64,000 nt of DNA. Source: Methyloligella sp. (GTDB lineage Bacteria > Pseudomonadota > Alphaproteobacteria > Rhizobiales > HXMU1428-3). Location of the stretch: contig BQJJ01000008.1 in NCBI GenBank assembly GCA_021604645.1, positions 62,001 through 126,000 of the forward strand, written 5' to 3'. The notes beneath the pieces are model-generated. The model did not search any database, was not told the origin of the DNA, and saw nothing but the letters and a program-made list of their open reading frames with translations. Positions 1 through 64,000 of this stretch are shown here, in pieces. Every line of letters starts with the position of its first letter. The stretch's first letter is position 1. The translations under genes were made by a program, and so were the position numbers.

Positions 1-455
1 GTGAAGAAACCTCTAAATATACAGATCTTATGGAAAACGGCAAAGCCCGCCGTTTCACCTGGGAAATGGATTGCAAGTCCATTATCACCAACCCAAGCCC
101 GCAAGCCCCTATCACTCATGGCAAAGGACACACAGTCCTGACAGGGTTAGCCTGGTCTGGCCGCGGCACAATTGACCGTGTTGACATCACATTAGACGGA
201 GGAAAAAATTGGCAAAAAGCCCGCATTGACGGCCCAAGCCTAGATAAAGCACTACACCGTTTCTACTTCGAATTTGAATGGGATGGTCGCCCTCTCTTAC
301 TTCAATCAAGAGCGATAGATTCAACCGGTTACGTCCAACCTACCAAAGATGAGCTACGCGAAGTTCGCGGTACGAATTCAATTTATCATAACAATGGCAT
401 TCAAACTTGGCATGTCAACGGAAAGGGAGAAGCTGAAAATGTTGAAATTTCCTAA
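1..455 (+). CDS. soxC: Sulfane dehydrogenase SoxC, C-terminal part (cut by window edge)
   Basis: The reading frame is open from base 3, so the gene starts upstream of the window. What remains is about 150 residues of the C-terminal Mo-cofactor oxidoreductase dimerisation domain of the sulfite oxidase family, including the stretch GLAWSGRGTIDRVDITLDGG and an ending GIQTWHVNGKGEAENVEIS. SoxC is the molybdenum subunit of periplasmic SoxCD, which oxidises the sulfane sulfur bound to SoxY during thiosulfate oxidation. The next gene begins before this one stops (17-bp overlap), as expected for translationally coupled soxCD. The molybdopterin domain and its cysteine ligand are outside the window, so activity cannot be judged; the assignment rests on the domain and on soxD next to it. 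Confidence 0.88.
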   Translation, partial: EETSKYTDLMENGKARRFTWEMDCKSIITNPSPQAPITHGKGHTVLTGLAWSGRGTIDRVDITLDGGKNWQKARIDGPSLDKALHRFYFEFEWDGRPLLLQSRAIDSTGYVQPTKDELREVRGTNSIYHNNGIQTWHVNGKGEAENVEIS

Positions 456-1092
456 AACTCTATCAATTGTTTTTTGCTTGTCTTTATGTGCGACGCCTGT
501 TTTCGCAGGTAAACTAAACCTGGGCCGCGAAGCGACAAAAGCCGAAATCAAAGCCTGGGACATTGATGTTCGCCCCGACGGCCAAGGATTACCTGAAGGT
601 AAAGGCACAGTTGAAAAAGGCGAGCAAGTTTTTGCTGAACAATGCGCTGCTTGTCATGGTGACTTTGGTGAAGGTGTCGATAGATGGCCGGTTTTAGCTG
701 GCGGCTTGGGCACAATCAAAAGTGAAGATCCTGTTAAAACTGTCGGATCATATTGGCCATACGCTTCAACTGTTTTTGACTATATTTATAGAGCAATGCC
801 ATTTGGCAACGCCCAGTCACTCAGCCCTGATGAAGTCTACGCAGTCACCGCTTACATTCTTTATTTAAATGAAATAGTCGCGGAAGACTTTGAGCTATCA
901 AAAAAGAATTTCACATCTATAAAGATGCCAAATGAGAAAAACTTCTTTGCAGACCCAAGGCCAGATACACCTTCGAGAAGCAAGAAAAAACCTTGCATGA
1001 AAAATTGCAAGAAAGAAGTTAAGATAACCAAGCGAGCACGGATAATAAACGTAACTCCTGAAGAAGATAAAAAAACAGCTGCTAAAGAATAA
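439..1092 (+). CDS. soxD: SoxD-like single-haem cytochrome c
   Basis: This is a 217-residue secreted c-type cytochrome. An N-terminal signal peptide (about residues 1-23, ending TPVFA) is followed by a haem-binding CAACH (Cys69, Cys72, His73); a Met in RAMPFGN is the likely sixth ligand. The start was set at the ATG after a GGGAGA ribosome-binding site, overlapping soxC; a longer frame from base 349 would remove the signal peptide. It is the electron-accepting partner of SoxC. The classical Paracoccus SoxD is about 380 residues with two haem domains; this one has one, plus a Lys-rich C-terminal tail containing two further cysteines (PCMKNCKK). It could also be called a SorB-like or c551-type cytochrome, but the coupling to soxC favours SoxD. 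Confidence 0.85.
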   Translation: MLKFPKTLSIVFCLSLCATPVFAGKLNLGREATKAEIKAWDIDVRPDGQGLPEGKGTVEKGEQVFAEQCAACHGDFGEGVDRWPVLAGGLGTIKSEDPVKTVGSYWPYASTVFDYIYRAMPFGNAQSLSPDEVYAVTAYILYLNEIVAEDFELSKKNFTSIKMPNEKNFFADPRPDTPSRSKKKPCMKNCKKEVKITKRARIINVTPEEDKKTAAKE

Positions 1093-1097
1093 AGTTT

Positions 1098-1131
1098 AAG
1101 GCTCAAAAGTTATTTTGAGCCTTTTATTTTT
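1098..1131 (+). terminator. Intrinsic terminator after soxD
   Basis: An 11-bp stem (AAGGCTCAAAA / TTTTGAGCCTT) with a 4-base loop is followed by TTATTTTT. It lies 6 bases after the soxD stop and separates soxCD from the following metallohydrolase gene. Confidence 0.85.
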
Positions 1132-1155
1132 AATGAAAAACAAAGGGGGAAGACA

Positions 1156-2124
1156 ATGAAATTAAAACTTTTAAACCAACTCGTCATAATCATAGCCATC
1201 ACGATCGGAATGCTAACTTCATCAGTGCAAGCAAGCCAATCCATTAAAGATCAATACCCAAACTCAATGCTTTATTCAAAACCCATTGAAGTCATCCCAA
1301 ACGTTTGGTCAGCCATTGGCACAAGCGGCCCCCCTCTTTATGACAATGCAGGCCATAACAACAACCTCTCCTTTATTGTCACAGGTGACGGCGTCATCGT
1401 TATTAATGGCGGCGCGTCTTATCTTTTAGCCAAAGCCCTACATGATGAAATCAAAACGATTACCAAACAACCAGTAAAACTTATCATCAATGAAAACGGC
1501 CAAGGCCATGCCATGCTTGGCAATTCATACTGGGCAGAACAAAACGTTCCAATTCTGGCCCATGTTGAAGCAAAAGCAGAATTTAAAGAACACGGCTACG
1601 ATAGCTTGTCTCAGCATCAAAACGTCATCAAAGAAAAATCAAAAGGCACAAAAGTCCACTTACCAACGGAAACCTTCGAAGGCAAAAAAACAATCACAAT
1701 GGGCGCTTACACCATTGAAGTCATTAATTTTGGCCCCGCCCATTCACCTGGCGACATTTCAGTTTGGCTTCCCAAACAAAGATTAATCATCACCGGCGAT
1801 ATGGCGTTCCATGAGCGTTTACTTGCTATCTTTCCAGACACAGAAGTATCTAACTGGATAGAAAGCTGGGATAAAATGGAAAAATTAAAACCGCTTTATG
1901 TCATCCCAGGCCATGGCCACCCAACAAATCTTGATCAAGTCAGACGATACACAAAAGATTATCTGCTGTTCCTAAAAGGCAAAGTAAAAAAGCTCATCGA
2001 CGCAGGCGGGACTTTACAAGATAGTTATAGCATCGATCAAAGCCCATACGCCCACCTCGACACATTCAAAGAATTAGCAAAAAAGAACGCAGGCCGCTTA
2101 TTTGAACAATTAGAGTTCGAATAA
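1156..2124 (+). CDS. SoxH-like metallo-beta-lactamase-fold protein with altered zinc site
   Basis: A 322-residue exported protein with a signal peptide (residues 1-26, ending SVQA) and a metallo-beta-lactamase fold. The second half keeps expected metal-site residues: His196 in GPAHSPGD, Asp215 in ITGDMAF and His253 in PGHGHPT. The first motif, normally HxHxDH after the third strand, reads NENGQGHAM (residues 112-120), so three or four canonical ligands are missing. Proteins of this type (SoxH, quinoprotein-relay hydrolases) accompany sox genes and act in the periplasm; their substrate is not settled. The altered motif suggests a one-metal site or a non-hydrolytic role. A good ribosome-binding site (AAAGGGGGAAG) precedes the start. 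It has its own transcription unit between a terminator and the next promoter. Confidence 0.75.
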   Translation: MKLKLLNQLVIIIAITIGMLTSSVQASQSIKDQYPNSMLYSKPIEVIPNVWSAIGTSGPPLYDNAGHNNNLSFIVTGDGVIVINGGASYLLAKALHDEIKTITKQPVKLIINENGQGHAMLGNSYWAEQNVPILAHVEAKAEFKEHGYDSLSQHQNVIKEKSKGTKVHLPTETFEGKKTITMGAYTIEVINFGPAHSPGDISVWLPKQRLIITGDMAFHERLLAIFPDTEVSNWIESWDKMEKLKPLYVIPGHGHPTNLDQVRRYTKDYLLFLKGKVKKLIDAGGTLQDSYSIDQSPYAHLDTFKELAKKNAGRLFEQLEFE

Positions 2125-2140
2125 AAAACAACACGCCGAA

Positions 2141-2170
2141 TTCAGGTGGGAGTTCACTTCCCATACTGAA
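2141..2170 (+). other. Hairpin after the SoxH-like gene
   Basis: TTCAG...CTGAA closes a stem that continues as TGGGA...TCCCA around a short loop, with a small internal bulge. There is no T-run after it, so it is a possible transcript-end stabiliser rather than a classical terminator. Confidence 0.4.
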
Positions 2171-2172
2171 AC

Positions 2173-2280
2173 GATGAGACAGTCTCTAAAATGTGAATTA
2201 ATCAATTAAACTTCCCCTCTGATTAGCCATTCACAAGAGAAACAAAACCTTCTCCCTCCCTCAATAGAGACTGTCTCATC
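2173..2280. repeat. Paired palindromic sites forming a 16-bp inverted repeat
   Basis: GATGAGACAGTCTCTA at 2173-2188 is repeated exactly inverted at 2265-2280, 76 bp apart. Each copy is itself nearly self-complementary (GAGAC-A-GTCTC), so this can be read as two binding sites for one dimeric regulator. It sits between the SoxH-like gene and the promoter of the persulfide dioxygenase operon. A long cruciform or weak terminator role is possible too; no T-run follows. Confidence 0.6.
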
Positions 2281-2332
2281 AATAACTTTCCCCTTCATCA
2301 AAAAAACTAATCAAAAAACACGCCCCTCATAC

Positions 2333-2361
2333 TTGTATTTTGAATATAAGTTATATATAAA
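2333..2361 (+). promoter_or_regulatory. Sigma-70-type promoter of the pdo-sqr operon
   Basis: TTGTAT (2333-2338) and TATAAA (2356-2361) are separated by exactly 17 bp, and lie about 30 bp upstream of the first start codon of the operon. The -10 box is inside the palindrome described next, so a bound repressor would block it. Confidence 0.65.
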
Positions 2362-2372
2362 CATTTATATAT
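2353..2372. promoter_or_regulatory. Perfect AT-rich palindromic operator over the -10 box
   Basis: ATATATAAA-CA-TTTATATAT is a perfect 9-bp inverted repeat with a 2-bp centre. AT-rich palindromes overlapping promoters of persulfide dioxygenase operons are the type of site bound by the ArsR-family sulfide sensors BigR and SqrR; no ArsR gene is in this window. That this is such a site is inference from position and symmetry. Confidence 0.6.
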
Positions 2373-2391
2373 GCAGACAGAGGAATGTACC

Positions 2392-3279
2392 ATGACCCAA
2401 TATCCAGTGAATATGAACATCACTCCGGAGATCACTTCGTTTTTTGACCCTGCAACAAACACAATAAGCTATATCGTCAAAGATCCATCAACGAACCATT
2501 GCGCAATTATAGATTCAGTCATGGATATTGATTATGCCGCAGGCTCTATCAGCTACACACACGCAGATGCAATGATAGATCACATCAAGTCAAAAGACTT
2601 AAAGCTTGACTGGATCATTGAAACCCACGTGCACGCTGACCATCTCTCAGCCGCTCCTTACATCCAGGAAAAGTGCGGCGGTAAAATTGGTATCGGTGAA
2701 AACATCCTCATTGTCCAAGACACCTTCGGTAAATATTTCAACGAAGGCACTGAATTCCAAAGAGATGGCTCACAATTTGACGCACTCTTTAAAGATGGTG
2801 ACACTTACTCAATTGGTAAAATGGAAACCTTTACCATGTTCACACCTGGTCACACACCAGCTTGCATGGTCCATGTCATAGGAAACGCCGCTTTTGTTGG
2901 TGACACCCTTTTCATGCCTGATGGTGGTTCTGCCAGAGCAGATTTCCCCGGCGGTGACGCAGGTCAGCTTTATGATTCAATTCAAAAACTATTGGCTCTC
3001 CCAGATGATATGTGCCTCTTCATGTGCCACGACTATGGCCCGAACGGTCGCAACATAAAATGGGAAACAACAGTTGCAGAAGAAAAGCAGCACAACATTC
3101 ATGTCGGTCACGGCAAAACCAAAGAAGAGTTTGTAAAACTAAGAACTGAGCGAGATGCTACTTTAGACATGCCAACTCTGATTATCCCGTCTTTACAAGT
3201 CAACATGCGAGCTGGCGAAGTTCCAAAAGATAAAGAAGGCAACCCAATGCTAAAAGTCCCTATTAAAGGTCTCAACTAA
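2392..3279 (+). CDS. Persulfide dioxygenase (ETHE1/Blh-type)
   Basis: A 295-residue cytosolic metallo-beta-lactamase-fold protein. It carries HVHADH (His79, His81, Asp83, His84), His154 in TPGHTPACM, Asp171 in VGDTLF and His213 in MCHDYGPNGR, the ligand set of iron persulfide dioxygenases, together with the family signature GGSARADFPGG. The enzyme uses O2 to turn glutathione persulfide into sulfite and glutathione. The ATG at 2392 is preceded by AGAGGAATG with good spacing; an ATG 21 bases upstream lies in the operator and lacks a ribosome-binding site. It is the first gene of the operon, immediately upstream of the fused quinone oxidoreductase whose persulfide product it should consume. Confidence 0.9.
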   Translation: MTQYPVNMNITPEITSFFDPATNTISYIVKDPSTNHCAIIDSVMDIDYAAGSISYTHADAMIDHIKSKDLKLDWIIETHVHADHLSAAPYIQEKCGGKIGIGENILIVQDTFGKYFNEGTEFQRDGSQFDALFKDGDTYSIGKMETFTMFTPGHTPACMVHVIGNAAFVGDTLFMPDGGSARADFPGGDAGQLYDSIQKLLALPDDMCLFMCHDYGPNGRNIKWETTVAEEKQHNIHVGHGKTKEEFVKLRTERDATLDMPTLIIPSLQVNMRAGEVPKDKEGNPMLKVPIKGLN

Positions 3280-3339
3280 AACATTAGCAAAAAACAAAAC
3301 CTCAACCTTGATCTAACCAAAGAAACCAGGACCTCTCTT

Positions 3340-5022
3340 ATGGATATTAAAACAATTGATGAAGCTCTCTCGGTCAGCCCTCAAATACAACTTGAAGATA
3401 TGCCAGAAATAGCACAACTCGGTTTTAAATCCATTATCTGCAATCGCCCAGATGGAGAAGGCTCTGATCAGCCAACGGTAACAGAAATTAAAAATGCAGC
3501 AGAAAAACTAGGCATCTCAGTTCATTACTTGCCCATAACTCAAGGGAAAGTCAGAGATGAAGATGCAGAAGAGTTTGCAAAATTACTAGATGGGCTGAGC
3601 TCCCCCACACTTGCCTATTGTAGAACAGGTACCCGCTCAACAACTCTGTGGGCTCTAAGCCAAAGCACAAAAGGAAAAGACCTTCACTTTATTTTAGAGA
3701 TCACAAAAGCTGCTGGATACAATATGTCTGGTGTGATACGGCGCATTGCAAATGGTGGCCAAACACCAACCGAAGAAGGTGATGCATCCCATGACATTGT
3801 CATCATTGGCGGTGGTTCAGGCGGCATAGCAGCTGCCTCAAGTCTTTTAAACAGAGATAAAAATCTTGATATCTGCATTATAGATCCGGCAGACACCCAT
3901 TATTACCAACCAGGTTGGACAATGGTCGGCGGTGGCATCTTTAACGCCAAACAAACAGCGAAACCTCTGGCAGCCCTCATCCCTAAAGGTGTTCATTGGA
4001 TTAAAGCCGCAGCATCTGCCTTCGAGCCGGAAAACAACGCTGTCATTCTCGATGGGTGCCGTGTTATTAAATACAAACAACTCATAGTGGCCCCGGGCTT
4101 AAAACTTAATTGGAATGCCATCGAAGGTCTCGTTGAAACTTTAGGAAAAAATGGCGTCACTTCAAATTACAGATACGACCTCGCGCCTTACACATGGGAA
4201 CTTGTAAAAAGCTTAAAATCCGGACGCGCTCTCTTCACCCAGCCGCCCATGCCAATAAAATGCGCCGGCGCTCCGCAAAAAGCCATGTACCTATCAAGCG
4301 ATCATTGGTTCAAAGAACAAGTCCTTAATAATATAGATATAGAGTTTTACAATGCAGGTGGTGTCCTCTTTGGTGTCAAAGATTACGTACCAGCCCTGAT
4401 GAATTATATAGAAAAATATAATATAGACACTCGCTTCACTCACAATCTGGTAAAAATTGACGGCCCATCTAAAACTGCCTGGTTCAATAAAACAGATAGT
4501 GACGGCAACAGTGAATTGATTGAAACAACCTTTGATATGATTCATGTGGTTCCTCCTCAAACCACACCAGATTTCATACGTGTAAGCCCTCTGGTTGACG
4601 AAGCCGGCTGGGTTGATATTGATCCCAAAACATTGCGGCATAAAACTTATGAAAACATCTGGTCCATAGGTGATGTTATGAACGCACCAAATGCGAAAAC
4701 CGCAGCAGCAGTAAGAAAACAAGCCCCTATCGTTGCAAACAATCTCCTCAAAACTATGAGCAATAACAAAGACAAAAATAATGGCATGGCTCATTATGAT
4801 GGATATGGCTCCTGCCCCCTCACTGTTGAGCGCGGAAAGATCGTATTAGCTGAATTTGGTTATGGTGGAGTTTTATTACCAAGTTTTCCTGAATGGGCCC
4901 TTGATGGAAAGAAACCAAGCCGGGCCGCCTGGTTCTTAAAAGAATCCATGCTCCCTCCAATTTATTGGAAAGCTATGCTGCGCGGTAAGGAGTGGATGGC
5001 AAAACCAGAAATCATCGGATAA
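3340..5022 (+). CDS. DUF442 domain fused to type II sulfide:quinone oxidoreductase
   Basis: A 560-residue fusion. Residues 1-135 form a DUF442 (Blh N-terminal, phosphatase-like) domain with the active-site loop YCRTGTRS (Cys94, Arg99). Residues 150-560 are a flavoprotein: FAD motif IIGGGSGG, the first redox cysteine in PIKCAGAPQK (Cys308) and the second in GYGSCPL (Cys492), followed by a C-terminal SQOR-like tail (LPPIYWKAMLRG). Both cysteines needed for the type II (SQOR/SQRDL) trisulfide mechanism are present. It should oxidise sulfide at the membrane and pass electrons to ubiquinone, leaving persulfide for the dioxygenase encoded 60 bp upstream. DUF442 is found fused to the dioxygenase in Blh proteins; here it is on the reductase instead. 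The ATG has only a modest ribosome-binding site (ACCAGGA). Confidence 0.9.
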   Translation: MDIKTIDEALSVSPQIQLEDMPEIAQLGFKSIICNRPDGEGSDQPTVTEIKNAAEKLGISVHYLPITQGKVRDEDAEEFAKLLDGLSSPTLAYCRTGTRSTTLWALSQSTKGKDLHFILEITKAAGYNMSGVIRRIANGGQTPTEEGDASHDIVIIGGGSGGIAAASSLLNRDKNLDICIIDPADTHYYQPGWTMVGGGIFNAKQTAKPLAALIPKGVHWIKAAASAFEPENNAVILDGCRVIKYKQLIVAPGLKLNWNAIEGLVETLGKNGVTSNYRYDLAPYTWELVKSLKSGRALFTQPPMPIKCAGAPQKAMYLSSDHWFKEQVLNNIDIEFYNAGGVLFGVKDYVPALMNYIEKYNIDTRFTHNLVKIDGPSKTAWFNKTDSDGNSELIETTFDMIHVVPPQTTPDFIRVSPLVDEAGWVDIDPKTLRHKTYENIWSIGDVMNAPNAKTAAAVRKQAPIVANNLLKTMSNNKDKNNGMAHYDGYGSCPLTVERGKIVLAEFGYGGVLLPSFPEWALDGKKPSRAAWFLKESMLPPIYWKAMLRGKEWMAKPEIIG

Positions 5023-5050
5023 CATAAAACACGAACTTGGCCATACTCCA

Positions 5051-6862
5051 ATGGCCATAGAAACAAATGGGATCACCAATCAAGTGTGGCCAAACATTAA
5101 GAACAAGAGCGTGAACCTAAAGCAGTTTTTTCCTATTTTTGAATGGGGAAAAACCTATGACAAAGGTCAGTTCACCAATGATGGCATCGCCGCCATCATC
5201 GTCACCATCATGCTCATTCCCCAGTCTCTGGCCTACGCTTTATTAGCTGGCCTCCCGGCAGAAATGGGCATTTACGCATCAATAATCCCAATTATTCTTT
5301 ACGCTATTTTTGGAACCAGCAGAGCATTAGCCGTTGGCCCTGTAGCAGTTGTCTCATTAATGACCGCCGCTGCTGTTGGAAACATCGCCGAACAAGGCAC
5401 AGCAGATTACATAACCGCCGCGCTAACCCTCGCATTTCTATCCGGCGCATTTCTAATTCTTCTCGGTATCTTTCGCCTTGGCTTTATAGCAAACTTTTTG
5501 TCCCACCCTGTTATCGCAGGCTTTATCACCGCCAGCGGAATTATCATCGCAACCAGCCAGATCAAACATATCCTCGGCATTAATGCGAGCGGACATAATC
5601 TTTATGAACTTATAAGCTCTATCTTTTCTCACCTTGATGAAACAAACATCATCACATGCCTCATTGGCCTTTCCTCCATAGCCTTTCTATTTTGGGTCAG
5701 AGGGGGGCTAAAACCACTTCTTTTAAAACTAGGCCTAAAACCTAAGCTTGCAGAAATACTCAGCAGAGCAGGACCAGTTGCAGCCGTAGTCCTAACAACT
5801 CTCATTGCCTGGGGCTTTAATTTAATAACGCAAAATGTTGCTGTTGTGGGCGATGTCCCTCAAGGTCTCCCACCTTTAAGCAGCCCCTCTTTTTCTTTCG
5901 ACCTTTGGTCAAGCCTCATAGGTTCAGCCATCTTAATTTCAATCATTGGCTTTGTAGAATCGATCTCAGTTGCCCAAACTCTCGCTGCTAAAAAACGACA
6001 ACGCATAGATCCAAATCAAGAGCTTATCGGCCTCGGCGCTGCAAACCTTGGCTCCGCATTCTCAGGCGGCTATCCAGTCACCGGTGGCTTTGCCCGCTCT
6101 GTAGTAAATTTTGATGCAGGCGCAGCAACACCAGCCGCTGGGGCATACACAGCCATAGGTCTGGCTATCGCCTCTCTCTTACTAACCCCTCTAATATTCT
6201 TTCTCCCCAAAGCAACATTAGCTGCAACCATTATCGTCGCAGTTCTTTCATTAGTAGATTTTTCAATTTTAAAACGAACATGGGACTACTCAAAAGCAGA
6301 CTTCATTGCTGTCACGGCAACAATTTTAATCACCCTATTGTTCGGCGTAGAAATCGGTGTCAGTGCCGGTGTGGTTATTTCTGTTTTTATACATCTTTAC
6401 AAAACTTCGCGGCCTCATATTGCCATTGTCGGTCAAGTCCCTGGTACCGAACATTTCCGCAATGTAGATCGCCATAAAGTCATCACTCAAAACAACATTC
6501 TGACCATCCGTATTGACGAAAGTCTTTACTTCGCAAACGCCAGATTTTTAGAAGATCAGCTTTACGACATGGTTGCAGAGCATCCCAAACTAGAGCATGT
6601 CATTCTTATGTGCCCCGGTGTCAACGAGATTGACATGAGCGCTCTTGAATCTTTAGAAGCCATCAATGAGCGCTTAAAAGATTTAAACGTAAAATTCCAT
6701 TTCAGTGAAATCAAAGGCCCTGTAATGGATAAATTACATAAGACCGAATTTTTAAAACATCAAACAGGACGCATTTACCTCAGTCAACATCAAGCCATCT
6801 GCGATCTGACCAAAGGAACAGATCCGAGTTGCGATGAAACTGAAAAAGTCCTAGAGGAGTAA
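5051..6862 (+). CDS. SulP-family anion transporter with STAS domain
   Basis: A 603-residue inner-membrane protein. Residues about 40-450 contain the SulP core with many hydrophobic segments and the conserved start of the transport domain (IPQSLAYALLAGLP), then a cytoplasmic STAS domain (about 470-590, LYFANARFLEDQL onward). SulP proteins carry sulfate or related anions, by uptake or exchange. In the pdo-sqr operon, moving sulfite or sulfate out of the oxidising cell is the most economical role, but direction cannot be read from sequence. It begins 28 bp after the oxidoreductase gene with no obvious ribosome-binding site, so its translation may depend on the upstream gene. Confidence 0.85.
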   Translation: MAIETNGITNQVWPNIKNKSVNLKQFFPIFEWGKTYDKGQFTNDGIAAIIVTIMLIPQSLAYALLAGLPAEMGIYASIIPIILYAIFGTSRALAVGPVAVVSLMTAAAVGNIAEQGTADYITAALTLAFLSGAFLILLGIFRLGFIANFLSHPVIAGFITASGIIIATSQIKHILGINASGHNLYELISSIFSHLDETNIITCLIGLSSIAFLFWVRGGLKPLLLKLGLKPKLAEILSRAGPVAAVVLTTLIAWGFNLITQNVAVVGDVPQGLPPLSSPSFSFDLWSSLIGSAILISIIGFVESISVAQTLAAKKRQRIDPNQELIGLGAANLGSAFSGGYPVTGGFARSVVNFDAGAATPAAGAYTAIGLAIASLLLTPLIFFLPKATLAATIIVAVLSLVDFSILKRTWDYSKADFIAVTATILITLLFGVEIGVSAGVVISVFIHLYKTSRPHIAIVGQVPGTEHFRNVDRHKVITQNNILTIRIDESLYFANARFLEDQLYDMVAEHPKLEHVILMCPGVNEIDMSALESLEAINERLKDLNVKFHFSEIKGPVMDKLHKTEFLKHQTGRIYLSQHQAICDLTKGTDPSCDETEKVLEE

Positions 6863-6867
6863 AAAAC

Positions 6868-7494
6868 ATGAGCTTAAAAATAGGTGAAACAGCCCCCAAT
6901 TTTACAATAGATACAACCAATGGCCCGATAGATTTTCATGAGTGGATTGGTGACAGCTGGGTATTTTTCTTTAGTCACCCAGCAGATTACACACCCGTTT
7001 GCACAACAGAAATGGGAAAGACATCAAAGCTAGAAGGTCAGTTTACGAAAAGAAATGTAAAACCAATTGGTCTATCAACCGACACAGTCGAAGAGCATAA
7101 AACTTGGATTTTAGATATTAATGACACCCAGCAAACAACACTAACTTTTCCCATCGTCGCAGATCCAGATTTAAAAGTCGCCAAACTTTATGAAATGATC
7201 CATGAAGAAGAAAGCGAAACCGCAGCAGTGCGCTCCGTCTTCATAATTGATCCAAACAAAAAAATTCGGCTCACAATGACATACCCAATGTCAGTCGGTA
7301 GAAACTTTGATGAAATTTTACGAGTGATAGATGCATTGCAATTAGGTGATGAGAAAAAAGTCGCAACACCAGCTGATTGGCGTCCAGGCGAAAAAGTCAT
7401 CATCCCACCATCCATTTCAAATGAAGATGCAAAAGGCATTTTCCCGCAAGGCTGGGAAGAAATCAGACCCTATCTAAGAATAACCCAAGTTTAA
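6868..7494 (+). CDS. 1-Cys peroxiredoxin (Prx6 family)
   Basis: A 208-residue thioredoxin-fold peroxidase with the peroxidatic Cys45 in PADYTPVCTTEMG; no resolving cysteine is present. The C-terminal part (PADWRPGEKVIIPPS) is the Prx6-type extension. It reduces hydroperoxides in the cytoplasm. The start lies five bases after the SulP stop behind GAGGAG, so it is the last gene of the sulfide-oxidation operon, where sulfur and flavin chemistry would generate peroxide or reactive sulfur species. Confidence 0.9.
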   Translation: MSLKIGETAPNFTIDTTNGPIDFHEWIGDSWVFFFSHPADYTPVCTTEMGKTSKLEGQFTKRNVKPIGLSTDTVEEHKTWILDINDTQQTTLTFPIVADPDLKVAKLYEMIHEEESETAAVRSVFIIDPNKKIRLTMTYPMSVGRNFDEILRVIDALQLGDEKKVATPADWRPGEKVIIPPSISNEDAKGIFPQGWEEIRPYLRITQV

Positions 7495-7506
7495 TGAAAC
7501 CAAACA

Positions 7507-7546
7507 AAAAAGCCCGCATCTTCTAATTTAGAAGATGCGGGCTTTT
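7507..7546. terminator. Bidirectional terminator
   Basis: AGCCCGCATCTTC / GAAGATGCGGGCT forms a 13-bp stem around a 7-base loop, flanked by A-runs and T-runs, so it can end both the peroxiredoxin operon and the converging Rrf2 gene. Confidence 0.9.
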
Positions 7547-7566
7547 ATAAAAACTTCCCTTAAAGG

Positions 7567-8004
7567 TTAAAGCCCCTTTTCGATGCGCTCTAACAGCTGA
7601 TTACGATTAGACGCAATATCAGCCACAGTTAAATCATCTAAGACAGCCATAAACGCATCTGTTGCTTTCATCATAGCTTTCGATAATTTGCAAATCCCAA
7701 TCAAAGGACAACTATTGGTCTCAGGGTTAAAACACTCAACCACATCAAGCGGCCCCTCAGTTAATCGAACAACATCACCAACAGTAATCTCTTCTGCCGG
7801 GCGCCCTAAACGAAACCCACCATAACGCCCCCGCACAGTTTCTAAAAAACCAGCCTTACCCAGTTCATGAACAATCTTCACAATATGCGGTTTTGATAAT
7901 TTATGAATGGTCGCAACATCTTCAACTCGCACAAGATCAGGTGAGTGCAATGCAGCCAATTGCATTGAGCGAAGCGCATAATTTGAGTAGCTGGTCAGTT
8001 TCAT
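7567..8004 (-). CDS. Rrf2-family regulator, NsrR-like
   Basis: A 145-residue winged-helix regulator. The N-terminal region (TSYSNYALRSMQLAAL ... RYGGFRLGRP) is the Rrf2 DNA-binding domain, followed by three cysteines, Cys91, Cys99 and Cys105, in a CFNPETNSCPLIGIC cluster-binding loop. NsrR has this arrangement and binds an Fe-S cluster that reacts with nitric oxide. The position, convergent with the sulfide-oxidation operon, leaves open that it responds to reactive sulfur instead. A dyad of the NsrR-site type lies upstream of its start, suggesting autoregulation. Confidence 0.85.
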   Translation of the reverse strand: MKLTSYSNYALRSMQLAALHSPDLVRVEDVATIHKLSKPHIVKIVHELGKAGFLETVRGRYGGFRLGRPAEEITVGDVVRLTEGPLDVVECFNPETNSCPLIGICKLSKAMMKATDAFMAVLDDLTVADIASNRNQLLERIEKGL

Positions 8005-8049
8005 AAATAAAAGTCCAGAAAATAAATTTTAGTCATCCACAAAAACTCA

Positions 8050-8062
8050 AGATTTAAAATCT
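8050..8062. promoter_or_regulatory. Dyad upstream of the Rrf2 gene
   Basis: AGATTT-A-AAATCT is perfectly symmetric, and the wider form ACTCAAGATTT-A-AAATCT-GAGT is nearly so. NsrR sites contain AAGAT...ATCTT half sites around one central base, so this fits an Rrf2-type autoregulatory operator about 45 bp before the start codon. Functional assignment is inference. Confidence 0.45.
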
Positions 8063-8158
8063 GAGTCTAGGAGGTATAATAAATATTATCGAAAAAGGGA
8101 AGTTCTATCTCATTTATATCAAAGAAATGCTAGATTTATAAAGAAGATTACAGCCATA

Positions 8159-9409
8159 TTAAAGACGTGGCTTTAAGGTAAATTGATCTCCCAGCCGGTG
8201 CCGCCAAGCACGCCCACTTAACCCGGCTTTGTACCCAACAACATAAAGCTTTTTCATATATTCAGGGTCAAAAATTTCTTTAGGTTTTTCCTGAAAGCTC
8301 TCTGGAACTGAAGTTAAACGAAAGGCAAATCCATCACGCCGAGCAAGTCGCTCCAAACCAATAAGATCCCCGCGTCCTTGATATTTAATCAAGGTACTAA
8401 TCGAGCGTTCTGCAATGTCAGTCACACCGAGTTTCACAGATTTATATTCAGCGGCAATCTTTGTATTTCTCAAAAGCCAAAACGTTTTTTTCGGGCGAAT
8501 ACCAAGTCGCCGCTCAATCGCTTTCACTTTAATAGATGCAGGATACGCAAAAATTTCATGTGTCACCCCACCATCGACATGTAGTTCCTGATATCGTTTC
8601 CCATCAATCACCACGTCAAAAGCAACCGGTGGGAATACTCCCGGAATAGAAGCCGAAGCCAATAAAATCTTTCTGATTAAATCAGCAGCCTCAGGATGAC
8701 CAGATGTGGCTATCTCACCGATGTTCCATATCATCTGCCGTTGCGCATCCAAATTAGTTGTCCCAATCAAAAGAAGGCGGCCTCTTCGATGCTCACGTGC
8801 AATGGCCCGTAACAGCTTTACATCAACTTCTTTTTTAATTGTTTTTATCAAAGGAGCCGGATCACCCAGCGCTGCTCCACCAAACAATGCCGCCAAGGGT
8901 TCGATCGAGAGAATTTGCGACGTTTTGGTCTCAGTATAAAAACGGCGAAGCGTTTCATCATATTCGGGCCCTAAATACGCAAACGGCGCGATTAAAGCCC
9001 CCGTAGAAACTCCCGTCACCAAAGTAAACTCAGGACGGTCCCCCCGTTCACTCCATCCTTTTAAAAACCCAGCACCATAAGCTCCATCAGCTCCGCCACC
9101 AGAAAGAGCCAAAACATCATTGCGCCGTGCAAGAGCTGGATTAATTCGTATTTTACGGCGCCGTTCTTCAATCACACTTTCAATAAAGGGCGGTAACTCA
9201 TCTCCCCACGATCGAATGCGCTTAAACCCTAAAATATGCGCCTTATGATAAGAAGCTTTGGCTGGAGCTGGATGAAGACGACCAACTGTCGAACAGCCCG
9301 CAAGAGAGGTCATAAAGCCGATCATCAAGAGAGAAGGAAAGACAAGTCGCAAAGAACTCTTCTTTAAACTAAGAAATGAAACAACCTGAACGCAAAACAT
9401 GAAGGGCAC
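8159..9409 (-). CDS. Patatin-like phospholipase lipoprotein
   Basis: A protein of 416 residues from the longest start. A hydrophobic segment ends in the lipobox LAGC (Cys39), so it is probably a lipoprotein. The patatin domain has the oxyanion loop SGGGADGAYGAG (about 103-114), nucleophile Ser135 in GVSTG and catalytic Asp279 in VDGGVTHE, so the Ser-Asp dyad is intact. Patatin enzymes are acyl hydrolases acting on lipids. The true start may be an internal Met nearer the hydrophobic core (PSLLMIGFM). The gene stands alone, separated from the TetR gene by 87 bp on the same strand. Confidence 0.85.
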   Translation of the reverse strand: MPFMFCVQVVSFLSLKKSSLRLVFPSLLMIGFMTSLAGCSTVGRLHPAPAKASYHKAHILGFKRIRSWGDELPPFIESVIEERRRKIRINPALARRNDVLALSGGGADGAYGAGFLKGWSERGDRPEFTLVTGVSTGALIAPFAYLGPEYDETLRRFYTETKTSQILSIEPLAALFGGAALGDPAPLIKTIKKEVDVKLLRAIAREHRRGRLLLIGTTNLDAQRQMIWNIGEIATSGHPEAADLIRKILLASASIPGVFPPVAFDVVIDGKRYQELHVDGGVTHEIFAYPASIKVKAIERRLGIRPKKTFWLLRNTKIAAEYKSVKLGVTDIAERSISTLIKYQGRGDLIGLERLARRDGFAFRLTSVPESFQEKPKEIFDPEYMKKLYVVGYKAGLSGRAWRHRLGDQFTLKPRL

Positions 9410-9496
9410 ATCCCAAAACTCTAAAATGACGAAAACGATCTGACTAACTTAATTGATCATAGCAACCTAACAAATAGAAAGCCAGAACCTCATATC

Positions 9497-10090
9497 TTAA
9501 ACATTGCGAATCCCATTTGCCTGTAACAAAGAAACCGCAGCCTCTTTTGCCTCAAGGCCAGCAGATCCACTAACCCTCATATGCTTCAAAACGATGGCGC
9601 CTTCCTTAAGCAAAAACAATTGTCTTGTAAGCTTCTCAGCAATTTCTGGAGAGAGTTTCCCGCTATCAGTTTCCAATTCACGAACGATCTTAAGAACCGA
9701 GTTAAACATCAACTTTTTATGTTCGGTACATTGATTATAAATAGGATCATCCACACATTGAAATTCCGACGATGCTTTAATAAACATACATCCCTGAAAA
9801 TCAGGTTGCTGAAACCATTCTTCCAAAACATCAAACACGGCCAAAAGCTGACCAAGAGGGGACGAAGCCAACTCCTCAACCCGACGGAAAAACCAATTCC
9901 TCAATTGCTCATCACGCAAGCGCAACACTGCCAAAATCAGGTCATCTTTGGTTCGAAAATGTTTGTACATAGACGTTTTAGATATACCTGTTTTCTTCAC
10001 CAGCATATCCATGCCAGTGGCAGTAAAACCATTTTGGTAAAACACCTTAAGAGCTTCCTGAACCAATTCATCACGTTTAGAGGGCCTCAT
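9497..10090 (-). CDS. TetR-family transcriptional regulator
   Basis: A 197-residue protein with an N-terminal TetR helix-turn-helix (about residues 8-54: VFYQNGFTATGMDMLVKKTG, then SKTSMYKHFRTKDDL) and a helical ligand-binding domain of the TetR_C type. It starts behind AGGAGAT. It is transcribed away from a three-gene operon; the shared upstream region has two symmetric sites, so it probably represses both itself and that operon until an unknown small molecule binds. Confidence 0.9.
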   Translation of the reverse strand: MRPSKRDELVQEALKVFYQNGFTATGMDMLVKKTGISKTSMYKHFRTKDDLILAVLRLRDEQLRNWFFRRVEELASSPLGQLLAVFDVLEEWFQQPDFQGCMFIKASSEFQCVDDPIYNQCTEHKKLMFNSVLKIVRELETDSGKLSPEIAEKLTRQLFLLKEGAIVLKHMRVSGSAGLEAKEAAVSLLQANGIRNV

Positions 10091-10117
10091 ATCATCTCCT
10101 ATATGAACAGATCAGTA

Positions 10118-10155
10118 TATATACCTTACAAGCTAAAAAAACTCAATAATTGAGT
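10118..10155 (-). promoter_or_regulatory. Promoter of the TetR gene with dyad over -35
   Basis: On the minus strand TTGAGT and TATATA are 17 bp apart. The -35 box lies in ACTCAAT-A-ATTGAGT (10141-10155), a perfect 7-bp dyad, which could be a repressor site. Confidence 0.55.
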
Positions 10156-10242
10156 TTAAAACAATGATTTGACTTCTTTTTAGATCAAATTCTTCCCATA
10201 AAACCACATAGAAAATTTTTAAACTTGACAAAAAAGAACAAT

Positions 10243-10273
10243 CGGTACACTTTAAAGCTAACTAAGTGTACCG
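10243..10273. promoter_or_regulatory. Perfect 10-bp inverted-repeat operator
   Basis: CGGTACACTT and AAGTGTACCG form a perfect inverted repeat with an 11-bp spacer. A TTGACA box (10225-10230) lies 12 bp upstream, so the site would cover the -10 region of the promoter for the operon beginning at 10329. It is the likely TetR operator. Confidence 0.7.
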
Positions 10274-10328
10274 ATCAGTAAGTATTGATCTTCTTAAAAA
10301 CAGTAAGCTTTCAAAAAAGGAAATGATC

Positions 10329-10805
10329 ATGTCACGCCCTCCCCTGCCTCCTTTCACGAAACAAAATGCCATTGAAAAAGTACGAGCTGCAGAAGATGGA
10401 TGGAACAGCAAAAATCCAGAAAAAGTCGCCCTCGCCTACACCGAACAAAGCATATGGCGAAACAGGTCAACATTCCTAAAAGGGAGAGCTGAGATCATCG
10501 ATTTTCTAACCAACAAATGGAAAAAAGAACAAGACTATCGATTGATTAAAGAAATATGGGCTTTTAACGAAAATCGCATTGCCGTTCGTTTTGCCTATGA
10601 ATGGCATGACAATGAGAAAAATTGGTTCCGTTCATATGGCAATGAAAACTGGGAATTCAACAAGGAAGGCCTCATGCAATGGCGCATTGCTAGCATTAAT
10701 GATCTTGCGATTTCTAAAAGCGAAAGAAAGTTTTTCTGGGACACAGATCTAAACAAAGGCCGCAGACCAGATGATCACTCAGGCCTTTCCGATCTTTCCC
10801 TCTAA
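10329..10805 (+). CDS. NTF2-like protein of the DUF1348 family
   Basis: A 158-residue cone-fold (SnoaL/NTF2-like) protein; the family signature runs through [18 protein letters not shown] and the Trp-rich [18 protein letters not shown]. Function in the family is not established; the fold binds small hydrophobic ligands. The start was placed at the second of two close ATGs because it is 8 bases after the AAGG ribosome-binding site. First gene of the TetR-linked operon. Confidence 0.8.
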
Positions 10806-10860
10806 AATTAGAAAACAACCACAAACTCAAAGATGAATTCTCTATAATAAGGAGGCTTAA

Positions 10861-11490
10861 ATGGCTCGCGCTTTTGCAAAACTAGCATTCACTCCAACTG
10901 TCCAGTCGATACAAAAACAACATGGATCAGCTGAAACATATCAAAAATTTTTAGAAAATGAAGCTGAACAAGCCAACAAACTCACAAATAGAGAAATCGA
11001 ATTCATTTCTGAAAGAGATGGCTTTTACCAATCATCAGTATCTGAAACCAATTGGCCATACGTCCAATTTAGAGGTGGCCCGAAAGGCTTTTTAAAAATC
11101 ATAGATGAGCAAACCATTGCTTACGCTGATTACCGAGGCAATCGCCAATATATCAGCACCGGAAATTTAACGACCAACAACCGCACATCATTAATTCTCA
11201 TGGATTATCCAAATCGCCGGCGTTTAAAAATATGGGGTGAAGTCAACATCATTGAACCGTCAAGCAATCCCACCCTCATCTCAAACTTACATGACGAAAC
11301 ATATAGAGCCCTCCCGGAACGAGTCATTCAAATCACCGTCAAAGCATTTGACTGGAATTGCCCGCAACACATCCCTCAAAGACTAACTCTTGAAGAACTC
11401 GAACCCCACATCCAACCCCTAAGAGAGGAAATTAAAAAAATCAAAGAAGAGAACGAACGCCTAAAACAAACATCAAAGCCATCCTCTTAA
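10861..11490 (+). CDS. Pyridoxamine-phosphate-oxidase-like FMN-binding protein
   Basis: A 209-residue split-barrel flavoprotein. The core segment (FYQSSVSETNWPYVQFRGGP, FLKIIDEQTIAYADYRGNRQ, SLILMDYPNRRRLKIWGE) matches the group of PNPOx-related proteins of about 200 residues. These probably bind FMN and use it on small redox substrates; vitamin B6 oxidation is unlikely because the PLP-site C-terminus of PdxH is absent and the end is a charged helix instead. It starts behind AAGGAGG and is the second gene of the TetR-linked operon. Confidence 0.8.
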   Translation: MARAFAKLAFTPTVQSIQKQHGSAETYQKFLENEAEQANKLTNREIEFISERDGFYQSSVSETNWPYVQFRGGPKGFLKIIDEQTIAYADYRGNRQYISTGNLTTNNRTSLILMDYPNRRRLKIWGEVNIIEPSSNPTLISNLHDETYRALPERVIQITVKAFDWNCPQHIPQRLTLEELEPHIQPLREEIKKIKEENERLKQTSKPSS

Positions 11491-11518
11491 ATAAATTGAG
11501 AAAGGAAACCCAATCAAA

Positions 11519-12535
11519 ATGATCAAAAAATCATTGAAACTCAGCACCATCGTACTTTCAACCACACTTAGTATTAGTGCACTACTTGGCTTATCATCAA
11601 TGAGTGAAAGAACAAATCTCATTGCGGGCACCAATAAAGCCCACGCTATGAAAACAATTTCAGAAGCAAAGAACTTACTTACAACCAAATTCAAATCTGA
11701 AAAAATAGATGGCCTTACTATCGCCTACAGAGAAGCCGGCGATCCAAGCAAACCCAAGGTACTACTCTTGCATGGTTTCCCAACATCTTCTCATATGTTC
11801 CGTAATCTCATTCCTCATTTGGCCAAAGACTATCACGTCATTGCACCAGATTACCCCGGCTATGGCGCGTCAAGCATGCCAACGATTGAAAAATTTGATT
11901 ACACGTTCGATAACATCTCAAATGTAATCGGAAAATTATTAGAACGAAAAAGCATTAATCGATATGCGGTTTACTTAATGGATTATGGTGCACCTATTGG
12001 ATATCGTCTCTTTGCCAAAAAACCCAAACAAGTAAGTGGTTTCATCATTCAAAATGGCAATGCTTATGAAGAGGGCTTAAGTGACTTTTGGAAACCATTA
12101 AGAGCCTATTGGAAGACCCCATCAAAAGAAAACGCAGATAAGTTACGAGGGTTTTTAAAATTAGACGCGACGAAATGGCAATATTTACACGGGGTGAAAA
12201 ATCCTGAAAAAATCAGTCCGGATAATTTCTGGCATGTTCAGTATTTACTGGATCGCCCTGGTAACCAGGAAATCCAGTTGAAACTCTTTCTTGATTACGG
12301 TACCAATTTACAAAGATATCCACATTGGCAAAAACTATTCCGCGAACATCAGCCACCAGCACTTATCGTCTGGGGTAAAAATGATCCTATTTTCCCGGAG
12401 AGCGGCGCTCATCCCTATAAACGCGATCTAAAAACAGTCGATTTCAATTTACTAGATACAGGACATTTCGCACTAGAAGATCACGGCAATGAAATTGCAG
12501 AAAAAATATTGTTGTTCCTAAAGCGCATAAATTAA
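11519..12535 (+). CDS. Exported alpha/beta hydrolase, dehalogenase/epoxide-hydrolase type
   Basis: A 338-residue protein. An N-terminal hydrophobic stretch (residues 8-28) suggests export. The hydrolase domain has the oxyanion loop HGFP (85-88) and a nucleophile elbow in which the residue is Asp155 (MDYGAP) rather than Ser, as in haloalkane dehalogenases and epoxide hydrolases; a C-terminal DTGHFALEDH supplies the catalytic His. The substrate is unknown. It ends the TetR-linked operon, so the three products may act together on a toxic organic compound, with the NTF2-like and FMN proteins in the cytoplasm. Confidence 0.8.
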   Translation: MIKKSLKLSTIVLSTTLSISALLGLSSMSERTNLIAGTNKAHAMKTISEAKNLLTTKFKSEKIDGLTIAYREAGDPSKPKVLLLHGFPTSSHMFRNLIPHLAKDYHVIAPDYPGYGASSMPTIEKFDYTFDNISNVIGKLLERKSINRYAVYLMDYGAPIGYRLFAKKPKQVSGFIIQNGNAYEEGLSDFWKPLRAYWKTPSKENADKLRGFLKLDATKWQYLHGVKNPEKISPDNFWHVQYLLDRPGNQEIQLKLFLDYGTNLQRYPHWQKLFREHQPPALIVWGKNDPIFPESGAHPYKRDLKTVDFNLLDTGHFALEDHGNEIAEKILLFLKRIN

Positions 12536-12553
12536 CAAAACAGTTAGAGTTAC

Positions 12554-12593
12554 AAAAAAAGAAGGCCCCTTACTAAGTAAGAGGCCTTCTTTA
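12554..12593. terminator. Bidirectional terminator
   Basis: AGAAGGCC...GGCCTTCT with inner CTTAC/GTAAG pairing, preceded by an A-run and followed by TTTAT, lies between the converging hydrolase and helicase genes. Confidence 0.85.
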
Positions 12594-12617
12594 TAAATAG
12601 TCACTTAAAGTGAAAAA

Positions 12618-14246
12618 CTAAGCAGCATGCTTAGAACGAACACGTCTTTTTTGCTGTCCACCAAATTTATTGCCTGAAGGCTTCTGCCCATCACGCTTTT
12701 CAGATTTTTGTTTTGCTGTATTCTTTGCCGGGTTTTTCTTCTTACTAGCATGCTTCACACCATCAGAAGATTTACCGTGAGCCTGTTTCTGACCCTGACG
12801 TTCATTAGAACGTTTATCTTTTTTACCTTCAAAACGCTTGCCTTCAGTACGAGCACCATCAGCTCGTTTCCCTGAAAATTTCTTACCTTGAGAAGATTTC
12901 CGCTCACTCCCGCTCTCACCCACTCGTTCACCCATTGGTGACCAATCAGAGCGCTTTTCACTAGATCTTCCACCATCACCATGTCTGGAGCGACCAGCCT
13001 TAGATCGTCCGTTCTTAAAGCCACCTTGCCGGGCACCGCCAGAACTGCGCCCTTTATAACCACCGCGCTGAGGCTTCTTCTTACCTGCAGCTGGTCCATT
13101 TTTAGGAACTTCAATATGAAACTCGTGATCTTCGTCAACTTCAATCGGCAAATTGATCAAACGCTCGATGGCACGTAAAGTCCCTACATCTTCCGGATCA
13201 CAGAAAGACACAGCTATACCAGACTTACCAGCCCGGCCAGTACGACCAACACGGTGAACATAGTTCTCTGGTTCAATTGGCAATTCATAGTTCACAACAT
13301 GTGTAACATCATCAACATCGATACCGCGCGCGGCCAAATCCGTCGCAACCAGAACTTTAATCCGACCATTACGGAAGTTTCTCAAAATCTTTTCGCGTAC
13401 ACGTTGACGTTTGTCTCCATGAATAGCGTCTGCCTGAAAGTTATTTTTAAGAAGAAAATCGGTAAGCTTATCTGCACCGCGTTTCGTCCGCGTAAAAACA
13501 AGCACCCGCTCAATTGCATCACTATTAAGTGTTTGAATAAGCAAATCTCGTTTATTAGATCCCTTAACATTCATCACTTTATGATCAATGGTTTCCGCAA
13601 CCGTTGTTTTTTGTTCTATTTCAACAAAAACTGGATCATTTAATAAAGCCTGAGACAACTTACGGATCTTCGGGTTCATTGTAGCAGAAAATAAAACCGT
13701 CTGATGTGACTTCGGTAAAGCCTTAGAAATATCCATAACATCATTGATAAAACCCATATCAAGCATACGGTCAGCTTCATCTAAAATAAAACTATGAGTT
13801 TCATCAAAAGTAATACCGCCACGCCCAACATGATCCATCAACCGACCTGGTGTTGCAATCAACACATCAACGCCGCGTTTTAGTTTTTGAATTTGCGGAC
13901 CATAAGGCAAACCGCCCGCAATAACCAAATGCGTAAGTTTCGTACCAGCAGAAAAGCCTGCAATACATTGACCGATTTGTTGAGCCAGCTCACGAGTTGG
14001 CGCTAAAATCAAAGCTTTCGCGGTATTCGGCAATGGTTTCGATGGGTTCTCAATGAGCTTATGTAATAAGGGAAGTGAAAACGAAGCTGTCTTACCACCA
14101 CCAGTGTGAGCAATGCCCATTAGGTCATGACCTTCCATCAAAGCTGGAATAGACATAGATTGTATTGGTGTAGGCGCTTCAAAACCTTGTTTCTCTACAG
14201 ATTTTAAAAGTGGGGCAGCCAAGCCTAGCGCATCAAATTGCGTCAA
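12618..14246 (-). CDS. DEAD-box RNA helicase, RhlE type
   Basis: A 542-residue ATP-dependent RNA helicase. The Q motif (APTPIQ), motif I (AHTGGGKT), motif II with the RhlE-type LDEADRMLDMGF, motif III (FSATM) and motif VI (HRVGRTGRAGKSG) are all present in the first 370 residues. The remaining 170 residues are a disordered Lys/Arg/Gly/Ser-rich tail of the kind that binds RNA nonspecifically. Members act in ribosome assembly and RNA decay, often at low temperature. It stands alone, with a 690-bp AT-rich region upstream. Confidence 0.92.
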   Translation of the reverse strand: MTQFDALGLAAPLLKSVEKQGFEAPTPIQSMSIPALMEGHDLMGIAHTGGGKTASFSLPLLHKLIENPSKPLPNTAKALILAPTRELAQQIGQCIAGFSAGTKLTHLVIAGGLPYGPQIQKLKRGVDVLIATPGRLMDHVGRGGITFDETHSFILDEADRMLDMGFINDVMDISKALPKSHQTVLFSATMNPKIRKLSQALLNDPVFVEIEQKTTVAETIDHKVMNVKGSNKRDLLIQTLNSDAIERVLVFTRTKRGADKLTDFLLKNNFQADAIHGDKRQRVREKILRNFRNGRIKVLVATDLAARGIDVDDVTHVVNYELPIEPENYVHRVGRTGRAGKSGIAVSFCDPEDVGTLRAIERLINLPIEVDEDHEFHIEVPKNGPAAGKKKPQRGGYKGRSSGGARQGGFKNGRSKAGRSRHGDGGRSSEKRSDWSPMGERVGESGSERKSSQGKKFSGKRADGARTEGKRFEGKKDKRSNERQGQKQAHGKSSDGVKHASKKKNPAKNTAKQKSEKRDGQKPSGNKFGGQQKRRVRSKHAA

Positions 14247-14935
14247 AGCAAATATCCTCTCGCGGTTTCAATGACATATATAAATGCCATGTTTTCTCCG
14301 CGAACACAGTAAGCTTTAACAATGAATTCTTTGAAAAAGAATCTCACAAAGCTACTCTTAAGTTTTAAACTTAAGAAGGGAAGGCGGAATTAAAAATTAA
14401 ATGAAAAATCATCGCACTAACTTTTGAAGTGCAACAAATCTGTCGCTTAAGTCACTTATTAACGAAGCAAAGTCAAGGAGAAACGTGAAGTTTATGAAAA
14501 ATATTTAAAACGCTCCTCCAAAATCTTTAAGCATTTCACCTAAAAAGCGTGTAGCAATTTTAAGAAATACCCGAAAAATTTCGCGGTAACTTTCGTGCCA
14601 ATTGTTTAAGTCGGCAACCTGAAGTCCCACTTAAGAAAGCAAGTTGCTCGTTGCGGTTTCTGGTGGGAAACTGAAGCGACACTAAATAAAGAACACCTTA
14701 GAAGGCGCTTAAAAAATTTAGTATCTTTTTCGTGAAAAAAAATCGTTAAGGTTAAATTCTAGACCGTTCTAAACACCCCAAAAAGAAACTGCACAAAGTA
14801 AGTTTGCGCGAATCAAAAACAAAAAAACGAATCATTTTCCTTAACGAACACAGTTAATTCACAAAACTCCTATGGTTTTTAAATACAAAAAAAATACAAT
14901 TTCAAAATTTTTTTCCACAAGTAGAAAGAAAAAAA
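14247..14935. other. Long AT-rich intergenic region between divergent genes
   Basis: No gene was found in these 689 bases. The region must contain the promoters of the helicase (minus) and the HIT gene (plus), and could hold a long helicase leader. The only clear structure is one member of the dispersed hairpin family at 14655-14677. Confidence 0.6.
14655..14677 (+). repeat. Dispersed hairpin repeat, unit 1
   Basis: GGTTTC-TGGTGG-GAAAC-TGAAGC. The stem differs from other units (GTTTC/GAAAC instead of GTTGC/GCAAC or GATGC/GCATC), but the GTGGG loop region and TGAAGC tail are kept. Confidence 0.6.
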
Positions 14936-15358
14936 ATGATCACCTCAACAAATAATTTTTCACTCGCTCCAGAGTTATTAGCGGATACAATCCCCCTAAA
15001 ATCAATCGGTGGAAACACCTTATCGCTTTGTTATCTCGGGCTCATGAATAATCAACATTTTCCATGGCTTATCATGGTTCCTCAACAAGCCAATTTGAGA
15101 GAAATCATCGACCTTTCGAAAGCAGATCAACATAAATTAATGGATGAAATCTCTCTTGTTTCAACTCAAATGCAAACGATTTTTGCACCCTATAAACTAA
15201 ATGTTGCTGCCCTAGGAAACATAGTTGCACAGCTTCACATTCACATTATAGCACGCAACGAAAACGACGCTGTCTGGCCCAATCCGGTTTGGGGACATGC
15301 CCCCACAAAACCTTACGATGAAGAAGAAAAACTTAAGATAATCAACCGCCTGAAATAA
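14936..15358 (+). CDS. HIT-family protein
   Basis: A 140-residue protein of the histidine-triad superfamily, with the triad in LHIHIIA (about residues 100-106) and the usual preceding segment WLIMVPQQANLREIIDL. The middle residue of the triad, His102, is the usual nucleophile. HIT proteins hydrolyse nucleotide phosphoramidates or dinucleotides; the substrate here is unknown. The longer C-terminal part (AVWPNPVWGHAP) is typical of the diadenosine-polyphosphate-hydrolase-like group of Proteobacteria. Confidence 0.85.
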   Translation: MITSTNNFSLAPELLADTIPLKSIGGNTLSLCYLGLMNNQHFPWLIMVPQQANLREIIDLSKADQHKLMDEISLVSTQMQTIFAPYKLNVAALGNIVAQLHIHIIARNENDAVWPNPVWGHAPTKPYDEEEKLKIINRLK

Positions 15359-15496
15359 AGAAATTAAAATAACACTCAGCTATTAACTGCAAATTTTTCC
15401 TCTTGGCCCACGAGTTGCTTCTATAAAACTGAAACGTTCAAGAACAAAGACGCAAGAACGACAGATAAACTTCAGCCAGCAGCAAAGGAGCGCAAC

Positions 15497-15949
15497 ATGT
15501 CAATTGGTGGAATATCCGGCGGAACCTTCGATTTAGCCAGTTTAAAGGCTCTAAGACACGAAAAAGGGCTAGAACTCTTTAAAAAGAACGATACAGATAA
15601 AAGCGGTGGGATCTCAATTTCAGAGTTTCAAAAAGCTCATCAGTCAAATCCTCTTGCCCCTTTGACACAGGCAAAAAATACCGACCAGGCCTCTCTAGAA
15701 GAAATTTTTACCCACTTAGATACAGACGGAAATGGTGAAATCGGTATCAAAGAATTTAGAGATGCAAAACCCCCAGCACCAGGTGGTAACTTTGCTCCTG
15801 ACACACTCGCTTCACTTCTACAATTACAAGAAAAGAGTTCTGAAAATCCATTTCAAAAATTAGTAGAAACAGCATCTAATAAACAAGATACGAATTCTGA
15901 TTTATTAGATGGCCTCTTAAAAACATTGTCATCAGAAGACAAAAAGTAA
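15497..15949 (+). CDS. EF-hand calcium-binding protein
   Basis: A 150-residue protein with two complete 12-residue EF-hand loops, NDTDKSGGISISEF (about 31-44) and LDTDGNGEIGIKEF (about 75-88), each with acidic residues at positions 1, 3, 5 and 12. The N-terminus (MSIGGISGGTFDLASL) is Gly/Ser-rich and no signal peptide is apparent. It probably buffers or senses calcium. The role is unknown and no neighbour suggests one. It starts behind AAAGGAG and ends before a terminator, so it is a single-gene unit. Confidence 0.8.
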   Translation: MSIGGISGGTFDLASLKALRHEKGLELFKKNDTDKSGGISISEFQKAHQSNPLAPLTQAKNTDQASLEEIFTHLDTDGNGEIGIKEFRDAKPPAPGGNFAPDTLASLLQLQEKSSENPFQKLVETASNKQDTNSDLLDGLLKTLSSEDKK

Positions 15950-15989
15950 GATCACTTTTTTAATTTTAGAATTAATAGATAAAAATTGA

Positions 15990-16022
15990 AATGCTCTGCA
16001 AGTTATTGCGGAGCATTTTTTA
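15990..16022 (+). terminator. Terminator after the EF-hand gene
   Basis: AATGCTCTGCA...TGCGGAGCATT, one mismatch, 6-base loop, followed by TTTTT. Confidence 0.8.
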
Positions 16023-16255
16023 ATTGAAATCCTCAAAATAGCTGGAAGCACATCTCTAAAATTTACAATCATAAAAGCCAAATCAATCAAACCTGAAAAT
16101 CTCATTTCACGAACAACAAAAGCCTCCTAACTCACTGTGATATTTAAGACTCTTCAATCCGAGAAATTAGTTAGAAAGAAAAAATTAATCTTTTAGATTC
16201 ATTTAGATAGATAAGGTTACGTATCGTTATCTTTCAAAAACAGCAGGAAACAAAA

Positions 16256-16867
16256 ATGACTACAGCAACAAAATCAAAAGCAAAGCCTAAAAAGGCCGTC
16301 GCTAAAAAAACATCTACCATTACTAAAAAAGTAATCGCAGGTGAAAAAATCTCAACCAAAAAAATCAAAACAGCTAAGAAAACAACAGCTGCTAAAAAGG
16401 CTCCGGCTAAAAAAGCAACTGTGAAAAAAGCTCCAGCTAAAGCAGCTGCGAAAAAAGCAGCAGCTAAAACAACCGCAGCTAAAAAAGCTCCAGCCAAAAA
16501 AGCAGTAGCTAAGAAAACTCCAGCTAAAGCAACTGCTGCAAAAAAAGCTCCGGCTAAGAAAACTGCAGCTAAAAAAGCTCCGGCTAAAAAAGCTGTAGCT
16601 AAGAAAGCACCAGCTAAAGCAGCAACTGCGAAAAAAGCGCCAGCTAAGAAAACTGTAGCTAAAAAAGCGCCAGCTAAGAAAACTGTAGCTAAAAAAGCAC
16701 CGGCTAAGAAAGCTGTAGCAAAAAAGGCTCCGGCTAAAAAAGCAGTAGCTAAGAAAGCACCAGCTAAAGCAGCAACTGCAAAAAAAGCGCCGGCTAAGAA
16801 AACTGTAGCTAAAAAAACTACGACTAGAAAAGCACCAGCCAGAAAAACGACAGCAAAGAAAGCTTAA
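16256..16867 (+). CDS. Histone-H1-like Lys/Ala/Pro repeat protein
   Basis: A 203-residue, extremely basic protein made of repeats of the type [13 protein letters not shown]; roughly residues 45-203 are almost only Ala, Lys, Pro, Thr and Val. The N-terminal 40 residues ([18 protein letters not shown]) are also basic and less regular. Such proteins resemble the C-terminal domain of eukaryotic H1 and bacterial HC1/HC2/AlgP-like DNA-binding proteins, and probably compact the nucleoid or bind RNA nonspecifically. The repeats are near-identical at DNA level, so length variation between strains is expected. It starts behind AGGAAA and ends before a terminator. Confidence 0.8.
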
Positions 16868-16908
16868 GTTTTATTATGATCAACACATCAGGGTTGAACT
16901 TTATACAA

Positions 16909-16944
16909 AAATGCACCGGCGAATAATCATTCACCGGTGCATTT
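16909..16944. terminator. Bidirectional terminator
   Basis: AAATGCACCGG...CCGGTGCATTT, an 11-bp perfect stem with inner GAAT/ATTC pairing, lies between the converging histone-like and bacterioferritin genes. Confidence 0.85.
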
Positions 16945-16983
16945 CTTGCTATTCACATAAATAAAACTTAGATAAAAATTACA

Positions 16984-17469
16984 TCACTCTGCTTCATTGG
17001 CAGATTGTGCGTTCAATTGGCCATATTTCTCTTCACCCAATTTCTCAAAAAGCTCCAATTGAGTTTCAAGAAAATCTATATGGCCTTCTTCATCTGAAAG
17101 CAGATCTTCAAACAATTTCATTGTCACATAATCACCAAGTTCATTACAAACTTCTCGTGATTTCTTATAAGAAGCGCGGGCTTCAAGCTCACCAGCTAAA
17201 TCAGCTTCCAAAACTTCTTTGAGGTTTTGTCCAATTTGCAAGGGAGCAACAGTTTGCAAGTTAGGGTGTCCTTCAAGAAAAATAATCCGCTCAATAATCT
17301 TGTCAGCATGCTGCATCTCTTCAATTGATTCTTCACGCTCTTTTTTGGCTAATAAGCCATAACCCCAGTCATCCAATAAACGATAGTGCAACCAATATTG
17401 ATTAACCGCACCAAGCTCTAAAAACAAAGCCTCATTCAACCGCTCAATGACTTTTGCTTCACCCTTCAT
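16984..17469 (-). CDS. bfr: Bacterioferritin
   Basis: A 161-residue four-helix iron-storage protein. All ferroxidase ligands are at the standard positions (Glu18, Glu51, His54, Glu94, Glu127, His130), and Met52, the haem ligand, is present in IEEMQH. It oxidises Fe2+ and stores it as mineral in a 24-subunit shell. The gene for the bacterioferritin-associated ferredoxin lies 101 bp upstream on the same strand, so the pair covers storage and release. A dyad TGAAT-TT-ATTCA about 35 bp before the start may be a regulator site. Confidence 0.95.
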
Positions 17470-17570
17470 GCTCTTCCTCCTCGAAGATTTATTTGTGTTT
17501 TTTTGAATTTATTCAGGCAGTGTAAACTATAATAGAAAAATGACAGAAAGAAATCATTCCCCCGTACAAC

Positions 17571-17888
17571 CTAAGCAGCAGATACTTTACGCAAACGTTC
17601 ACGCGCAATAAGCCTTGCCGTTTCACATTGCACATGCTTTTTCTTCAACCTGTCTATGAAAGAAATAATTTCAGCTTCTGCGGTTTCCTGCTTGCGGTGA
17701 TAAGCTTCAGTAACACGAACAATAATATCAACAACTCTAGGAAAACAACCACAGCACTTACCGCGCTTACTCAACGCATGATAAACTTGCCCCGGAACAA
17801 TGAGCCGCCAACAATCTTCCTCTAATAATTCAGTTATAACACCAGCAATTTCAGCTTCACTAATCACATTACAGCTACAAACAAGCAT
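17571..17888 (-). CDS. Bacterioferritin-associated ferredoxin-like (2Fe-2S) protein
   Basis: A 105-residue Bfd-like protein. Cys4 and Cys6 (VCSCN) and the later pair Cys45/Cys48 (GKCCGC) make the Bfd cluster site. Bfd binds bacterioferritin and delivers electrons that release stored iron. E. coli Bfd is about 64 residues; the extra 40-odd residues here form a charged helix (HRKQETAEAEIISFIDRLKK). It lies just upstream of bfr with the same orientation. Confidence 0.85.
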   Translation of the reverse strand: MLVCSCNVISEAEIAGVITELLEEDCWRLIVPGQVYHALSKRGKCCGCFPRVVDIIVRVTEAYHRKQETAEAEIISFIDRLKKKHVQCETARLIARERLRKVSAA

Positions 17889-17903
17889 TAGCAGTACTCC
17901 CTA

Positions 17904-17918
17904 TTTAGAGAAGCTAAA
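17904..17918. promoter_or_regulatory. Possible iron-responsive dyad upstream of the Bfd gene
   Basis: TTTAG-N5-CTAAA lies 16 bp upstream of the start. The Rhizobiales iron regulator Irr binds ICE boxes of the TTTAGAA...TTCTAAA type, and iron-storage genes are among its targets. The match is partial; inference. Confidence 0.3.
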
Positions 17919-18349
17919 AATGCAAAAGAACTTATAGATTGAGATATTTTGGATGATAAAGAAAAGAAATCTGTCAAAGAAAAAAGCGTGCATGAGAGCA
18001 CATAATTTAAGCTGATAGAAACAGCACATAAAGCAAGCAAAATCATATTGTATGTCCTAAAATCGAAAGGGTTCAAGGCCCCAGCATCTAAGGTTAAGTT
18101 GCTTGATTATGCGTGAAAGCTAAAAAGAGTCAAGTTAGCTACAGGTTTAAGTTAATTTCCCGCCTCACAATTGAGTTATACCCAGCCAACTCACTACCAC
18201 ATCTTCAATCCCGCCTCCTTCTCTTTTATAGTCTTTTTACCTTGACGAACATCTCACACAAAAATAGAACAAAATAAGAACATTTTTAACGAATATCAAT
18301 TTAAACTCAACTTTAAAACATCAGGCTCAAAAGGGTGCAAAGTAAAATT
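17919..18349. other. Intergenic region between divergent bfd and DUF2130 genes
   Basis: About 430 bases with no coding region or RNA that I can support. It must contain the two divergent promoters. Confidence 0.5.
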
Positions 18350-19609
18350 ATGTCAACCACCACAATGAAAACCACATGCCCAAACTGTGGGACAGAAATC
18401 AAATTGGAAGATCAAATTGCCGCCCCCCTGATCGCTGAAAAAACAAAAGCCTTCGCTCTTAAAGAAAAAGAGTTTGAAGAGCGCGCCAAAGAGTTTGCAA
18501 AACAAGAAGCTGCCAAAGAAATTGAATTTACCAAACAGCTCGAAGCCCAAAAACAAAAAATTGAGCAAGACGCTTTAAAAGCTGCAACAGCAACAGCAAC
18601 TGAAAAAGCCAAAGCTGAAGCCGCTCTAGAAATGGAAGCCAAGAGCAAAGAGTTAGAAGCAGCCAAAAAACTCATGGCTGAACGCGAAGAAAAGTTAAAA
18701 CTCGCCCAGGAAAAAGAAGCCCTGTTTTTAGAAAAAGAACGCCTCCTTCAAGACAAAGAACGCGAGCTTAACCTCACGGTTCAAAAACAAGTCAGTGCTG
18801 CAAAAGAAGAGATGTTTAAAAAAGCCCAGGCTGAACTAGGCGAGACACAAGCCCTCAAGCTTAAAGAAAAAGATGAGCAACTCTCTTCAATGCAAAAGAA
18901 AATTGAAGACCTTCAAAGACGCGCCAGCCAAGGCTCCCAGCAATTACAAGGCGAAGCCTTAGAGCTCCAGCTAGAAGAACAACTCGCAGCAAAATTCCCT
19001 CATGACACCATCAGCCCTGTCGGCAAAGGTGTCTCTGGTGCTGACATTCAGCAATTTGTCATCACCCAAACGGGACAAGCCTCAGGCTCTATTTTGTGGG
19101 AGTTAAAGCAAACCAAAAACTGGTCAAATGACTGGATCCCAAAACTAAAAACAGATCAAAGAAACGCCGGCGCAGAAATCGCCATACTCGTCTCCAACGC
19201 CCTGCCACAAGGAGTAGAAACCTTCAACTTCCATGAAGGGGTCTATGTCTGCTCCCCGCGCTATGTGCTGCCCCTGGCATTGATCCTACGCCAAACCCTA
19301 ATGGGCATCACCAAAGCCAAAGTAGCGCAACTCGGTCAAAAAGATAAAATGACATTGGTTTATGAGTACCTCACCGGCAACCAATTCAAACACCGCGTTG
19401 AAGCCATCTGTGAACAGTTCCAATCGATGCAAGAAGACCTCAACAAAGAAAAAGCCGCCATGAACCGCATGTGGGCCAAGAGAGACAAACAAATCAACGC
19501 AGTGATCGAAAACACAGTTGGCCTCCACGGCGACCTAGAAGGCATCGCCGGCCAATCCATGCCGCAGATAGAAGGGCTGGAGATTGATTTGTTGGCAAAT
19601 GAGGAATGA
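18350..19609 (+). CDS. DUF2130 domain protein
   Basis: A 419-residue cytosolic protein. It begins with a zinc-ribbon-like TTCPNCGTEIKL, continues as a long Glu/Lys/Ala coiled coil (about residues 25-195), and ends with the DUF2130 domain (EEQLAAKFPHDTISPVGKG ... LWELKQTKNWSNDWIPKL ... YVCSPRYVLPLALILRQTL). The domain has nuclease-like features in published families but no proven activity; LKQTKNW could hold active-site residues. The start is uncertain: an in-frame GTG 15 bases upstream sits on the AAGGG, whose spacing to this ATG is long. Single-gene unit. Confidence 0.8.
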   Translation: MSTTTMKTTCPNCGTEIKLEDQIAAPLIAEKTKAFALKEKEFEERAKEFAKQEAAKEIEFTKQLEAQKQKIEQDALKAATATATEKAKAEAALEMEAKSKELEAAKKLMAEREEKLKLAQEKEALFLEKERLLQDKERELNLTVQKQVSAAKEEMFKKAQAELGETQALKLKEKDEQLSSMQKKIEDLQRRASQGSQQLQGEALELQLEEQLAAKFPHDTISPVGKGVSGADIQQFVITQTGQASGSILWELKQTKNWSNDWIPKLKTDQRNAGAEIAILVSNALPQGVETFNFHEGVYVCSPRYVLPLALILRQTLMGITKAKVAQLGQKDKMTLVYEYLTGNQFKHRVEAICEQFQSMQEDLNKEKAAMNRMWAKRDKQINAVIENTVGLHGDLEGIAGQSMPQIEGLEIDLLANEE

Positions 19610-19646
19610 ATTTAAAACAACTGTTTTTCACAATAGAGAGAAATAA

Positions 19647-19940
19647 ATGACTGATTTTGAACTTTCTTTGCCTGATGACTTTGATAAGTATGCTTGGGAA
19701 TTAAAGTCAAAAGGTTGGTATGATCATGCTGTGATGAGCTGTAAGGGAAATAAATATAAATTAAGCTTCTACGATCCAGTTAGGTTAGCTCAGGAAATAC
19801 AAAATGAACTTTCATCTGTTGATGCTTTTTTAGAAGATAATTTAGTGGTCATTAATACCATAGATCGTTCTTGTATGGAAAAAGCAGTGAAGTATTTGGC
19901 ATTGACAGGCAGGTATAAAAGCTTGCAAAAAATGACATGA
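19647..19940 (+). CDS. Hypothetical protein, 97 residues
   Basis: Not recognised. A small soluble acidic protein (MTDFELSLPDDFDKYAWELK) without signal peptide or membrane segment, containing YDPVRLAQEIQNEL and VVINTIDRSCMEKAVKYL. It starts 37 bp after DUF2130 behind AGAGAGA and could share its transcript. Its codon use is more AT-rich than the neighbouring conserved genes, as is the next gene. Confidence 0.6.
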   Translation: MTDFELSLPDDFDKYAWELKSKGWYDHAVMSCKGNKYKLSFYDPVRLAQEIQNELSSVDAFLEDNLVVINTIDRSCMEKAVKYLALTGRYKSLQKMT

Positions 19941-20003
19941 TGCCAAATCCCACCTCAATAGGCTCTTCTTACTCAACAACAATAAAAACATGGTATATTT
20001 TCT

Positions 20004-20858
20004 ATGCGCCGCATAATAATTATAATCTTTTCAAGCCTTATAACTGCTTTTTTTATTTTTTTTGTGATAGGTCGCATTGCAACAAGCCCCGCAAATCGGT
20101 CTATTGGCAAACCACCATTAGACTTATCTATAGAAACAATTTCTTTTATTGATGAAAAACAAAAAAAGGTTAGCGGTTGGGCAATTGAAGGTTCTGTTAA
20201 TCACGGTGCTGTTTTACTTTTACATGGTATAAAATCTGATCGCCGCTCCATGATTGGGCGAGCAAGAATGTTAGCTGATAGTGGATATTCTGTATTGCTA
20301 ATTGATCTACAAGCACATGGTGAAAGCATAGGAAAAAGAATAACTTTTGGATATCGAGAAGCAGATAGCGTTGTTGCTGCTATAAAGTACATCCACTCAA
20401 GGTGGCCTAAAAAACGTGTAGCGATTATAGGAACATCCTTGGGCGGTGCTGCTGCTATTTTCGCCGCTGAACGAAAAAGAGCTGACGCTTATATACTAGA
20501 AGCTGTGTACTCAACTCTAACTGACGCCACTGAAAATAGAATAAAAATGAGATTTGGTAATTTAGGTGTAATTTTTTCACCGTTGTTATTGTGGCAAACT
20601 CAATTACAATTGGGGTTTAATGCTCAAAACTTATCAACTATTGAAAAAATCGATCAGATTGATGCACCTATTATGATTATTGCAGGCGAGAAGGATAAAC
20701 GGACAACTCTAAAAAATTCCAAAAACTTATTTTCAAAAGCAAAACACCCTAAATCATTATGGATAATACCCAATGCAAAACATCAGGATTTCTTAAATCT
20801 ATCAGAAGAGGAATATCATAAACGTGTTGGTGGATTTCTAGAGCAACACCTTAAATAA
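20004..20858 (+). CDS. Membrane-anchored alpha/beta hydrolase
   Basis: A 284-residue protein with one N-terminal membrane segment (residues 4-24), then an alpha/beta-hydrolase domain: oxyanion LLLHGIKSDRRSM, nucleophile in GTSLGGAAA (GxSxG) and a C-terminal His in NAKHQDFLNL; Asp in AGEKDKRT is the likely acid. The active site probably faces the periplasm. The family (BAAT/acyl-CoA thioester hydrolase-like, often called YqkD/BEM46-like) acts on unknown esters or lipids. The gene is AT-rich compared with its surroundings. Confidence 0.8.
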   Translation: MRRIIIIIFSSLITAFFIFFVIGRIATSPANRSIGKPPLDLSIETISFIDEKQKKVSGWAIEGSVNHGAVLLLHGIKSDRRSMIGRARMLADSGYSVLLIDLQAHGESIGKRITFGYREADSVVAAIKYIHSRWPKKRVAIIGTSLGGAAAIFAAERKRADAYILEAVYSTLTDATENRIKMRFGNLGVIFSPLLLWQTQLQLGFNAQNLSTIEKIDQIDAPIMIIAGEKDKRTTLKNSKNLFSKAKHPKSLWIIPNAKHQDFLNLSEEEYHKRVGGFLEQHLK

Positions 20859-21055
20859 GACAGACCTTATTTTAGAATAAAGACAATACTCATCTTAAAA
20901 TTTCAGTTAAAAAGATATAAATTTCCATGACCGTAAATCGGCGCTTAGACAGCACAAATTATGGTTATCTATATTCTTTAATTAAAGCTATGAAGAAACC
21001 AATCTTACATTTCAAATTTACCTGAGATTGATCTAACTATAAGAAAGTATTAAAG

Positions 21056-21961
21056 ATGAATGCTCCCAAAACAATGGATAGTCAGGATTGGGGTTTATTA
21101 ATCCTGCTTTCTGTTTTATGGGGCGGCGCCTATTTTTTTGCTGGGGTCGCCGTTAAAGAACTCCCACCTCTAACAGTTGTCTTAGCCCGAGTTCTTTTAG
21201 CCGCAATAGTCCTTTTGCCCTTATTTTGGTATTGGGGTCATTCTTTACCACAGTCATTTACTGCTTGGCTTCCTTTTTTCGGTATGGGGCTTTTAAATAA
21301 CGTACTGCCTTTTGGTTTCATATTTGCTGGTCAAACCCAAATCACAGTTGGCCTCTCATCTATAATAAATGCAATGACACCATTATTTACTATTCTCATA
21401 ATGGCTGCATTTCAGGAAGAGCGTTTAACAAAAAATCGTATCATCGGAGTTTTGTTAGGTGTAATAGGTGTAGCCATTTTACGAGGCTACGAAACACCAC
21501 TAAATGGCAATCAAACTTTAGGTATTCTATTATGTCTAGCCGCAGCAATAAGTTATGGGTTCGCGGCTCTCTGGGGGCGCAAATTTCTGGCTGGTATTCC
21601 ACCCATAAAATCCGCAACATGCCAATTGCTATCTTCCACTCTAATCATAACAGTAGCTGTTTGCCTCATTGATAAACCATGCACACTTTCAGTACCGAGT
21701 AAAGATACTGTTCTCTCACTTCTAGCACTTGCGATTTTGGGCACCGCCCTTGCTTATATTGTCTTTTTTAAAATATTGGTGCGCGCTGGAGCGAGTAATG
21801 TAATGCTTGTAACACTACTTATTCCCATAACAGCTTTATTCTTAGGGAATGTATTCCTAGAAGAAACAATTCAATCAAAAGAAATTATAGGAGCTATCAT
21901 TATAGGAATGGGATTACTTTTCATTGATGGACGTTTGATTAACCGCTTAAATGGAAAGTAG
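21056..21961 (+). CDS. EamA/DMT-family transporter
   Basis: A 301-residue inner-membrane protein with about ten hydrophobic segments and two EamA repeats; conserved starts LLSVLWGGAYFFAGVAVKELPP and CLAAAISYGFAALWGRKFLAG are the signatures of the two halves. Drug/metabolite transporters export amino acids, metabolites or toxic compounds; the substrate cannot be inferred. It is followed after 27 bp by the TRIC-type channel gene. Confidence 0.85.
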   Translation: MNAPKTMDSQDWGLLILLSVLWGGAYFFAGVAVKELPPLTVVLARVLLAAIVLLPLFWYWGHSLPQSFTAWLPFFGMGLLNNVLPFGFIFAGQTQITVGLSSIINAMTPLFTILIMAAFQEERLTKNRIIGVLLGVIGVAILRGYETPLNGNQTLGILLCLAAAISYGFAALWGRKFLAGIPPIKSATCQLLSSTLIITVAVCLIDKPCTLSVPSKDTVLSLLALAILGTALAYIVFFKILVRAGASNVMLVTLLIPITALFLGNVFLEETIQSKEIIGAIIIGMGLLFIDGRLINRLNGK

Positions 21962-21988
21962 AGATTTTTAGAAAGAATAAACAAAAAA

Positions 21989-22615
21989 ATGTTCGATCAC
22001 GTCACTTTCATTTTATTCCTGACCATCCTAGCCACATCCGTAATGGCGGCATCCGCTGCCATTCAAGCGGTACGATACAAGTTTGATTATTTCGGCGCGG
22101 TTTTTCTATCTGTTATAACGGCTGTCGGCGGCGGGTCATTGCGCGATGTACTCATCGGCATTTCTCCGGTTTTCTGGCTGAACGATCAAATCTATTTACT
22201 CACGGCCATCCCCGTCGGCATCATCACCTTTTTCCTGACTAAAAAGATAGATTTCGCAACAGGAAGCAAATTAAAACTGCTCTCCCTGTTTGACGCCGTT
22301 GGCCTTGCCCTCTTCACATTAATCGGTGTTAAAATCGCACAAAATAATGATCTATCAATATTAGTTTCAATCATCCTCGGCTGCATCACCGGTATCGGCG
22401 GTGGTTTGCTGCGCGATATGCTCTGCGGTGAAACACCAATCGTTCTTAAAAAAGATATCTACGCCACTCTATCGATAGTAGGCGGCGCACTATACCTGGG
22501 ACTGGCCGCTTACTTCCCAGATAAAGTCAGCATTGTCATAGCATTTTTATTCATTGCCCTCACGAGAGCCTACTTCGTCCTCTACTGGCCTGTAAATATG
22601 GCAAATAAAGAATAG
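21989..22615 (+). CDS. TRIC-type (UPF0126) cation channel
   Basis: A 208-residue inner-membrane protein of the trimeric intracellular cation channel/UPF0126 family, with two glycine-rich repeats, VGGGSLRDVLIG and IGGGLLRDMLCGETP, and about seven hydrophobic segments. Prokaryotic TRIC proteins form cation-permeable trimers; the E. coli homologue (YadS) is also linked to glycine uptake. It starts without a strong ribosome-binding site 27 bp after the DMT transporter gene and is probably cotranscribed. Confidence 0.85.
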   Translation: MFDHVTFILFLTILATSVMAASAAIQAVRYKFDYFGAVFLSVITAVGGGSLRDVLIGISPVFWLNDQIYLLTAIPVGIITFFLTKKIDFATGSKLKLLSLFDAVGLALFTLIGVKIAQNNDLSILVSIILGCITGIGGGLLRDMLCGETPIVLKKDIYATLSIVGGALYLGLAAYFPDKVSIVIAFLFIALTRAYFVLYWPVNMANKE

Positions 22616-22674
22616 AAGATCAGGGTGGTCTGATTACCCAAATTTTGGAAAAACAATTTCAAGGAAATTAAAAA

Positions 22675-23037
22675 ATGACCTACATAGCCACTTTCGTTGC
22701 ATCAGTACCAACAGATAGCAAAACCATTTATACAGAACATTTAAGCGAATCCGCAGAGCTTTTTAAAAGACATGGCGCCACCAGAATAGTTGAATGTTGG
22801 GGAGATGATATTCCAGAAGGAAAACTAACTTCTTTTCCATTAGCTGTTAAATGCGAACCAAATGAAACAGTAGTCTTTGGTTTTGTTGAATGGCCCTCAA
22901 AAGCAGCCCATGATGAAAACATGCCAAAGGTCATGACTGAAATGGAAGAAAGCATGATGTCAGGTAAAATGAAAGAACCACCCTTAGATGGCAAACGAAT
23001 GATCTTCGGAAGTTTTGAAGTGTTATTAGATACCTAA
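22675..23037 (+). CDS. DUF1428 family protein
   Basis: A 120-residue ferredoxin-like-fold protein of the DUF1428 (YbaA-like) family: VASVPTDSKTIYTEHLSESAELFKRHGATRIVECWGDDIP and the ending GKRMIFGSFEVLLD are characteristic. No catalytic function is known. It precedes a terminator and follows the TRIC gene on the same strand. Confidence 0.85.
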   Translation: MTYIATFVASVPTDSKTIYTEHLSESAELFKRHGATRIVECWGDDIPEGKLTSFPLAVKCEPNETVVFGFVEWPSKAAHDENMPKVMTEMEESMMSGKMKEPPLDGKRMIFGSFEVLLDT

Positions 23038-23040
23038 ATA

Positions 23041-23080
23041 AAAACCCCCGCTTAGCTATTAGCTATACGGGGGTTCTTTA
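23041..23080. terminator. Terminator between DUF1428 and acs
   Basis: AACCCCCG...CGGGGGTT stem with inner TAGCTA repeats in the loop, flanked by A-rich and T-rich stretches; it serves both converging genes. Confidence 0.8.
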
Positions 23081-23104
23081 TTCTTGTTTATTTTATCAAA
23101 CAGA

Positions 23105-25045
23105 TTATTTGTTTTGTCTGTTCTCAATCAGGTCATCAACAACCGCTGGTTCTGCGAGTGTGGAAGTATCACCAAGATTACCAAAATCATCTTCAGCAAT
23201 CTTACGCAAGATACGGCGCATGATTTTACCAGAACGAGTTTTCGGTAAACCAGGTGAGAACTGAATAAGATCAGGTGACGCAATCGGGCCGATTTCTTTT
23301 CTAACCCAAGTCACAAGCTCTTTCTTCAACTCATCAGTTGGCTCATCACCTTCCATCAAAGTCACATAAGCATAAATGCCCTGTCCTTTAATATCATGCG
23401 GGTAACCAACAACAGCCGCTTCAGATACCTTATCATGTGCAACCAAAGCACTTTCCACTTCAGCAGTACCCATGCGGTGACCAGAAACGTTGATCACATC
23501 ATCCACGCGGCCCGTGATCCAATAGTAACCATCTTCATCACGGCGTGCGCCGTCACCTGTAAAGTACAAGCCTTTATAAGTTGAGAAGTAAGTTTGAACA
23601 AAACGCTCATGATCACCATAAACAGTTCTCATTTGGCCAGGCCAGCTATCAGTGATAACCAGGTTGCCATCAGTGGCTCCCTCAAGGAAGTTGCCTTCAT
23701 TATCAACCAAAGCAGGCTGCACACCAAAGAACGGACGTGTGGCCGAACCTGGCTTCAACGCTGTAGCTCCTGGTAGCGGCGTAATAAGAATGCCGCCAGT
23801 TTCGGTTTGCCACCATGTATCAACAATCGGGCAACGACCATCACCAACAACATTATAGTACCAATCCCAAGCTTCCGGGTTGATAGGCTCACCAACAGAG
23901 CCAAGCAAGCGCAATGTTGAACGATCTGTGCGTTTTACCAAGTCTTCACCAGCACCCATCAATGAGCGAATAGCAGTTGGCGCTGTATAGAAGATATTTA
24001 CACGGTGCTTATCAACCACATGCCAAAAACGGCTTGGTGTTGGGTAAGTCGGCACACCTTCAAACATCAAAGTAGTCGCACCATTAGCAAGTGGACCATA
24101 AACAATGTATGAGTGACCAGTTACCCAGCCAACATCAGCTGTACACCAGTAAATATCACCTTCATGATAATCAAACACATATTCATGTGTCATCGAAGCA
24201 TAAACAAGATAACCACCAGTAGTATGCAAAACACCTTTAGGTTGGCCAGTTGAACCAGATGTATAAAGAATAAAAAGCGGATCTTCAGCATTCATTTCTT
24301 CTACAGGGCAATCAGCACTTACTTTTTCAAGTTCGTCATGGAGCCAAACATCTTGCCCCTCAACCCAAGCGATTTCTCCGCCAGTGCGCTTAACCACAAC
24401 ATTTTTCACATCATGCTGTACTTTTTCTAAAGCTTTATCGACGTTAGCTTTCAAAGGAACTTTACGTCCACCGCGAAGGCCTTCATCAGCCGTGACAACA
24501 AGCTTACTATCACAACCGGTAATCCGGTCAGCCAACGCATCAGGGCTAAAGCCACCAAACACGATAGAGTGCACAGCACCAATACGTGTACAAGCAAGCA
24601 TCGCATAAGCTGCTTCAGGAATCATAGGAAGATATAAAGTAACACGGTCACCTTTTTGAACGCCTTGGGCTTTCAAAACATTGGCAAATTTACATACACG
24701 TTCGTGCAGTTGCTTATAAGTAATTTTCTCATCTTCGGTCGGGTCATCACCTTCCCAAATAATAGCAACTTGATCGGCGCGCGTTTCCAGATGACGATCA
24801 ATACAGTTATAACAGACGTTTAACGTCCCATCTTCAAACCATTTAATATTTACATTATCATGATCATATGAAGTGTTTTTCACTGTAGAATAAGGCTTGA
24901 TCCAGTCAAGGCGCTTGCCTTGCTCACCCCAGAATTCATCAGGGGTTTCGACACTAGCTTTATACATTTCAAGATATTTATTATTATCAATATGGGCATG
25001 GGCTTGCCACTCAGACGAAACATCAAATACTTTTGTTTCTGACAT
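23105..25045 (-). CDS. acs: Acetyl-CoA synthetase
   Basis: A 646-residue AMP-forming ligase that makes acetyl-CoA from acetate, ATP and CoA. The P-loop-like [19 protein letters not shown], the WWQTETGG motif, [20 protein letters not shown] and the C-terminal [11 protein letters not shown] with the acetylation-regulated lysine are intact; length is that of full Acs. No neighbouring gene is related. Around 600 bp of non-coding DNA lies upstream. Confidence 0.96.
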
Positions 25046-25643
25046 ATTATTGCTGTCCTCCCCTTAGCACAGTTATAATTGCGCAAAATTTAGAATTTAA
25101 AATTAAGATATATTTTTAAAATAATTCACGAAATAAACGCAGGAATAACCTCTAATTATTAACAAAGCTAAAATTAGAAATTATCCAATTTATTAGGGCA
25201 AATACTCAAAAATACAATCTAACTAGGCTGTTATTAGCTTAAATCTCTAAAAAGCAAATGCATGATATCGACCACATTGCTAATTAGAATTTTCCATACG
25301 AAATGTTTGACAGAATTCTTCGCAGATAATAATTGACTATTAGGCTAATTTTTACCTCATCATGGCCACTTTAGGCCAATTAATCCGCCTAACACAAGTC
25401 CAACAGTCTAAAACAACATACTAAAATACCACCAAAAGCGTTTTTTTTTGAAATTTGCTTCAAACAACAGAAAAATACAGTTTTAGCTTGCATCAAGACA
25501 CATTCAAGCCTATAAACCCTCTTTCATTTCATATGTCGTCCGGCAGGGCATGCCGTGGCGACCAATTTCGCGTTTGTGCAGCACATTTTCTAAAACTTAT
25601 TAGATAGATCTGCTCACATTCATATTTTTAGTAGGAGACGCAA
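25046..25643. other. Intergenic region between divergent acs and rpmI
   Basis: No gene is supported in these 598 AT-rich bases. A TTGACA (25307-25312), a dyad TGGCC-N6-GGCCA (25363-25378) and a leader hairpin (25535-25562) are the visible signals. Confidence 0.5.
25535..25562 (+). promoter_or_regulatory. Leader hairpin upstream of rpmI
   Basis: GTCG and CGAC enclose CGGCA...TGCCG with a small internal loop. It lies about 80 bp before rpmI and could be the autoregulatory leader of the L35-L20 operon, where L20 commonly binds its own mRNA; similarity to known L20 leaders was not established. Confidence 0.45.
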
Positions 25644-25841
25644 ATGCCCAAATTGAAAACCAAAAGTGGTGCAAAAAAGCGGTTCAAGCTCACAGCCAGT
25701 GGCAAAGTGCGCGGCAATCAAGCTGGTAAACAACACGGCATGATCAAAAGAACCAACAAATTTCTCAGAAACGCCAGAGGCACACAGATCCTTAAAGAAT
25801 GCGATGCACGCATTGTTAAGAAGTTTCTTCCTTACGGCTAA
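25644..25841 (+). CDS. rpmI: 50S ribosomal protein L35
   Basis: A 65-residue L35 of normal length, basic throughout, starting [20 protein letters not shown] and ending in KFLPYG. It is part of the large ribosomal subunit. A strong ribosome-binding site (TAGGAGA) precedes it. Cotranscribed with rplT 36 bp downstream. Confidence 0.97.
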
Positions 25842-25877
25842 TTTTTTTCTGTTTTTTACTTTTTTAGGAGCACCATC

Positions 25878-26234
25878 ATGTCACGAGTGAAAAGAGGCGT
25901 CACAACTCACGCCCGTCATCGTAAAATTATCAAAGCTGCAAAAGGCTATTACGGCCGCCGCAAAAATACATTCCGCATTGCAAACCAGGCTGTAGAAAAA
26001 GCCGGTCAATACGCATATCGCGATCGCAAAGCAAGAAAACAAAATTTCCGCTCACTATGGATCCAGCGTATCAATGCAGCAGCCAGAGAACACGGCCTAA
26101 CATATGGTCGTTTCATCAACGGCCTCACAATCGCAGGCATCGAAGTTGATCGTAAAGTCTTAGCTGACCTGGCTGTCCATGAGCCAGCATCATTCAAAGC
26201 ATTGGTAGAAAAAGCACAAGCTTCTCTAGCTTAA
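25878..26234 (+). CDS. rplT: 50S ribosomal protein L20
   Basis: A 118-residue L20, full length ([20 protein letters not shown] ... GYYGRRKN). It is needed early in 50S assembly and usually represses its own operon by binding the leader mRNA. infC, often the first gene of this operon, is 7 kb away on the other strand. A terminator follows. Confidence 0.97.
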
Positions 26235-26264
26235 CGCAAACCAATTGCCAAATTGAACGAATTT

Positions 26265-26295
26265 AAAAATACCCTCCAATTTGGAGGGTATTTTT
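26265..26295 (+). terminator. Terminator after rplT
   Basis: AAAAATACCCTCC / GGAGGGTATTTTT, a 13-bp perfect stem with a 5-base loop and T-run. Confidence 0.9.
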
Positions 26296-26430
26296 GTATG
26301 CACTTTGAAAAAGCAAGACAAAGCCGTTCAAAAAACCTCTACACCTTTAATTCAAATTAAGCTAAACACGTCTTAAATCATAAATAAGCACTTAAGTGTG
26401 CCAATTGGGACAAAAGAGAAGGCGCCCCTC

Positions 26431-27507
26431 ATGGCTGAGCTGGAAACATTAGAAAAAGAGTTAATCTCATCAATTAAAGAGGCAGCAGATCTCAAATCTT
26501 TAGAAGAGATCCGAGTTGGCGCCGTTGGTAAAAAGGGCTCAATCCCAGCTCTGATGTCTGGTCTTGGCAAAATGCCTCCTGAAGAGCGCAAAAGCTTTGG
26601 TCAATCTGTGAATAAAGTTAAACAAGCTGTCACCACAGAGTTAGAGTCTCGCAAAGCTGAGCTAGAACGCATCGCCCTTAATGAGCGCTTAGAAACGGAG
26701 CGCGAAGATGTAACACTCCCAATGCGCCAAAGCCCAGCGCTCACAGGCCGCATTCACCCCATCAGCCAAGTCTGGGAAGAGATCACCGAAATCTTCGCTG
26801 ACCTGGGCTTCTCTATGGCTGAAGGCCCGCATATTGAAACTGATGAAAACAACTTCACCAAACTCAATATCCCAGCTGAACACCCCGCAAGACAAGAACA
26901 CGACACCTTCTACTTTAATGAAAAAGAAGATGGCACAAGACGCGTTCTTCGCACTCACACATCCACTGTGCAAGTCCGTGTAATGGAAAATGAAAAACCG
27001 CCTCTGCGCATCATTGCACCAGGCCGCGTTTATCGTTGTGATAGTGACCAAACCCACACCCCAATGTTTCATCAGGTAGAAGGGCTCGTCATTGATAAAG
27101 ACACCCACATGGGTCACCTAAAATGGGTATTAGAAGAATTCTGCAAAACTTTCTTCGAAGTTGACGATGTAACCATGCGCTTTAGAGCCTCTCACTTCCC
27201 CTTCACTGAACCATCAGCAGAAGTAGACATAGGTTATTCCAAAAAAGGCGATGAGATGATTATCGGCGGTGAAGAAAAATGGCTCGAGATTTTAGGCTGC
27301 GGCATGGTTCATCCAAACGTGCTGCACAATGTCGGCCTTGACCCTGAAGAATATCAGGGCTTTGCCTTCGGCATCGGTATCGATCGCCTCGCCATGCTGA
27401 AATATGGCATGTCTGATTTACGTGCGTTTTTCGCAGGCGACAGCCGCTGGCTCAAACATTATGGCTTTAGCCCACTCCATGTCCCAACCATTGCAGGAGG
27501 ACTGTAA
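26431..27507 (+). CDS. pheS: Phenylalanyl-tRNA synthetase alpha subunit
   Basis: A 358-residue class II synthetase subunit. The N-terminal coiled-coil domain is followed by motif 1 ([19 protein letters not shown]), the class II loop [10 protein letters not shown], motif 2 ([20 protein letters not shown]) and motif 3 ([14 protein letters not shown]). It charges tRNA-Phe as an alpha2beta2 complex with PheT. The ATG at 26431 with AGAGAAGG 8 bases upstream was preferred over an in-frame GTG 33 bases earlier. pheT begins 2 bases after it. Confidence 0.96.
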
Positions 27508-27509
27508 TC

Positions 27510-29933
27510 ATGAAGTTCACACTTAGCTGGCTAAAAGACCATCTCGAAACAGACAAATCTCTGGATGAAATTCTAGAAAAACTAACTCTCATCGGCTTAG
27601 AGGTTGAAGAAGTCGTCAACCCAGCCGAAAGCTTAAGCAATTTCGTCATCGCGAAAATTGAAACTGCAGAAAAGCATCCAGACGCTGACAAGCTCCAAGT
27701 CTGTACTGTGAACAACGGCAGCGAAAAAATGCAAGTGGTTTGCGGCGCGCCTAATGCCAAAGTAGGCCTCCTTGGCGTGTTCGCTCCTGTCGGCACTTAT
27801 GTCCCCGGTATTGACTTCACACTCACCAAAGCAAAAATCCGCGGCGTTGAATCAATGGGCATGATGTGTTCAGAAAGTGAGCTAGAGCTCTCTGAAGATC
27901 ATGAAGGCATCATCGAGCTTGGTGAAAACGCCGCTGATAAAATCGGCACCCGCTATGTCGATTACGCCGGGTTAGATGACCCAATGATTGAAATCGCCAT
28001 CACGCCGAACAGACCAGATTGCTTAGGCGTTAGAGGCATTGCCCGCGATCTGGCAGCAGCTGGCCTTGGCACATTAAAAGATGAGAACCTTGGGTTTACT
28101 GATAAAGGCGACTTTAAAAGCCCAACTGATATCAAGCTTGATATTGCAAAAGACAACTCTCACATCTGTCCAGCCTTTTGGGGCCGTTATGTGAAAGATG
28201 TAAAAAACGTGTCATCACCGGCTTGGTTACAAGCACGCCTAAAAGCCATTGGCCTGCGCCCGATTAACACGCTAGTCGATATCACAAACTACATCTCCTA
28301 TGACCGCGGCCGTCCGTTGCATGTTTATGATGCTGACAAGCTAACAGGGACTGTCTCAGCTCGTCTAGGCAACAAGGGTGAGAAATTCACCGCTTTAGAT
28401 GGCAAAGACTATGAAGAACTTGAAGACGCCTGCCTCATCGCTGATGAGAAAAACGTCCTCGGCCTTGGTGGCATCATGGGAGGAGAAGATAGTGGCTCCG
28501 TGTTAGAGACCACAAATGTCCTCATCGAATCTGCTTATTTCGACCCAATCCACATCGCCATGACTGGCCGCAAACTAAACCTCATCTCAGACGCTCGCTA
28601 TCGCTTCGAGCGTGGCATCGACCCGCAATCAGTCGAGCTCGGCGTTAATCTCGCTACACAAATGATCCTGGATATTTGTGGTGGCACAGCCAGTGAAATG
28701 ATCAAAGCCGGCACACCGCCAAAGCCTGAGAAAACACTCGAGTTCGACCTCCAGCGTGTCACCAAGCTAACCGGCGTAACCTTGTCTAATAAAGAAGTGA
28801 CTGAGACCCTAACCAGCCTCGGCTTTGAGGTGAAAGGCAAAGATCAAACCGTAACAGTTAAAGTCCCAACCTGGCGCCCAGATATTGACGGAACAGCAGA
28901 CCTCGTAGAAGAAGTCATCCGCATAGTGGGGCTAGATAAAGTCACTCCAACACCATTGCCGCGCAACTTCGGCATTGCCCGCCCTGTACTAACGGAAAGC
29001 CAAAAGCGCGTGCGCACAGCAAAACGCGTGCTGGCCTCAAGAGGCGCCGTTGAAGCGATCACTTGGTCTTTCATCACTGAGGATCAAGCCAAACTCTTTG
29101 GCGGCGGCGAAGCAGAGCTTAAACTCGCCAACCCAATTTCAAGCGACATGTCAGACATGCGCCCATCCCTCTTGCCAGGCCTGATCACAGCCGCCGCCCG
29201 CAACATCGCCCGCGGCACCCAAGATCCAGTGCTAATGGAAGTTGGCCAAACTTATCACTCAGATAAAGAAGACGGCCAGCACATGGTAGCAAGCGGCATC
29301 AGATGCGGCACCGCCAATCACGCCGGCAACGGCCGCCACTGGAGCGGCAACAGCGCCCCTGTCACCGTGTTTGAAGCCAAAGCCGATGCGTTCGCGCTGC
29401 TAGCAGCCTTCGGCATGGAAGAAAGCAAAGTCCAAATCACAACAGACGCACCAAGCTGGTATCATCCTGGTAGGTCAGGCGTCATTCGTTTGGGTCCCAA
29501 AATCGTCATCGGTACCTTTGGCGAACTCCACCCAGAGACGATTAAGAAGCTAGACATCAAAGCCCCTGTTGTTGGCTTTGAAATCAATCTGGATGCGATC
29601 CCAGAGCCGAAGAAAAAATCACGCACAAAAGGTGCCATGGAGATCACAGACTTGCAGCCGCTGACACGCGACTTCGCCTTCATCGTCGACAGCGATGTGC
29701 CAGCAAGTAAACTAATCAAAGCCGCCAGCGGGGCTGACAAAAAACTAATAACTGAGGTTAGCCTCTTTGATCTCTTTGAAGGCGCATCACTTGGCGAGAA
29801 TAAAAAATCCCTCGCCATCGAAGTAACCCTACAACCAAAGGCAAAAACACTGACCGACGAAGAAATCGAAGCCGTGGCCGACAAAGTCATCGCCTCAGTG
29901 AAAAAAGCTACTGGTGGTGAGATAAGGTCTTAA
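27510..29933 (+). CDS. pheT: Phenylalanyl-tRNA synthetase beta subunit
   Basis: An 807-residue subunit with, in order, a tRNA-binding EMAP-like domain (about 40-150), B3/B4 editing domain, B5 domain (about 400-475), a core domain resembling a class II catalytic fold, and a C-terminal anticodon-recognition FDX-ACB domain (about 715-807). The length is normal for bacterial PheT. It forms the tetramer with PheS and hydrolyses Tyr-tRNA-Phe. Confidence 0.96.
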   Translation: MKFTLSWLKDHLETDKSLDEILEKLTLIGLEVEEVVNPAESLSNFVIAKIETAEKHPDADKLQVCTVNNGSEKMQVVCGAPNAKVGLLGVFAPVGTYVPGIDFTLTKAKIRGVESMGMMCSESELELSEDHEGIIELGENAADKIGTRYVDYAGLDDPMIEIAITPNRPDCLGVRGIARDLAAAGLGTLKDENLGFTDKGDFKSPTDIKLDIAKDNSHICPAFWGRYVKDVKNVSSPAWLQARLKAIGLRPINTLVDITNYISYDRGRPLHVYDADKLTGTVSARLGNKGEKFTALDGKDYEELEDACLIADEKNVLGLGGIMGGEDSGSVLETTNVLIESAYFDPIHIAMTGRKLNLISDARYRFERGIDPQSVELGVNLATQMILDICGGTASEMIKAGTPPKPEKTLEFDLQRVTKLTGVTLSNKEVTETLTSLGFEVKGKDQTVTVKVPTWRPDIDGTADLVEEVIRIVGLDKVTPTPLPRNFGIARPVLTESQKRVRTAKRVLASRGAVEAITWSFITEDQAKLFGGGEAELKLANPISSDMSDMRPSLLPGLITAAARNIARGTQDPVLMEVGQTYHSDKEDGQHMVASGIRCGTANHAGNGRHWSGNSAPVTVFEAKADAFALLAAFGMEESKVQITTDAPSWYHPGRSGVIRLGPKIVIGTFGELHPETIKKLDIKAPVVGFEINLDAIPEPKKKSRTKGAMEITDLQPLTRDFAFIVDSDVPASKLIKAASGADKKLITEVSLFDLFEGASLGENKKSLAIEVTLQPKAKTLTDEEIEAVADKVIASVKKATGGEIRS

Positions 29934-29937
29934 GTGC

Positions 29938-29961
29938 GGATGCTTTTTGGGTATCTGAAGC
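29938..29961 (+). repeat. Dispersed hairpin repeat, unit 2
   Basis: GGATGC-TTTTTGG-GTATC-TGAAGC just after pheT. The loop is altered (TTTTTGG) and one stem pair is G-T; the tail TGAAGC is intact. It is followed by a separate terminator. Confidence 0.55.
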
Positions 29962-30004
29962 AAAAAGAAGAAAGCTTTTTCTTACTTATTTAGATATTTC
30001 ATTA

Positions 30005-30035
30005 GGGCGCTGTTTAATAAGAACAGCGCCCTTTT
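30005..30035 (+). terminator. Terminator after pheT
   Basis: GGGCGCTGTT / AACAGCGCCC, a 10-bp perfect stem with a 7-base loop, followed by TTTT. Confidence 0.9.
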
Positions 30036-30092
30036 ATTAAGTCTCGGTTATATTTACAACTTAAAGAAACTTATACTTTTAAGGAAAATCTT

Positions 30093-30479
30093 TTGGCATT
30101 CGAATTAGATGAGAAATTTTTAATTGATGTCGAAAATCAATTAGGAGCAAAATTGCCAAGCAGTTATCGTCAAGCCATGATGATCAGAAATGGTGGCGAA
30201 ATATCTGTTAAAGGAGATAGTTGGCAACTTCATCCAATATTCGATCAATCAGACCGAAAAAAAATTGCTCGAACTTGTAATCATATCATTAAAGAAACCG
30301 AATCTATGATGGATTGGCAAGGCTGGCCCTCAAATGCACTTGCAATAGCCCAGAATGGTAGCGGAGATACCCTTCTATTTTTACGAAAAGAAAAAATGTT
30401 CTCTCCAGAGGTTTATGTATGGGATCATGAAAGCGGAGAGTTACATATAGTTACTGAAGAATTTGAAAGTCTTATCTAA
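30093..30479 (+). CDS. SMI1/KNR4-family protein
   Basis: A 128-residue protein of the SMI1/KNR4 (SUKH) fold: AKLPSSYRQAMMIRNGGEI in the N-terminal part and the later AIAQNGSGDTLLF are the two family motifs. Members often act as immunity proteins against secreted or contact-dependent toxins; no toxin gene is adjacent, so it may be an orphan immunity gene or have a cellular role. It starts at TTG behind AAGGAAAA; no ATG in frame lies nearby. Confidence 0.75.
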   Translation: MAFELDEKFLIDVENQLGAKLPSSYRQAMMIRNGGEISVKGDSWQLHPIFDQSDRKKIARTCNHIIKETESMMDWQGWPSNALAIAQNGSGDTLLFLRKEKMFSPEVYVWDHESGELHIVTEEFESLI

Positions 30480-30783
30480 AACTGACTATTGTAATTTAAT
30501 TGTTTTTTTCTACTACAACCAAACACTAACAACGTAAATACAAAAACTTGTATTCAATTGTTAATTTTAAACCAATCTCAAACAACCTGCCCAGCAACGC
30601 AGCCTGATGACCACGCTCATTGAAAATTATAGCTCCCAAGCCAATCGGTCACATCTACCAATTCACCAACAAAATGAAACTCAGAAAATCCTGTTCAATC
30701 TCTTCCCAACATATCATCAAAACAGATCAATTAATAAAGTCATGAGCCTTGTATCAAATTCTTGATGAGATAAACTAACACTC
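30480..30783. other. Intergenic region containing a gene remnant
   Basis: The 304 bases between the SMI1-like gene and the following secreted protein contain only the decayed flavoprotein end described next. Confidence 0.6.
30578..30720 (-). pseudogene. Decayed copy of the 3' end of the YhiN-like flavoprotein gene
   Basis: On the minus strand this reads ELVDVTDWLGSYNFQ, stop, AWSSGCVAGQVV, stop, and matches without gaps the C-terminus of the intact flavoprotein encoded about 1 kb to the right (EVVDVTGWLGGYNFQ, W, AWSSGWVAGQVV). The Trp codon between the two parts has become TGA. Upstream of this the copy loses alignment. It must come from a duplication, with the gene for an unknown secreted protein now lying between the two copies. 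Confidence 0.85.
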
Positions 30784-31584
30784 ATGAAAAATTTTCGAGC
30801 CAAACCATTAGCAAGTTATTTTCTTTTTTTATTGGTCATTTTCACGTCATTGATCAAGCTCCACGAACCTGCAAATGCTGAGACAAAGAAAACCATTTGG
30901 GCCTATAGCCAAATAGAAAACCCAGACAGCTTAAAAGAGCCAGTCAAGCTCTCCATAATGAATGCCATTACAAAGCTTCCCATTATCACAGCCAAATGCC
31001 TTGCTGGAGAAAACGCTGACAAAATTCCACTCCGACTTTGGCATTCAATCACAGATCTTTCCTCACAAACAAAAGTCACCTTTTCGAAAGAAAAATATAA
31101 AGCCACTTTCAAAACCACTAAAGGCAAAACCAACAAACTGAAAATCACATCCTTGCAAATGAAAATGTCTTTAAGGGCCGAATTTTGGAACGCTCTACTG
31201 GCAACCAAATCCATTAATTATCAAGTGCATCGGTCTCACATAACAAATCTAAATTTGATGTATGGAAGTGAAAAACGCATTTCAGAATTTTTAAGTTCGT
31301 GCCGCGCGCGTTCCCTTGGAATAAACCCTCAAAAGAAACAAGATAACGTCATCACACGTCTTTTCACCTGCAATGCGAAAGAAGACATAACTGTAAAAAT
31401 CAATATGTCAGGCACGAAGCCAACCGTTTATCTGAGTTATAAAAATGACAAAGATGTTAAATTAAATAGCTCACTGGAAACACAAGGCATAATTTACAAA
31501 AACCCTAACTACAAACTTTACCTACAACAAAACAAAGCAATCCTGGAGAGCAAGGCTGAAAAACTAACATGCCGGTCCAAATAA
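30784..31584 (+). CDS. Hypothetical secreted protein
   Basis: Not recognised. A 266-residue protein with a signal peptide (residues 1-32, ending PANAE) and a Lys-rich mature part. It has four cysteines in the mature protein (in ITAKCLAGE, LSSCRARS, FTCNAKED and LTCRSK), which may form two disulfides in the periplasm, hinting at two similar halves. It lies between the decayed and intact copies of a flavoprotein gene end. Confidence 0.65.
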   Translation: MKNFRAKPLASYFLFLLVIFTSLIKLHEPANAETKKTIWAYSQIENPDSLKEPVKLSIMNAITKLPIITAKCLAGENADKIPLRLWHSITDLSSQTKVTFSKEKYKATFKTTKGKTNKLKITSLQMKMSLRAEFWNALLATKSINYQVHRSHITNLNLMYGSEKRISEFLSSCRARSLGINPQKKQDNVITRLFTCNAKEDITVKINMSGTKPTVYLSYKNDKDVKLNSSLETQGIIYKNPNYKLYLQQNKAILESKAEKLTCRSK

Positions 31585-31587
31585 ATG

Positions 31588-31631
31588 TGGTCTAAAATCA
31601 ATGGTAAGGCTTGAAAAGTCACTTTAGACCA
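31588..31631. repeat. 9-bp inverted repeat at a converging gene end
   Basis: TGGTCTAAA and TTTAGACCA are a perfect inverted repeat 26 bp apart, the right arm overlapping the stop of the flavoprotein gene. It may be a weak transcription end signal. Confidence 0.4.
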
Positions 31632-32823
31632 CCTGCCCTGCAACCCAGCCTGATGACCACGCCCACTGGAAGTTATAGCCCCCTAGCCAGCCGGTCACGT
31701 CCACCACTTCGCCAATGAAATAAAGCCCTGGCACATCCTTCGCCATCATCGTTTTTGAATTAAGCCCGTTGGTATCAACCCCGCCTAGCGTAACCTCAGC
31801 CGTACGATAACCTTCTGTTCCAACAGGCTGGACAGTCCAACGATTAATTACATTAGAGACTAGTCTCAACTTTTTATCTGACAAATCAGCAATATTTCCC
31901 TCAAATTCAAATTGCTCAGTGATCATATCCGCAACCCGCTTTGGAAAATATTCCGAAAGCACCGTTTGCAGGGCAATCTTACCATTCGTTTGGCGCGCCT
32001 CTTTCAAAAGCTCAAACACATCACGCCCAGGCAGCATATCCAACTGAATGTTTTCTCCCTCGCGCCAATAAGATGAGATCTGCAAAATAGACGGCCCACT
32101 AAGCCCGCGATGAGTAAAGAGCATCGCTTCAGAAAATTTAGTCTTTTGATGAGACACAACCGCATCAAGCCCAATGCCAGAAAGCGGGCTTAAACTCGCC
32201 AAAAGCTGCTCATCAAAAGTAAGCGGCACTAAAGCGGGCCGCTGCTCAACCAAATCAAGCCCAAACTGTTCCGCCACTTTATAGCCAAACCCAGTTGCCC
32301 CCATCTTAGGAATAGACCGCCCGCCAGTTGCGATAACAAGAGAGCGACAAGAAACATCTTCAAGTGGTTCTTCTGTTTTTGAATGTTTTAAACGTAGTGA
32401 GAAACCATCTTCAGATTTTTCAATGCTCTCAACTTCCGTCTTAAGAGCAAGCTCAACATTTCCCTTGCGCATTTCTGCAACAAGCATCTCAATTATCTCA
32501 GTTGCAGAGCCATCACAAAATAATTGCCCCAAAGTTTTTTCATGAAACGCAATGTCATAAGATTTCACCAACGAGATAAAGTCATGCTGCGTATATTGGC
32601 TAAGCGCTGATTTGCAATAATGCTTATTTTCCGAGAGAAAATTTTTATGCGAGCACCCACTATTCGTAAAATTACACCGCCCACCGCCAGAAATTCTAAT
32701 CTTCTCACCAAAGGCCGTGCTGTGCTCAATCAACAATACAGACCGACCACGCTGCCCGGCTTGTAGCGCGCACATCATCCCAGCAGCCCCGCCACCAATA
32801 ATAACAACATCAAATTTTTTCAT
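31624..32823 (-). CDS. YhiN/HI0933-type FAD-dependent oxidoreductase
   Basis: A 399-residue flavoprotein. The dinucleotide fold GGGAAGMMCALQAGQRG begins at residue 11, the family motif ISGGGRCNFTNSG follows at about 45-57, and the ending VDVTGWLGGYNFQWAWSSGW is characteristic. The family (HI0933-like; sometimes named aminoacetone oxidase) has no firmly known reaction. A decayed copy of its last 45 codons lies about 1 kb away in the same orientation. Confidence 0.88.
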   Translation of the reverse strand: MKKFDVVIIGGGAAGMMCALQAGQRGRSVLLIEHSTAFGEKIRISGGGRCNFTNSGCSHKNFLSENKHYCKSALSQYTQHDFISLVKSYDIAFHEKTLGQLFCDGSATEIIEMLVAEMRKGNVELALKTEVESIEKSEDGFSLRLKHSKTEEPLEDVSCRSLVIATGGRSIPKMGATGFGYKVAEQFGLDLVEQRPALVPLTFDEQLLASLSPLSGIGLDAVVSHQKTKFSEAMLFTHRGLSGPSILQISSYWREGENIQLDMLPGRDVFELLKEARQTNGKIALQTVLSEYFPKRVADMITEQFEFEGNIADLSDKKLRLVSNVINRWTVQPVGTEGYRTAEVTLGGVDTNGLNSKTMMAKDVPGLYFIGEVVDVTGWLGGYNFQWAWSSGWVAGQVV

Positions 32824-32876
32824 GATTTTCTTTCATTAAGTAAGGGGCAGATAAATCAAATAAACTACATATCATC

Positions 32877-33100
32877 TACACGAAGAAGGAGTGATACACT
32901 TCGGTGTGAGAACATGGCAAAACCATCAATCAGCTGAAGGCGAAAAACATAGGCCTCTGCGCGGTTGCTAAATGGGCAAGCTAAAGCGCAAATAAAAAAG
33001 AGGCCATCAGTGCTTAGCGCTGCACCTCGTAGGGCGGCAGCTTCCCTGCCATTGCCCGTGAGAGAAAAAAAACCGAGCAGAAAGTTTCTGCTCGGTCTTT
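32877..33100 (+). ncRNA. Candidate structured RNA or mobile repeat, copy E1
   Basis: This intergenic element shares blocks with another at 58441-58693. In order: CGAAGAAGGAGT; a stem TACAC-TTCG-GTGTG (a UUCG tetraloop); AACATGGCA; a stem GGCCTCT/AGAGGCC (32952-32958 with 32999-33005) enclosing a hairpin-family unit, GGTTGC-TAAATGG-GCAAGC, with tail TAAAGCGC; and GCCCGTGAGAGA (33054-33065). A terminator follows at 33072-33100. In the other copy both stems have different sequence but still pair, which argues for selection on structure. Whether it is transcribed is unknown. REP-like DNA is an alternative. Confidence 0.5.
33072..33100. terminator. Terminator between E1 and infC
   Basis: ACCGAGCAGAAA / TTTCTGCTCGGT, a 12-bp perfect stem, followed on the plus strand by CTTTT and on the minus strand by a run of eight Ts. 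It ends infC and could end a + strand RNA from E1. Confidence 0.85.
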
Positions 33101-33134
33101 TACAAATTCATAGCTCTATTAAAAGCCTGGACTT

Positions 33135-33674
33135 TTATCTCGGTGCCAACACCATAATCATCTGGCGACCCTCAAGCTTTGGTTCTAGCTCAACTTTCGC
33201 AATCTCTTCAGTTTGCGCTTTCACCCGTCTAAGCAATTCCATGCCCAGCTGTTGGTGAGCCATTTCACGTCCACGAAATCTCAAGGTCACTTTCACCTTG
33301 TCACCAGCATCAAAGAACTTCTGCATATTGCGCATTTTCACATCATAGTCATGTGTATCAATATTGGGGCGAAGTTTAATCTCTTTAACATCGAAGGATT
33401 TTTGTTTCTTGCGAGCTTCAGCAGCTTTTTTCTGGGCCTGGTATTTGTACTTGCCATAATCCAGAATTTTCACAATAGCAGGTTTTGACCCGCCATTAAT
33501 CTCTACCAAATCCATATTGGCGTCAGCTGCTCTATTGAGGGCATCCTCAAGGGGCACCATCCCAACATTCTCTCCAGTTTCATCAATCAATTGAACCTCA
33601 GCATCATCAATATCATCATTGATGCGTGGTCCCTCATCCTTTTTTGGCGTTGCCTTCATTGGTCGGCGTGCGAT
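33135..33674 (-). CDS. infC: Translation initiation factor IF-3, probable ATC start
   Basis: A 179-residue factor that binds 30S subunits and checks initiation. The N- and C-terminal IF3 domains joined by a Lys-rich helix ([34 protein letters not shown]) are intact. The only ATG is at 33659, but AGGAGA (33682-33687) is 7 bases from an in-frame ATC at 33672-33674 and 22 from the ATG. ATC is a noncanonical start of the kind known for infC, where IF-3 represses its own translation by rejecting such codons. The start [20 protein letters not shown] fits the family N-terminus. A leader of about 180 bp precedes it. Confidence 0.9.
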
Positions 33675-33873
33675 GGCAGTATCTCCTATATAATTAATAT
33701 AAATAATTTCAAAAACGTCTCTCTCATCAACTTCAAATAATCTAAAAATGAAAATCCCGCGAAGGTGAGAGAAAACAAACCCGTTAAAAACCGGCCTGTT
33801 TTATGTATAACACATAAATTACAACCAAAGAGCTATAATTTCGTCAAGTGAATTAGCAAGTTCTACCCCTATT

Positions 33874-35073
33874 TTAGCCCCTAACTGTGGCTAGAGGCCC
33901 ACCTAATAGGGTCTCATAGACCTGAATTGTCTGATTTTGCATGTTTAGGGTCGTAAAATTCTCTTTTATATAGCGGCGAGATATATCAGCCATAACCTGT
34001 AATTCGTTAGGTTGAAACTCTAAAATACTAAGAATTCTGGTCGCAATCGCCGCTCCATCAGCAACTGGTACAAGCCATGCGGTTGCCTGATCCTGAGCTT
34101 GGGCTTCACCCTTTCCTAAATTCAAAAATTCAGGCGGCGCCCCAATATCTGTAGCAATAACCGGGCAACCCATCGCCTGAGCCTCAGCCGCAGCCCGACC
34201 AAACGCTTCAGCTTCTCGCGACGCAACAACAACAATGTCCGCCAACTTATAAGCCGCTGCCATATCGCTCACATGACCAACCAGCTTTACATGTTTCTCT
34301 AACCCATCTTTTTTAATGAGCTCTTTTAAATCATTTTCATAAGCAACACGACCCTGAGCATCTCCTGCCAAAATCATAACAGAGCGATCATCACCTCTGC
34401 GCTTAAGTTGAGCTGCAGCTTCAATCACATCGCGCTGTCCTTTCCATTCTGTCAACCGGGCCGCATGAAGAATGATTTTTTTATTCTTGTATTCATCTAT
34501 GTCCAACCCCCATGAAGAACGCATCGCCTGTTCTCGTTCAATTGAGACAGCATCAGGGTCAATATCATCCACATCAACACCGCGGTAAATTACAGTCAGG
34601 CGGTCTGGGTCTGGCGCATGACGATCAAGAATTAAATTTGCCGTGAACTTGGAGTTTGCAATGACCCAATCACCTTTTGCCATCACGCCATTATAAAATC
34701 CTTTGAGAGAAGACTTCTGATTATATGCACCATGATATGTCGTCACAAAAGGAACTTTAGCAGCGCGCGCGGCCCAATACCCACTCCACGCCGGCGCGCG
34801 AGAACGCGCATGTACAAGAGAGATATTTTCATCTCTAATTAATTTGGCGATTGCTTTGCCATTTAACCACATCTTCATAGGATTTTTCGTAGAAGCAGGC
34901 ATCTTGATAATTGTACCGCCCTTAGCAATCACATCATCACAAAGCGCCCCGCCCTCAGTCACAACTAATGAACGCCCACCAGCCCGAACGACGGCCTCAG
35001 TCATTTCAACAACAGACTTTTCAGCCCCGCCGGTTTTTAACTCAGGGATTATTTGTAAAATAGTCGCGCTCAA
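33874..35073 (-). CDS. Glycosyltransferase family 4
   Basis: A 399-residue retaining glycosyltransferase. The N-terminal Rossmann domain begins with ELKTGGAEKSVVEM, and the C-terminal domain carries GRAAAEAQAMGCPVIATDIG with the GT4 EX7E motif. It probably adds a sugar in lipopolysaccharide or capsule synthesis. No sugar-pathway gene is adjacent. Confidence 0.85.
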   Translation of the reverse strand: MSATILQIIPELKTGGAEKSVVEMTEAVVRAGGRSLVVTEGGALCDDVIAKGGTIIKMPASTKNPMKMWLNGKAIAKLIRDENISLVHARSRAPAWSGYWAARAAKVPFVTTYHGAYNQKSSLKGFYNGVMAKGDWVIANSKFTANLILDRHAPDPDRLTVIYRGVDVDDIDPDAVSIEREQAMRSSWGLDIDEYKNKKIILHAARLTEWKGQRDVIEAAAQLKRRGDDRSVMILAGDAQGRVAYENDLKELIKKDGLEKHVKLVGHVSDMAAAYKLADIVVVASREAEAFGRAAAEAQAMGCPVIATDIGAPPEFLNLGKGEAQAQDQATAWLVPVADGAAIATRILSILEFQPNELQVMADISRRYIKENFTTLNMQNQTIQVYETLLGGPLATVRG

Positions 35074-35182
35074 TTGAGATGGTCCTGGAAATGAAATTTA
35101 AATCGTATAAATAAAGAACATTTTATGAAAACAGTCTTGCCTCATACAACAGGAACAGTCAAAGAAAAATCAGACTAATTTG

Positions 35183-36532
35183 CTAGGGTCTAGCCCCTAA
35201 CTCACAGTGAGAAAGAGCCGCTTTCGCTCTTGCTTTAACTTGCCATCCATACAATAGCTCAGTTTTTTTAGACTTTAGCACCTCTTCTGTAGGTTCGGCC
35301 TTTTTGTCTTTATTATCGGTTGTATCTTGCGTCTCTTCTGGCACTTGCAGTCTTAGTAAAACACCCGTCTTTTCTTTATCTAATGTATAGCGGTCAGCAT
35401 TGGCAAAATCTTCCAATTGCTGTGTTAAATCCCCAAAGGCCCAGAAAAATTGCGGCGTTCTTTGCACTAACCCTCTAACTTTCTCCTTTGGTAGCCTACC
35501 AACTAAATCAATAAGCAAAGTCTCCGCCTTGCGCTCAGAAGCATCTGCCAATCCTAAAACATAAAATGTTTCTGATAAAAATTCTGGCTTCAAAACACAG
35601 CGATCTAGCAAATTGAGAGAAACATCTGTCTCGCCTGCAAACAGAGTTTTATAAAATTTCATCGATGAAGATTGAACGCGCCGACGGTGATCTAACAATT
35701 GTACTGTAAGATGGCTGGCCCTTTGATGTAGCAAACCCTTAAACAACACAGCATCCAAAGCTTCCTTTCCGCCAAGCCTGGCTAGCTTTTCAGGCAGAAC
35801 CCAAAGAGAATAATCCCGCTTATGAACACCCGTTTTGCAATCAAGAACCGTTTTTTTCAAAGTACAATTCTCAGCACTAAATAAAGGGTTTGTTTTATCG
35901 ATAGTTTTATAAGCGACGCCACCCATATAAGTATGGCTAACATAATCAACATCAACAGGCTCAATCAAAGCATTTTTATCGGTTACCAATTTAGAAAAGT
36001 CCACATCACGAAAAACGCAAGCTAAACGATCTCGGCAAGCCCCAGCTTTTTTTATCAAACGCAAACCAGAACCACCATCATAATAAGTCGCAGTCTTTTC
36101 CAAGCCATTACTGACATAACACCCAGCTGCACCACACAGAACAAGATCTGCCCCAGCCGTTACATCCCAGGCTGAGCCATCAGCTTGGAGCGGCATGACA
36201 ACAAGCGCTACAGTATAAGTTTCAGCTAAAACTTTCGCCTCTGGCTTATCTTTGGTTTCATTGTTTAAAGGGTCTTTTTCAGAACTTATTGGCTCTTGAG
36301 ATAAGTCCGTCTCTTTCTGTGTTTCAGAAACTAGCTCGCTTTCACTATCCTTTTCTGCAACATCATCATTGACGAAATCTAATTTGGGAGGGTAGTCAAA
36401 ATACAAACTGTCTTGAACAACATCCGCTTCAGAAGCCTCTGAACTGGCCAAAGAGCTGAAAAATATGGAACTAAAAACACCACAGACTATGAGTGGCAAA
36501 ATCAAATTTTTTTTCAAATTATTCTTTTCCAT
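35183..36532 (-). CDS. Hypothetical exported protein, 449 residues
   Basis: Not recognised. It has a hydrophobic segment near the N-terminus (LILPLIVCGVFSSIFFSSLA), an acidic, disordered stretch (about residues 35-110), and a structured region rich in cysteine from about 125: VLCGAAGCYVSNG, KAGACRDRLACVFRDV, SAENCTLKKTVLDCKTG, LDRCVLKPEF. The last part is again disordered and Lys-rich. The protein is probably periplasmic, with several disulfides. The start is uncertain: an in-frame ATG lies 48 bases further upstream. Confidence 0.6.
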   Translation of the reverse strand: MEKNNLKKNLILPLIVCGVFSSIFFSSLASSEASEADVVQDSLYFDYPPKLDFVNDDVAEKDSESELVSETQKETDLSQEPISSEKDPLNNETKDKPEAKVLAETYTVALVVMPLQADGSAWDVTAGADLVLCGAAGCYVSNGLEKTATYYDGGSGLRLIKKAGACRDRLACVFRDVDFSKLVTDKNALIEPVDVDYVSHTYMGGVAYKTIDKTNPLFSAENCTLKKTVLDCKTGVHKRDYSLWVLPEKLARLGGKEALDAVLFKGLLHQRASHLTVQLLDHRRRVQSSSMKFYKTLFAGETDVSLNLLDRCVLKPEFLSETFYVLGLADASERKAETLLIDLVGRLPKEKVRGLVQRTPQFFWAFGDLTQQLEDFANADRYTLDKEKTGVLLRLQVPEETQDTTDNKDKKAEPTEEVLKSKKTELLYGWQVKARAKAALSHCELGARP

Positions 36533-36694
36533 ACAAACCATATAGGAACTGCCAAGTAGGTTTTCGACAAAAAATCGCATTCAATTCTAAGCAAATGATC
36601 TCAAAACTATCAATGTGTGAACTTAAACCTAAAAACAGGCACAAAATATGTTATGAAAACAAAAACTTACATCCTACAAACAAGCCCTAGGGCC

Positions 36695-36877
36695 CTAAAA
36701 GTCTGAAATAATGCCTTTTGTTTCCCAATCTCCGAAACGAACAGGATCAGGCCCCTCTCGCCCACCAATTTCTTTAGGGCTTTCAGCTTGTTTTTGCTGT
36801 TTTTTTCGTAATTCAGCCTCTTCTAAAGCTCGCTGTGCAACTGGCGAAAGTTTCTTTTTATCTCTATTTTCATCCAT
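36695..36877 (-). CDS. SdhAF4-type succinate dehydrogenase assembly factor (DUF1674)
   Basis: A 60-residue protein with the DUF1674 signature EIGGREGPDPVRFGDWETKG near its C-terminus, preceded by a Lys/Glu-rich helix. Mitochondrial SDHAF4 helps FAD-loaded SdhA assemble; the bacterial version is presumed to do the same. No sdh genes are nearby. Confidence 0.8.
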   Translation of the reverse strand: MDENRDKKKLSPVAQRALEEAELRKKQQKQAESPKEIGGREGPDPVRFGDWETKGIISDF

Positions 36878-37034
36878 AAACTTGTCTCTTTACCCTTGCG
36901 AGTTAAACTTGTCATACCCATATTAGCTTCACTATTATAGTATAAATTAAATCACGGCATAAAGTCATTTATTAGAGATTAGAAGCTAGATAAATTGTAT
37001 TCCTAGCACGATTGCTAATTCCGGATGCCGGACC

Positions 37035-37095
37035 GGTTGCCTTGTGGGCAACTTGAAGGAGTACCTGCGACGGTTGCTAGTGGGCAACCGAAGGA
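37035..37095 (+). repeat. Dispersed hairpin repeat, units 4 and 5
   Basis: Two units lie 37 bp apart: GGTTGC-CTTGTGG-GCAACT-TGAAGG and GGTTGC-TAGTGG-GCAACC-GAAGGAGC. The second loses one T in the tail. They end 25 bp before htpX, so they may be in its 5' UTR. Confidence 0.65.
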
Positions 37096-37120
37096 GCACT
37101 AAAAGAGAAAGAAACAAAAA

Positions 37121-38146
37121 ATGAGCTACGTCAAAACCGCATTACTTCTTGCTGTAATGACAGCCCTGTTTACAACCATTGGCGCCATCATGGGCGGCCA
37201 AACAGGCATGCTTATCGCATTTGCCATAGCAATTGCTATGAACCTTTTCAGCTATTGGAATTCTGACAAAATGGTTCTTTCAATGCACAATGCTGTTGAA
37301 GTTGATAGACAATCAGCTCCGGAGTTTTACAGTATCGTCGAGCAACTCGCTATGAATGCAGACTTACCAATGCCAGCCGTTTATGTCATCCACACAGATC
37401 AACCAAATGCCTTCGCCACGGGTCGCAATCCAGATAATGCTGCTGTCGCTGCTACCACAGGTCTTCTCGATGTGTTAACAAAAGAAGAAGTCGCCGGCGT
37501 TATGGCCCACGAATTCGCTCACATTAAAAACCGCGACACTCTTATCATGACCATCACAGCAACCTTCGCTGGTGCCATTTCAATGATCGCAAATTTCGGC
37601 ATGCTTTTTGGTGGACGTAGAGAAAACGGCCCAGGAATGATCGCCTCAATAGCAATGATGTTCTTAGCTCCCATGGCAGCTGGTTTAGTTCAAATGGCCA
37701 TCAGCCGGACAAGAGAATATGAAGCCGATAAAATAGGGGCTGAAATTTGCCAACGCCCACTATGGCTTTCTTCTGCCCTATATAAAATTGCGAGTGCTGC
37801 TGGCCGCACACCTTTTGCAGAAGCTGAAGACAATCCAGCTGCAGCACACATGTTCATTATCAATCCGTTGAGCGGCCAGAAAATGGATAATTTATTCTCA
37901 ACTCACCCGGATACAGAAAACCGAATCCAGGCTCTGGAAAACTTGGCTGAAGATTGGGGACAATTAGAAGCTCCCTCAGGTCAACCTATGGGTTTTTCTT
38001 CACATCAATCATCTGATAAATTTGATTTATTCTCTGATAGTTCAGCAAGCTCAGAAATATCAAATCATGAACGTGGACCATGGGATACACAACCCAATAA
38101 TAATCAAGCTAAGAAAAAAGATAAATTCGGCGGACCTTGGGGGTAA
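37121..38146 (+). CDS. htpX: Membrane zinc metalloprotease HtpX
   Basis: A 341-residue inner-membrane protease. The N-terminal two membrane segments are followed by the zinc motif HEFAH (His130, Glu131, His134) and two later hydrophobic segments; [13 protein letters not shown] holds the third ligand Glu. HtpX degrades misfolded membrane proteins, working alongside FtsH. A Ser/Asn-rich tail of about 50 residues extends the C-terminus, ending GGPWG. Its upstream region has the hairpin pair. Confidence 0.93.
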
Positions 38147-38208
38147 TAAATAGGGATAATAAGCGGGAGTAAAAACACCACACCCCCTCAACCCGCTCCC
38201 TAAAAAAA

Positions 38209-38220
38209 CGGGCTAGCCCG
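38209..38220 (-). terminator. Possible terminator after the TIGR02186 gene
   Basis: CGGGCTAGCCCG is followed on the minus strand by TTTTTTT, nine bases after the stop codon. The stem is short, so confidence is low. Confidence 0.4.
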
Positions 38221-38228
38221 CTAACTCG

Positions 38229-39035
38229 TTAGTCTTGTTTGAAGAGGGCTGTTGCGGTGAGGCCCGCGATGGCTGCTAGGATGACAGCAAACACGCCATA
38301 GAAAAACGGATGATCGTAGGCAAAATTATAAATCAAACGCTCAAAGCCAGATTTATGAATTGTTATTGGGGTGCTGCGCCGTCCCAAAAGCTTCCCACCG
38401 CGAAACAGATAAACATCAGCAAAAAATTCACCTGATGGCACATTCGCATCCAATTTGATATTCACTTGAAACAACCGGTCACCAACAATTTTAACACCGC
38501 TCGCACCAGATTTGTACAACCCCTGCTTCTCCATAATCCGAACGACAGCTTCAGAATATTGTTCAGCCAGATTGCTATCTTCAACATCAATATTACGGGA
38601 AAGTTCACTGACTAAGGACGGAAAACCAATATCTAAACTATCAAGCAAAGACGCAGGCGCAATGTCCAGCAATGGACGGGAACTAGCAACAGAATAATAG
38701 AGCGGAACAGAGCTAACTTTATTTGGGTTTTTATTCACCCAAATACCAAAGGTTCTTTCTTTTTTGCGAGCCACAAGTCCCTTTTTAGGTCCCCTGACAA
38801 CAACGATCACATCCGGTTTATTATCAGGCCTGATCTCACCTTCAATCGCCCCAAAAAGAAAAATATTCGCACCAGTAAAATTCCATTCAATTGGGACTTT
38901 ATCAGCTGTAAGATCAGTGATAACTCCATCAGCAGCTTCAGCAGAGGGAGAGAAAACAAACAAAGATAGTAAGAGTATGAAAATGCTCAAAATACAATGT
39001 AATAGATATTGAGAAATGTGAGAGGTGCTGATCAT
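38229..39035 (-). CDS. TIGR02186 family exported protein
   Basis: A 268-residue protein with a signal peptide (about residues 1-34, ending SAEA), a beta-rich periplasmic domain and one C-terminal membrane helix (VFAVILAAIAGLTATALF), i.e. a C-terminally anchored periplasmic protein. The family is found next to TauE/SafE exporters in Alphaproteobacteria and is presumed to work with them. Its start codon shares one base with the TauE stop, so the two are translationally coupled. Function is not known. Confidence 0.8.
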   Translation of the reverse strand: MISTSHISQYLLHCILSIFILLLSLFVFSPSAEAADGVITDLTADKVPIEWNFTGANIFLFGAIEGEIRPDNKPDVIVVVRGPKKGLVARKKERTFGIWVNKNPNKVSSVPLYYSVASSRPLLDIAPASLLDSLDIGFPSLVSELSRNIDVEDSNLAEQYSEAVVRIMEKQGLYKSGASGVKIVGDRLFQVNIKLDANVPSGEFFADVYLFRGGKLLGRRSTPITIHKSGFERLIYNFAYDHPFFYGVFAVILAAIAGLTATALFKQD

Positions 39036-39958
39036 TAAAAGCCCCCTAACATCTGAGACACAGAATAAAGCTCATCAGGCTCAATAATCAAATCAACAAG
39101 CATTCGTAAACATACAGCAAGAACCATAAAGCCAAGCAAAGCTCTCATTTGTTCACCGCGTAAATGCTGCCCAACACGAACACCAAATTGCGCCCCAATC
39201 ACTCCTCCAATCATCAATAAAAGAGCTAAGACAACATCAACAGTTTGATTTGAGGTCGAATGAAGAATGGTCACAATAGCCGTGACAAACACAATTTGAA
39301 AAAGAGAAGTCCCTACAACAATGTTCGTGGGGATCCTCAATAAATAAATCATCGCTGGCACAATAATAAAACCACCACCAACACCCATAAGGGCTACCAA
39401 CAAACCAACCAATAAACCTAAGATCAAAGGAGGTAGAGCACTGATAAATAATTTAGAACGATGAAATCGCACTTTAAGCGGCAAACCATGAATCCAACTA
39501 TGACGTGATTTATTCCGTTTAGGTGTAATATTTAATTTTGAACGGCGCATTGCGTTCAAGCTCTCAAGCATCATCAACCCACCAATAACACCAAGAAACG
39601 TCACATAAGCTAATGAAATAATCAGATCGATCTGACCGATCGAGCGAAGCCAGCGGACCAGCTCAACACCAATAAAAGACCCAACAATACCGCCAATCAG
39701 TAAGATAGTGCCAAGCTTGACATCAACATTCCCACGCTTCCATTGTGCCAAAGCACCTGAAATAGAAGACGCAACAATTTGATTAGCTCCCGTCGCAACA
39801 GCAACGGTTGGTGGAATGCCAGTAAAGATCAATAAGGGCGTCATAAGAAATCCCCCTCCAACCCCAAAAAGGCCAGAAAGGAAACCAACCGCTCCCCCCA
39901 TTGCAAAAATCGCAAAAATATTGACGGAGATTTCAGCTATCGGCAAATAAACTTGCAT
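39035..39958 (-). CDS. TauE/SafE-family sulfite/anion exporter
   Basis: A 307-residue inner-membrane protein with about eight hydrophobic segments and two family repeats, GFLSGLFGVGGGFLMTPLLI and GLLVALMGVGGGFIIVPAM. TauE/SafE proteins export sulfite, sulfoacetate or related anions. Given the sulfide-oxidation genes elsewhere in the window, sulfite export is plausible, but there is no direct linkage. A charged loop (residues about 130-160) splits the halves. Confidence 0.85.
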   Translation of the reverse strand: MQVYLPIAEISVNIFAIFAMGGAVGFLSGLFGVGGGFLMTPLLIFTGIPPTVAVATGANQIVASSISGALAQWKRGNVDVKLGTILLIGGIVGSFIGVELVRWLRSIGQIDLIISLAYVTFLGVIGGLMMLESLNAMRRSKLNITPKRNKSRHSWIHGLPLKVRFHRSKLFISALPPLILGLLVGLLVALMGVGGGFIIVPAMIYLLRIPTNIVVGTSLFQIVFVTAIVTILHSTSNQTVDVVLALLLMIGGVIGAQFGVRVGQHLRGEQMRALLGFMVLAVCLRMLVDLIIEPDELYSVSQMLGGF

Positions 39959-40064
39959 CGGCGAACAAATCCCAACAGTGGCACTACGAACTTAAAACTC
40001 TACACCTCAAAAGAAAAAAATTCGCCATCAAAGATAGACTGATGGAGGATCAAAAAATCTTTTC

Positions 40065-40106
40065 GTCAAAATGAGAATGACATGAAATGTCAAAATGTGA
40101 ATGACA
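40065..40106. repeat. 18-bp direct repeat upstream of the TauE gene
   Basis: GTCAAAATGaGAATGACA and GTCAAAATGtGAATGACA, one mismatch, are 24 bp apart, centred about 127 bp upstream of the TauE start. Regulator binding to adjacent sites is one explanation. The rest of the 364-bp interval shows no gene. Confidence 0.5.
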
Positions 40107-40322
40107 CAAAATTTAATGGTGTAGAAAAGACATTCAACTTTCTTAATATATAAAAAAAGCTTTGTATATGAAAACAACAAAGAGAATAAAAAACTTCTTC
40201 TATCTATTTTGGCCATCAATTTATAGGACGTCAATCACAAAGCCTATAAATCCTTAAGTCCATAAATCAGTAAAAAAGGTCAAAACAAAATGAAATGACA
40301 TCTAAGAGAAACACAAAAATGA

Positions 40323-43300
40323 TTAAAGGGTGGCCTTATTCAACTTTTGAATCAAATCCGGATTAATTTTACCGGTAATTGGTAGGCCCTTATCTTTTTC
40401 AAATTTCTTAACCGCACGAATAGTTTCCTCATTCATAGATCCATCAGCCACCTTAAGGCCGTATCCCAATTTGCGAAGTAAAATCTGTGCAGTTAAAATA
40501 CGAGACCGAGAAACAGTTTCATGAGCATGAGACATCGTACTCGTAATATGAGAAGAAATACGTCCAACATCATTCGCTTTAGCATCAATTGTTAAAGCTC
40601 TCCAACCTTGCAGCAATTGGCTCGCCTTGAGCAATTCTTCTTTTTTCAGTTTTTTCTCAAGCGTATCTCGCCGGGCCGCAGCATCAACATCACCCTGACG
40701 AGCCGCTAATGAAAACCATTTGTAAGCTTCAACATTATTCTTTTTAAGGCCAACACCATTTTGATAAAGAATAGCTAAATTAAACTGGCTATCTGCCAAA
40801 TTACGATTTGCGGCTTGCTTAAACCAATAAATAGCAGCTTTATAATCTGTGTCTTCCTTATCAAGCGCCGTACTGATCACAGCCAAATTATGCATCGCTT
40901 TAACATTGCCAAGCATTGCAGCACGTTGGTACCAAACTTTAGCGCGCCCTAAATTCTTTTCAATACCGCGCCCACGCTCATAATAAGTCGCCAACCGATA
41001 TTGAGAAGGAGCAAATCCTTTAGAAGCCCCTTGCATGTACCATTTCACAGCTTGTTCAGCATCCTTCGGAACCCCAAGGCCATAGCTAAACCGACGTGCC
41101 ACTTCATATTCAGCGCGCACATCACCGCGTGCTGCTGCCAACCTTAAAGAATAGGGCCCAATCAAAGCTGGTGGCATACCAAGCTTAACACCACCTCCAT
41201 CTAAAACTGGTTGATCGGAAGGCTGGCCTAATTTAATACCGTTTTCACCAATATTACCTGTAATCTCAGGCTCTTTTCCTAAAATAGGCGATGACGTTTC
41301 ATAGTTTTTCATCAAAGAACCAAGTCGGTCATCTGACTTACTATTGTTTAAAGGCTTTTCCTTTAACTCATTTTTTTCTTTATTCTTTTTATCCGTCTCT
41401 GTTGCAGTCTTAGCTGATTTTTCTAAAGAACCATCCTGCCCCAAAACTCCTTTTACAGTTGCAACGATATTAAAAATTGCGTCTTGAAAACCTTTCGTAT
41501 TCCCGCGAAAAGCAATACCTGTTGCAGCCAAAAGCAAAGTGATAACAACTACGGTCACAACCACACGCAACCCTCGAGGCTGCATAGTATGTAAATCGGC
41601 ATCATTTGAAACAATATCAGCATTGTTAAATTGATCTCTTAGCGTTGCACTCTTCGCTAAAAAATCATCTCCTCGAACCTGGCCTTGTGTCCCACCAAGA
41701 TCAGCGCCTTGAATTCCAGAAGGAGCTCCTTCTAATTTCTCACTGGTAGCAGAAGTAGACATCCGAGCTGACATTGTCCCATCTCCTGTTTCATTTTCAG
41801 GTTTTCCAAAAGAGCGCTCTGAGGCAGATTTGCTCATAGCTTGCCTTAACTTCGCAATGGCATCCGCATCTTGGTCGCTAGAAACAGTCTCGTCCGGTTT
41901 TGTATCAAAATTTTGCAAAGCTTCAGGTGATAACAGAGGGGGTGTCTCATCAACAGATGATTGAATATCAGTAATCCGTGCTGATAAGTCAGCCCTTTCA
42001 CCAACTAAATTCTGGGTTTCCTTATTGTCTGTCGGAACCTGAATTTCATCAACGCGATAGCCTTTAGACCTGCTGACATTATCTCCAGTCATCTCACTTG
42101 GTTTCTGACGTACCTCTAAAGAAGGCGGCACTGCATTCTGCATAGCTTCAGGCCCAGCAGGTCCTTCACCTTCCCTTGCCTCAATAGATGATCGTAACGG
42201 TGCGACAGGGTCAATTTTCTTATCTAACTTTTGAGCCTCATGAGTGTCTGTAGAGATTTGAGATACAGTCTCCATTTTCATGAGAGCACGGCCAAGCTTA
42301 TCAATCGTTTCTTGAGTTTCTTGATTCTTTTGCGCCTGGTTTTTCTGATAAAGAATAAAAGCTGTTTCAACATCAGCCAATCGGCGTCCCAAAGCCGTAT
42401 CATCTAAATTATTAATAGCAAGCTTCATAGCTGCCTGAGCCGCCTCATTAGCTATTTCTTTACGGTCTCCAAAATGGTGACCAATCACTTGCTCTAATTG
42501 AGCAATACGATCCACAAGCTCATGACGTAATTGCTTAAATTGCCCAGATTGATCATCAGGGCCAAGCACATCAACAGAGGAATGACTGCGAGCAAAAGGA
42601 TTTTCAAATTTTATCGGACTAAAAATTTGAGATGGCTGGTCCAACCCATTGCGCTCTGCCCCTTGAGGAAAGTCCGCTGCTAGAGGTGACTTAGGTGCAA
42701 GAGACGGAGTTTCTTGTAATCTCGTCTCTTCCGATTGACCAAATCCAAAATCGGCCGGTGAAAGTTTTTCTACAGGATCAGCCACGTTTGTTTTCCCTCC
42801 CTTATCATCTACATTTTGCAAAGGAGAGCCAACAACGTCTGGCTGCTGAGGATCCAATGGAGCATCCCCCCATAACAATACTTTTTTAGGTTTTTTTATT
42901 TCTTCCTGAACAGAAGACCCTGAAAGCACTTCTTCAGAAATAGATTGAGATTTTTGTGAGCTAGCCAAGCTATCATTAGGGTCTAAAGAGTGCCGTTCAT
43001 TAAAATAATCACGCACTTCATTTAGAACTTCACTATATGGTTGGAGCATATCTAGCGGTTCAGAAACCTGAAACTTATCAGCTTTCTGTGAATCCACTTC
43101 ATACGTCGATTGCGATAATCTCTCATCTAACATCTCTTGAGAGCCTGCTAAAGAATTCTCAGCTGAAGCCGGTTGTAAGTCTTCATTTTGCAAATGATTT
43201 GTTTGAGGAGGTGTAGACTGACGAACAATGTCAGACGCTTCATGAGCCTGTCCAACGTCTTGCCCATCACCAGCGCCATCAGTCATAATCGCATTGATCC

Positions 43301-43424
43301 GACCAAGGATATTTTCCAACTGCGAAGAACTAGCCGTTTCATCAAACTCAACATGAGGTTCTGATGTTTGCGTCTCTTGAGACAAAGAGAGATCTTTATT
43401 ATTTTGTTTTGGTTGAAACGACAT
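40323..43424 (-). CDS. PodJ-like polar organising protein with Sel1 repeats
   Basis: A 1033-residue single-span protein. Residues 1-600 are acidic and disordered with coiled-coil stretches (LRHELVDRIAQLEQVIGHHF); one membrane helix is near 620-640 (RGLRVVVTVVVITLLLAATG); Sel1/TPR repeats fill about 755-900 (VARRFSYGLGVPKDAEQAVK and similar, four or five copies); a peptidoglycan-binding domain ends the protein (LRKLGYGLKVADGSMNEETI). This is the domain order of PodJ, which marks a cell pole and recruits polar proteins in Alphaproteobacteria. The orientation is cytoplasmic N-terminus, periplasmic repeats. Confidence 0.8.
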   Translation of the reverse strand: MSFQPKQNNKDLSLSQETQTSEPHVEFDETASSSQLENILGRINAIMTDGAGDGQDVGQAHEASDIVRQSTPPQTNHLQNEDLQPASAENSLAGSQEMLDERLSQSTYEVDSQKADKFQVSEPLDMLQPYSEVLNEVRDYFNERHSLDPNDSLASSQKSQSISEEVLSGSSVQEEIKKPKKVLLWGDAPLDPQQPDVVGSPLQNVDDKGGKTNVADPVEKLSPADFGFGQSEETRLQETPSLAPKSPLAADFPQGAERNGLDQPSQIFSPIKFENPFARSHSSVDVLGPDDQSGQFKQLRHELVDRIAQLEQVIGHHFGDRKEIANEAAQAAMKLAINNLDDTALGRRLADVETAFILYQKNQAQKNQETQETIDKLGRALMKMETVSQISTDTHEAQKLDKKIDPVAPLRSSIEAREGEGPAGPEAMQNAVPPSLEVRQKPSEMTGDNVSRSKGYRVDEIQVPTDNKETQNLVGERADLSARITDIQSSVDETPPLLSPEALQNFDTKPDETVSSDQDADAIAKLRQAMSKSASERSFGKPENETGDGTMSARMSTSATSEKLEGAPSGIQGADLGGTQGQVRGDDFLAKSATLRDQFNNADIVSNDADLHTMQPRGLRVVVTVVVITLLLAATGIAFRGNTKGFQDAIFNIVATVKGVLGQDGSLEKSAKTATETDKKNKEKNELKEKPLNNSKSDDRLGSLMKNYETSSPILGKEPEITGNIGENGIKLGQPSDQPVLDGGGVKLGMPPALIGPYSLRLAAARGDVRAEYEVARRFSYGLGVPKDAEQAVKWYMQGASKGFAPSQYRLATYYERGRGIEKNLGRAKVWYQRAAMLGNVKAMHNLAVISTALDKEDTDYKAAIYWFKQAANRNLADSQFNLAILYQNGVGLKKNNVEAYKWFSLAARQGDVDAAARRDTLEKKLKKEELLKASQLLQGWRALTIDAKANDVGRISSHITSTMSHAHETVSRSRILTAQILLRKLGYGLKVADGSMNEETIRAVKKFEKDKGLPITGKINPDLIQKLNKATL

Positions 43425-43884
43425 TTCGTTACCCTTGAATTAATCTCAGACGCCAAAAACGCCACGAACTCACTCAGAACTAAATATCGAAATCACAAAC
43501 TACAAAACAGCGACCTCTCAAACAAACTCAAACACTCATAAACTCTAATTTCTTAATCGTGCACAAATCACAATAGCTTTACACCAGAACCAAAGTTCAA
43601 ATAAAAATGACCCCAAATAGGTAAGCCAATGAAAAGTTTAACTTAACTAATATGAAAACCTCTGGGCCCTACAAAAGGAATCAAAAACATAGTTACCTAA
43701 AGGAGATATGTGATTCACCCCTTTGAAGCATCCCCTAATTTATGAAAAACGGTGCGAAAAACGAAAAAAACAACAAAAATGCAACTGATTTTGCCCAAAA
43801 ACAAAGTTTTTTAAAAAAAACCGAAAAACAAACATCTTTCCTATTTACACTCACATCCTAAAAAGAAACTGGAATTTCAGTTAA
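43425..43884. other. Intergenic region, no gene seen
   Basis: These 460 AT-rich bases lie between divergent genes. I see no coding frame of convincing length and no RNA; an AAAGGAG followed by ATG TGA at about 43699-43711 is not a gene. Confidence 0.5.
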
Positions 43885-44472
43885 ATGCTATCACAGAGAC
43901 CAAAGATCATGCCTTTCATTCTGCCAATTCACTCAAAAACACTAATTTCCATCAATTCAACTGCATGGCCTTCCTTAAAGCCTAAAATGTTTTGTCTATT
44001 CATATTACTTACCTTAATCACGCCAGTTAAGAGCGTACTCGCAGAAGAAAACAGCAGTCGTTACACAATGATAGAAAGCAAAAACGGCATCATCCGCCTT
44101 GATAAAAAGACAGGCGCCCTATCAAATTGTAAAAAATCAGCAGATGGATGGACATGCCGAGCTATCAAAGAAACAAATGAAGTGAATAAAAAAACTGGGG
44201 CAGACAACAATCAAGACAATACTGATGAACTCTTCTCAGAGCTGCAAAAAGAAAACGAAGCACTAAAAAAAGAAAATCTAAATTTAAAACAACAAATTGC
44301 AAACCTTGAGCTTGGATTAGAAAGTGAGCCAACAAAGAAAAAATTAAAACTCCCAACAGATGAAGAAGTCGATGAAGCCATCACTTATATGGAAAAAATG
44401 ATCCGCAAATTTGGCGGCGCAATGAAAAGGCTACGTGAAAAACATCCGGATGTGCCGGGCACAGAATTATAA
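43885..44472 (+). CDS. Hypothetical coiled-coil exported protein
   Basis: Not recognised. A 195-residue frame with a hydrophobic segment at MFCLFILLTLITPVKSVLA (residues 35-53), so the true start may be the internal ATG at 43987, making that a normal signal peptide. Then a small beta-like region with two cysteines (ALSNCKKSADGWTCRAI), a coiled coil (LQKENEALKKENLNLKQQIA, about 118-140) and a C-terminal helix. Probably periplasmic. Confidence 0.6.
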   Translation: MLSQRPKIMPFILPIHSKTLISINSTAWPSLKPKMFCLFILLTLITPVKSVLAEENSSRYTMIESKNGIIRLDKKTGALSNCKKSADGWTCRAIKETNEVNKKTGADNNQDNTDELFSELQKENEALKKENLNLKQQIANLELGLESEPTKKKLKLPTDEEVDEAITYMEKMIRKFGGAMKRLREKHPDVPGTEL

Positions 44473-44473
44473 G

Positions 44474-46345
44474 TCAAACACCACCCGTGGTACGGCGTGG
44501 CATGGCCAAACGTAACAAACGGTCATAGAGCGCTTCACCACCTGGTGTTCGAATATCAAGTAAAACTTCCATATCAGCCCCATTCGGCTTCGGACCAAGA
44601 AACGCCCCAGCTATACTGCACACAAAAGATAAAAGAATTAACAGGGCAGCACATTCAAATAGGCCAGCCCCTAAGACCTCACTATTTAAACCAAAGTTTG
44701 TTAAATAAAGAGCAACGCACCCACCGACCAGACCAATTAAAAGCCCAAAAACATACCCAAACTTGGTCATCCTGTTCCACCATATACTTAAAATTAATAC
44801 AGGAAAAACACTACAGGCACACAAAACCAGACCAGATAGAAACAAGGCAAAGCCGCTAATATCGATATATATAGCCCCCATCAATAAACTCAGAGTAACC
44901 AGTACAATCATTAAGCGCGTCCAAAGCAAATTACTTAATCCAACAACATCAGCTTCCATTTCAGATTTTTGAAAATGCAGATCTCGTGACAATAACTTAG
45001 ATAATGTCATCAACCGGCCAACAAAGCTCGCCATAGCTGCAGCCATCAAAGCTGCAAAACTAAGTGATTGCATAGTACCATTTAATCCTGCAACCACGGG
45101 CAAACCAAGCAAACCAACATCTCGTGAAAATAAAAATTCAGAACCAACAATTTGCCCATCATTATTAATATCTTTTGCACTTAATAATCCCAAAGCCTCT
45201 AATTGCTCTACCCAATCAGGTAAATCTCCAACAAGAAACTTAGCTTCAGGATTAAAAATCATATATTGCAGAAAGATCGCACAAGCAGGAATTGAAAGCA
45301 CAATTAATCCAACAAGAGCAACGGCCCAAGCAAAACTCTTACGTGCTTGAAACACCGTTAAAGTCATTGTTGATCGCAGCAAGACAGACGGCATCGCCGC
45401 AACACCAAAAGCAATCACAATCATCATGAAAACTTTTTCAAAACCAGTTAAAGCCCTCTCTCCACCAATAAACGGAATGGATAAAGCTTGTACTTCATTT
45501 TTCAAGAGGCTTGCCCATTGAGTAATTTCTACTTCCCCTTGATCAGAAGACAGGCGATCACCGGAAAGCCCTTGAAAATTAGAAATTTCATCAATCAAAC
45601 TGCCATAAGTCATTTGCGCTAGTGGCAAGTTCGTCAATTTTAAAGAAACAATAATTAAGGGAATGATCAGCCCCAACAAGACAACAATTGCCAAAGCACA
45701 CTGCGCCCACCCCATAGATCTAACACCGCCAGGTAATAAAACACATAAAGCCAAAACCAAAACGATCAGCAACGTAAATTCACTAGAAAGCCCAAAAACA
45801 AGAGGCCCCATAAACTTCAAAAAACTAAGCTCAGCAAAAGCAAACAAGACCACAGGAGCAACCAAAGCAAGTGCTGTGAGGAACCCAACAAAACGGCTGC
45901 GAAATCTCACCTCAAAAAATGAAGGCAGGGTATAAACTCCGGATTTTCTAATAAATGAAGCTAGAAAAAATCCAGATATGAGCAGGCCACCCAAAAGCCC
46001 GAACAACAAACCATAACCATCCACCCCAAGAAAAAAGATAGCTCCGGTAATACCAGACAAACCCGCCCCGCCAACAGAGAGAACAAATAAAACAAATCCA
46101 TTTAATCCAGCTGGAACACGCCGCCCCGATACATAAAAATCTTCGCTTTGGTTTGTCATCGTCGCCAAAGAAATAACAACCGACAACACAAACGCTGCGC
46201 CAGTTAAAGCATAAAGAATATACTCATCAATAATTTTCATATGTTCTAGAATGAGCAAAAAAACGACAAGCCCAATAAAGACCGCCGTGAAAATTCCATA
46301 ATAAACACCAAGAAGGGGATTAACTGTTCTCTGGCGAGCATACAT
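44474..46345 (-). CDS. VC_2705-type sodium:solute symporter, large subunit
   Basis: A 623-residue member of the sodium/solute symporter superfamily of the cation/acetate-like type (TIGR03648), with about 13 hydrophobic segments and conserved SEDFYVSGRRVPAGLNGF near residue 67. It takes up an organic acid with sodium. Residues 392-403 between two segments read DINNDGQIVGSE, a complete EF-hand calcium loop. The small subunit gene lies 14 bp upstream. Confidence 0.85.
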   Translation of the reverse strand: MYARQRTVNPLLGVYYGIFTAVFIGLVVFLLILEHMKIIDEYILYALTGAAFVLSVVISLATMTNQSEDFYVSGRRVPAGLNGFVLFVLSVGGAGLSGITGAIFFLGVDGYGLLFGLLGGLLISGFFLASFIRKSGVYTLPSFFEVRFRSRFVGFLTALALVAPVVLFAFAELSFLKFMGPLVFGLSSEFTLLIVLVLALCVLLPGGVRSMGWAQCALAIVVLLGLIIPLIIVSLKLTNLPLAQMTYGSLIDEISNFQGLSGDRLSSDQGEVEITQWASLLKNEVQALSIPFIGGERALTGFEKVFMMIVIAFGVAAMPSVLLRSTMTLTVFQARKSFAWAVALVGLIVLSIPACAIFLQYMIFNPEAKFLVGDLPDWVEQLEALGLLSAKDINNDGQIVGSEFLFSRDVGLLGLPVVAGLNGTMQSLSFAALMAAAMASFVGRLMTLSKLLSRDLHFQKSEMEADVVGLSNLLWTRLMIVLVTLSLLMGAIYIDISGFALFLSGLVLCACSVFPVLILSIWWNRMTKFGYVFGLLIGLVGGCVALYLTNFGLNSEVLGAGLFECAALLILLSFVCSIAGAFLGPKPNGADMEVLLDIRTPGGEALYDRLLRLAMPRRTTGGV

Positions 46346-46359
46346 ATTGAAAGTCTCTC

Positions 46360-46620
46360 TTATAAATCTTCATCCGCACCGTAATGTGCATCAATCTGAT
46401 CTTGAAAACCGGTAAACCAAAAAACAATTCCAATAGACAGTAGTACTAAAAATTGTCCTGTAATTAAAACACCAAGAGGAAACCCAAATAGACGAAAATC
46501 ATCAAGCAGGTAAGAAAAAATAAGACCAAATACATTTGCAAGGAAACAGATCAAAGCCAATGCAACAACCAGTCGCTTTGTCGCGGCCCAATAAGGCCAA
46601 AATCTTTCATTTTCCATCAT
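46360..46620 (-). CDS. DUF4212 small symporter subunit
   Basis: An 86-residue protein with two membrane helices and the DUF4212 pattern: YWAATKRLVVALALICFLAN, FPLGVLITGQ and DAHYG near the end. It accompanies VC_2705-type symporters and is translated just before the large subunit; both form one transporter. It starts with tandem ATGs; which is used is not clear. Confidence 0.85.
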   Translation of the reverse strand: MMENERFWPYWAATKRLVVALALICFLANVFGLIFSYLLDDFRLFGFPLGVLITGQFLVLLSIGIVFWFTGFQDQIDAHYGADEDL

Positions 46621-46844
46621 ATCAAACCATCCTCAATTCAACTTGAAGGTAAAAACCAAAAAGTAAAGGTCAACAATAGTTATATTCAAGACATAACAAA
46701 AGAGCATATTCTCTTTTAATATTAATCCTTTATAATTTTACATTACCCTAAATTATCACTGCCATTTTTCTTAAAAGAATGATAAGAAAAGAAAATAAAA
46801 CTGTCAGATGGCACCAAATAACCAGCAATGAAGGGAATTATATC

Positions 46845-47246
46845 ATGGGAATGCTAGGTGAATTCAAAGAGTTTGCTCTAAAGAGTAATTTTGTGGACAT
46901 GGCAACAGGTATTGTTATTGGCGGTGCCATTGGCACAGTCGTTAAATCCCTTGTCTCAGATATCATAATGCCACCAATCGGCCTAGCTTTAGGCGGAATA
47001 GACTTTTCAGAGCTGGCAATAAAACTACAAGATAAAGTTGGTGATAAACCTGAAGTTGCAATTAAATATGGCTCATTCATCAATAATTTAATTAGCTTTC
47101 TCATCATCATGGCCGCAATCTTTATGATCATTAAGGTGATTAACACTGCAAAAGCTCAGTTTGAAAAAGAAGAAGAAGAAAAAGCATCTGAGCCACCACG
47201 CAATGAAGTTTTGCTTGAAGAAATTCGCGATCTATTGAAAAAATAA
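46845..47246 (+). CDS. mscL: Large-conductance mechanosensitive channel
   Basis: A 133-residue MscL, normal length. The first helix (EFALKSNFVDMATGIVIGGAIG) lines the pore, TM2 follows near residue 75, and the C-terminal helix ends EEIRDLLKK. It opens at extreme membrane tension to release solutes on osmotic downshock. The ATG behind AAGGGA was chosen; a frame from 46779 adds 22 unlikely residues. Confidence 0.95.
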   Translation: MGMLGEFKEFALKSNFVDMATGIVIGGAIGTVVKSLVSDIIMPPIGLALGGIDFSELAIKLQDKVGDKPEVAIKYGSFINNLISFLIIMAAIFMIIKVINTAKAQFEKEEEEKASEPPRNEVLLEEIRDLLKK

Positions 47247-47271
47247 ATCTAGAATAAAATTCTATATATTT

Positions 47272-47306
47272 AAAAACGCAGTTGATCATCTCAGCTGCGT
47301 TTTTTC
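47272..47306 (+). terminator. Terminator after mscL
   Basis: AAAACGCAG...CTGCGTTTT, extended by TTGA/TCAG pairs, followed by TT. Confidence 0.75.
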
Positions 47307-47402
47307 GTTTATATCATACGATTTCCAAATATTATCTAGACTTATGAATGTAAAAAAACGAATGTATTCAAAGATAAATCGAGTTAATTTAAAAGGAAAA
47401 CC

Positions 47403-47633
47403 ATGCCAACATATAATTACACATGCGATACACATGGCACCTTTAGCGCTCAAGCTTCGATGGCTGAATTCGATGCCCCACAAAACTGCCCAATCTGCCA
47501 AAAACCATCTCCAAGAGATCTAGTAGCAGCTCCTCAAATCTCCACCAAAGGTGACCGCCCCAAAGCCAATCAATCAGGCGGAGCAACTGGTCGCAAAGTA
47601 AAACACGCCCCAGGCTGTCCTTGCTGCTCATAA
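47403..47633 (+). CDS. FmdB-type zinc-ribbon protein
   Basis: A 76-residue protein starting MPTYNYTCDTHGTF with a second Cys pair in NCPICQKPS, i.e. a zinc ribbon in which the first knuckle has Cys and His (CDTHG). An additional CPCC at the C-terminus may also bind metal. Members occur near formamidase genes but their function is not settled. It starts behind AAAGGAAAA. Confidence 0.8.
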   Translation: MPTYNYTCDTHGTFSAQASMAEFDAPQNCPICQKPSPRDLVAAPQISTKGDRPKANQSGGATGRKVKHAPGCPCCS

Positions 47634-47822
47634 GCAGTTTTTTCTTTTTAAGAAATTAAAAGGGGTTTCGCACACGATTACTCAAGTAAACAAGAATAAA
47701 AAATCGCGAAAACAATAGATTTACTTGAAATAAAACTTAGCGAACAATAATTAACCAAACAAATTAAATATATATCAAAACTTATCTGCCAATTTCACCA
47801 GTCAAGCAGAGGAGTTTTATCT

Positions 47823-48391
47823 ATGAATTTTTTATTTAGTTTCCATGGGCGTATCAACCGTTTAGAATGGTGGCTCGGACAACTAATTGTTTTTGCTTTT
47901 GTTTTTACGGCTATTGCTATTTTTCCATTCTTAATGACACCAACATACGAACAATCAGGCCTTACATCTGCTTTCGATGATGGAGTACTTAGCACTAGTA
48001 GCATAATCTATATTATTGGCGCTATATTATTGGCGCTATATTCCTAGCTTATTGGATTAGCCTAGCAGTCTCAGCCAAACGATATCATGACCTCAATAAA
48101 ACTGGATTTTGGGTTTTGGTTACTCTGATACCTTACATAGGAGCACTATGGCAAATAATTGAATGTGGCTTTTTCCCTGGCACCAATGGAAGCAATGACT
48201 ATGATGCTCCCAAAGATACCACAAGTAGTTGGTCATCAGATAAATATAACTCTCAAGATCAGAGCTATAACAATATTGATGAAGTAATCGCTCGTCATGT
48301 TGCTGAACACAAATACCGGTCTCCAAACTTTTCAGATAGTATCAAAAAACCTATGGGTAGTAACAAACCAGCATTTGGCAAACGCACATAA
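47823..48391 (+). pseudogene. DUF805 membrane protein gene, frameshifted
   Basis: The first part (47823-48047) encodes MNFLFSFHGRINRLEWWLGQ and a first hydrophobic segment; it then runs into a stop, while the rest (AKRYHDLNKTGFWVLVTLIP onward, ending FGKRT) continues in another frame. A perfect 14-bp tandem duplication at 48011-48038 causes the shift; with one copy removed, the sequence is a continuous DUF805 protein of about 185 residues. DUF805 proteins are small inner-membrane proteins of unknown role. It may be a recent mutation, a phase-variable gene, or a sequencing artefact. Confidence 0.85.
48011..48038 (+). repeat. 14-bp tandem duplication inside DUF805
   Basis: TATTATTGGCGCTA occurs twice in direct succession, plus a further TATT. 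Fourteen is not a multiple of three, so the second copy shifts the frame. Confidence 0.95.
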
Positions 48392-48483
48392 AAGATTATG
48401 AAAAGTTCGAAAAGAACCACCAATCAAACAAGATGTTTTTATTAACTATGTATGTAAGGAATAAACTATTCTGCCTTAGGCAG

Positions 48484-48558
48484 TGGTGCCGCTGGGGAGA
48501 ATTGAACTCCCGGCCTCACCATTACCAATGGTGCGCTCTACCACTGAGCTACAGCGGC
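48484..48558 (-). tRNA. tRNA-Thr (anticodon GGT)
   Basis: The minus strand folds as a cloverleaf: acceptor GCCGCTG/CAGCGGC, D arm with AGCTCAGTGGT-type loop, anticodon loop TTGGTAA on stem ACCAT/ATGGT, T arm with GTTCAATTC, and an encoded CCA end. It is 75 bases with CCA. Confidence 0.95.
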
Positions 48559-48767
48559 TGACAAAGCCTAAATGCGCTTAAAAAGCATCAAAATTTAAAG
48601 GTTTTTCATCAGGTGGCCGGACACTGCCACAGCTCAAATGATCTTTCAAGCCCTGAAAAGCTCTATTCTTTTGAAAAGACACTTAACAAGCCCCCCTTGA
48701 TCAGCGTATAACCGCAAAAACAAACTTTCAAAAGCAACTATTTATTCAAAATTGATAGTTAAAAGAG

Positions 48768-48929
48768 ATGACAAACAAGAGTAAAAATGCAAACGATCGA
48801 GAAAATCGTTTAAAAAACAATTTGCGATCTAATTTGCAAAAACGCAAATCGCAAATCCGTGCCCGCAAAACTGAAGAGAATTCTAAAGAAGACAGCCCCA
48901 AAGAAGATAACAAAGACACTAAAGAATAA
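48768..48929 (+). CDS. Small basic protein upstream of murA, 53 residues
   Basis: A short frame, ATG to TAA, encoding MTNKSKNANDRENRLKNNLR and then SNLQKRKSQIRARK, followed by an acidic tail (SKEDSPKEDNKDTK). Short proteins with an NLxKRKxQxRARK core are found just upstream of murA in other Alphaproteobacteria, as I recall; that supports a real gene. The N-terminal part is an Asn/Arg helix and could bind RNA or ribosomes. AAAAGAG precedes the start. Confidence 0.7.
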   Translation: MTNKSKNANDRENRLKNNLRSNLQKRKSQIRARKTEENSKEDSPKEDNKDTKE

Positions 48930-48974
48930 CCCCGCTTGATTTAAGGTAACAAATAAAGCACAAAAATCCGACGA

Positions 48975-49034
48975 TTGCTTGTGGGCAACCTGAAGGGCAA
49001 CTAAGGCGGATGCTTCGTGGGCATCTGAAGCCTT
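48975..49034 (+). repeat. Dispersed hairpin repeat, units 6 and 7
   Basis: GATTGC-TTGTGG-GCAACCTGAAGG and, 35 bp on, GGATGC-TTCGTGG-GCATCTGAAGCC. The two stems are different but each pairs. They end 25 bp before murA. Confidence 0.7.
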
Positions 49035-49058
49035 TTTAATAAAAAGAGAGAATGCAGA

Positions 49059-50348
49059 ATGGATAAAATTGAAATCACTGGCGGCAATGAGCTCAATGGT
49101 CAGATTCAAATCAGCGGCGCAAAAAATGCAGCCCTACCATTGATGATCACCAGTCTGCTCACGCCGGACACTCTTACATTAAAAAATGTGCCCAACTTAC
49201 GTGATGTCAATCAACTCAAAAAAATTCTTGGTAACCACGGAACAGACCTCACTGTCGAGGGCAAACGCGCCAATGGTAACAAATATGCTGGTGAAACATA
49301 TCATCTCACAGCAAGAGACATTGTGGACACAACAGCCCCCTATGAAATGGTCTCAACCATGCGGGCAAGTTTCTGGGTACTTGGCCCCATCTTAGCCCGC
49401 TGTCATGAAGCCAAAGTTTCTTTGCCAGGTGGTTGCGCCATCGGCACACGTCCTGTTGACCTCCACCTAGCTGGTTTGGAAGCACTCGGCGCACAAATCG
49501 AACTTGAAGATGGCTATGTGATTGCCAAAGCTCCAGGCGGCCTAAAAGGCGGACATGTTCGCTTTCCAAAAGTTTCCGTTGGCGCCACTATCAATGTTCT
49601 CATGGCTGCCACCTTAGCCAAAGGTGAAACAATTATTGAAAACGCCGCAACTGAGCCAGAAATCGGTGACGTTGCAAATTGCCTTGTTAAAATGGGGGCC
49701 AAAATTGAAGGCATCGGTCGCAAAACCATGCACATTCAGGGCGTTGAAAATCTGGAAGGCGCTGTTCATAACGTTTTACCAGACAGAATTGAAACTGGCA
49801 CCTTCATGATGGCCGTTGCAGCCACTGGCGGTGAAGTTGAACTTTTGGGCGCTGTCCCAGAAACATTAACAGCAGCCATCGAAGTGCTACGTGAAGCTGG
49901 TGTATCAATAACCGAAACACCCAAGGGCTTATTGGTCAAACGCGAAGGTGACAGTATCAAACCAGTTCACATTGAAACACAGCCTCATCCAGGTTTCCCA
50001 ACTGATTTACAAGCTCAGCTCATGGGCCTGATGACCATAGCTGATGGCCGCTCGGTTATTCGAGAAACGATCTTTGAAAATCGCTTCATGCATGTTCAGG
50101 AACTCGCCCGTCTTGGTGCGAATATCAGTTTGAATGGCGACACAGCGATTGTCGAGGGCGTTAAAGAATTACGCGGCGCTCCTGTTATGGCAACTGACCT
50201 AAGGGCCTCAGTTTCACTCGTCATAGCCGGCCTGGTTGCGCAAGGTGTAACAACAGTTAACCGAGTATATCACCTAGATCGTGGCTTTGAACGTATTGAA
50301 GAAAAACTCGGTAATTGCGGCGCTCAAATCAATCGCGTGAGTGACTAA
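49059..50348 (+). CDS. murA: UDP-N-acetylglucosamine 1-carboxyvinyltransferase
   Basis: A 429-residue enzyme that transfers enolpyruvate from PEP to UDP-GlcNAc, the first committed step of peptidoglycan synthesis. The catalytic/fosfomycin-binding Cys is in [17 protein letters not shown] (Cys126), and the N-terminal [11 protein letters not shown] binds substrate. Length is normal. It begins the murA-DUF2948-hisD-UPF0262 block. Confidence 0.96.
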
Positions 50349-50374
50349 TACAAAATCACTGTTAAGAGAAAAAA

Positions 50375-50824
50375 ATGTCAGAGACATCAAAACCCTTAAA
50401 ACTCATCGCCCTTGATGCAAATGACTTAGAAGTCATTTCGGCTCATTGTCAGGATGCTGTTTTACGTCTCGATGATATTGGCTATGTGAAAAAAAATCGC
50501 CGTTTCGCAATCATACTCAATCGCTTTGATTGGGAAACCGCACTAAAAACGGGCAGAGATCATCAATTAAGACGCCGGCGCACAGCCCTGCGTTTTGAAT
50601 GCGTTGACCAAGCCGAGCATATCAACCTCAAATCGAAACAAAAAGATCATGCTCTGAAACTACTCGCAATTAACTTTGAAGAAAAAGACGCACCATCTGG
50701 TGTTTTATCGCTTATTTTTTCTGGAGATTGTGAAATAAAACTAACCGTTGAATGTATTGAGATAGAACTCAATGATCTAGGCGCTATGTGGGAAACAAAA
50801 AATCTGCCTGATCATAAATTATAA
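50375..50824 (+). CDS. DUF2948 family protein
   Basis: A 149-residue protein with the family's Arg/Lys-rich core (FDWETALKTGRDHQLRRRRTALRFE) and C-terminal acidic part (GDCEIKLTVECIEIELNDLG). Function is not known; the gene is typically placed between murA and hisD in Alphaproteobacteria, as here. It begins 27 bp after murA. Confidence 0.82.
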   Translation: MSETSKPLKLIALDANDLEVISAHCQDAVLRLDDIGYVKKNRRFAIILNRFDWETALKTGRDHQLRRRRTALRFECVDQAEHINLKSKQKDHALKLLAINFEEKDAPSGVLSLIFSGDCEIKLTVECIEIELNDLGAMWETKNLPDHKL

Positions 50825-50899
50825 AATATGCAAGTCTTGTTAATTACATTTTTTAACAACAACCAAACTGCATAAATTTTGACTGAAAGTATGGAAACT

Positions 50900-52189
50900 A
50901 TGGTAGCGCGCCTCAACAACCAAGACACTGAGTTTGAGCAACAATTTCAAACCCTTTTGAACGCCAAGCGCGAAAGTGCAGCCGATGTAAATGAAGCCGT
51001 GAGCGAGATTATCAAAAATGTGCGCTCCAATGGAGACAAAGCTCTATTTGAGCTTACAGAACGTTTTGACAAACAGGATTTAAGAGCGTCCGGTCTCGCC
51101 ATCACCAACGAAGAAATTGAAGCTGCGATAAAAAACGTTGCACCAGAAACAATGAAAGCTCTTGAACTGGCCGCTGAGAGAATTGAAAGCCATCACAAAA
51201 AACAAAAACCTGATAATCAAAGATACACAGACGAACTCGGCGTCGAACTCGGATATCGCTGGAGCCCTGTCAGTGCAGCCGGTCTTTATGTACCAGGCGG
51301 CACTGCATCTTACCCAAGTTCAGTTTTAATGAATGCCATCCCCGCCAAAGTCGCTGGTGTCGAAAGATTAGTTATGGTCGTGCCAACTCCTAATGGCATC
51401 ACTAACCCACTTGTGTTAGCTGCAGCCAAATTAGCCGGCATCACAGAAATTTATCGCATTGGCGGCGCTCAAGCCATAGCTGCCTTAACCTATGGCACTG
51501 AGACCATAAACCCGGTTGATAAAATCGTCGGACCGGGCAACGCATATGTGGCGGCAGCAAAACGACAAGTTTTCGGTACCGTAGGCATTGATATGATCGC
51601 CGGCCCTTCAGAAGTTTTAATCATTGCTGATAAAAACAATAACCCAGATTGGCTCGCAGCTGACTTGCTGGCACAAGCTGAACATGACGTCGCCGCCCAA
51701 TCTATCTTAATTACTGATGCCCCAGACCTCGCTTCAGAAGTTGAAAAAGCGGTAGAAGCTCAGTTAAAAACACTGCCACGTAAAGAAATCGCAGAAAAAG
51801 CCTGGCAAGATTTTGGCGGTATCATACTCGTTGATGATTTAGAAAAAGCAGCAGAACTTTCTGATCGCTTGGCACCAGAACACTTAGAGCTTGCCTTAGA
51901 CGATCCTGAAGCCATGTTTGAAAAAATCAAACATGCTGGCGCTGTTTTCATCGGCCACCACACACCAGAAGCCATTGGCGATTATGTCGGCGGCTCAAAC
52001 CATGTTTTACCAACAGCTAGATCTGCTCGTTTTTCATCAGGGCTTAACGTTCTTGATTTTATGAAAAAGACAACAATTCTCAAATGTTCAGCAGAAGGAT
52101 TACGCGCCCTTGGTCCCTCTGCCATCACGCTAGCTGAAGCAGAAGGACTAAACGCACACGCTCGAAGCGTATCAATTAGAATGAATTAA
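50900..52189 (+). CDS. hisD: Histidinol dehydrogenase
   Basis: A 429-residue zinc enzyme that oxidises histidinol to histidine in two NAD-dependent steps. The core motif IVGPGNAYVAAAKRQVFG, the region DMIAGPSEVLIIAD, and HAGAVFIGHHTPEAIGDYVGGSNHVLPT with zinc-site residues are intact. The start was set at the second of two close ATGs, where MVARLNNQDTEFEQQF matches the usual N-terminus (M-x-x-R-L-D); a TTG 21 bases upstream and an ATG 9 bases upstream remain possible. Confidence 0.92.
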   Translation: MVARLNNQDTEFEQQFQTLLNAKRESAADVNEAVSEIIKNVRSNGDKALFELTERFDKQDLRASGLAITNEEIEAAIKNVAPETMKALELAAERIESHHKKQKPDNQRYTDELGVELGYRWSPVSAAGLYVPGGTASYPSSVLMNAIPAKVAGVERLVMVVPTPNGITNPLVLAAAKLAGITEIYRIGGAQAIAALTYGTETINPVDKIVGPGNAYVAAAKRQVFGTVGIDMIAGPSEVLIIADKNNNPDWLAADLLAQAEHDVAAQSILITDAPDLASEVEKAVEAQLKTLPRKEIAEKAWQDFGGIILVDDLEKAAELSDRLAPEHLELALDDPEAMFEKIKHAGAVFIGHHTPEAIGDYVGGSNHVLPTARSARFSSGLNVLDFMKKTTILKCSAEGLRALGPSAITLAEAEGLNAHARSVSIRMN

Positions 52190-52289
52190 TCATAAAATTC
52201 AAACCTGTTATATCAATAGCTTTTTCCCCTGTTGCAGGTATCTCAATGACAGGGCATAAAGAAAGGGATGAAATTAAGGGTTTAAAATA

Positions 52290-52793
52290 ATGAGCGATGA
52301 CGAGAATACAAATACCAATTGCTTATTCGATATCATTCTGGATGAAGACACTATTCGTCGAAACACACCAGATATCGACCATGAGCGTGAAGTAGCCATT
52401 TTCGATTTATTAGAAGAAAACTATTTCGAATTGGCCCCGCGTGAGGGGAAGCCATCTGTGTCAGGTCCGTTCATCTTGACACTTTCTCTGGTCGAAAACC
52501 GCCTATTATTCCATATTGCAGACCAGCAAAACAATCATCTGGTAGCTCATACACTGTCATTATCTCCTTTTAAAAAAACCATCAAAGACTATTTCTTAAT
52601 CTGTGAGAGTTATTTTGAAGCTATTAAAACAGCAACTCCCCAGCGCATCGAAGCCATAGATATGGGCCGCAGGGGCCTTCATGATGAGGGAAGTGACCTA
52701 TTGATTGAACGTTTAAAAGATAAAATCTTACTGGACAAAGCAACATCTCGCCGCCTTTTTACACTCATTACGGCCCTCCACTGGAAGGGCTAA
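52290..52793 (+). CDS. UPF0262 family protein
   Basis: A 167-residue conserved alphaproteobacterial protein; the IILDEDTIRRNTPDIDHERE N-terminus and AIDMGRRGLHDEGSDLLIERL are the family motifs. No function is known. It precedes the next gene by 3 bp and follows hisD. Confidence 0.83.
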   Translation: MSDDENTNTNCLFDIILDEDTIRRNTPDIDHEREVAIFDLLEENYFELAPREGKPSVSGPFILTLSLVENRLLFHIADQQNNHLVAHTLSLSPFKKTIKDYFLICESYFEAIKTATPQRIEAIDMGRRGLHDEGSDLLIERLKDKILLDKATSRRLFTLITALHWKG

Positions 52794-52796
52794 TTT

Positions 52797-53237
52797 ATGA
52801 GCGGCGCCCGTCCACAAGCCATTCTCTTCGTTTGCACTGAAAATGCAATACGCTCACCCATGGCTGCAGCGCTCTACCAACTAACTTATGAAAATGAAAG
52901 CTATGTACAATCAGCAGGCATTCGAGCAGGCCAAGTCAATCTCTTTATGCCCGTGGTCATGAAAGAAGTCGGTATTGACTTAAGTAACCACATCCCCCAA
53001 ACCTTAAATGATCTGCAAGACAGCCTGTTTGATGTGATTGTCACACTAAGTCCAGAAGGGCATCACCAAGCCATGGAACTCACAAGAACCATGGCAGTAG
53101 ATGTTGAATATTGGCCCACAATGGATCCAACTTTAGTTGATGGCAATCGAGAACAAAGATTAGATGCATATAGAGCCTGCCGTGATACATTAAAAAAGAA
53201 AATTAAATCACGTTTCGATACACCATCAGAAGCTTAA
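52797..53237 (+). CDS. Low-molecular-weight phosphatase-family protein
   Basis: A 146-residue protein of the LMW protein-tyrosine phosphatase/arsenate reductase fold. The phosphate loop is CTENAIRS (CX5R, Cys13, Arg19), and the helix after it is normal. The usual C-terminal DPY general acid is not obvious; WPTMDPTLVDGN may supply the Asp. The role in this conserved block is not known; in other genomes the gene lies between UPF0262 and infA. Confidence 0.8.
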   Translation: MSGARPQAILFVCTENAIRSPMAAALYQLTYENESYVQSAGIRAGQVNLFMPVVMKEVGIDLSNHIPQTLNDLQDSLFDVIVTLSPEGHHQAMELTRTMAVDVEYWPTMDPTLVDGNREQRLDAYRACRDTLKKKIKSRFDTPSEA

Positions 53238-53650
53238 AATGGCAAAAGAAAAACCAATTCCAAAACTCTCAAACCAGAGCTCAGACTTAAAATTTGTGTG
53301 AAAATCAGCTCAAACCTATAAAACTCTTCTCATTTCTTCCCCTTTTTTCCTCTATTATCAAGCGAAAGACACAAATTGTGCACGTGACTGCAATTGAACA
53401 CTTGATTTTATACGCGTGAAGAAGGAAACTCCGGCGCAACAAAACTTTTATCAAAGACCTCTGAATAATGAGGAATTTTTGGTTCTGGCATTAGAAATGT
53501 GAAACTGCGGATGCTATGTGGGCATCTGAAGCACCGTTAAAAAGAACGGAACATAGATATAACTATTTGAGTGCCGCAAGTGAACATTGACGGCGCCAGA
53601 AACAAAAAGAACCATTATGCAGAAGTCTTTATCAAGAAATGAAGGAATTT
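53238..53650. other. Intergenic region upstream of infA
   Basis: These 413 bases contain no supported gene. A hairpin-family unit (53509-53532) and a small hairpin CCGTT/AACGG (53534-53549) follow each other about 100 bp before infA and could be in its leader. Confidence 0.5.
53509..53532 (+). repeat. Dispersed hairpin repeat, unit 8
   Basis: GGATGC-TATGTGG-GCATC-TGAAGC, all features of the family intact. Confidence 0.7.
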
Positions 53651-53869
53651 ATGGCTAAAGAAGAACTACTAGAGTTTCCCGGCATCATTACCGAGCTCCT
53701 ACCAAACGCAACCTTTCGAGTAAAACTTGAAAACGATCATGAAATTATCGCTCACACAGCTGGCCGCATGCGCAAAAACCGCATTCGTGTTCTTGCTGGC
53801 GACAAAGTTCTTGTAGAAATGACACCCTACGACCTAACAAAAGGCCGCATCACATACCGTTACAAATAA
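53651..53869 (+). CDS. infA: Translation initiation factor IF-1
   Basis: A 72-residue OB-fold protein ([20 protein letters not shown] ... [12 protein letters not shown]), full length, that occupies the 30S A site during initiation. The start behind AAGGA was preferred over an ATG 12 bases earlier, giving the standard N-terminus. Confidence 0.97.
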
Positions 53870-53920
53870 TCCTGTAAACTATGTGATTAAAATTTTTAGT
53901 GATAAATTGAGGATGGGTTT

Positions 53921-54619
53921 GTGGTTGATTTTTCAGCAATTAAGCGCCTAGGGCAATCTAAAAAACCAGCCGTTATAAATCCTGACGGTGCTAACAGCCT
54001 TGTATTGGCCTCAGCGTCTCCACGCCGTTTAGCTATTTTAGGCCAGGTCGGCATTGAGCCTGATGCTTTGCGTCCAACATCAATTGATGAAACACCCCAA
54101 AAAACAGAACCACCACGTGCTTACGCAACAAGAGTTGCGAAAGAAAAATCAATGGCAGCTCTTAAAATTATCGATGAAGAACCAGAATTAGCTGGTTCAT
54201 TTATCTTAAGTGCTGACACTGTGGTAACAGTCGGCCGCCGCATTTTAACAAAACCAGAGCTCGTTGAAGAAGCAGCCAGCATGCTACAATTGCTCTCAGG
54301 TAGAGCGCACCGAGTTTACACAGCCGTTTGTTTAGTCACCCCCTCACGTAAAGTTCGCCAACGTATCGTCGAAACAAGGGTTCGTTTCAAACATTTATCA
54401 CCAGAAGAAATTGATTGTTACCTCGTCTCAAACGAGTGGCGCGGCAAAGCAGGTGGTTATGCAATCCAAGGCATGGCAGGGGCTTTTGTCGAGCGTCTTG
54501 TTGGCTCATACACAAATGTAGTCGGCCTGCCGCTCACAGAAGTAATAAAAATGCTCCGTTCAGAAGGCTATCCGGTGACGTACCACTGGATGAAGCGCGC
54601 CGGTCGAGACTTAGAGTAG
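53921..54619 (+). CDS. Maf-like nucleoside triphosphate pyrophosphatase
   Basis: A 232-residue Maf/HAM1-fold enzyme: [20 protein letters not shown] near residue 26, [15 protein letters not shown] and [17 protein letters not shown] are the family motifs. Maf proteins hydrolyse noncanonical or modified NTPs and are linked to septum control. It starts at GTG behind GAGG. Confidence 0.88.
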
Positions 54620-54736
54620 AGATCTTGAGTGATACTCGAATTAAGCGTTCAAAAATTTCTGCAAGTGGTAATTAAAAAACCGCTTGAATCAAACAATTTA
54701 TTTGAAGACCATTCCCAATAAAGATATTTGATTAAA

Positions 54737-54967
54737 ATGACCGATAAAAAAAATAAAACTCCAAAATGTTCGCTCTGCGACAAACCAAGGTCAGACAAAT
54801 ATCGCCCGTTCTGCTCAAAACATTGCGCTGACTTAGACCTCAATAGATGGCTCACAGGTCAATATGCCATCCCCGTCGAAGAAGAAGAGCCAGACGATTT
54901 CGATCGAGCAATCAGCCAAGCAAACGCTCTCTCAAACGAAGAGAACGATCCTAAAAAACTGAATTAA
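54737..54967 (+). CDS. yacG: DNA gyrase inhibitor YacG-like zinc protein
   Basis: A 76-residue protein with a four-Cys zinc site: CSLC near residue 11 and FCSKHC near 26, followed by ADLDLNRWLTGQYAIP, the YacG signature. YacG binds GyrB and inhibits gyrase. It lies at the end of the murA block; the Rng ribonuclease gene often found here is absent. Confidence 0.85.
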   Translation: MTDKKNKTPKCSLCDKPRSDKYRPFCSKHCADLDLNRWLTGQYAIPVEEEEPDDFDRAISQANALSNEENDPKKLN

Positions 54968-54976
54968 ATCAGCTCT

Positions 54977-55849
54977 TTAATTATTGCCTTTATAATTAGA
55001 AAAACGGCGAAGAGCTGTAATCTCCCCCCCTCCATTTGAGCGAATTCTCTGGACAGCAGGTTCTAATGGTTCAATTGCAACAGCCATATGATGAGCATTG
55101 GAATGAAGCATCTGCGTTTCATCAACCATCACACCTATGTGCCCTTTCCAAAACACCAAATCTCCTCGTTTCAATTGAGAAAGATCAGTCGTATTATTCA
55201 ATAATTCCCCAAGAGAAGCCGCCTGTAAGTCACTATCTCGCCGACTAAATTGCCCCGTCGCAAGCAATCCTATTTGAATAAGAGCAGAACAATCCAGCCC
55301 AAGGGATGTCCGCCCACCCCATAAATAAGGTGTACCAACAAACCGTTCCGCCACAGCCACAAAATCTACCTCAACCTCATCAACCGGTACAAGGTGAGTA
55401 TGATAAATATACCCCTTATCAGCTAACTCACAAAAATCCCCATCGCGTCCATTCACGGTAACAGGGCTCATCATCGAAATTAAAGCAATAGGAGGTGATT
55501 TGAGATTGGCTTGCTCGTAAATAAAGGTGCGCAAACTAGATACGCGATGCGTTGGTTCAAGAAGACCTGGTGAGAGAGCTTCTAGCGGCAAATAACCAAC
55601 ATAGTCATCTGTTAAAATTTGCCCCCAAGCCCAGCCATCTCTAATTTCAAAAATCCGAACGGCTTCCCCAAAAAGAGCTTCCGTTTGCAACTCACCATCA
55701 AAGCTAGGTTCACTGAATAATGGCACACTATCTCTATGTACATGGGATAAGTCTCCCGGAACATAACGTTCAGCTTTAACTTTGTCAGTCAAACGTTCAT
55801 CAGCCAAATCAGCGCGATACGCATGAATACGAGGATCAAGTTTTTCCAT
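54977..55849 (-). CDS. SH3-containing NlpC/P60 cysteine peptidase
   Basis: A 290-residue peptidase with two SH3-like domains (about 45-155) and an NlpC/P60 domain whose nucleophile Cys is in LGLDCSALIQIGL; the His is in GHIGVMVDETQMLHSNAH. No signal peptide is obvious (MEKLDPRIHAYRAD), as in cytoplasmic or nonclassically placed DL-endopeptidases that cleave cell-wall peptides. Its start codon is adjacent to the stop of the aminopeptidase gene, so both are in one operon. Confidence 0.88.
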   Translation of the reverse strand: MEKLDPRIHAYRADLADERLTDKVKAERYVPGDLSHVHRDSVPLFSEPSFDGELQTEALFGEAVRIFEIRDGWAWGQILTDDYVGYLPLEALSPGLLEPTHRVSSLRTFIYEQANLKSPPIALISMMSPVTVNGRDGDFCELADKGYIYHTHLVPVDEVEVDFVAVAERFVGTPYLWGGRTSLGLDCSALIQIGLLATGQFSRRDSDLQAASLGELLNNTTDLSQLKRGDLVFWKGHIGVMVDETQMLHSNAHHMAVAIEPLEPAVQRIRSNGGGEITALRRFSNYKGNN

Positions 55850-57265
55850 TTATTTATACTTCTTTTCCAAATAATCAAAAACGGCGCGCGCAACCTGCGG
55901 CTCCCCGCCAACCGGCTTGCCGGGAAGCGCCTTTGGCGTCCATCCATAAATATCAAAATGGACAAATCGTTTTGCGTTTTCAACAAACCGGCGCAAAAAC
56001 AAACCAGCCGTAATCGATCCAGCAAATGGTCCTGCTGAAATATGGTTCACATCTGCAATCTGCGAGTTCAACCATTTATCATAAGGCTGCCAAAATGGAA
56101 GCCGCCACATATAATCGAATACGGTACGGCTGCTACTTTCAAGTCCTTCAGCCATTTCATCATCATCAGTGTAAAACGGCGGCAAATCCGGCCCCATACC
56201 CACTCGGGCAGCTCCCGTTAAAGTCGCAAAACAGAAAAGCTCATCAACTTCTTGCTCATCAGCAAGCGCAAGCGCATCCGCCAAAACCAAACGCCCTTCT
56301 GCATCTGTATTTTCTATCTCCACAGATAAACCCTTGCGGCTCGGCAAAACATCCCCCGGGCGAAAGGCATTTCCAGAAATATTATTTTCTGCAATAGGGA
56401 GTAAAACCCGCAAATTCAAAGGAAGCTTAGCGCCCATCACCATAGAAGCAATGGTCAAAGCGGTGGCACTGCCACCCATGTCTTTTTTCATCAAATTCAT
56501 TGAGGCACCAGGTTTTAGGTTCAAACCACCTGTATCAAAACAAATGCCTTTACCAACCAATGTCACTTTAGGGTCAGATTTCTTACCCCAATTCAATTCA
56601 ACCAAGCGCGGTGCCTGAGTTGAAGCTCGTCCAACGGCGTGAATGAGAGGAAATTTCTTCACCAACAAAGCATCGCCTTTAACAACACTCATCTTAGCTT
56701 TATTTTGCGCTGCAAATAATTTGATCCGCTCCTCATATACATCCGGTCCCAAATCATTTGCCGGTGTATTAATCAGATCTCGTCCCAAATAAACGGATGT
56801 TAAAATGTTCAATAATTTATCAGCATTAATGGCTTTAGAAAGTTTAAGAACTCGCGCTTCTTTCACAGCACTTGGTTTATACTCATTAAACCGGTACGTC
56901 CCAAGGCCCCACGCTAAAGCCGCATCAAACAGCTCAACTTCAGGTCTTTCAGAAAAGTCGCCATCAAAGTGATAAGCCCCTTCCGGTAATTTAAACGGCA
57001 CATCTCCAAACAGATTGTAAATCATCGGCTCATCTTTGGTACCCAAACCAACGACTGCCGCCTCGACTGCACCCCCTTCATCAAAAAGCAACTCAACCTG
57101 ACCGGCCGTACCTTTAAATGACTTAACATCCAGGTATTTTTTTTGTACGGCACTGAGACCTTTAACAAAAGATGAACAATCTTCTTTATTAACGGCGTAA
57201 ATAGGAGTTGTTTTCTTGCGAGAACCGGCCTCAAGAAAAAGGTCCTTAACCTGTGTGTCAGTCAT
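55850..57265 (-). CDS. Leucyl aminopeptidase family M17 enzyme
   Basis: A 471-residue aminopeptidase with the M17 signature NTDAEGRLVLADAL and metal-site motif GKGICFDTGGLNLKP. It releases N-terminal amino acids from peptides. The N-terminal domain is as long as in PepA but weakly similar, so it belongs to the PepA/PepB-like group. It is paired with the NlpC/P60 gene, suggesting recycling of wall peptides. Confidence 0.9.
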   Translation of the reverse strand: MTDTQVKDLFLEAGSRKKTTPIYAVNKEDCSSFVKGLSAVQKKYLDVKSFKGTAGQVELLFDEGGAVEAAVVGLGTKDEPMIYNLFGDVPFKLPEGAYHFDGDFSERPEVELFDAALAWGLGTYRFNEYKPSAVKEARVLKLSKAINADKLLNILTSVYLGRDLINTPANDLGPDVYEERIKLFAAQNKAKMSVVKGDALLVKKFPLIHAVGRASTQAPRLVELNWGKKSDPKVTLVGKGICFDTGGLNLKPGASMNLMKKDMGGSATALTIASMVMGAKLPLNLRVLLPIAENNISGNAFRPGDVLPSRKGLSVEIENTDAEGRLVLADALALADEQEVDELFCFATLTGAARVGMGPDLPPFYTDDDEMAEGLESSSRTVFDYMWRLPFWQPYDKWLNSQIADVNHISAGPFAGSITAGLFLRRFVENAKRFVHFDIYGWTPKALPGKPVGGEPQVARAVFDYLEKKYK

Positions 57266-57472
57266 TTATTTGCCTTTCAAACAAAATCTCAGCTCAAAAA
57301 TAGCTTCAAAGCTCACATCAGAGACAGATAATATTTACAAATACTTAATTGCCAGCCCCATCAAAAAAGCACAAGAGCAGACAAACTTTTTTTTTATAGT
57401 TAATCATTTGTTGACCGGTGTCCCATAAATTAACGGGTGTAGAGTTAATTACAGTGTAAGTGGAAGTAAAAA

Positions 57473-58264
57473 ATGAATACCTATCAGACACCTATCTTGA
57501 GCTTTAAAAGCCACGTAAAACATGGGCTACTCATTGCAGTCCTATCAACCATTGGTTTATCTGGTTGTGCATCAAGCTATAAAGACACTGATCCAAGGTT
57601 CACTCATTCTCTTACACAACAAAAAGAACTAGATCATTGGCAGCAAAAATACAAAGCCAATAGGAAAGATAGCGCCAACGCAATTGGTTTTGCGAAAGCC
57701 CTGGTGAAGACCAAGCAAGAAAACCGTGCGCTCGACGTTCTTGAAACAGCACACAAACAAAATCCAAATGATAAGCATTTAACCAGTGAATATGGCCGAG
57801 TTGCTTTAATGGCTGGTGAAAACAAATTAGCCAGCAACCTTTTAAAAACCGCAAGCAAAGGCAACAAAGCAGATTGGAAGATCCTATCTGCCAAAGGTGT
57901 ATTAGAAGCACGTGCTGGTAAAAATAAAAACGCGATTAGATATTTCAAACAAGCCCTAAAACATAACCCACGCCAAGCCTCAATTCTAAACAATCTTGGT
58001 TTGGCCTATGCAGTTACTGGAAATTACAGACAAGCTGAAAAATACTTAAAACAAGCTTTGTGGGACACACGCCACATTCGTCAGGTCAGACAAAACCTTG
58101 CTCTAATTTATGCAATGCAAGGTAAGGTGAAAGAAGCTGAAGCCATCGCGTTGCAACCGTTACCAAAGAAATATAAAAAAGTTTCTTCAGCACAAAAACA
58201 TGTTCGAAAAACACCAGTTGCACTAAACAATTTCAATACAAAAGTTATTCCAAATAAAAGGTAA
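57473..58264 (+). CDS. TPR lipoprotein, TadD-like
   Basis: A 263-residue protein with a signal sequence ending in the lipobox LSGC (about residue 32) and three or more TPR units (QALKHNPRQASILNNLGLAY, then AVTGNYRQAEKYLKQALWDT). TadD is the TPR lipoprotein of tight-adherence pili; a general outer-membrane scaffold is the other possibility, and no tad gene is near. Confidence 0.75.
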   Translation: MNTYQTPILSFKSHVKHGLLIAVLSTIGLSGCASSYKDTDPRFTHSLTQQKELDHWQQKYKANRKDSANAIGFAKALVKTKQENRALDVLETAHKQNPNDKHLTSEYGRVALMAGENKLASNLLKTASKGNKADWKILSAKGVLEARAGKNKNAIRYFKQALKHNPRQASILNNLGLAYAVTGNYRQAEKYLKQALWDTRHIRQVRQNLALIYAMQGKVKEAEAIALQPLPKKYKKVSSAQKHVRKTPVALNNFNTKVIPNKR

Positions 58265-58314
58265 AATTTAAACAAGCCTTTTCAAATTGCAATCGTCCCA
58301 ATGGGAAAAAAGCA

Positions 58315-58352
58315 GCCCTTCACTGAAAACAAAAGTGAAGGGCTCTTTTTTT
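58315..58352 (+). terminator. Terminator after the TPR gene
   Basis: GCCCTTCACT / AGTGAAGGGC, a 10-bp perfect stem with a 9-base loop, followed by TCTTTTTTT. Confidence 0.9.
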
Positions 58353-58440
58353 GTGTTTTGAAATTAAAAATAAGATTTTGATAAAATTCTATCCTGCATC
58401 CTAATCACTTTTAGGTAGATTCAAAAAACACCCCTCTATA

Positions 58441-58693
58441 TATACGAAGAAGGAGTTCAGCCCATTTCGGGCTGAAAGACATGGCAGCAAAGCACGGTTG
58501 TTTATGGGCAACCTAAAGCGCAGATACAGACAAAAGCTGCCCGGCGTAACGAGATCAGCCTGAGCGGAGCTTTGCGAGCACGGATAAGCTGATCGCAAAA
58601 AACACCGCCCCTTTGGAGGGTCTGCCGCTTCAGCAGCGACGGTTGCTAGTGGGCAACCTGAAGGAGCATTTAAAAATCATAGCCCGTGAGATA
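58441..58693 (+). ncRNA. Candidate structured RNA or mobile repeat, copy E2
   Basis: Shares with E1: CGAAGAAGGAGT; an 8-bp stem TTCAGCCC/GGGCTGAA; ACATGGCA; a stem GGCAGC/GCTGCC (58483-58488 with 58536-58541) enclosing unit GGTTG-TTTATGGG-CAACC with tail TAAAGCGC (58496-58521); and GCCCGTGAGATA at the end. Between, it has extra material, including a further hairpin unit GGTTGC-TAGTGG-GCAACCTGAAGGAGC at 58641-58667. It lies between converging TPR and penicillin-binding genes. Confidence 0.5.
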
Positions 58694-58705
58694 AAACAGA
58701 GTTTT

Positions 58706-60964
58706 TTATTGCAAAGCTTTTTCAAAAAACTGAGGTTTAATCCGGCGCGTCATACCAACTTCCTTCCAGCCATTTAATGCAACGGGTGCAGTACTCGTTG
58801 CAAGTAGAGAGCGCCGCGGTAAACCTTTGTGTGCAAAACTCATAACATCAGACCAAATTCGAGCCGGTAAGCCGCCGCCCGTCACCTTTTTCATTGATGC
58901 GCCATTATCATTACCAACCCAAACACCAGTAATATAATGACCGCTATAGCCAACAAACCAACCATCTTTAAACCGCTGTGTTGTGCCGGTTTTTCCAGCA
59001 ATATCATGTCCATTTAATTTCGCAATCTTACCAGTGCCGACTTTTAAAACTTGGCGCAACATTTTATTCATTTGGTTCACATGAGTCCCGCTGACCACTT
59101 GCCCCATAGTTGCTTTCTTATGTTTATAAAGCACACGGCCATTAAAGGTGCGAATAGATTTGATCACATAAGGAAACACACCGCGCCCACCATTTGCAAA
59201 TGGCACATAAGCCGATGTTAATTCTAAAACAGATTGTTCAGCCGTCCCAAGTGCTAATGAGAGGTCTTTCTTCATCTCACCTCGCAAGCCTAAACGACGA
59301 GCCGTCTCAATGGTCTTTGCAACCCCAACAGTTCCCATTAATTTCACAGCAACCACATTACTCGAATGAGCAAGCGCCGTACTCAATTTAATTTGACCAC
59401 GATAGATATTTTTGTAATTACGAGGCTGCCACTTATTAAATGATGTTGGTCGGTCAAAGATCAAACTATTTGAATTAAATCCGGATTCTAACGCCGCTAA
59501 ATAGACAAACGGCTTAAAGGTTGAGCCTGTTTGCCTTCGGCTTTTAATAGCCCGGTTAAATTGAGATCTTTGATAATTTTTCCCGCCAACCATCGCGCGC
59601 ACAGCACCATCAGGAGCCATCATTACAAGAGAAGCTTGCCGCACATTCTTCTTTTTTCCGAACTTAGAAAGATAATGCCGAACCCGCCCATCGGCTTGCA
59701 TCTGAACATCACGGTCAATACTTGTTTCAATAATCAAATCAGATTTGTAATCCGTGACATATTCAGGAACCAGATCTGCAATCCAATCAACAATGTAATT
59801 TGAATTAATCGGCAATCGTCGTTTTCGCAATTGCGCTGGTGCGATCAATGCCGTTTTCAATGTCATAGGTGAAATAAAGCCAGACCGTTTCATAGCAAGT
59901 AAGACCAATTTAGCACGTGCCTTCGCAGCCTTATAGTTCGATTTTGGGTTTAACCGAGACGGCGCTTTCAAAAGGCCCGCAAGCATAGCTGCCTCAGGCA
60001 ACGTCAACTTCACAGCTCGTTTGCCAAAATAACGGCGAGCTGCTTGATCAATACCATAGGTTTGATGTCCAAAATAAACCCGGTTAAGATATAGCTCTAA
60101 AATTTCTTGCTTTTCAAATTTCGCTTCAAGCCAAAACGATAGGCCCATTTCTCTAAGTTTGCGAGTAACCGTTCGATCAGAGTTTAGAAATAAATTCTTC
60201 GCCAATTGCTGACTAATCGTTGAACCACCTTGAACTAGGCGCCCTTTTCGCAAGTTTGAAAACATAGCTCTTGAAAAACCGATCGGATCAAACCCCAAAT
60301 GCGAATAAAATCTACGATCTTCAATGGCAATAACCGCCTGGCTCACAAACTTAGGTAATTGCTCCAACCTGACATAATCTTTCACAAGACCGCGTTCAGC
60401 AATAACGCTACCATCCGAAGCCAGCACCTTAATCGCTTGACCACGCTGTTTTAACCCCGCAACAAGCGGATCCGGTAAAGTAACGGTATAGAATAATAAC
60501 AAACCACCCAAAGCAATCGAGGCCCACAAAACAGTAACAGAGCTCCAGTAAAGCAAGGAAAAGGCTGAAAATAACGGACGCCCTCTAGGGCCCCATCCAT
60601 CACCATATATTTTATTTTTATTTGAAGCAGACCGTTTTTTAGATCGTTTCGGTTTTTGAGACTTAAACAAACCAAAAGGAAAAAAATCGACATCAACCAT
60701 CTGGACTGATGAACGCCCAGAAGTTCGCTTCCGGCTTGTATTCCCTGATCTTCTAGTCTGAGATTTTCCACTTTGAGATTTTGCGGGTGAATAGACTTTG
60801 ATCTTTTGAGAAGATCGTTTTGAAGTTGTACGCTTCACACCAGCTGAAACCTTAGGTGCACTCCGAGGCTTCTTTTTAGCTGTTTTTCGCCCCGTTGCCT
60901 TACTAGAACTAGTTTTCTTTCTGGCTTTAGCCTTCGGCTTTGGATCCTCGCCAAACCACCCCAT
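58706..60964 (-). CDS. Class A penicillin-binding protein (PBP1A-like)
   Basis: A 752-residue bifunctional peptidoglycan synthase. A long Lys/Arg/Ser-rich cytoplasmic N-terminus (about 140 residues) precedes one membrane helix, a glycosyltransferase domain with IEDRRFYSHLGFDPIGF and GGSTISQQLAKNLFL, and a transpeptidase domain with STFK (in RQTGSTFKPF), SSN and KTG (AGKTGTTQRF). All catalytic motifs are intact. The start at MGWFGEDPK was preferred over a longer frame from 60994. Confidence 0.92.
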   Translation of the reverse strand: MGWFGEDPKPKAKARKKTSSSKATGRKTAKKKPRSAPKVSAGVKRTTSKRSSQKIKVYSPAKSQSGKSQTRRSGNTSRKRTSGRSSVQMVDVDFFPFGLFKSQKPKRSKKRSASNKNKIYGDGWGPRGRPLFSAFSLLYWSSVTVLWASIALGGLLLFYTVTLPDPLVAGLKQRGQAIKVLASDGSVIAERGLVKDYVRLEQLPKFVSQAVIAIEDRRFYSHLGFDPIGFSRAMFSNLRKGRLVQGGSTISQQLAKNLFLNSDRTVTRKLREMGLSFWLEAKFEKQEILELYLNRVYFGHQTYGIDQAARRYFGKRAVKLTLPEAAMLAGLLKAPSRLNPKSNYKAAKARAKLVLLAMKRSGFISPMTLKTALIAPAQLRKRRLPINSNYIVDWIADLVPEYVTDYKSDLIIETSIDRDVQMQADGRVRHYLSKFGKKKNVRQASLVMMAPDGAVRAMVGGKNYQRSQFNRAIKSRRQTGSTFKPFVYLAALESGFNSNSLIFDRPTSFNKWQPRNYKNIYRGQIKLSTALAHSSNVVAVKLMGTVGVAKTIETARRLGLRGEMKKDLSLALGTAEQSVLELTSAYVPFANGGRGVFPYVIKSIRTFNGRVLYKHKKATMGQVVSGTHVNQMNKMLRQVLKVGTGKIAKLNGHDIAGKTGTTQRFKDGWFVGYSGHYITGVWVGNDNGASMKKVTGGGLPARIWSDVMSFAHKGLPRRSLLATSTAPVALNGWKEVGMTRRIKPQFFEKALQ

Positions 60965-61199
60965 AACTCTTACCCCAACCATAACGCAATACAATAGATG
61001 GTCTTAACCTATAGATGAAAAACTCATTCACCCAATAAGACCGGATACAAAACATGAGAGAACTATAAAGAAAGGACTTTAAGAGCCAGTTAACTTTAAG
61101 AAAAAATGAACAAAACGTCTTAAAAAGGAGAATCTAAATAATAAAAAACTGGTGTCCCAAACAAATAGAACACCAGTTAAAACATGTATTATCAATAAT

Positions 61200-61514
61200 T
61201 TAGCGCGACATCATAGATGAAATCGGCCACATAATCAGTGAAAGAACAATCCGAGCTAACATCACAAAAAACATTAAAACCAAGGAAGCTTCCTCGATAA
61301 TGTAACTATAACCGTTTTTGAAATGAATATAGCTAGGAGAATCTGGAATATAAGAATTAATACTCAGTTTAACATATCCGGCAAAATGCAAGATCTGCTG
61401 AAAATGCCAAGGAAATTGAATGGCCACAAATAACAATAACAAAGCCCCTAAAAAGAAAGCAAAAATCAAGTTACCTATACTCATAAAAAAACGCGTCACA
61501 ACAAAGTCCCCCAA
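61200..61514 (-). CDS. Hypothetical membrane protein, 104 residues
   Basis: Not recognised. Two hydrophobic helices, LIFAFFLGALLLLFVAIQFP near residues 16-35 and ASLVLMFFVMLARIVLSLIM near the C-terminus, flank a polar loop with several Tyr and Ser (YIPDSPSYIHF). It stands alone. Confidence 0.55.
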   Translation of the reverse strand: MGDFVVTRFFMSIGNLIFAFFLGALLLLFVAIQFPWHFQQILHFAGYVKLSINSYIPDSPSYIHFKNGYSYIIEEASLVLMFFVMLARIVLSLIMWPISSMMSR

Positions 61515-61686
61515 ATAATTGATTTATAACTTAAAAAGCACATTCACAACCAAAGACAAAAAATTACTTAATTCACCATAAACCATTACAAATCACAGAG
61601 TCTATTGTAAAATGAAAAGTAAGATTGTTGAGTATATTGCATGATCAAAAACTAACCCTGAGAATGATTAAAACAATCCCAAAACA

Positions 61687-63003
61687 CTACTTTCTTTTTA
61701 CAACAAAGAAACGACGGCCATCTGCATCTCGTGTCTTAGCTATCAAGTTCGTACGCGCATGCGCAGGTTTTGAAAGACCGACCAATTCTTTAATATCCTT
61801 TAAAATACTGGTAGCCTCAGCAAAATAAGAATGGCCTAACAAACTGGCATCAACACCTGTTGCATCAATTGTATCAATATCATCAAGGACAATAAGATTT
61901 TCACCAGCATCTCCAGCACGAGCATAACCACCATGCACCTCACGAGACGTTTGCAAGGCCCTGTCATCTGCAGACGCATAAAGAGTGGTGTTCTGCGAGG
62001 CTTCAACCAGCTTTGGCGCTAAATCATTGATGAAAACTTCAGCATCAATATCTGGAGCCGCCAAGATAATTTCTTTAAAACGTTTTTTTAAATCTGGCCG
62101 TTCAGACATAACACCAGCCACAGCATTCGATAAAACACGGGTTCCCATAGAATGAGCCACCAAATAAATATTATCCGCCTGAGTATCGGTTGCGATCTGA
62201 ATCAAGAATTTTTTCAAATAAGAATATGACCACTTGGCATTCGTTTCATCATGAGTATAAGACGTCAGTGTAATCTCACCACGAGAGGGCCAGCTAAAAA
62301 AGATTGGCGCCCCATCAAATTTCAAATCATGATGGATCTGTGCAGTCCGGCGAGCTGCATCTTTAAATGCCACATTGTAGCCATGCACAAAAACAAACGC
62401 ATTTTTACCAGAAGCCCTAGAGATCGTATCATTAAGTTGTGCAGCCACACCGCGCCAACTTAAAGTGTTCACCTTTTGCAAAACCACATGTTTTGTTGGA
62501 TCTTCGCTAAACTCCATCTTCCACCATTTCGGTGCTTCAAGAGCTCCTGTTTTATGCGTCAAAGGAATAGCAATTTCACAAATCCCATAACTCATTTCAC
62601 CGCGAGTTTTTCCATAAAATTTATTGGCTTCTGTCTCACCAGTCCTGTTTCTATTGGTACCGTAAAACACCTTAACCCTGTGAAAGCCATCCTTTTCAGC
62701 ACGGTCAATTTCAAACTTCCGCACTTTAGGTTTCGTTGTTGTAAGAGGTCTTGCCTCTGGTTTCTCAATCCGCATAGCTTCGGGAAGAGGTGTCGTCGCT
62801 ACTTTTCCTCCATCGGGTAATTCTTTTGGATAATCAAGTTTTGATGGCGCCTCAATAGCAGCAATATCATCAGGACTACCAGGCGCCACTTCTTTTTCTG
62901 CCTTTTTAGGCATTGAAGTTATATCTTCAGCACTACAGGCACTTAATAACAGACCTCCACCCAATAGAAGGCATATCACCATAAAGAATCTCTGCCACTG
63001 CAT
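61687..63003 (-). CDS. DUF900-type alpha/beta hydrolase lipoprotein
   Basis: A 438-residue protein with a signal sequence ending in lipobox LSAC (about residue 23) and an alpha/beta hydrolase domain of the DUF900 family: FVHGYNVAFKDAARRTAQIH, the nucleophile in VAHSMGTRVL, and an Asp in LAAPDIDAEVF. The family has no established substrate. The ATG behind AGGGAG was chosen; a longer frame from 63066 would bury the signal peptide. Confidence 0.82.
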   Translation of the reverse strand: MQWQRFFMVICLLLGGGLLLSACSAEDITSMPKKAEKEVAPGSPDDIAAIEAPSKLDYPKELPDGGKVATTPLPEAMRIEKPEARPLTTTKPKVRKFEIDRAEKDGFHRVKVFYGTNRNRTGETEANKFYGKTRGEMSYGICEIAIPLTHKTGALEAPKWWKMEFSEDPTKHVVLQKVNTLSWRGVAAQLNDTISRASGKNAFVFVHGYNVAFKDAARRTAQIHHDLKFDGAPIFFSWPSRGEITLTSYTHDETNAKWSYSYLKKFLIQIATDTQADNIYLVAHSMGTRVLSNAVAGVMSERPDLKKRFKEIILAAPDIDAEVFINDLAPKLVEASQNTTLYASADDRALQTSREVHGGYARAGDAGENLIVLDDIDTIDATGVDASLLGHSYFAEATSILKDIKELVGLSKPAHARTNLIAKTRDADGRRFFVVKRK

Positions 63004-63149
63004 TTGAATAACTCCCTCAAGATTTTTTGTAAAATGATGGTAAAATAAAAACCGGCCATAAACCAAACCACACTATAGCCCCATAGTTAACCTGTAAAAA
63101 GTGAAATTAATTTGTCACCACCGCTTTCTATTAAAAAAACATACAAATA

Positions 63150-63181
63150 AAAAAAGCCCGGCTCTTTTCAAAGCCAGACTT
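63150..63181 (-). terminator. Terminator of the DUF1223 gene
   Basis: On the minus strand AAGTCTGGCT pairs with AGCCGGGCTT using two G-T pairs, followed by TTTTTTT. On the plus strand two of those pairs are A-C mismatches, so it works in one direction only. Confidence 0.75.
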
Positions 63182-63219
63182 CATGTAACTCATTAATAAA
63201 ACTCGAATTTCAAGACATA

Positions 63220-63990
63220 CTATTTAATTTCAAGCGCACCAAGTACCGGGCCAGATGCCCCAACTTGAGCTAAAAATATACAATGTTTGCCATCCTTAGG
63301 TCTAATCTTGTCTCTTGCAACTGTCAGATCAACACCGCCTTTACCAAAATCAGCCACCTTTTCAACACCAAGAACAATATTATGGTAAGCAATGGTACGG
63401 CCTCTGTTCTCGCCGCGGCGTATAGCAACATTAGCCTTATCTTTCACCCAAACCATCCATAAAACAACACCTTGAGTTGCAACAACATCATCAGACCAAA
63501 TGCGAACCTTTTCACCTTCAATCTCAGAAACCTTTAGATTAATTAATTTAGAATTTAATCTTTGCTTCGTTTCCTTGATCTTGGTGTTAATTTTATATTG
63601 GCTCGCCCCATTCATATGCTCAAGCCCATTCACAACAGCTTGCGGTGTATAAACTGATCCATCACCTCTGGCGCGTGCATAATTTCTCTGACGCTCACTA
63701 TTTGCTTTCTTGCCATAAGTATCCCGCCATCCAAGGTAATCCCAATAATCAACTGAGTAACTAAGAGCCACTACATTCGGGGCTGTTACATATTTCTCCA
63801 AAAGTACATCTGCTGGCGGACAAGATGAACACCCCTGGCTAGTAAAAAGCTCAACCACTGTATTGGCTGGCTTTATTTTAAAAGTCGAAAAGGTCCCAGT
63901 TTCAGTCCCTTCAGCAAAACTAGCTGTTCCGCTAGAAATTAAAAATGAAAGACCGATAAGGCACTTTATAAAAATAGATCTCATTAGCAT
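63220..63990 (-). CDS. DUF1223 thioredoxin-fold exported protein
   Basis: A 256-residue protein with a signal peptide (about 1-26, ending SFAE) and the DUF1223 motif VVELFTSQGCSSCPPADVLL, which looks like a CxxC thioredoxin site (CSSC). The family is common in Alphaproteobacteria, periplasmic, of unknown reaction. VYTPQAVVNG is another family motif. A second Met (third codon) is an alternative start. Confidence 0.83.
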   Translation of the reverse strand: MLMRSIFIKCLIGLSFLISSGTASFAEGTETGTFSTFKIKPANTVVELFTSQGCSSCPPADVLLEKYVTAPNVVALSYSVDYWDYLGWRDTYGKKANSERQRNYARARGDGSVYTPQAVVNGLEHMNGASQYKINTKIKETKQRLNSKLINLKVSEIEGEKVRIWSDDVVATQGVVLWMVWVKDKANVAIRRGENRGRTIAYHNIVLGVEKVADFGKGGVDLTVARDKIRPKDGKHCIFLAQVGASGPVLGALEIK

Positions 63991-64000
63991 CCGCCAATTC

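What the first reader, a model, noticed from the sequence alone, without database searches (positions are those of the whole stretch)
32877..33100. Two homologous intergenic elements with covarying stems: a candidate structured RNA family
E1 here and E2 at 58441-58693 share CGAAGAAGGAGT, ACATGGCA, a TAAAGCGC tail and GCCCGTGAGA in the same order. Both main stems differ in sequence but remain paired (TACAC/GTGTG versus TTCAGCCC/GGGCTGAA; GGCCTCT/AGAGGCC versus GGCAGC/GCTGCC). One stem in E1 is capped by UUCG, a stable RNA tetraloop. E1 ends at a terminator usable on the same strand. This is the best candidate for an undescribed system in the window.
Basis: partly seen in the sequence, partly recalled or inferred. 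Interest (0 to 1): 0.82.

Follow-up and report, generated by a model that had tools for sequence, protein, structure and literature searches.

The report
Fork-polarised dispersed structured DNA repeats
The two look-alike stretches are two of about a hundred copies of a small folding repeat scattered between genes of this bacterium, almost all pointing the same way relative to DNA replication; it looks like a mobile repeat of a recognised general kind whose mover is unknown.

Summary
E1 and E2 share a conserved head, tail and covarying stems, but they are not a pair: they belong to a dispersed repeat family. The head pattern has 86 exact matches in this 3.57 Mb genome, its backwards control 0. 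Compact units are 94-121 nt with five helices. Pairing is kept by compensating changes (96.1% of cells paired, shuffled 81.9%, 0/500), G-T outnumbers A-C in helix P1 24 to 4, and no Rfam family matches. Orientation is nearly uniform: 96 of 98 positions agree within contigs, and AT-skew sign predicts it in 17 of 17 contigs. Two further repeats, A and B, sit inside the unit; B is itself dispersed (201 exact 14-mers). The E1 and E2 sites are empty in several sister species. No target duplications; no Y1 transposase or RVT_1 reverse transcriptase in the high-copy sister G002. Best reading: a non-autonomous, structure-defined mobile intergenic repeat, REP-like in location but longer and untagged. 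The terminator beside E1 most likely belongs to infC. An RNA role is neither shown nor excluded.

The parts
32858..32881 (+). E1 leader: A-rich stretch ending CTACAC; consensus over 78 copies is A-rich, then ..CTAACTATAC
   Evidence: column composition of 78 copies
32882..33067 (+). E1: core repeat of the subfamily with a long P2, carrying one B insert
32882..32891 (+). E1 head GAAGAAGGAG
32895..32908 (+). E1 P1 stem TACAC/GTGTG with TTCG loop
   Evidence: read; P1 statistics
32952..33005 (+). E1 P2 stem GGCCTCT/AGAGGCC, interrupted by B
32959..32998 (+). B repeat inside the P2 loop of E1
33008..33022 (+). E1 P3 hairpin CAGTGC-TTA-GCGCTG
   Evidence: alignment
33026..33062 (+). E1 P4 (CTCG/TGAG and GGGC/GCCC) enclosing P5 (GGCAG/CTGCC)
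33054..33065 (+). E1 tail GCCCGTGAGAGA
33073..33095 (-). hairpin terminator, most likely of infC, not part of E1
   Evidence: read; a similar hairpin in sister genomes that lack E1; not listed by the scan
58423..58445 (+). E2 leader, A-rich, ending ATATAC
58446..58693 (+). E2: core repeat with two B inserts and one A insert (248 nt)
58446..58455 (+). E2 head GAAGAAGGAG
58456..58476 (+). E2 P1 stem TTCAGCCC/GGGCTGAA
58483..58541 (+). E2 P2 stem GGCAGC/GCTGCC, interrupted by B
58493..58533 (+). first B repeat of E2, in the P2 loop
58548..58601 (+). A repeat of E2, in the P3 loop
58636..58677 (+). second B repeat of E2, between P5 and the 3' strand of P4
58680..58693 (+). E2 tail TAGCCCGTGAGATA

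Best explanation
E1 and E2 are copies of a non-autonomous mobile intergenic repeat that is defined by its fold. Shown: about 100 copies in this genome, one five-helix fold kept largely by compensating changes, sites filled in one species and empty in sisters, nearly all copies in one orientation relative to base skew and so, most likely, to replication, mostly outside longer ORFs and often beside gene ends. Inferred: copies spread when the sense strand folds as a single strand and an unidentified trans-acting enzyme recognises head, stems and tail and places the copy, at or near the replication fork, into intergenic DNA in a fixed polarity, without target duplication. Smaller repeats A and B follow the same polarity and settle in loops and hinges of the larger unit, giving composites such as E2. 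Once in place a copy is probably neutral or a mild 3'-end element for the neighbouring gene.
For: Copy number and control: 86 head matches, control 0; 103 copies called in the fetched stretches, 86 of them with a P1 stem of 4 or more pairs. Covariation: 30 sequences, 96.1% of cells paired against 81.9% in shuffles, covariation score 0.366 against 0.121, 0/500; P1 arms pair 96.1% with their own partner and 64.4% with a swapped one (96 of 103 copies counted). Strand: G-T 24, A-C 4 of 670 pairs. Polarity: 96 of 98 positions, 97 of 103 copies, AT-skew sign 17 of 17 contigs, rpoB on the strand opposite to most copies of its contig, 5 of 5 heads and 15 of 15 B on G000:C8, 6 of 6 and 14 of 14 on 200 kb of G002:C2. 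Mobility or lability: within 420 nt of the same gene end, E2 is present in G000 and G002 but absent in G003, G006, G007, G001 and G004; E1 is absent in G007 and G004, two different copies stand there in G001, and G002 has an extra copy; further filled/empty differences between G000:C8 and G002:C2. Inserts: 22 of 23 A in core and 28 of 28 B in core lie in the core's orientation.
Against: No mover is known: Y1_Tnp only in G000, two genes flanked by an unrelated repeat; RVT_1 only in G004 and G006. No target duplication above shuffled pairing. Filled and empty sites were mostly not clean insertions but replaced stretches, and at least two B differences are tandem units, so slippage and deletion explain part of the variation. 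Six B inserts at the P3-P4 junction replace the CTCG strand of P4. The lower pairs of P4 (CTCG/TGAG) hardly vary and rest on conservation, not covariation. GC skew agrees with orientation in only 13 of 17 contigs, and the stretches outside the window were not masked for the repeats. Skew and rpoB suggest that the sense strand is the leading-strand template, which is not the strand expected to be exposed on the lagging template.
Confidence: 0.62

Rival explanations
1. The repeats act as RNA: sense transcripts (or read-through of the upstream gene) fold and stabilise, process or terminate mRNA, as proposed for REPs; the fold is kept because the RNA works.
For: Sense-strand fold kept, G-T 24 against A-C 4; few copies between divergent genes, 8 of 98 with both neighbours known against 35 convergent; an opposite-strand gene stop lies within 60 nt of the 3' end in 48 of 67 cases; antisense of P1 plus head reads as hairpin-CTCCTTCTTC, listed as terminator-like for E2 (1 found, shuffled mean 0.8).
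Against: No promoter above chance at E1 (0, shuffled mean 0.6) or E2 (1, shuffled mean 0.7); only 34 of 103 copies have a same-strand gene downstream; sites empty in sister species. The replication polarity is not explained.
Confidence: 0.2
2. The repeats serve the chromosome: a polarised, structured site read at or behind the replication fork, kept in one orientation by selection.
For: Near-perfect polarity in G000 and on one contig of G002, not explained by gene direction (194 same, 183 opposite ORFs of 150 aa or more).
Against: Head-pattern copies number only 2, 1, 0 and 0 in four of the seven sister genomes, although the covariance model finds at least 9 to 11 in each of those (capped); sites are not conserved; the sense strand is not the one expected to be single-stranded on the lagging template.
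Confidence: 0.1
3. RNA-mediated spread, a bacterial SINE-like retroposon copied by a reverse transcriptase in trans.
For: Sense-strand fold; A, B and core all end in A-rich stretches.
Against: No RVT_1 in G000 or G002, the two genomes with most head matches; no target duplications.
Confidence: 0.05

Closest known systems
REP sequences (GTAG- and CGTC-tagged; Di Nocera 2013, PMC3733652: abstract, sections 6 and 15 and passages read)
   Same: High-copy intergenic stem-loops, mostly between convergent or unidirectional genes and close to gene 3' ends, heterogeneous stems, G-T pairing; CGTC REPs, most of them in Alphaproteobacteria, apparently lack a dedicated transposase too, according to the abstract.
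   Different: Compact core is 94-121 nt with five helices rather than one stem-loop of 20-40 bp; no terminal GTAG or CGTC tag; copies in one orientation rather than mostly in head-to-head dimers as CGTC REPs; composites with nested repeats; G000's two Y1 transposase genes are flanked by another repeat.
Rhizobium intergenic mosaic elements (RIME) and BIMEs (seen only as cited titles in PMC2873474; content recalled)
   Same: Mosaic, intergenic, palindromic repeats; RIMEs occur in rhizobia.
   Different: RIME sequence was not at hand, so kinship was not tested; I recall no strand polarity reported for them.
MITEs of DDE transposases (recalled)
   Same: Short non-autonomous repeats, intergenic.
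   Different: No terminal inverted repeats by reading and no target duplications here.
IS200/IS605 single-strand transposition (recalled)
   Same: Hairpin-recognising, strand-polarised insertion at forks is the nearest model of the polarity.
   Different: No Y1_Tnp match in 7 of 8 genomes of the genus; the inferred polarity looks opposite to lagging-template insertion of the folded strand.

Membership tests
Any Rfam 15 RNA family | match at or above the gathering score | tested here: not met
   window, gathering: tRNA only; 10 loci with copies, E up to 5: nothing on the elements
REP (GTAG/CGTC) | 20-40 bp single stem-loop | tested here: not met
   core 94-121 nt compact, five helices; B, about 38 nt, does fit the size
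REP (GTAG/CGTC) | terminal GTAG or CGTC tag | tested here: not met
   core ends are GAAGAAGGAG and GTGAGAGA, B ends in ACTAAAAA, by reading
REP (GTAG/CGTC) | RAYT (Y1) transposase associated (GTAG REPs) | tested here: not met
   PF01797 in 1 of 8 genomes; no core, A or B motif found in the two loci around those genes
REP (GTAG/CGTC) | intergenic, beside gene 3' ends, few between divergent genes | tested here: met
   16 of 103 overlap an unannotated ORF of 90 aa or more
MITE | terminal inverted repeats and target duplications | tested here: not met
   no duplication above shuffled, n=78 of 103; ends not complementary by reading
Retroelement or group II intron | reverse transcriptase in the same genome | tested here: not met
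   no PF00078 match in G000, G001, G002, G003, G005, G007; matches in G004 and G006
cis-regulatory leader RNA or riboswitch | same-strand position upstream of a gene class | tested here: not met
   34 of 103 have a same-strand gene downstream; gene classes of the copies were not annotated
small protein gene (head as ribosome site, ATG in GGACATG) | one open frame kept | tested here: not met
   frames 19:15:7 in 41 of 44 compact copies, ORF 2-50 aa over 44
RIME | sequence kinship to rhizobial RIME | not tested
   no RIME sequence at hand; one compact core finds nothing in 72,556 plasmid records
omega-RNA of IscB/IsrB (HEARO) | IscB/IsrB gene or HEARO model match | tested here: inconclusive
   no Rfam match; the protein was not searched for

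The most novel reading that the evidence does not exclude
A class of mobile repeats that inserts almost only in one polarity relative to the replication fork, recognised by the fold of one single strand, and moved by an enzyme that is neither a Y1 transposase nor a reverse transcriptase; with a hierarchy (B and A inside core, B inside B) in which the loops of one repeat are the target of the next.
Probability: 0.2. Interest if true: 0.8.

Novelty: new variant of a known kind. Interest (0 to 1): 0.5.

Why it matters
Small dispersed repeats are often explained by a known transposase. Here two co-resident repeat families show near-absolute polarity and a fold kept by covariation, and neither Y1_Tnp nor RVT_1 was found in a high-copy genome. 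If the mover is found it would show another way in which folded single strands are copied into chromosomes; if there is none, selection for polarity would itself need an explanation. It also warns that covarying intergenic structures can be repeats rather than regulatory RNAs.

Tried and rejected
Rfam at gathering and at E up to 5: nothing on the elements. Target-site duplications: 13 of 78 copies share 7 nt or more between flanks, shuffled pairings give about 12. Y1 transposase and reverse transcriptase as movers: not found in the high-copy sister genome. Coding reading (GGAG-hairpin-GGACATG as a start site): frames not kept. Viral carriers: the two core-pattern hits are chance by reading; B-type matches with up to one mismatch stand in viral-labelled contigs L290 (seven, on both strands), L291 (three) and L292 (one); one compact core finds nothing in 50,697 phage or 72,556 plasmid records. 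Class-wide search for B: 15 of 384 other genomes hold one match each, the backwards control rings in 9; that sample held only 4 other genomes of the order and no sister species. Literature: six searches listed no paper whose title or printed abstract start concerns this repeat; only PMC3733652 (abstract, two sections, passages) and PMC2873474 (passages) were opened. RNAalifold on the first alignment misaligned P1; P1 was therefore tested apart, where 13 of 103 copies (under 5 Watson-Crick pairs) were dropped and 7 of 103. Alignments: 43 short copies were listed, 39 aligned, 30 of these used for model and pair counts; the structure counted was set by hand from the RNAalifold result on an overlapping set, which favours it against slid versions. 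In one search only 11 candidates per genome were scored, so counts there are floors. The 98 positions were compiled by hand; the listing is cut after contig C14, and some of the 98 are bare 12-mer matches.

Full report
What is there. E1 (32882-33067 +) lies between an HI0933-like flavoprotein gene and infC, both on the minus strand; E2 (58446-58693 +) lies between the 3' ends of a TPR protein gene and a penicillin-binding protein gene. E1 folds far better than shuffles (z -5.1, on a stretch that includes the infC hairpin), E2 does not (z -1.2).

A repeat family, not a pair. BLAST with E2 gives 56 matches in the own genome including itself, with E1 48; neither list contains the other element, and some matches lie in one copy. 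The exact 12-mer CGAAGAAGGAGT occurs 67 times, its backwards control once. The head pattern GAAGAAGGAGY-N12-30-GGACATG occurs 86 times in G000, 91 in G002, 56 in G003, 43 in G006, 2 in G001, 1 in G004 and 0 in G005 and G007, with 0 in the 53 genomes outside the genus and 0 control matches. With a covariance model all 8 genomes of the genus (9 to 11 matches each, 11 being the cap) and 30 further genomes of the order have matches at E 1e-4 or better (38 of 397). Named relatives are Hyphomicrobiales MAGs and Rhodomicrobium sp. DHS20C08.

Anatomy. Compact copies measure 94-121 nt from head to tail. Order: A-rich leader ending CTATAC, GAAGAAGGAG, P1, GGACATG, P2, P3 (GGYGC-NNN-GCRCC), P4 (lower part CTCG with TGAG, upper part GGGC or GGC with its complement), P5 inside P4, GTGAGAGA, A-rich. 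In 30 aligned insert-free copies 96.1% of pair cells are standard pairs (shuffled 81.9%), 11 of 20 pairs have a change on both sides, covariation score 0.366 (shuffled 0.121; slid partners 0.030-0.072). The support is uneven: P5 6 of 7 pairs with changes on both sides, P3 3 of 6, P4 2 of 7, its lower four pairs none. P1, tested apart, has 46 distinct 5' arms in 90 copies, and G-T outnumbers A-C 24 to 4; own arms pair 96.1%, swapped arms 64.4% (only copies with at least 5 pairs were counted). So the folded molecule is the sense strand. P2 was seen by reading and was not counted. E1 belongs to a subfamily with a longer P2; similar copies are in L024, L040 and G006.

Inserts. A (hairpin GATCAGCC...GCTGATCG plus A tail) sits in the P3 loop: 13 of 16 cases in called copies have P3 arms that pair across it. 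B (GCGCGGTTGC-NNG-TGGGCAACCTGAAGCGCNACTAAAAA) is about 38 nt and is a dispersed repeat in its own right: 201 exact 14-mers in G000, 241 in G002, 190 in G006, 156 in G003, 91 in G007, 22 in G004, 3 in G005, 0 in G001, control 0 in all eight. In the fetched stretches and the window 120 of 123 B lie in the majority orientation, and all 28 B in a core lie in the core's orientation; of 33 A, 22 are in core and same, 1 in core and opposite, 10 outside. Of 23 B in the cores that one search examined (those with a tail and a P1 stem), my reading puts 11 in the AATA linker between P5 and P4, 2 in the P5 loop, 6 at the P3-P4 junction (these replace one P4 strand), 1 each in the P3 and P2 loops, 2 unclear; the script itself sorted them 13, 9 and 1. 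Many may descend from few events. B inside the loop of another B is seen in L184 (the one clear case of 3 candidates) and in a stretch of G002:C2.

Polarity. Of 98 positions, 96 share the majority strand of their contig (random expectation 64.6, maximum 78 in 20,000 trials). With the looser calls, 97 of 103 do, and the sign of AT skew matches orientation in 17 of 17 contigs; GC skew is of the opposite sign, as expected, in 13 of 17 and fails in C7, C9, C14 and C15. In the window, with E1 and E2 masked, all eight 8-kb bins have AT skew above 0 and GC skew below 0. ORFs of 150 aa or more are 194 same, 183 opposite, so gene direction does not explain it. rpoB on C3 is on +, 5 of the 6 C3 copies are on -. 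That leading strands are usually G and T rich and carry rpoB is established knowledge (recalled), so the sense strand is most likely the leading-strand template.

Context. Of 103 copies, 35 lie between convergent genes, 55 between genes in one direction, 8 between divergent genes, 5 at stretch ends; 16 overlap an unannotated ORF of 90 aa or more by over half (genes here are ORFs of 90 aa or more, not annotation). The stop codon of an opposite-strand downstream gene is within 60 nt of the 3' end in 48 of 67 cases, median 27. REPs are reported in such places too (PMC3733652, section 15).

Lability. At infC, within 420 nt: E1 in G000, G002 and G006; an additional complete core in G002; two other copies, one reversed, in G001; none in G007 and G004; G003's contig ends; G005 has no infC match. 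At the penicillin-binding protein gene: E2 in G000 and G002, none in G003, G006, G007, G001, G004, and only a B-like piece in G005. G000:C8 against 200 kb of G002:C2 (about 83-96% identical in aligned blocks over 1.5 kb) shows a B-B-core stretch only in G002, two B only in G000, a core with an internal deletion in G002, and gained or lost tandem B units.

Mechanism. I commit to a structure-defined, non-autonomous mobile repeat with fork-coupled, strand-polarised placement (0.62 for the repeat reading as a whole; the fork-coupled step alone I would put near 0.35, inference). Missing: an enzyme. Y1_Tnp is found in 1 of 8 genomes and RVT_1 in 2 of 8, neither in G002; other recombinases were not searched for. 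No target duplications. An RNA role of the inserted copies (0.2) is compatible with the sense-strand fold and with what is proposed for REPs, but no promoter stands out at E1 or E2 and 67 of 103 copies face an opposite-strand gene downstream.

Novelty. By features it is a REP/MITE-like repeat that fails the tests for tagged REPs, MITEs, retroelements and Rfam families. The unusual points are a five-helix fold kept by covariation, near-absolute polarity of two co-resident repeat families, and nesting. I file it as a new variant of a known kind.

Noticed in passing
window 14610, 14663, 29947, 37044, 37080, 48981, 49017, 53518 (all +): Standalone B-type repeats, at least two pairs of them in tandem, all in the same orientation as E1 and E2; those at 14610, 14663 and 29947 are degenerate.
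   Followed up: partly
L143 and L144 (G000:C1, about 10-17 kb): Two Y1 (RAYT-like) transposase genes with nearby repeats of another kind, AATTACGGTGACAGT.
   Followed up: no
L290 (IMGVR_UViG_3300035000_000010) and L291: Viral-labelled contigs that hold B-type repeats (seven matches in L290, both strands) but no core element found.
   Followed up: no
G000:C9:1 and G000:C11:1: Two contigs begin with the same copy of the core and A insert and then diverge, so the assembly breaks inside these repeats.
   Followed up: no
G000:C8:168469-169135: About 0.5 kb absent from G002 that reads as a small protein gene, resembling a BLUF photoreceptor domain as I recall it; not searched.
   Followed up: no
spacers between tandem copies, e.g. 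in L183, L245, L151: Tandem copies stand 18-24 nt apart from tail to next head in the cases I read, although the spacer sequence varies.
   Followed up: partly
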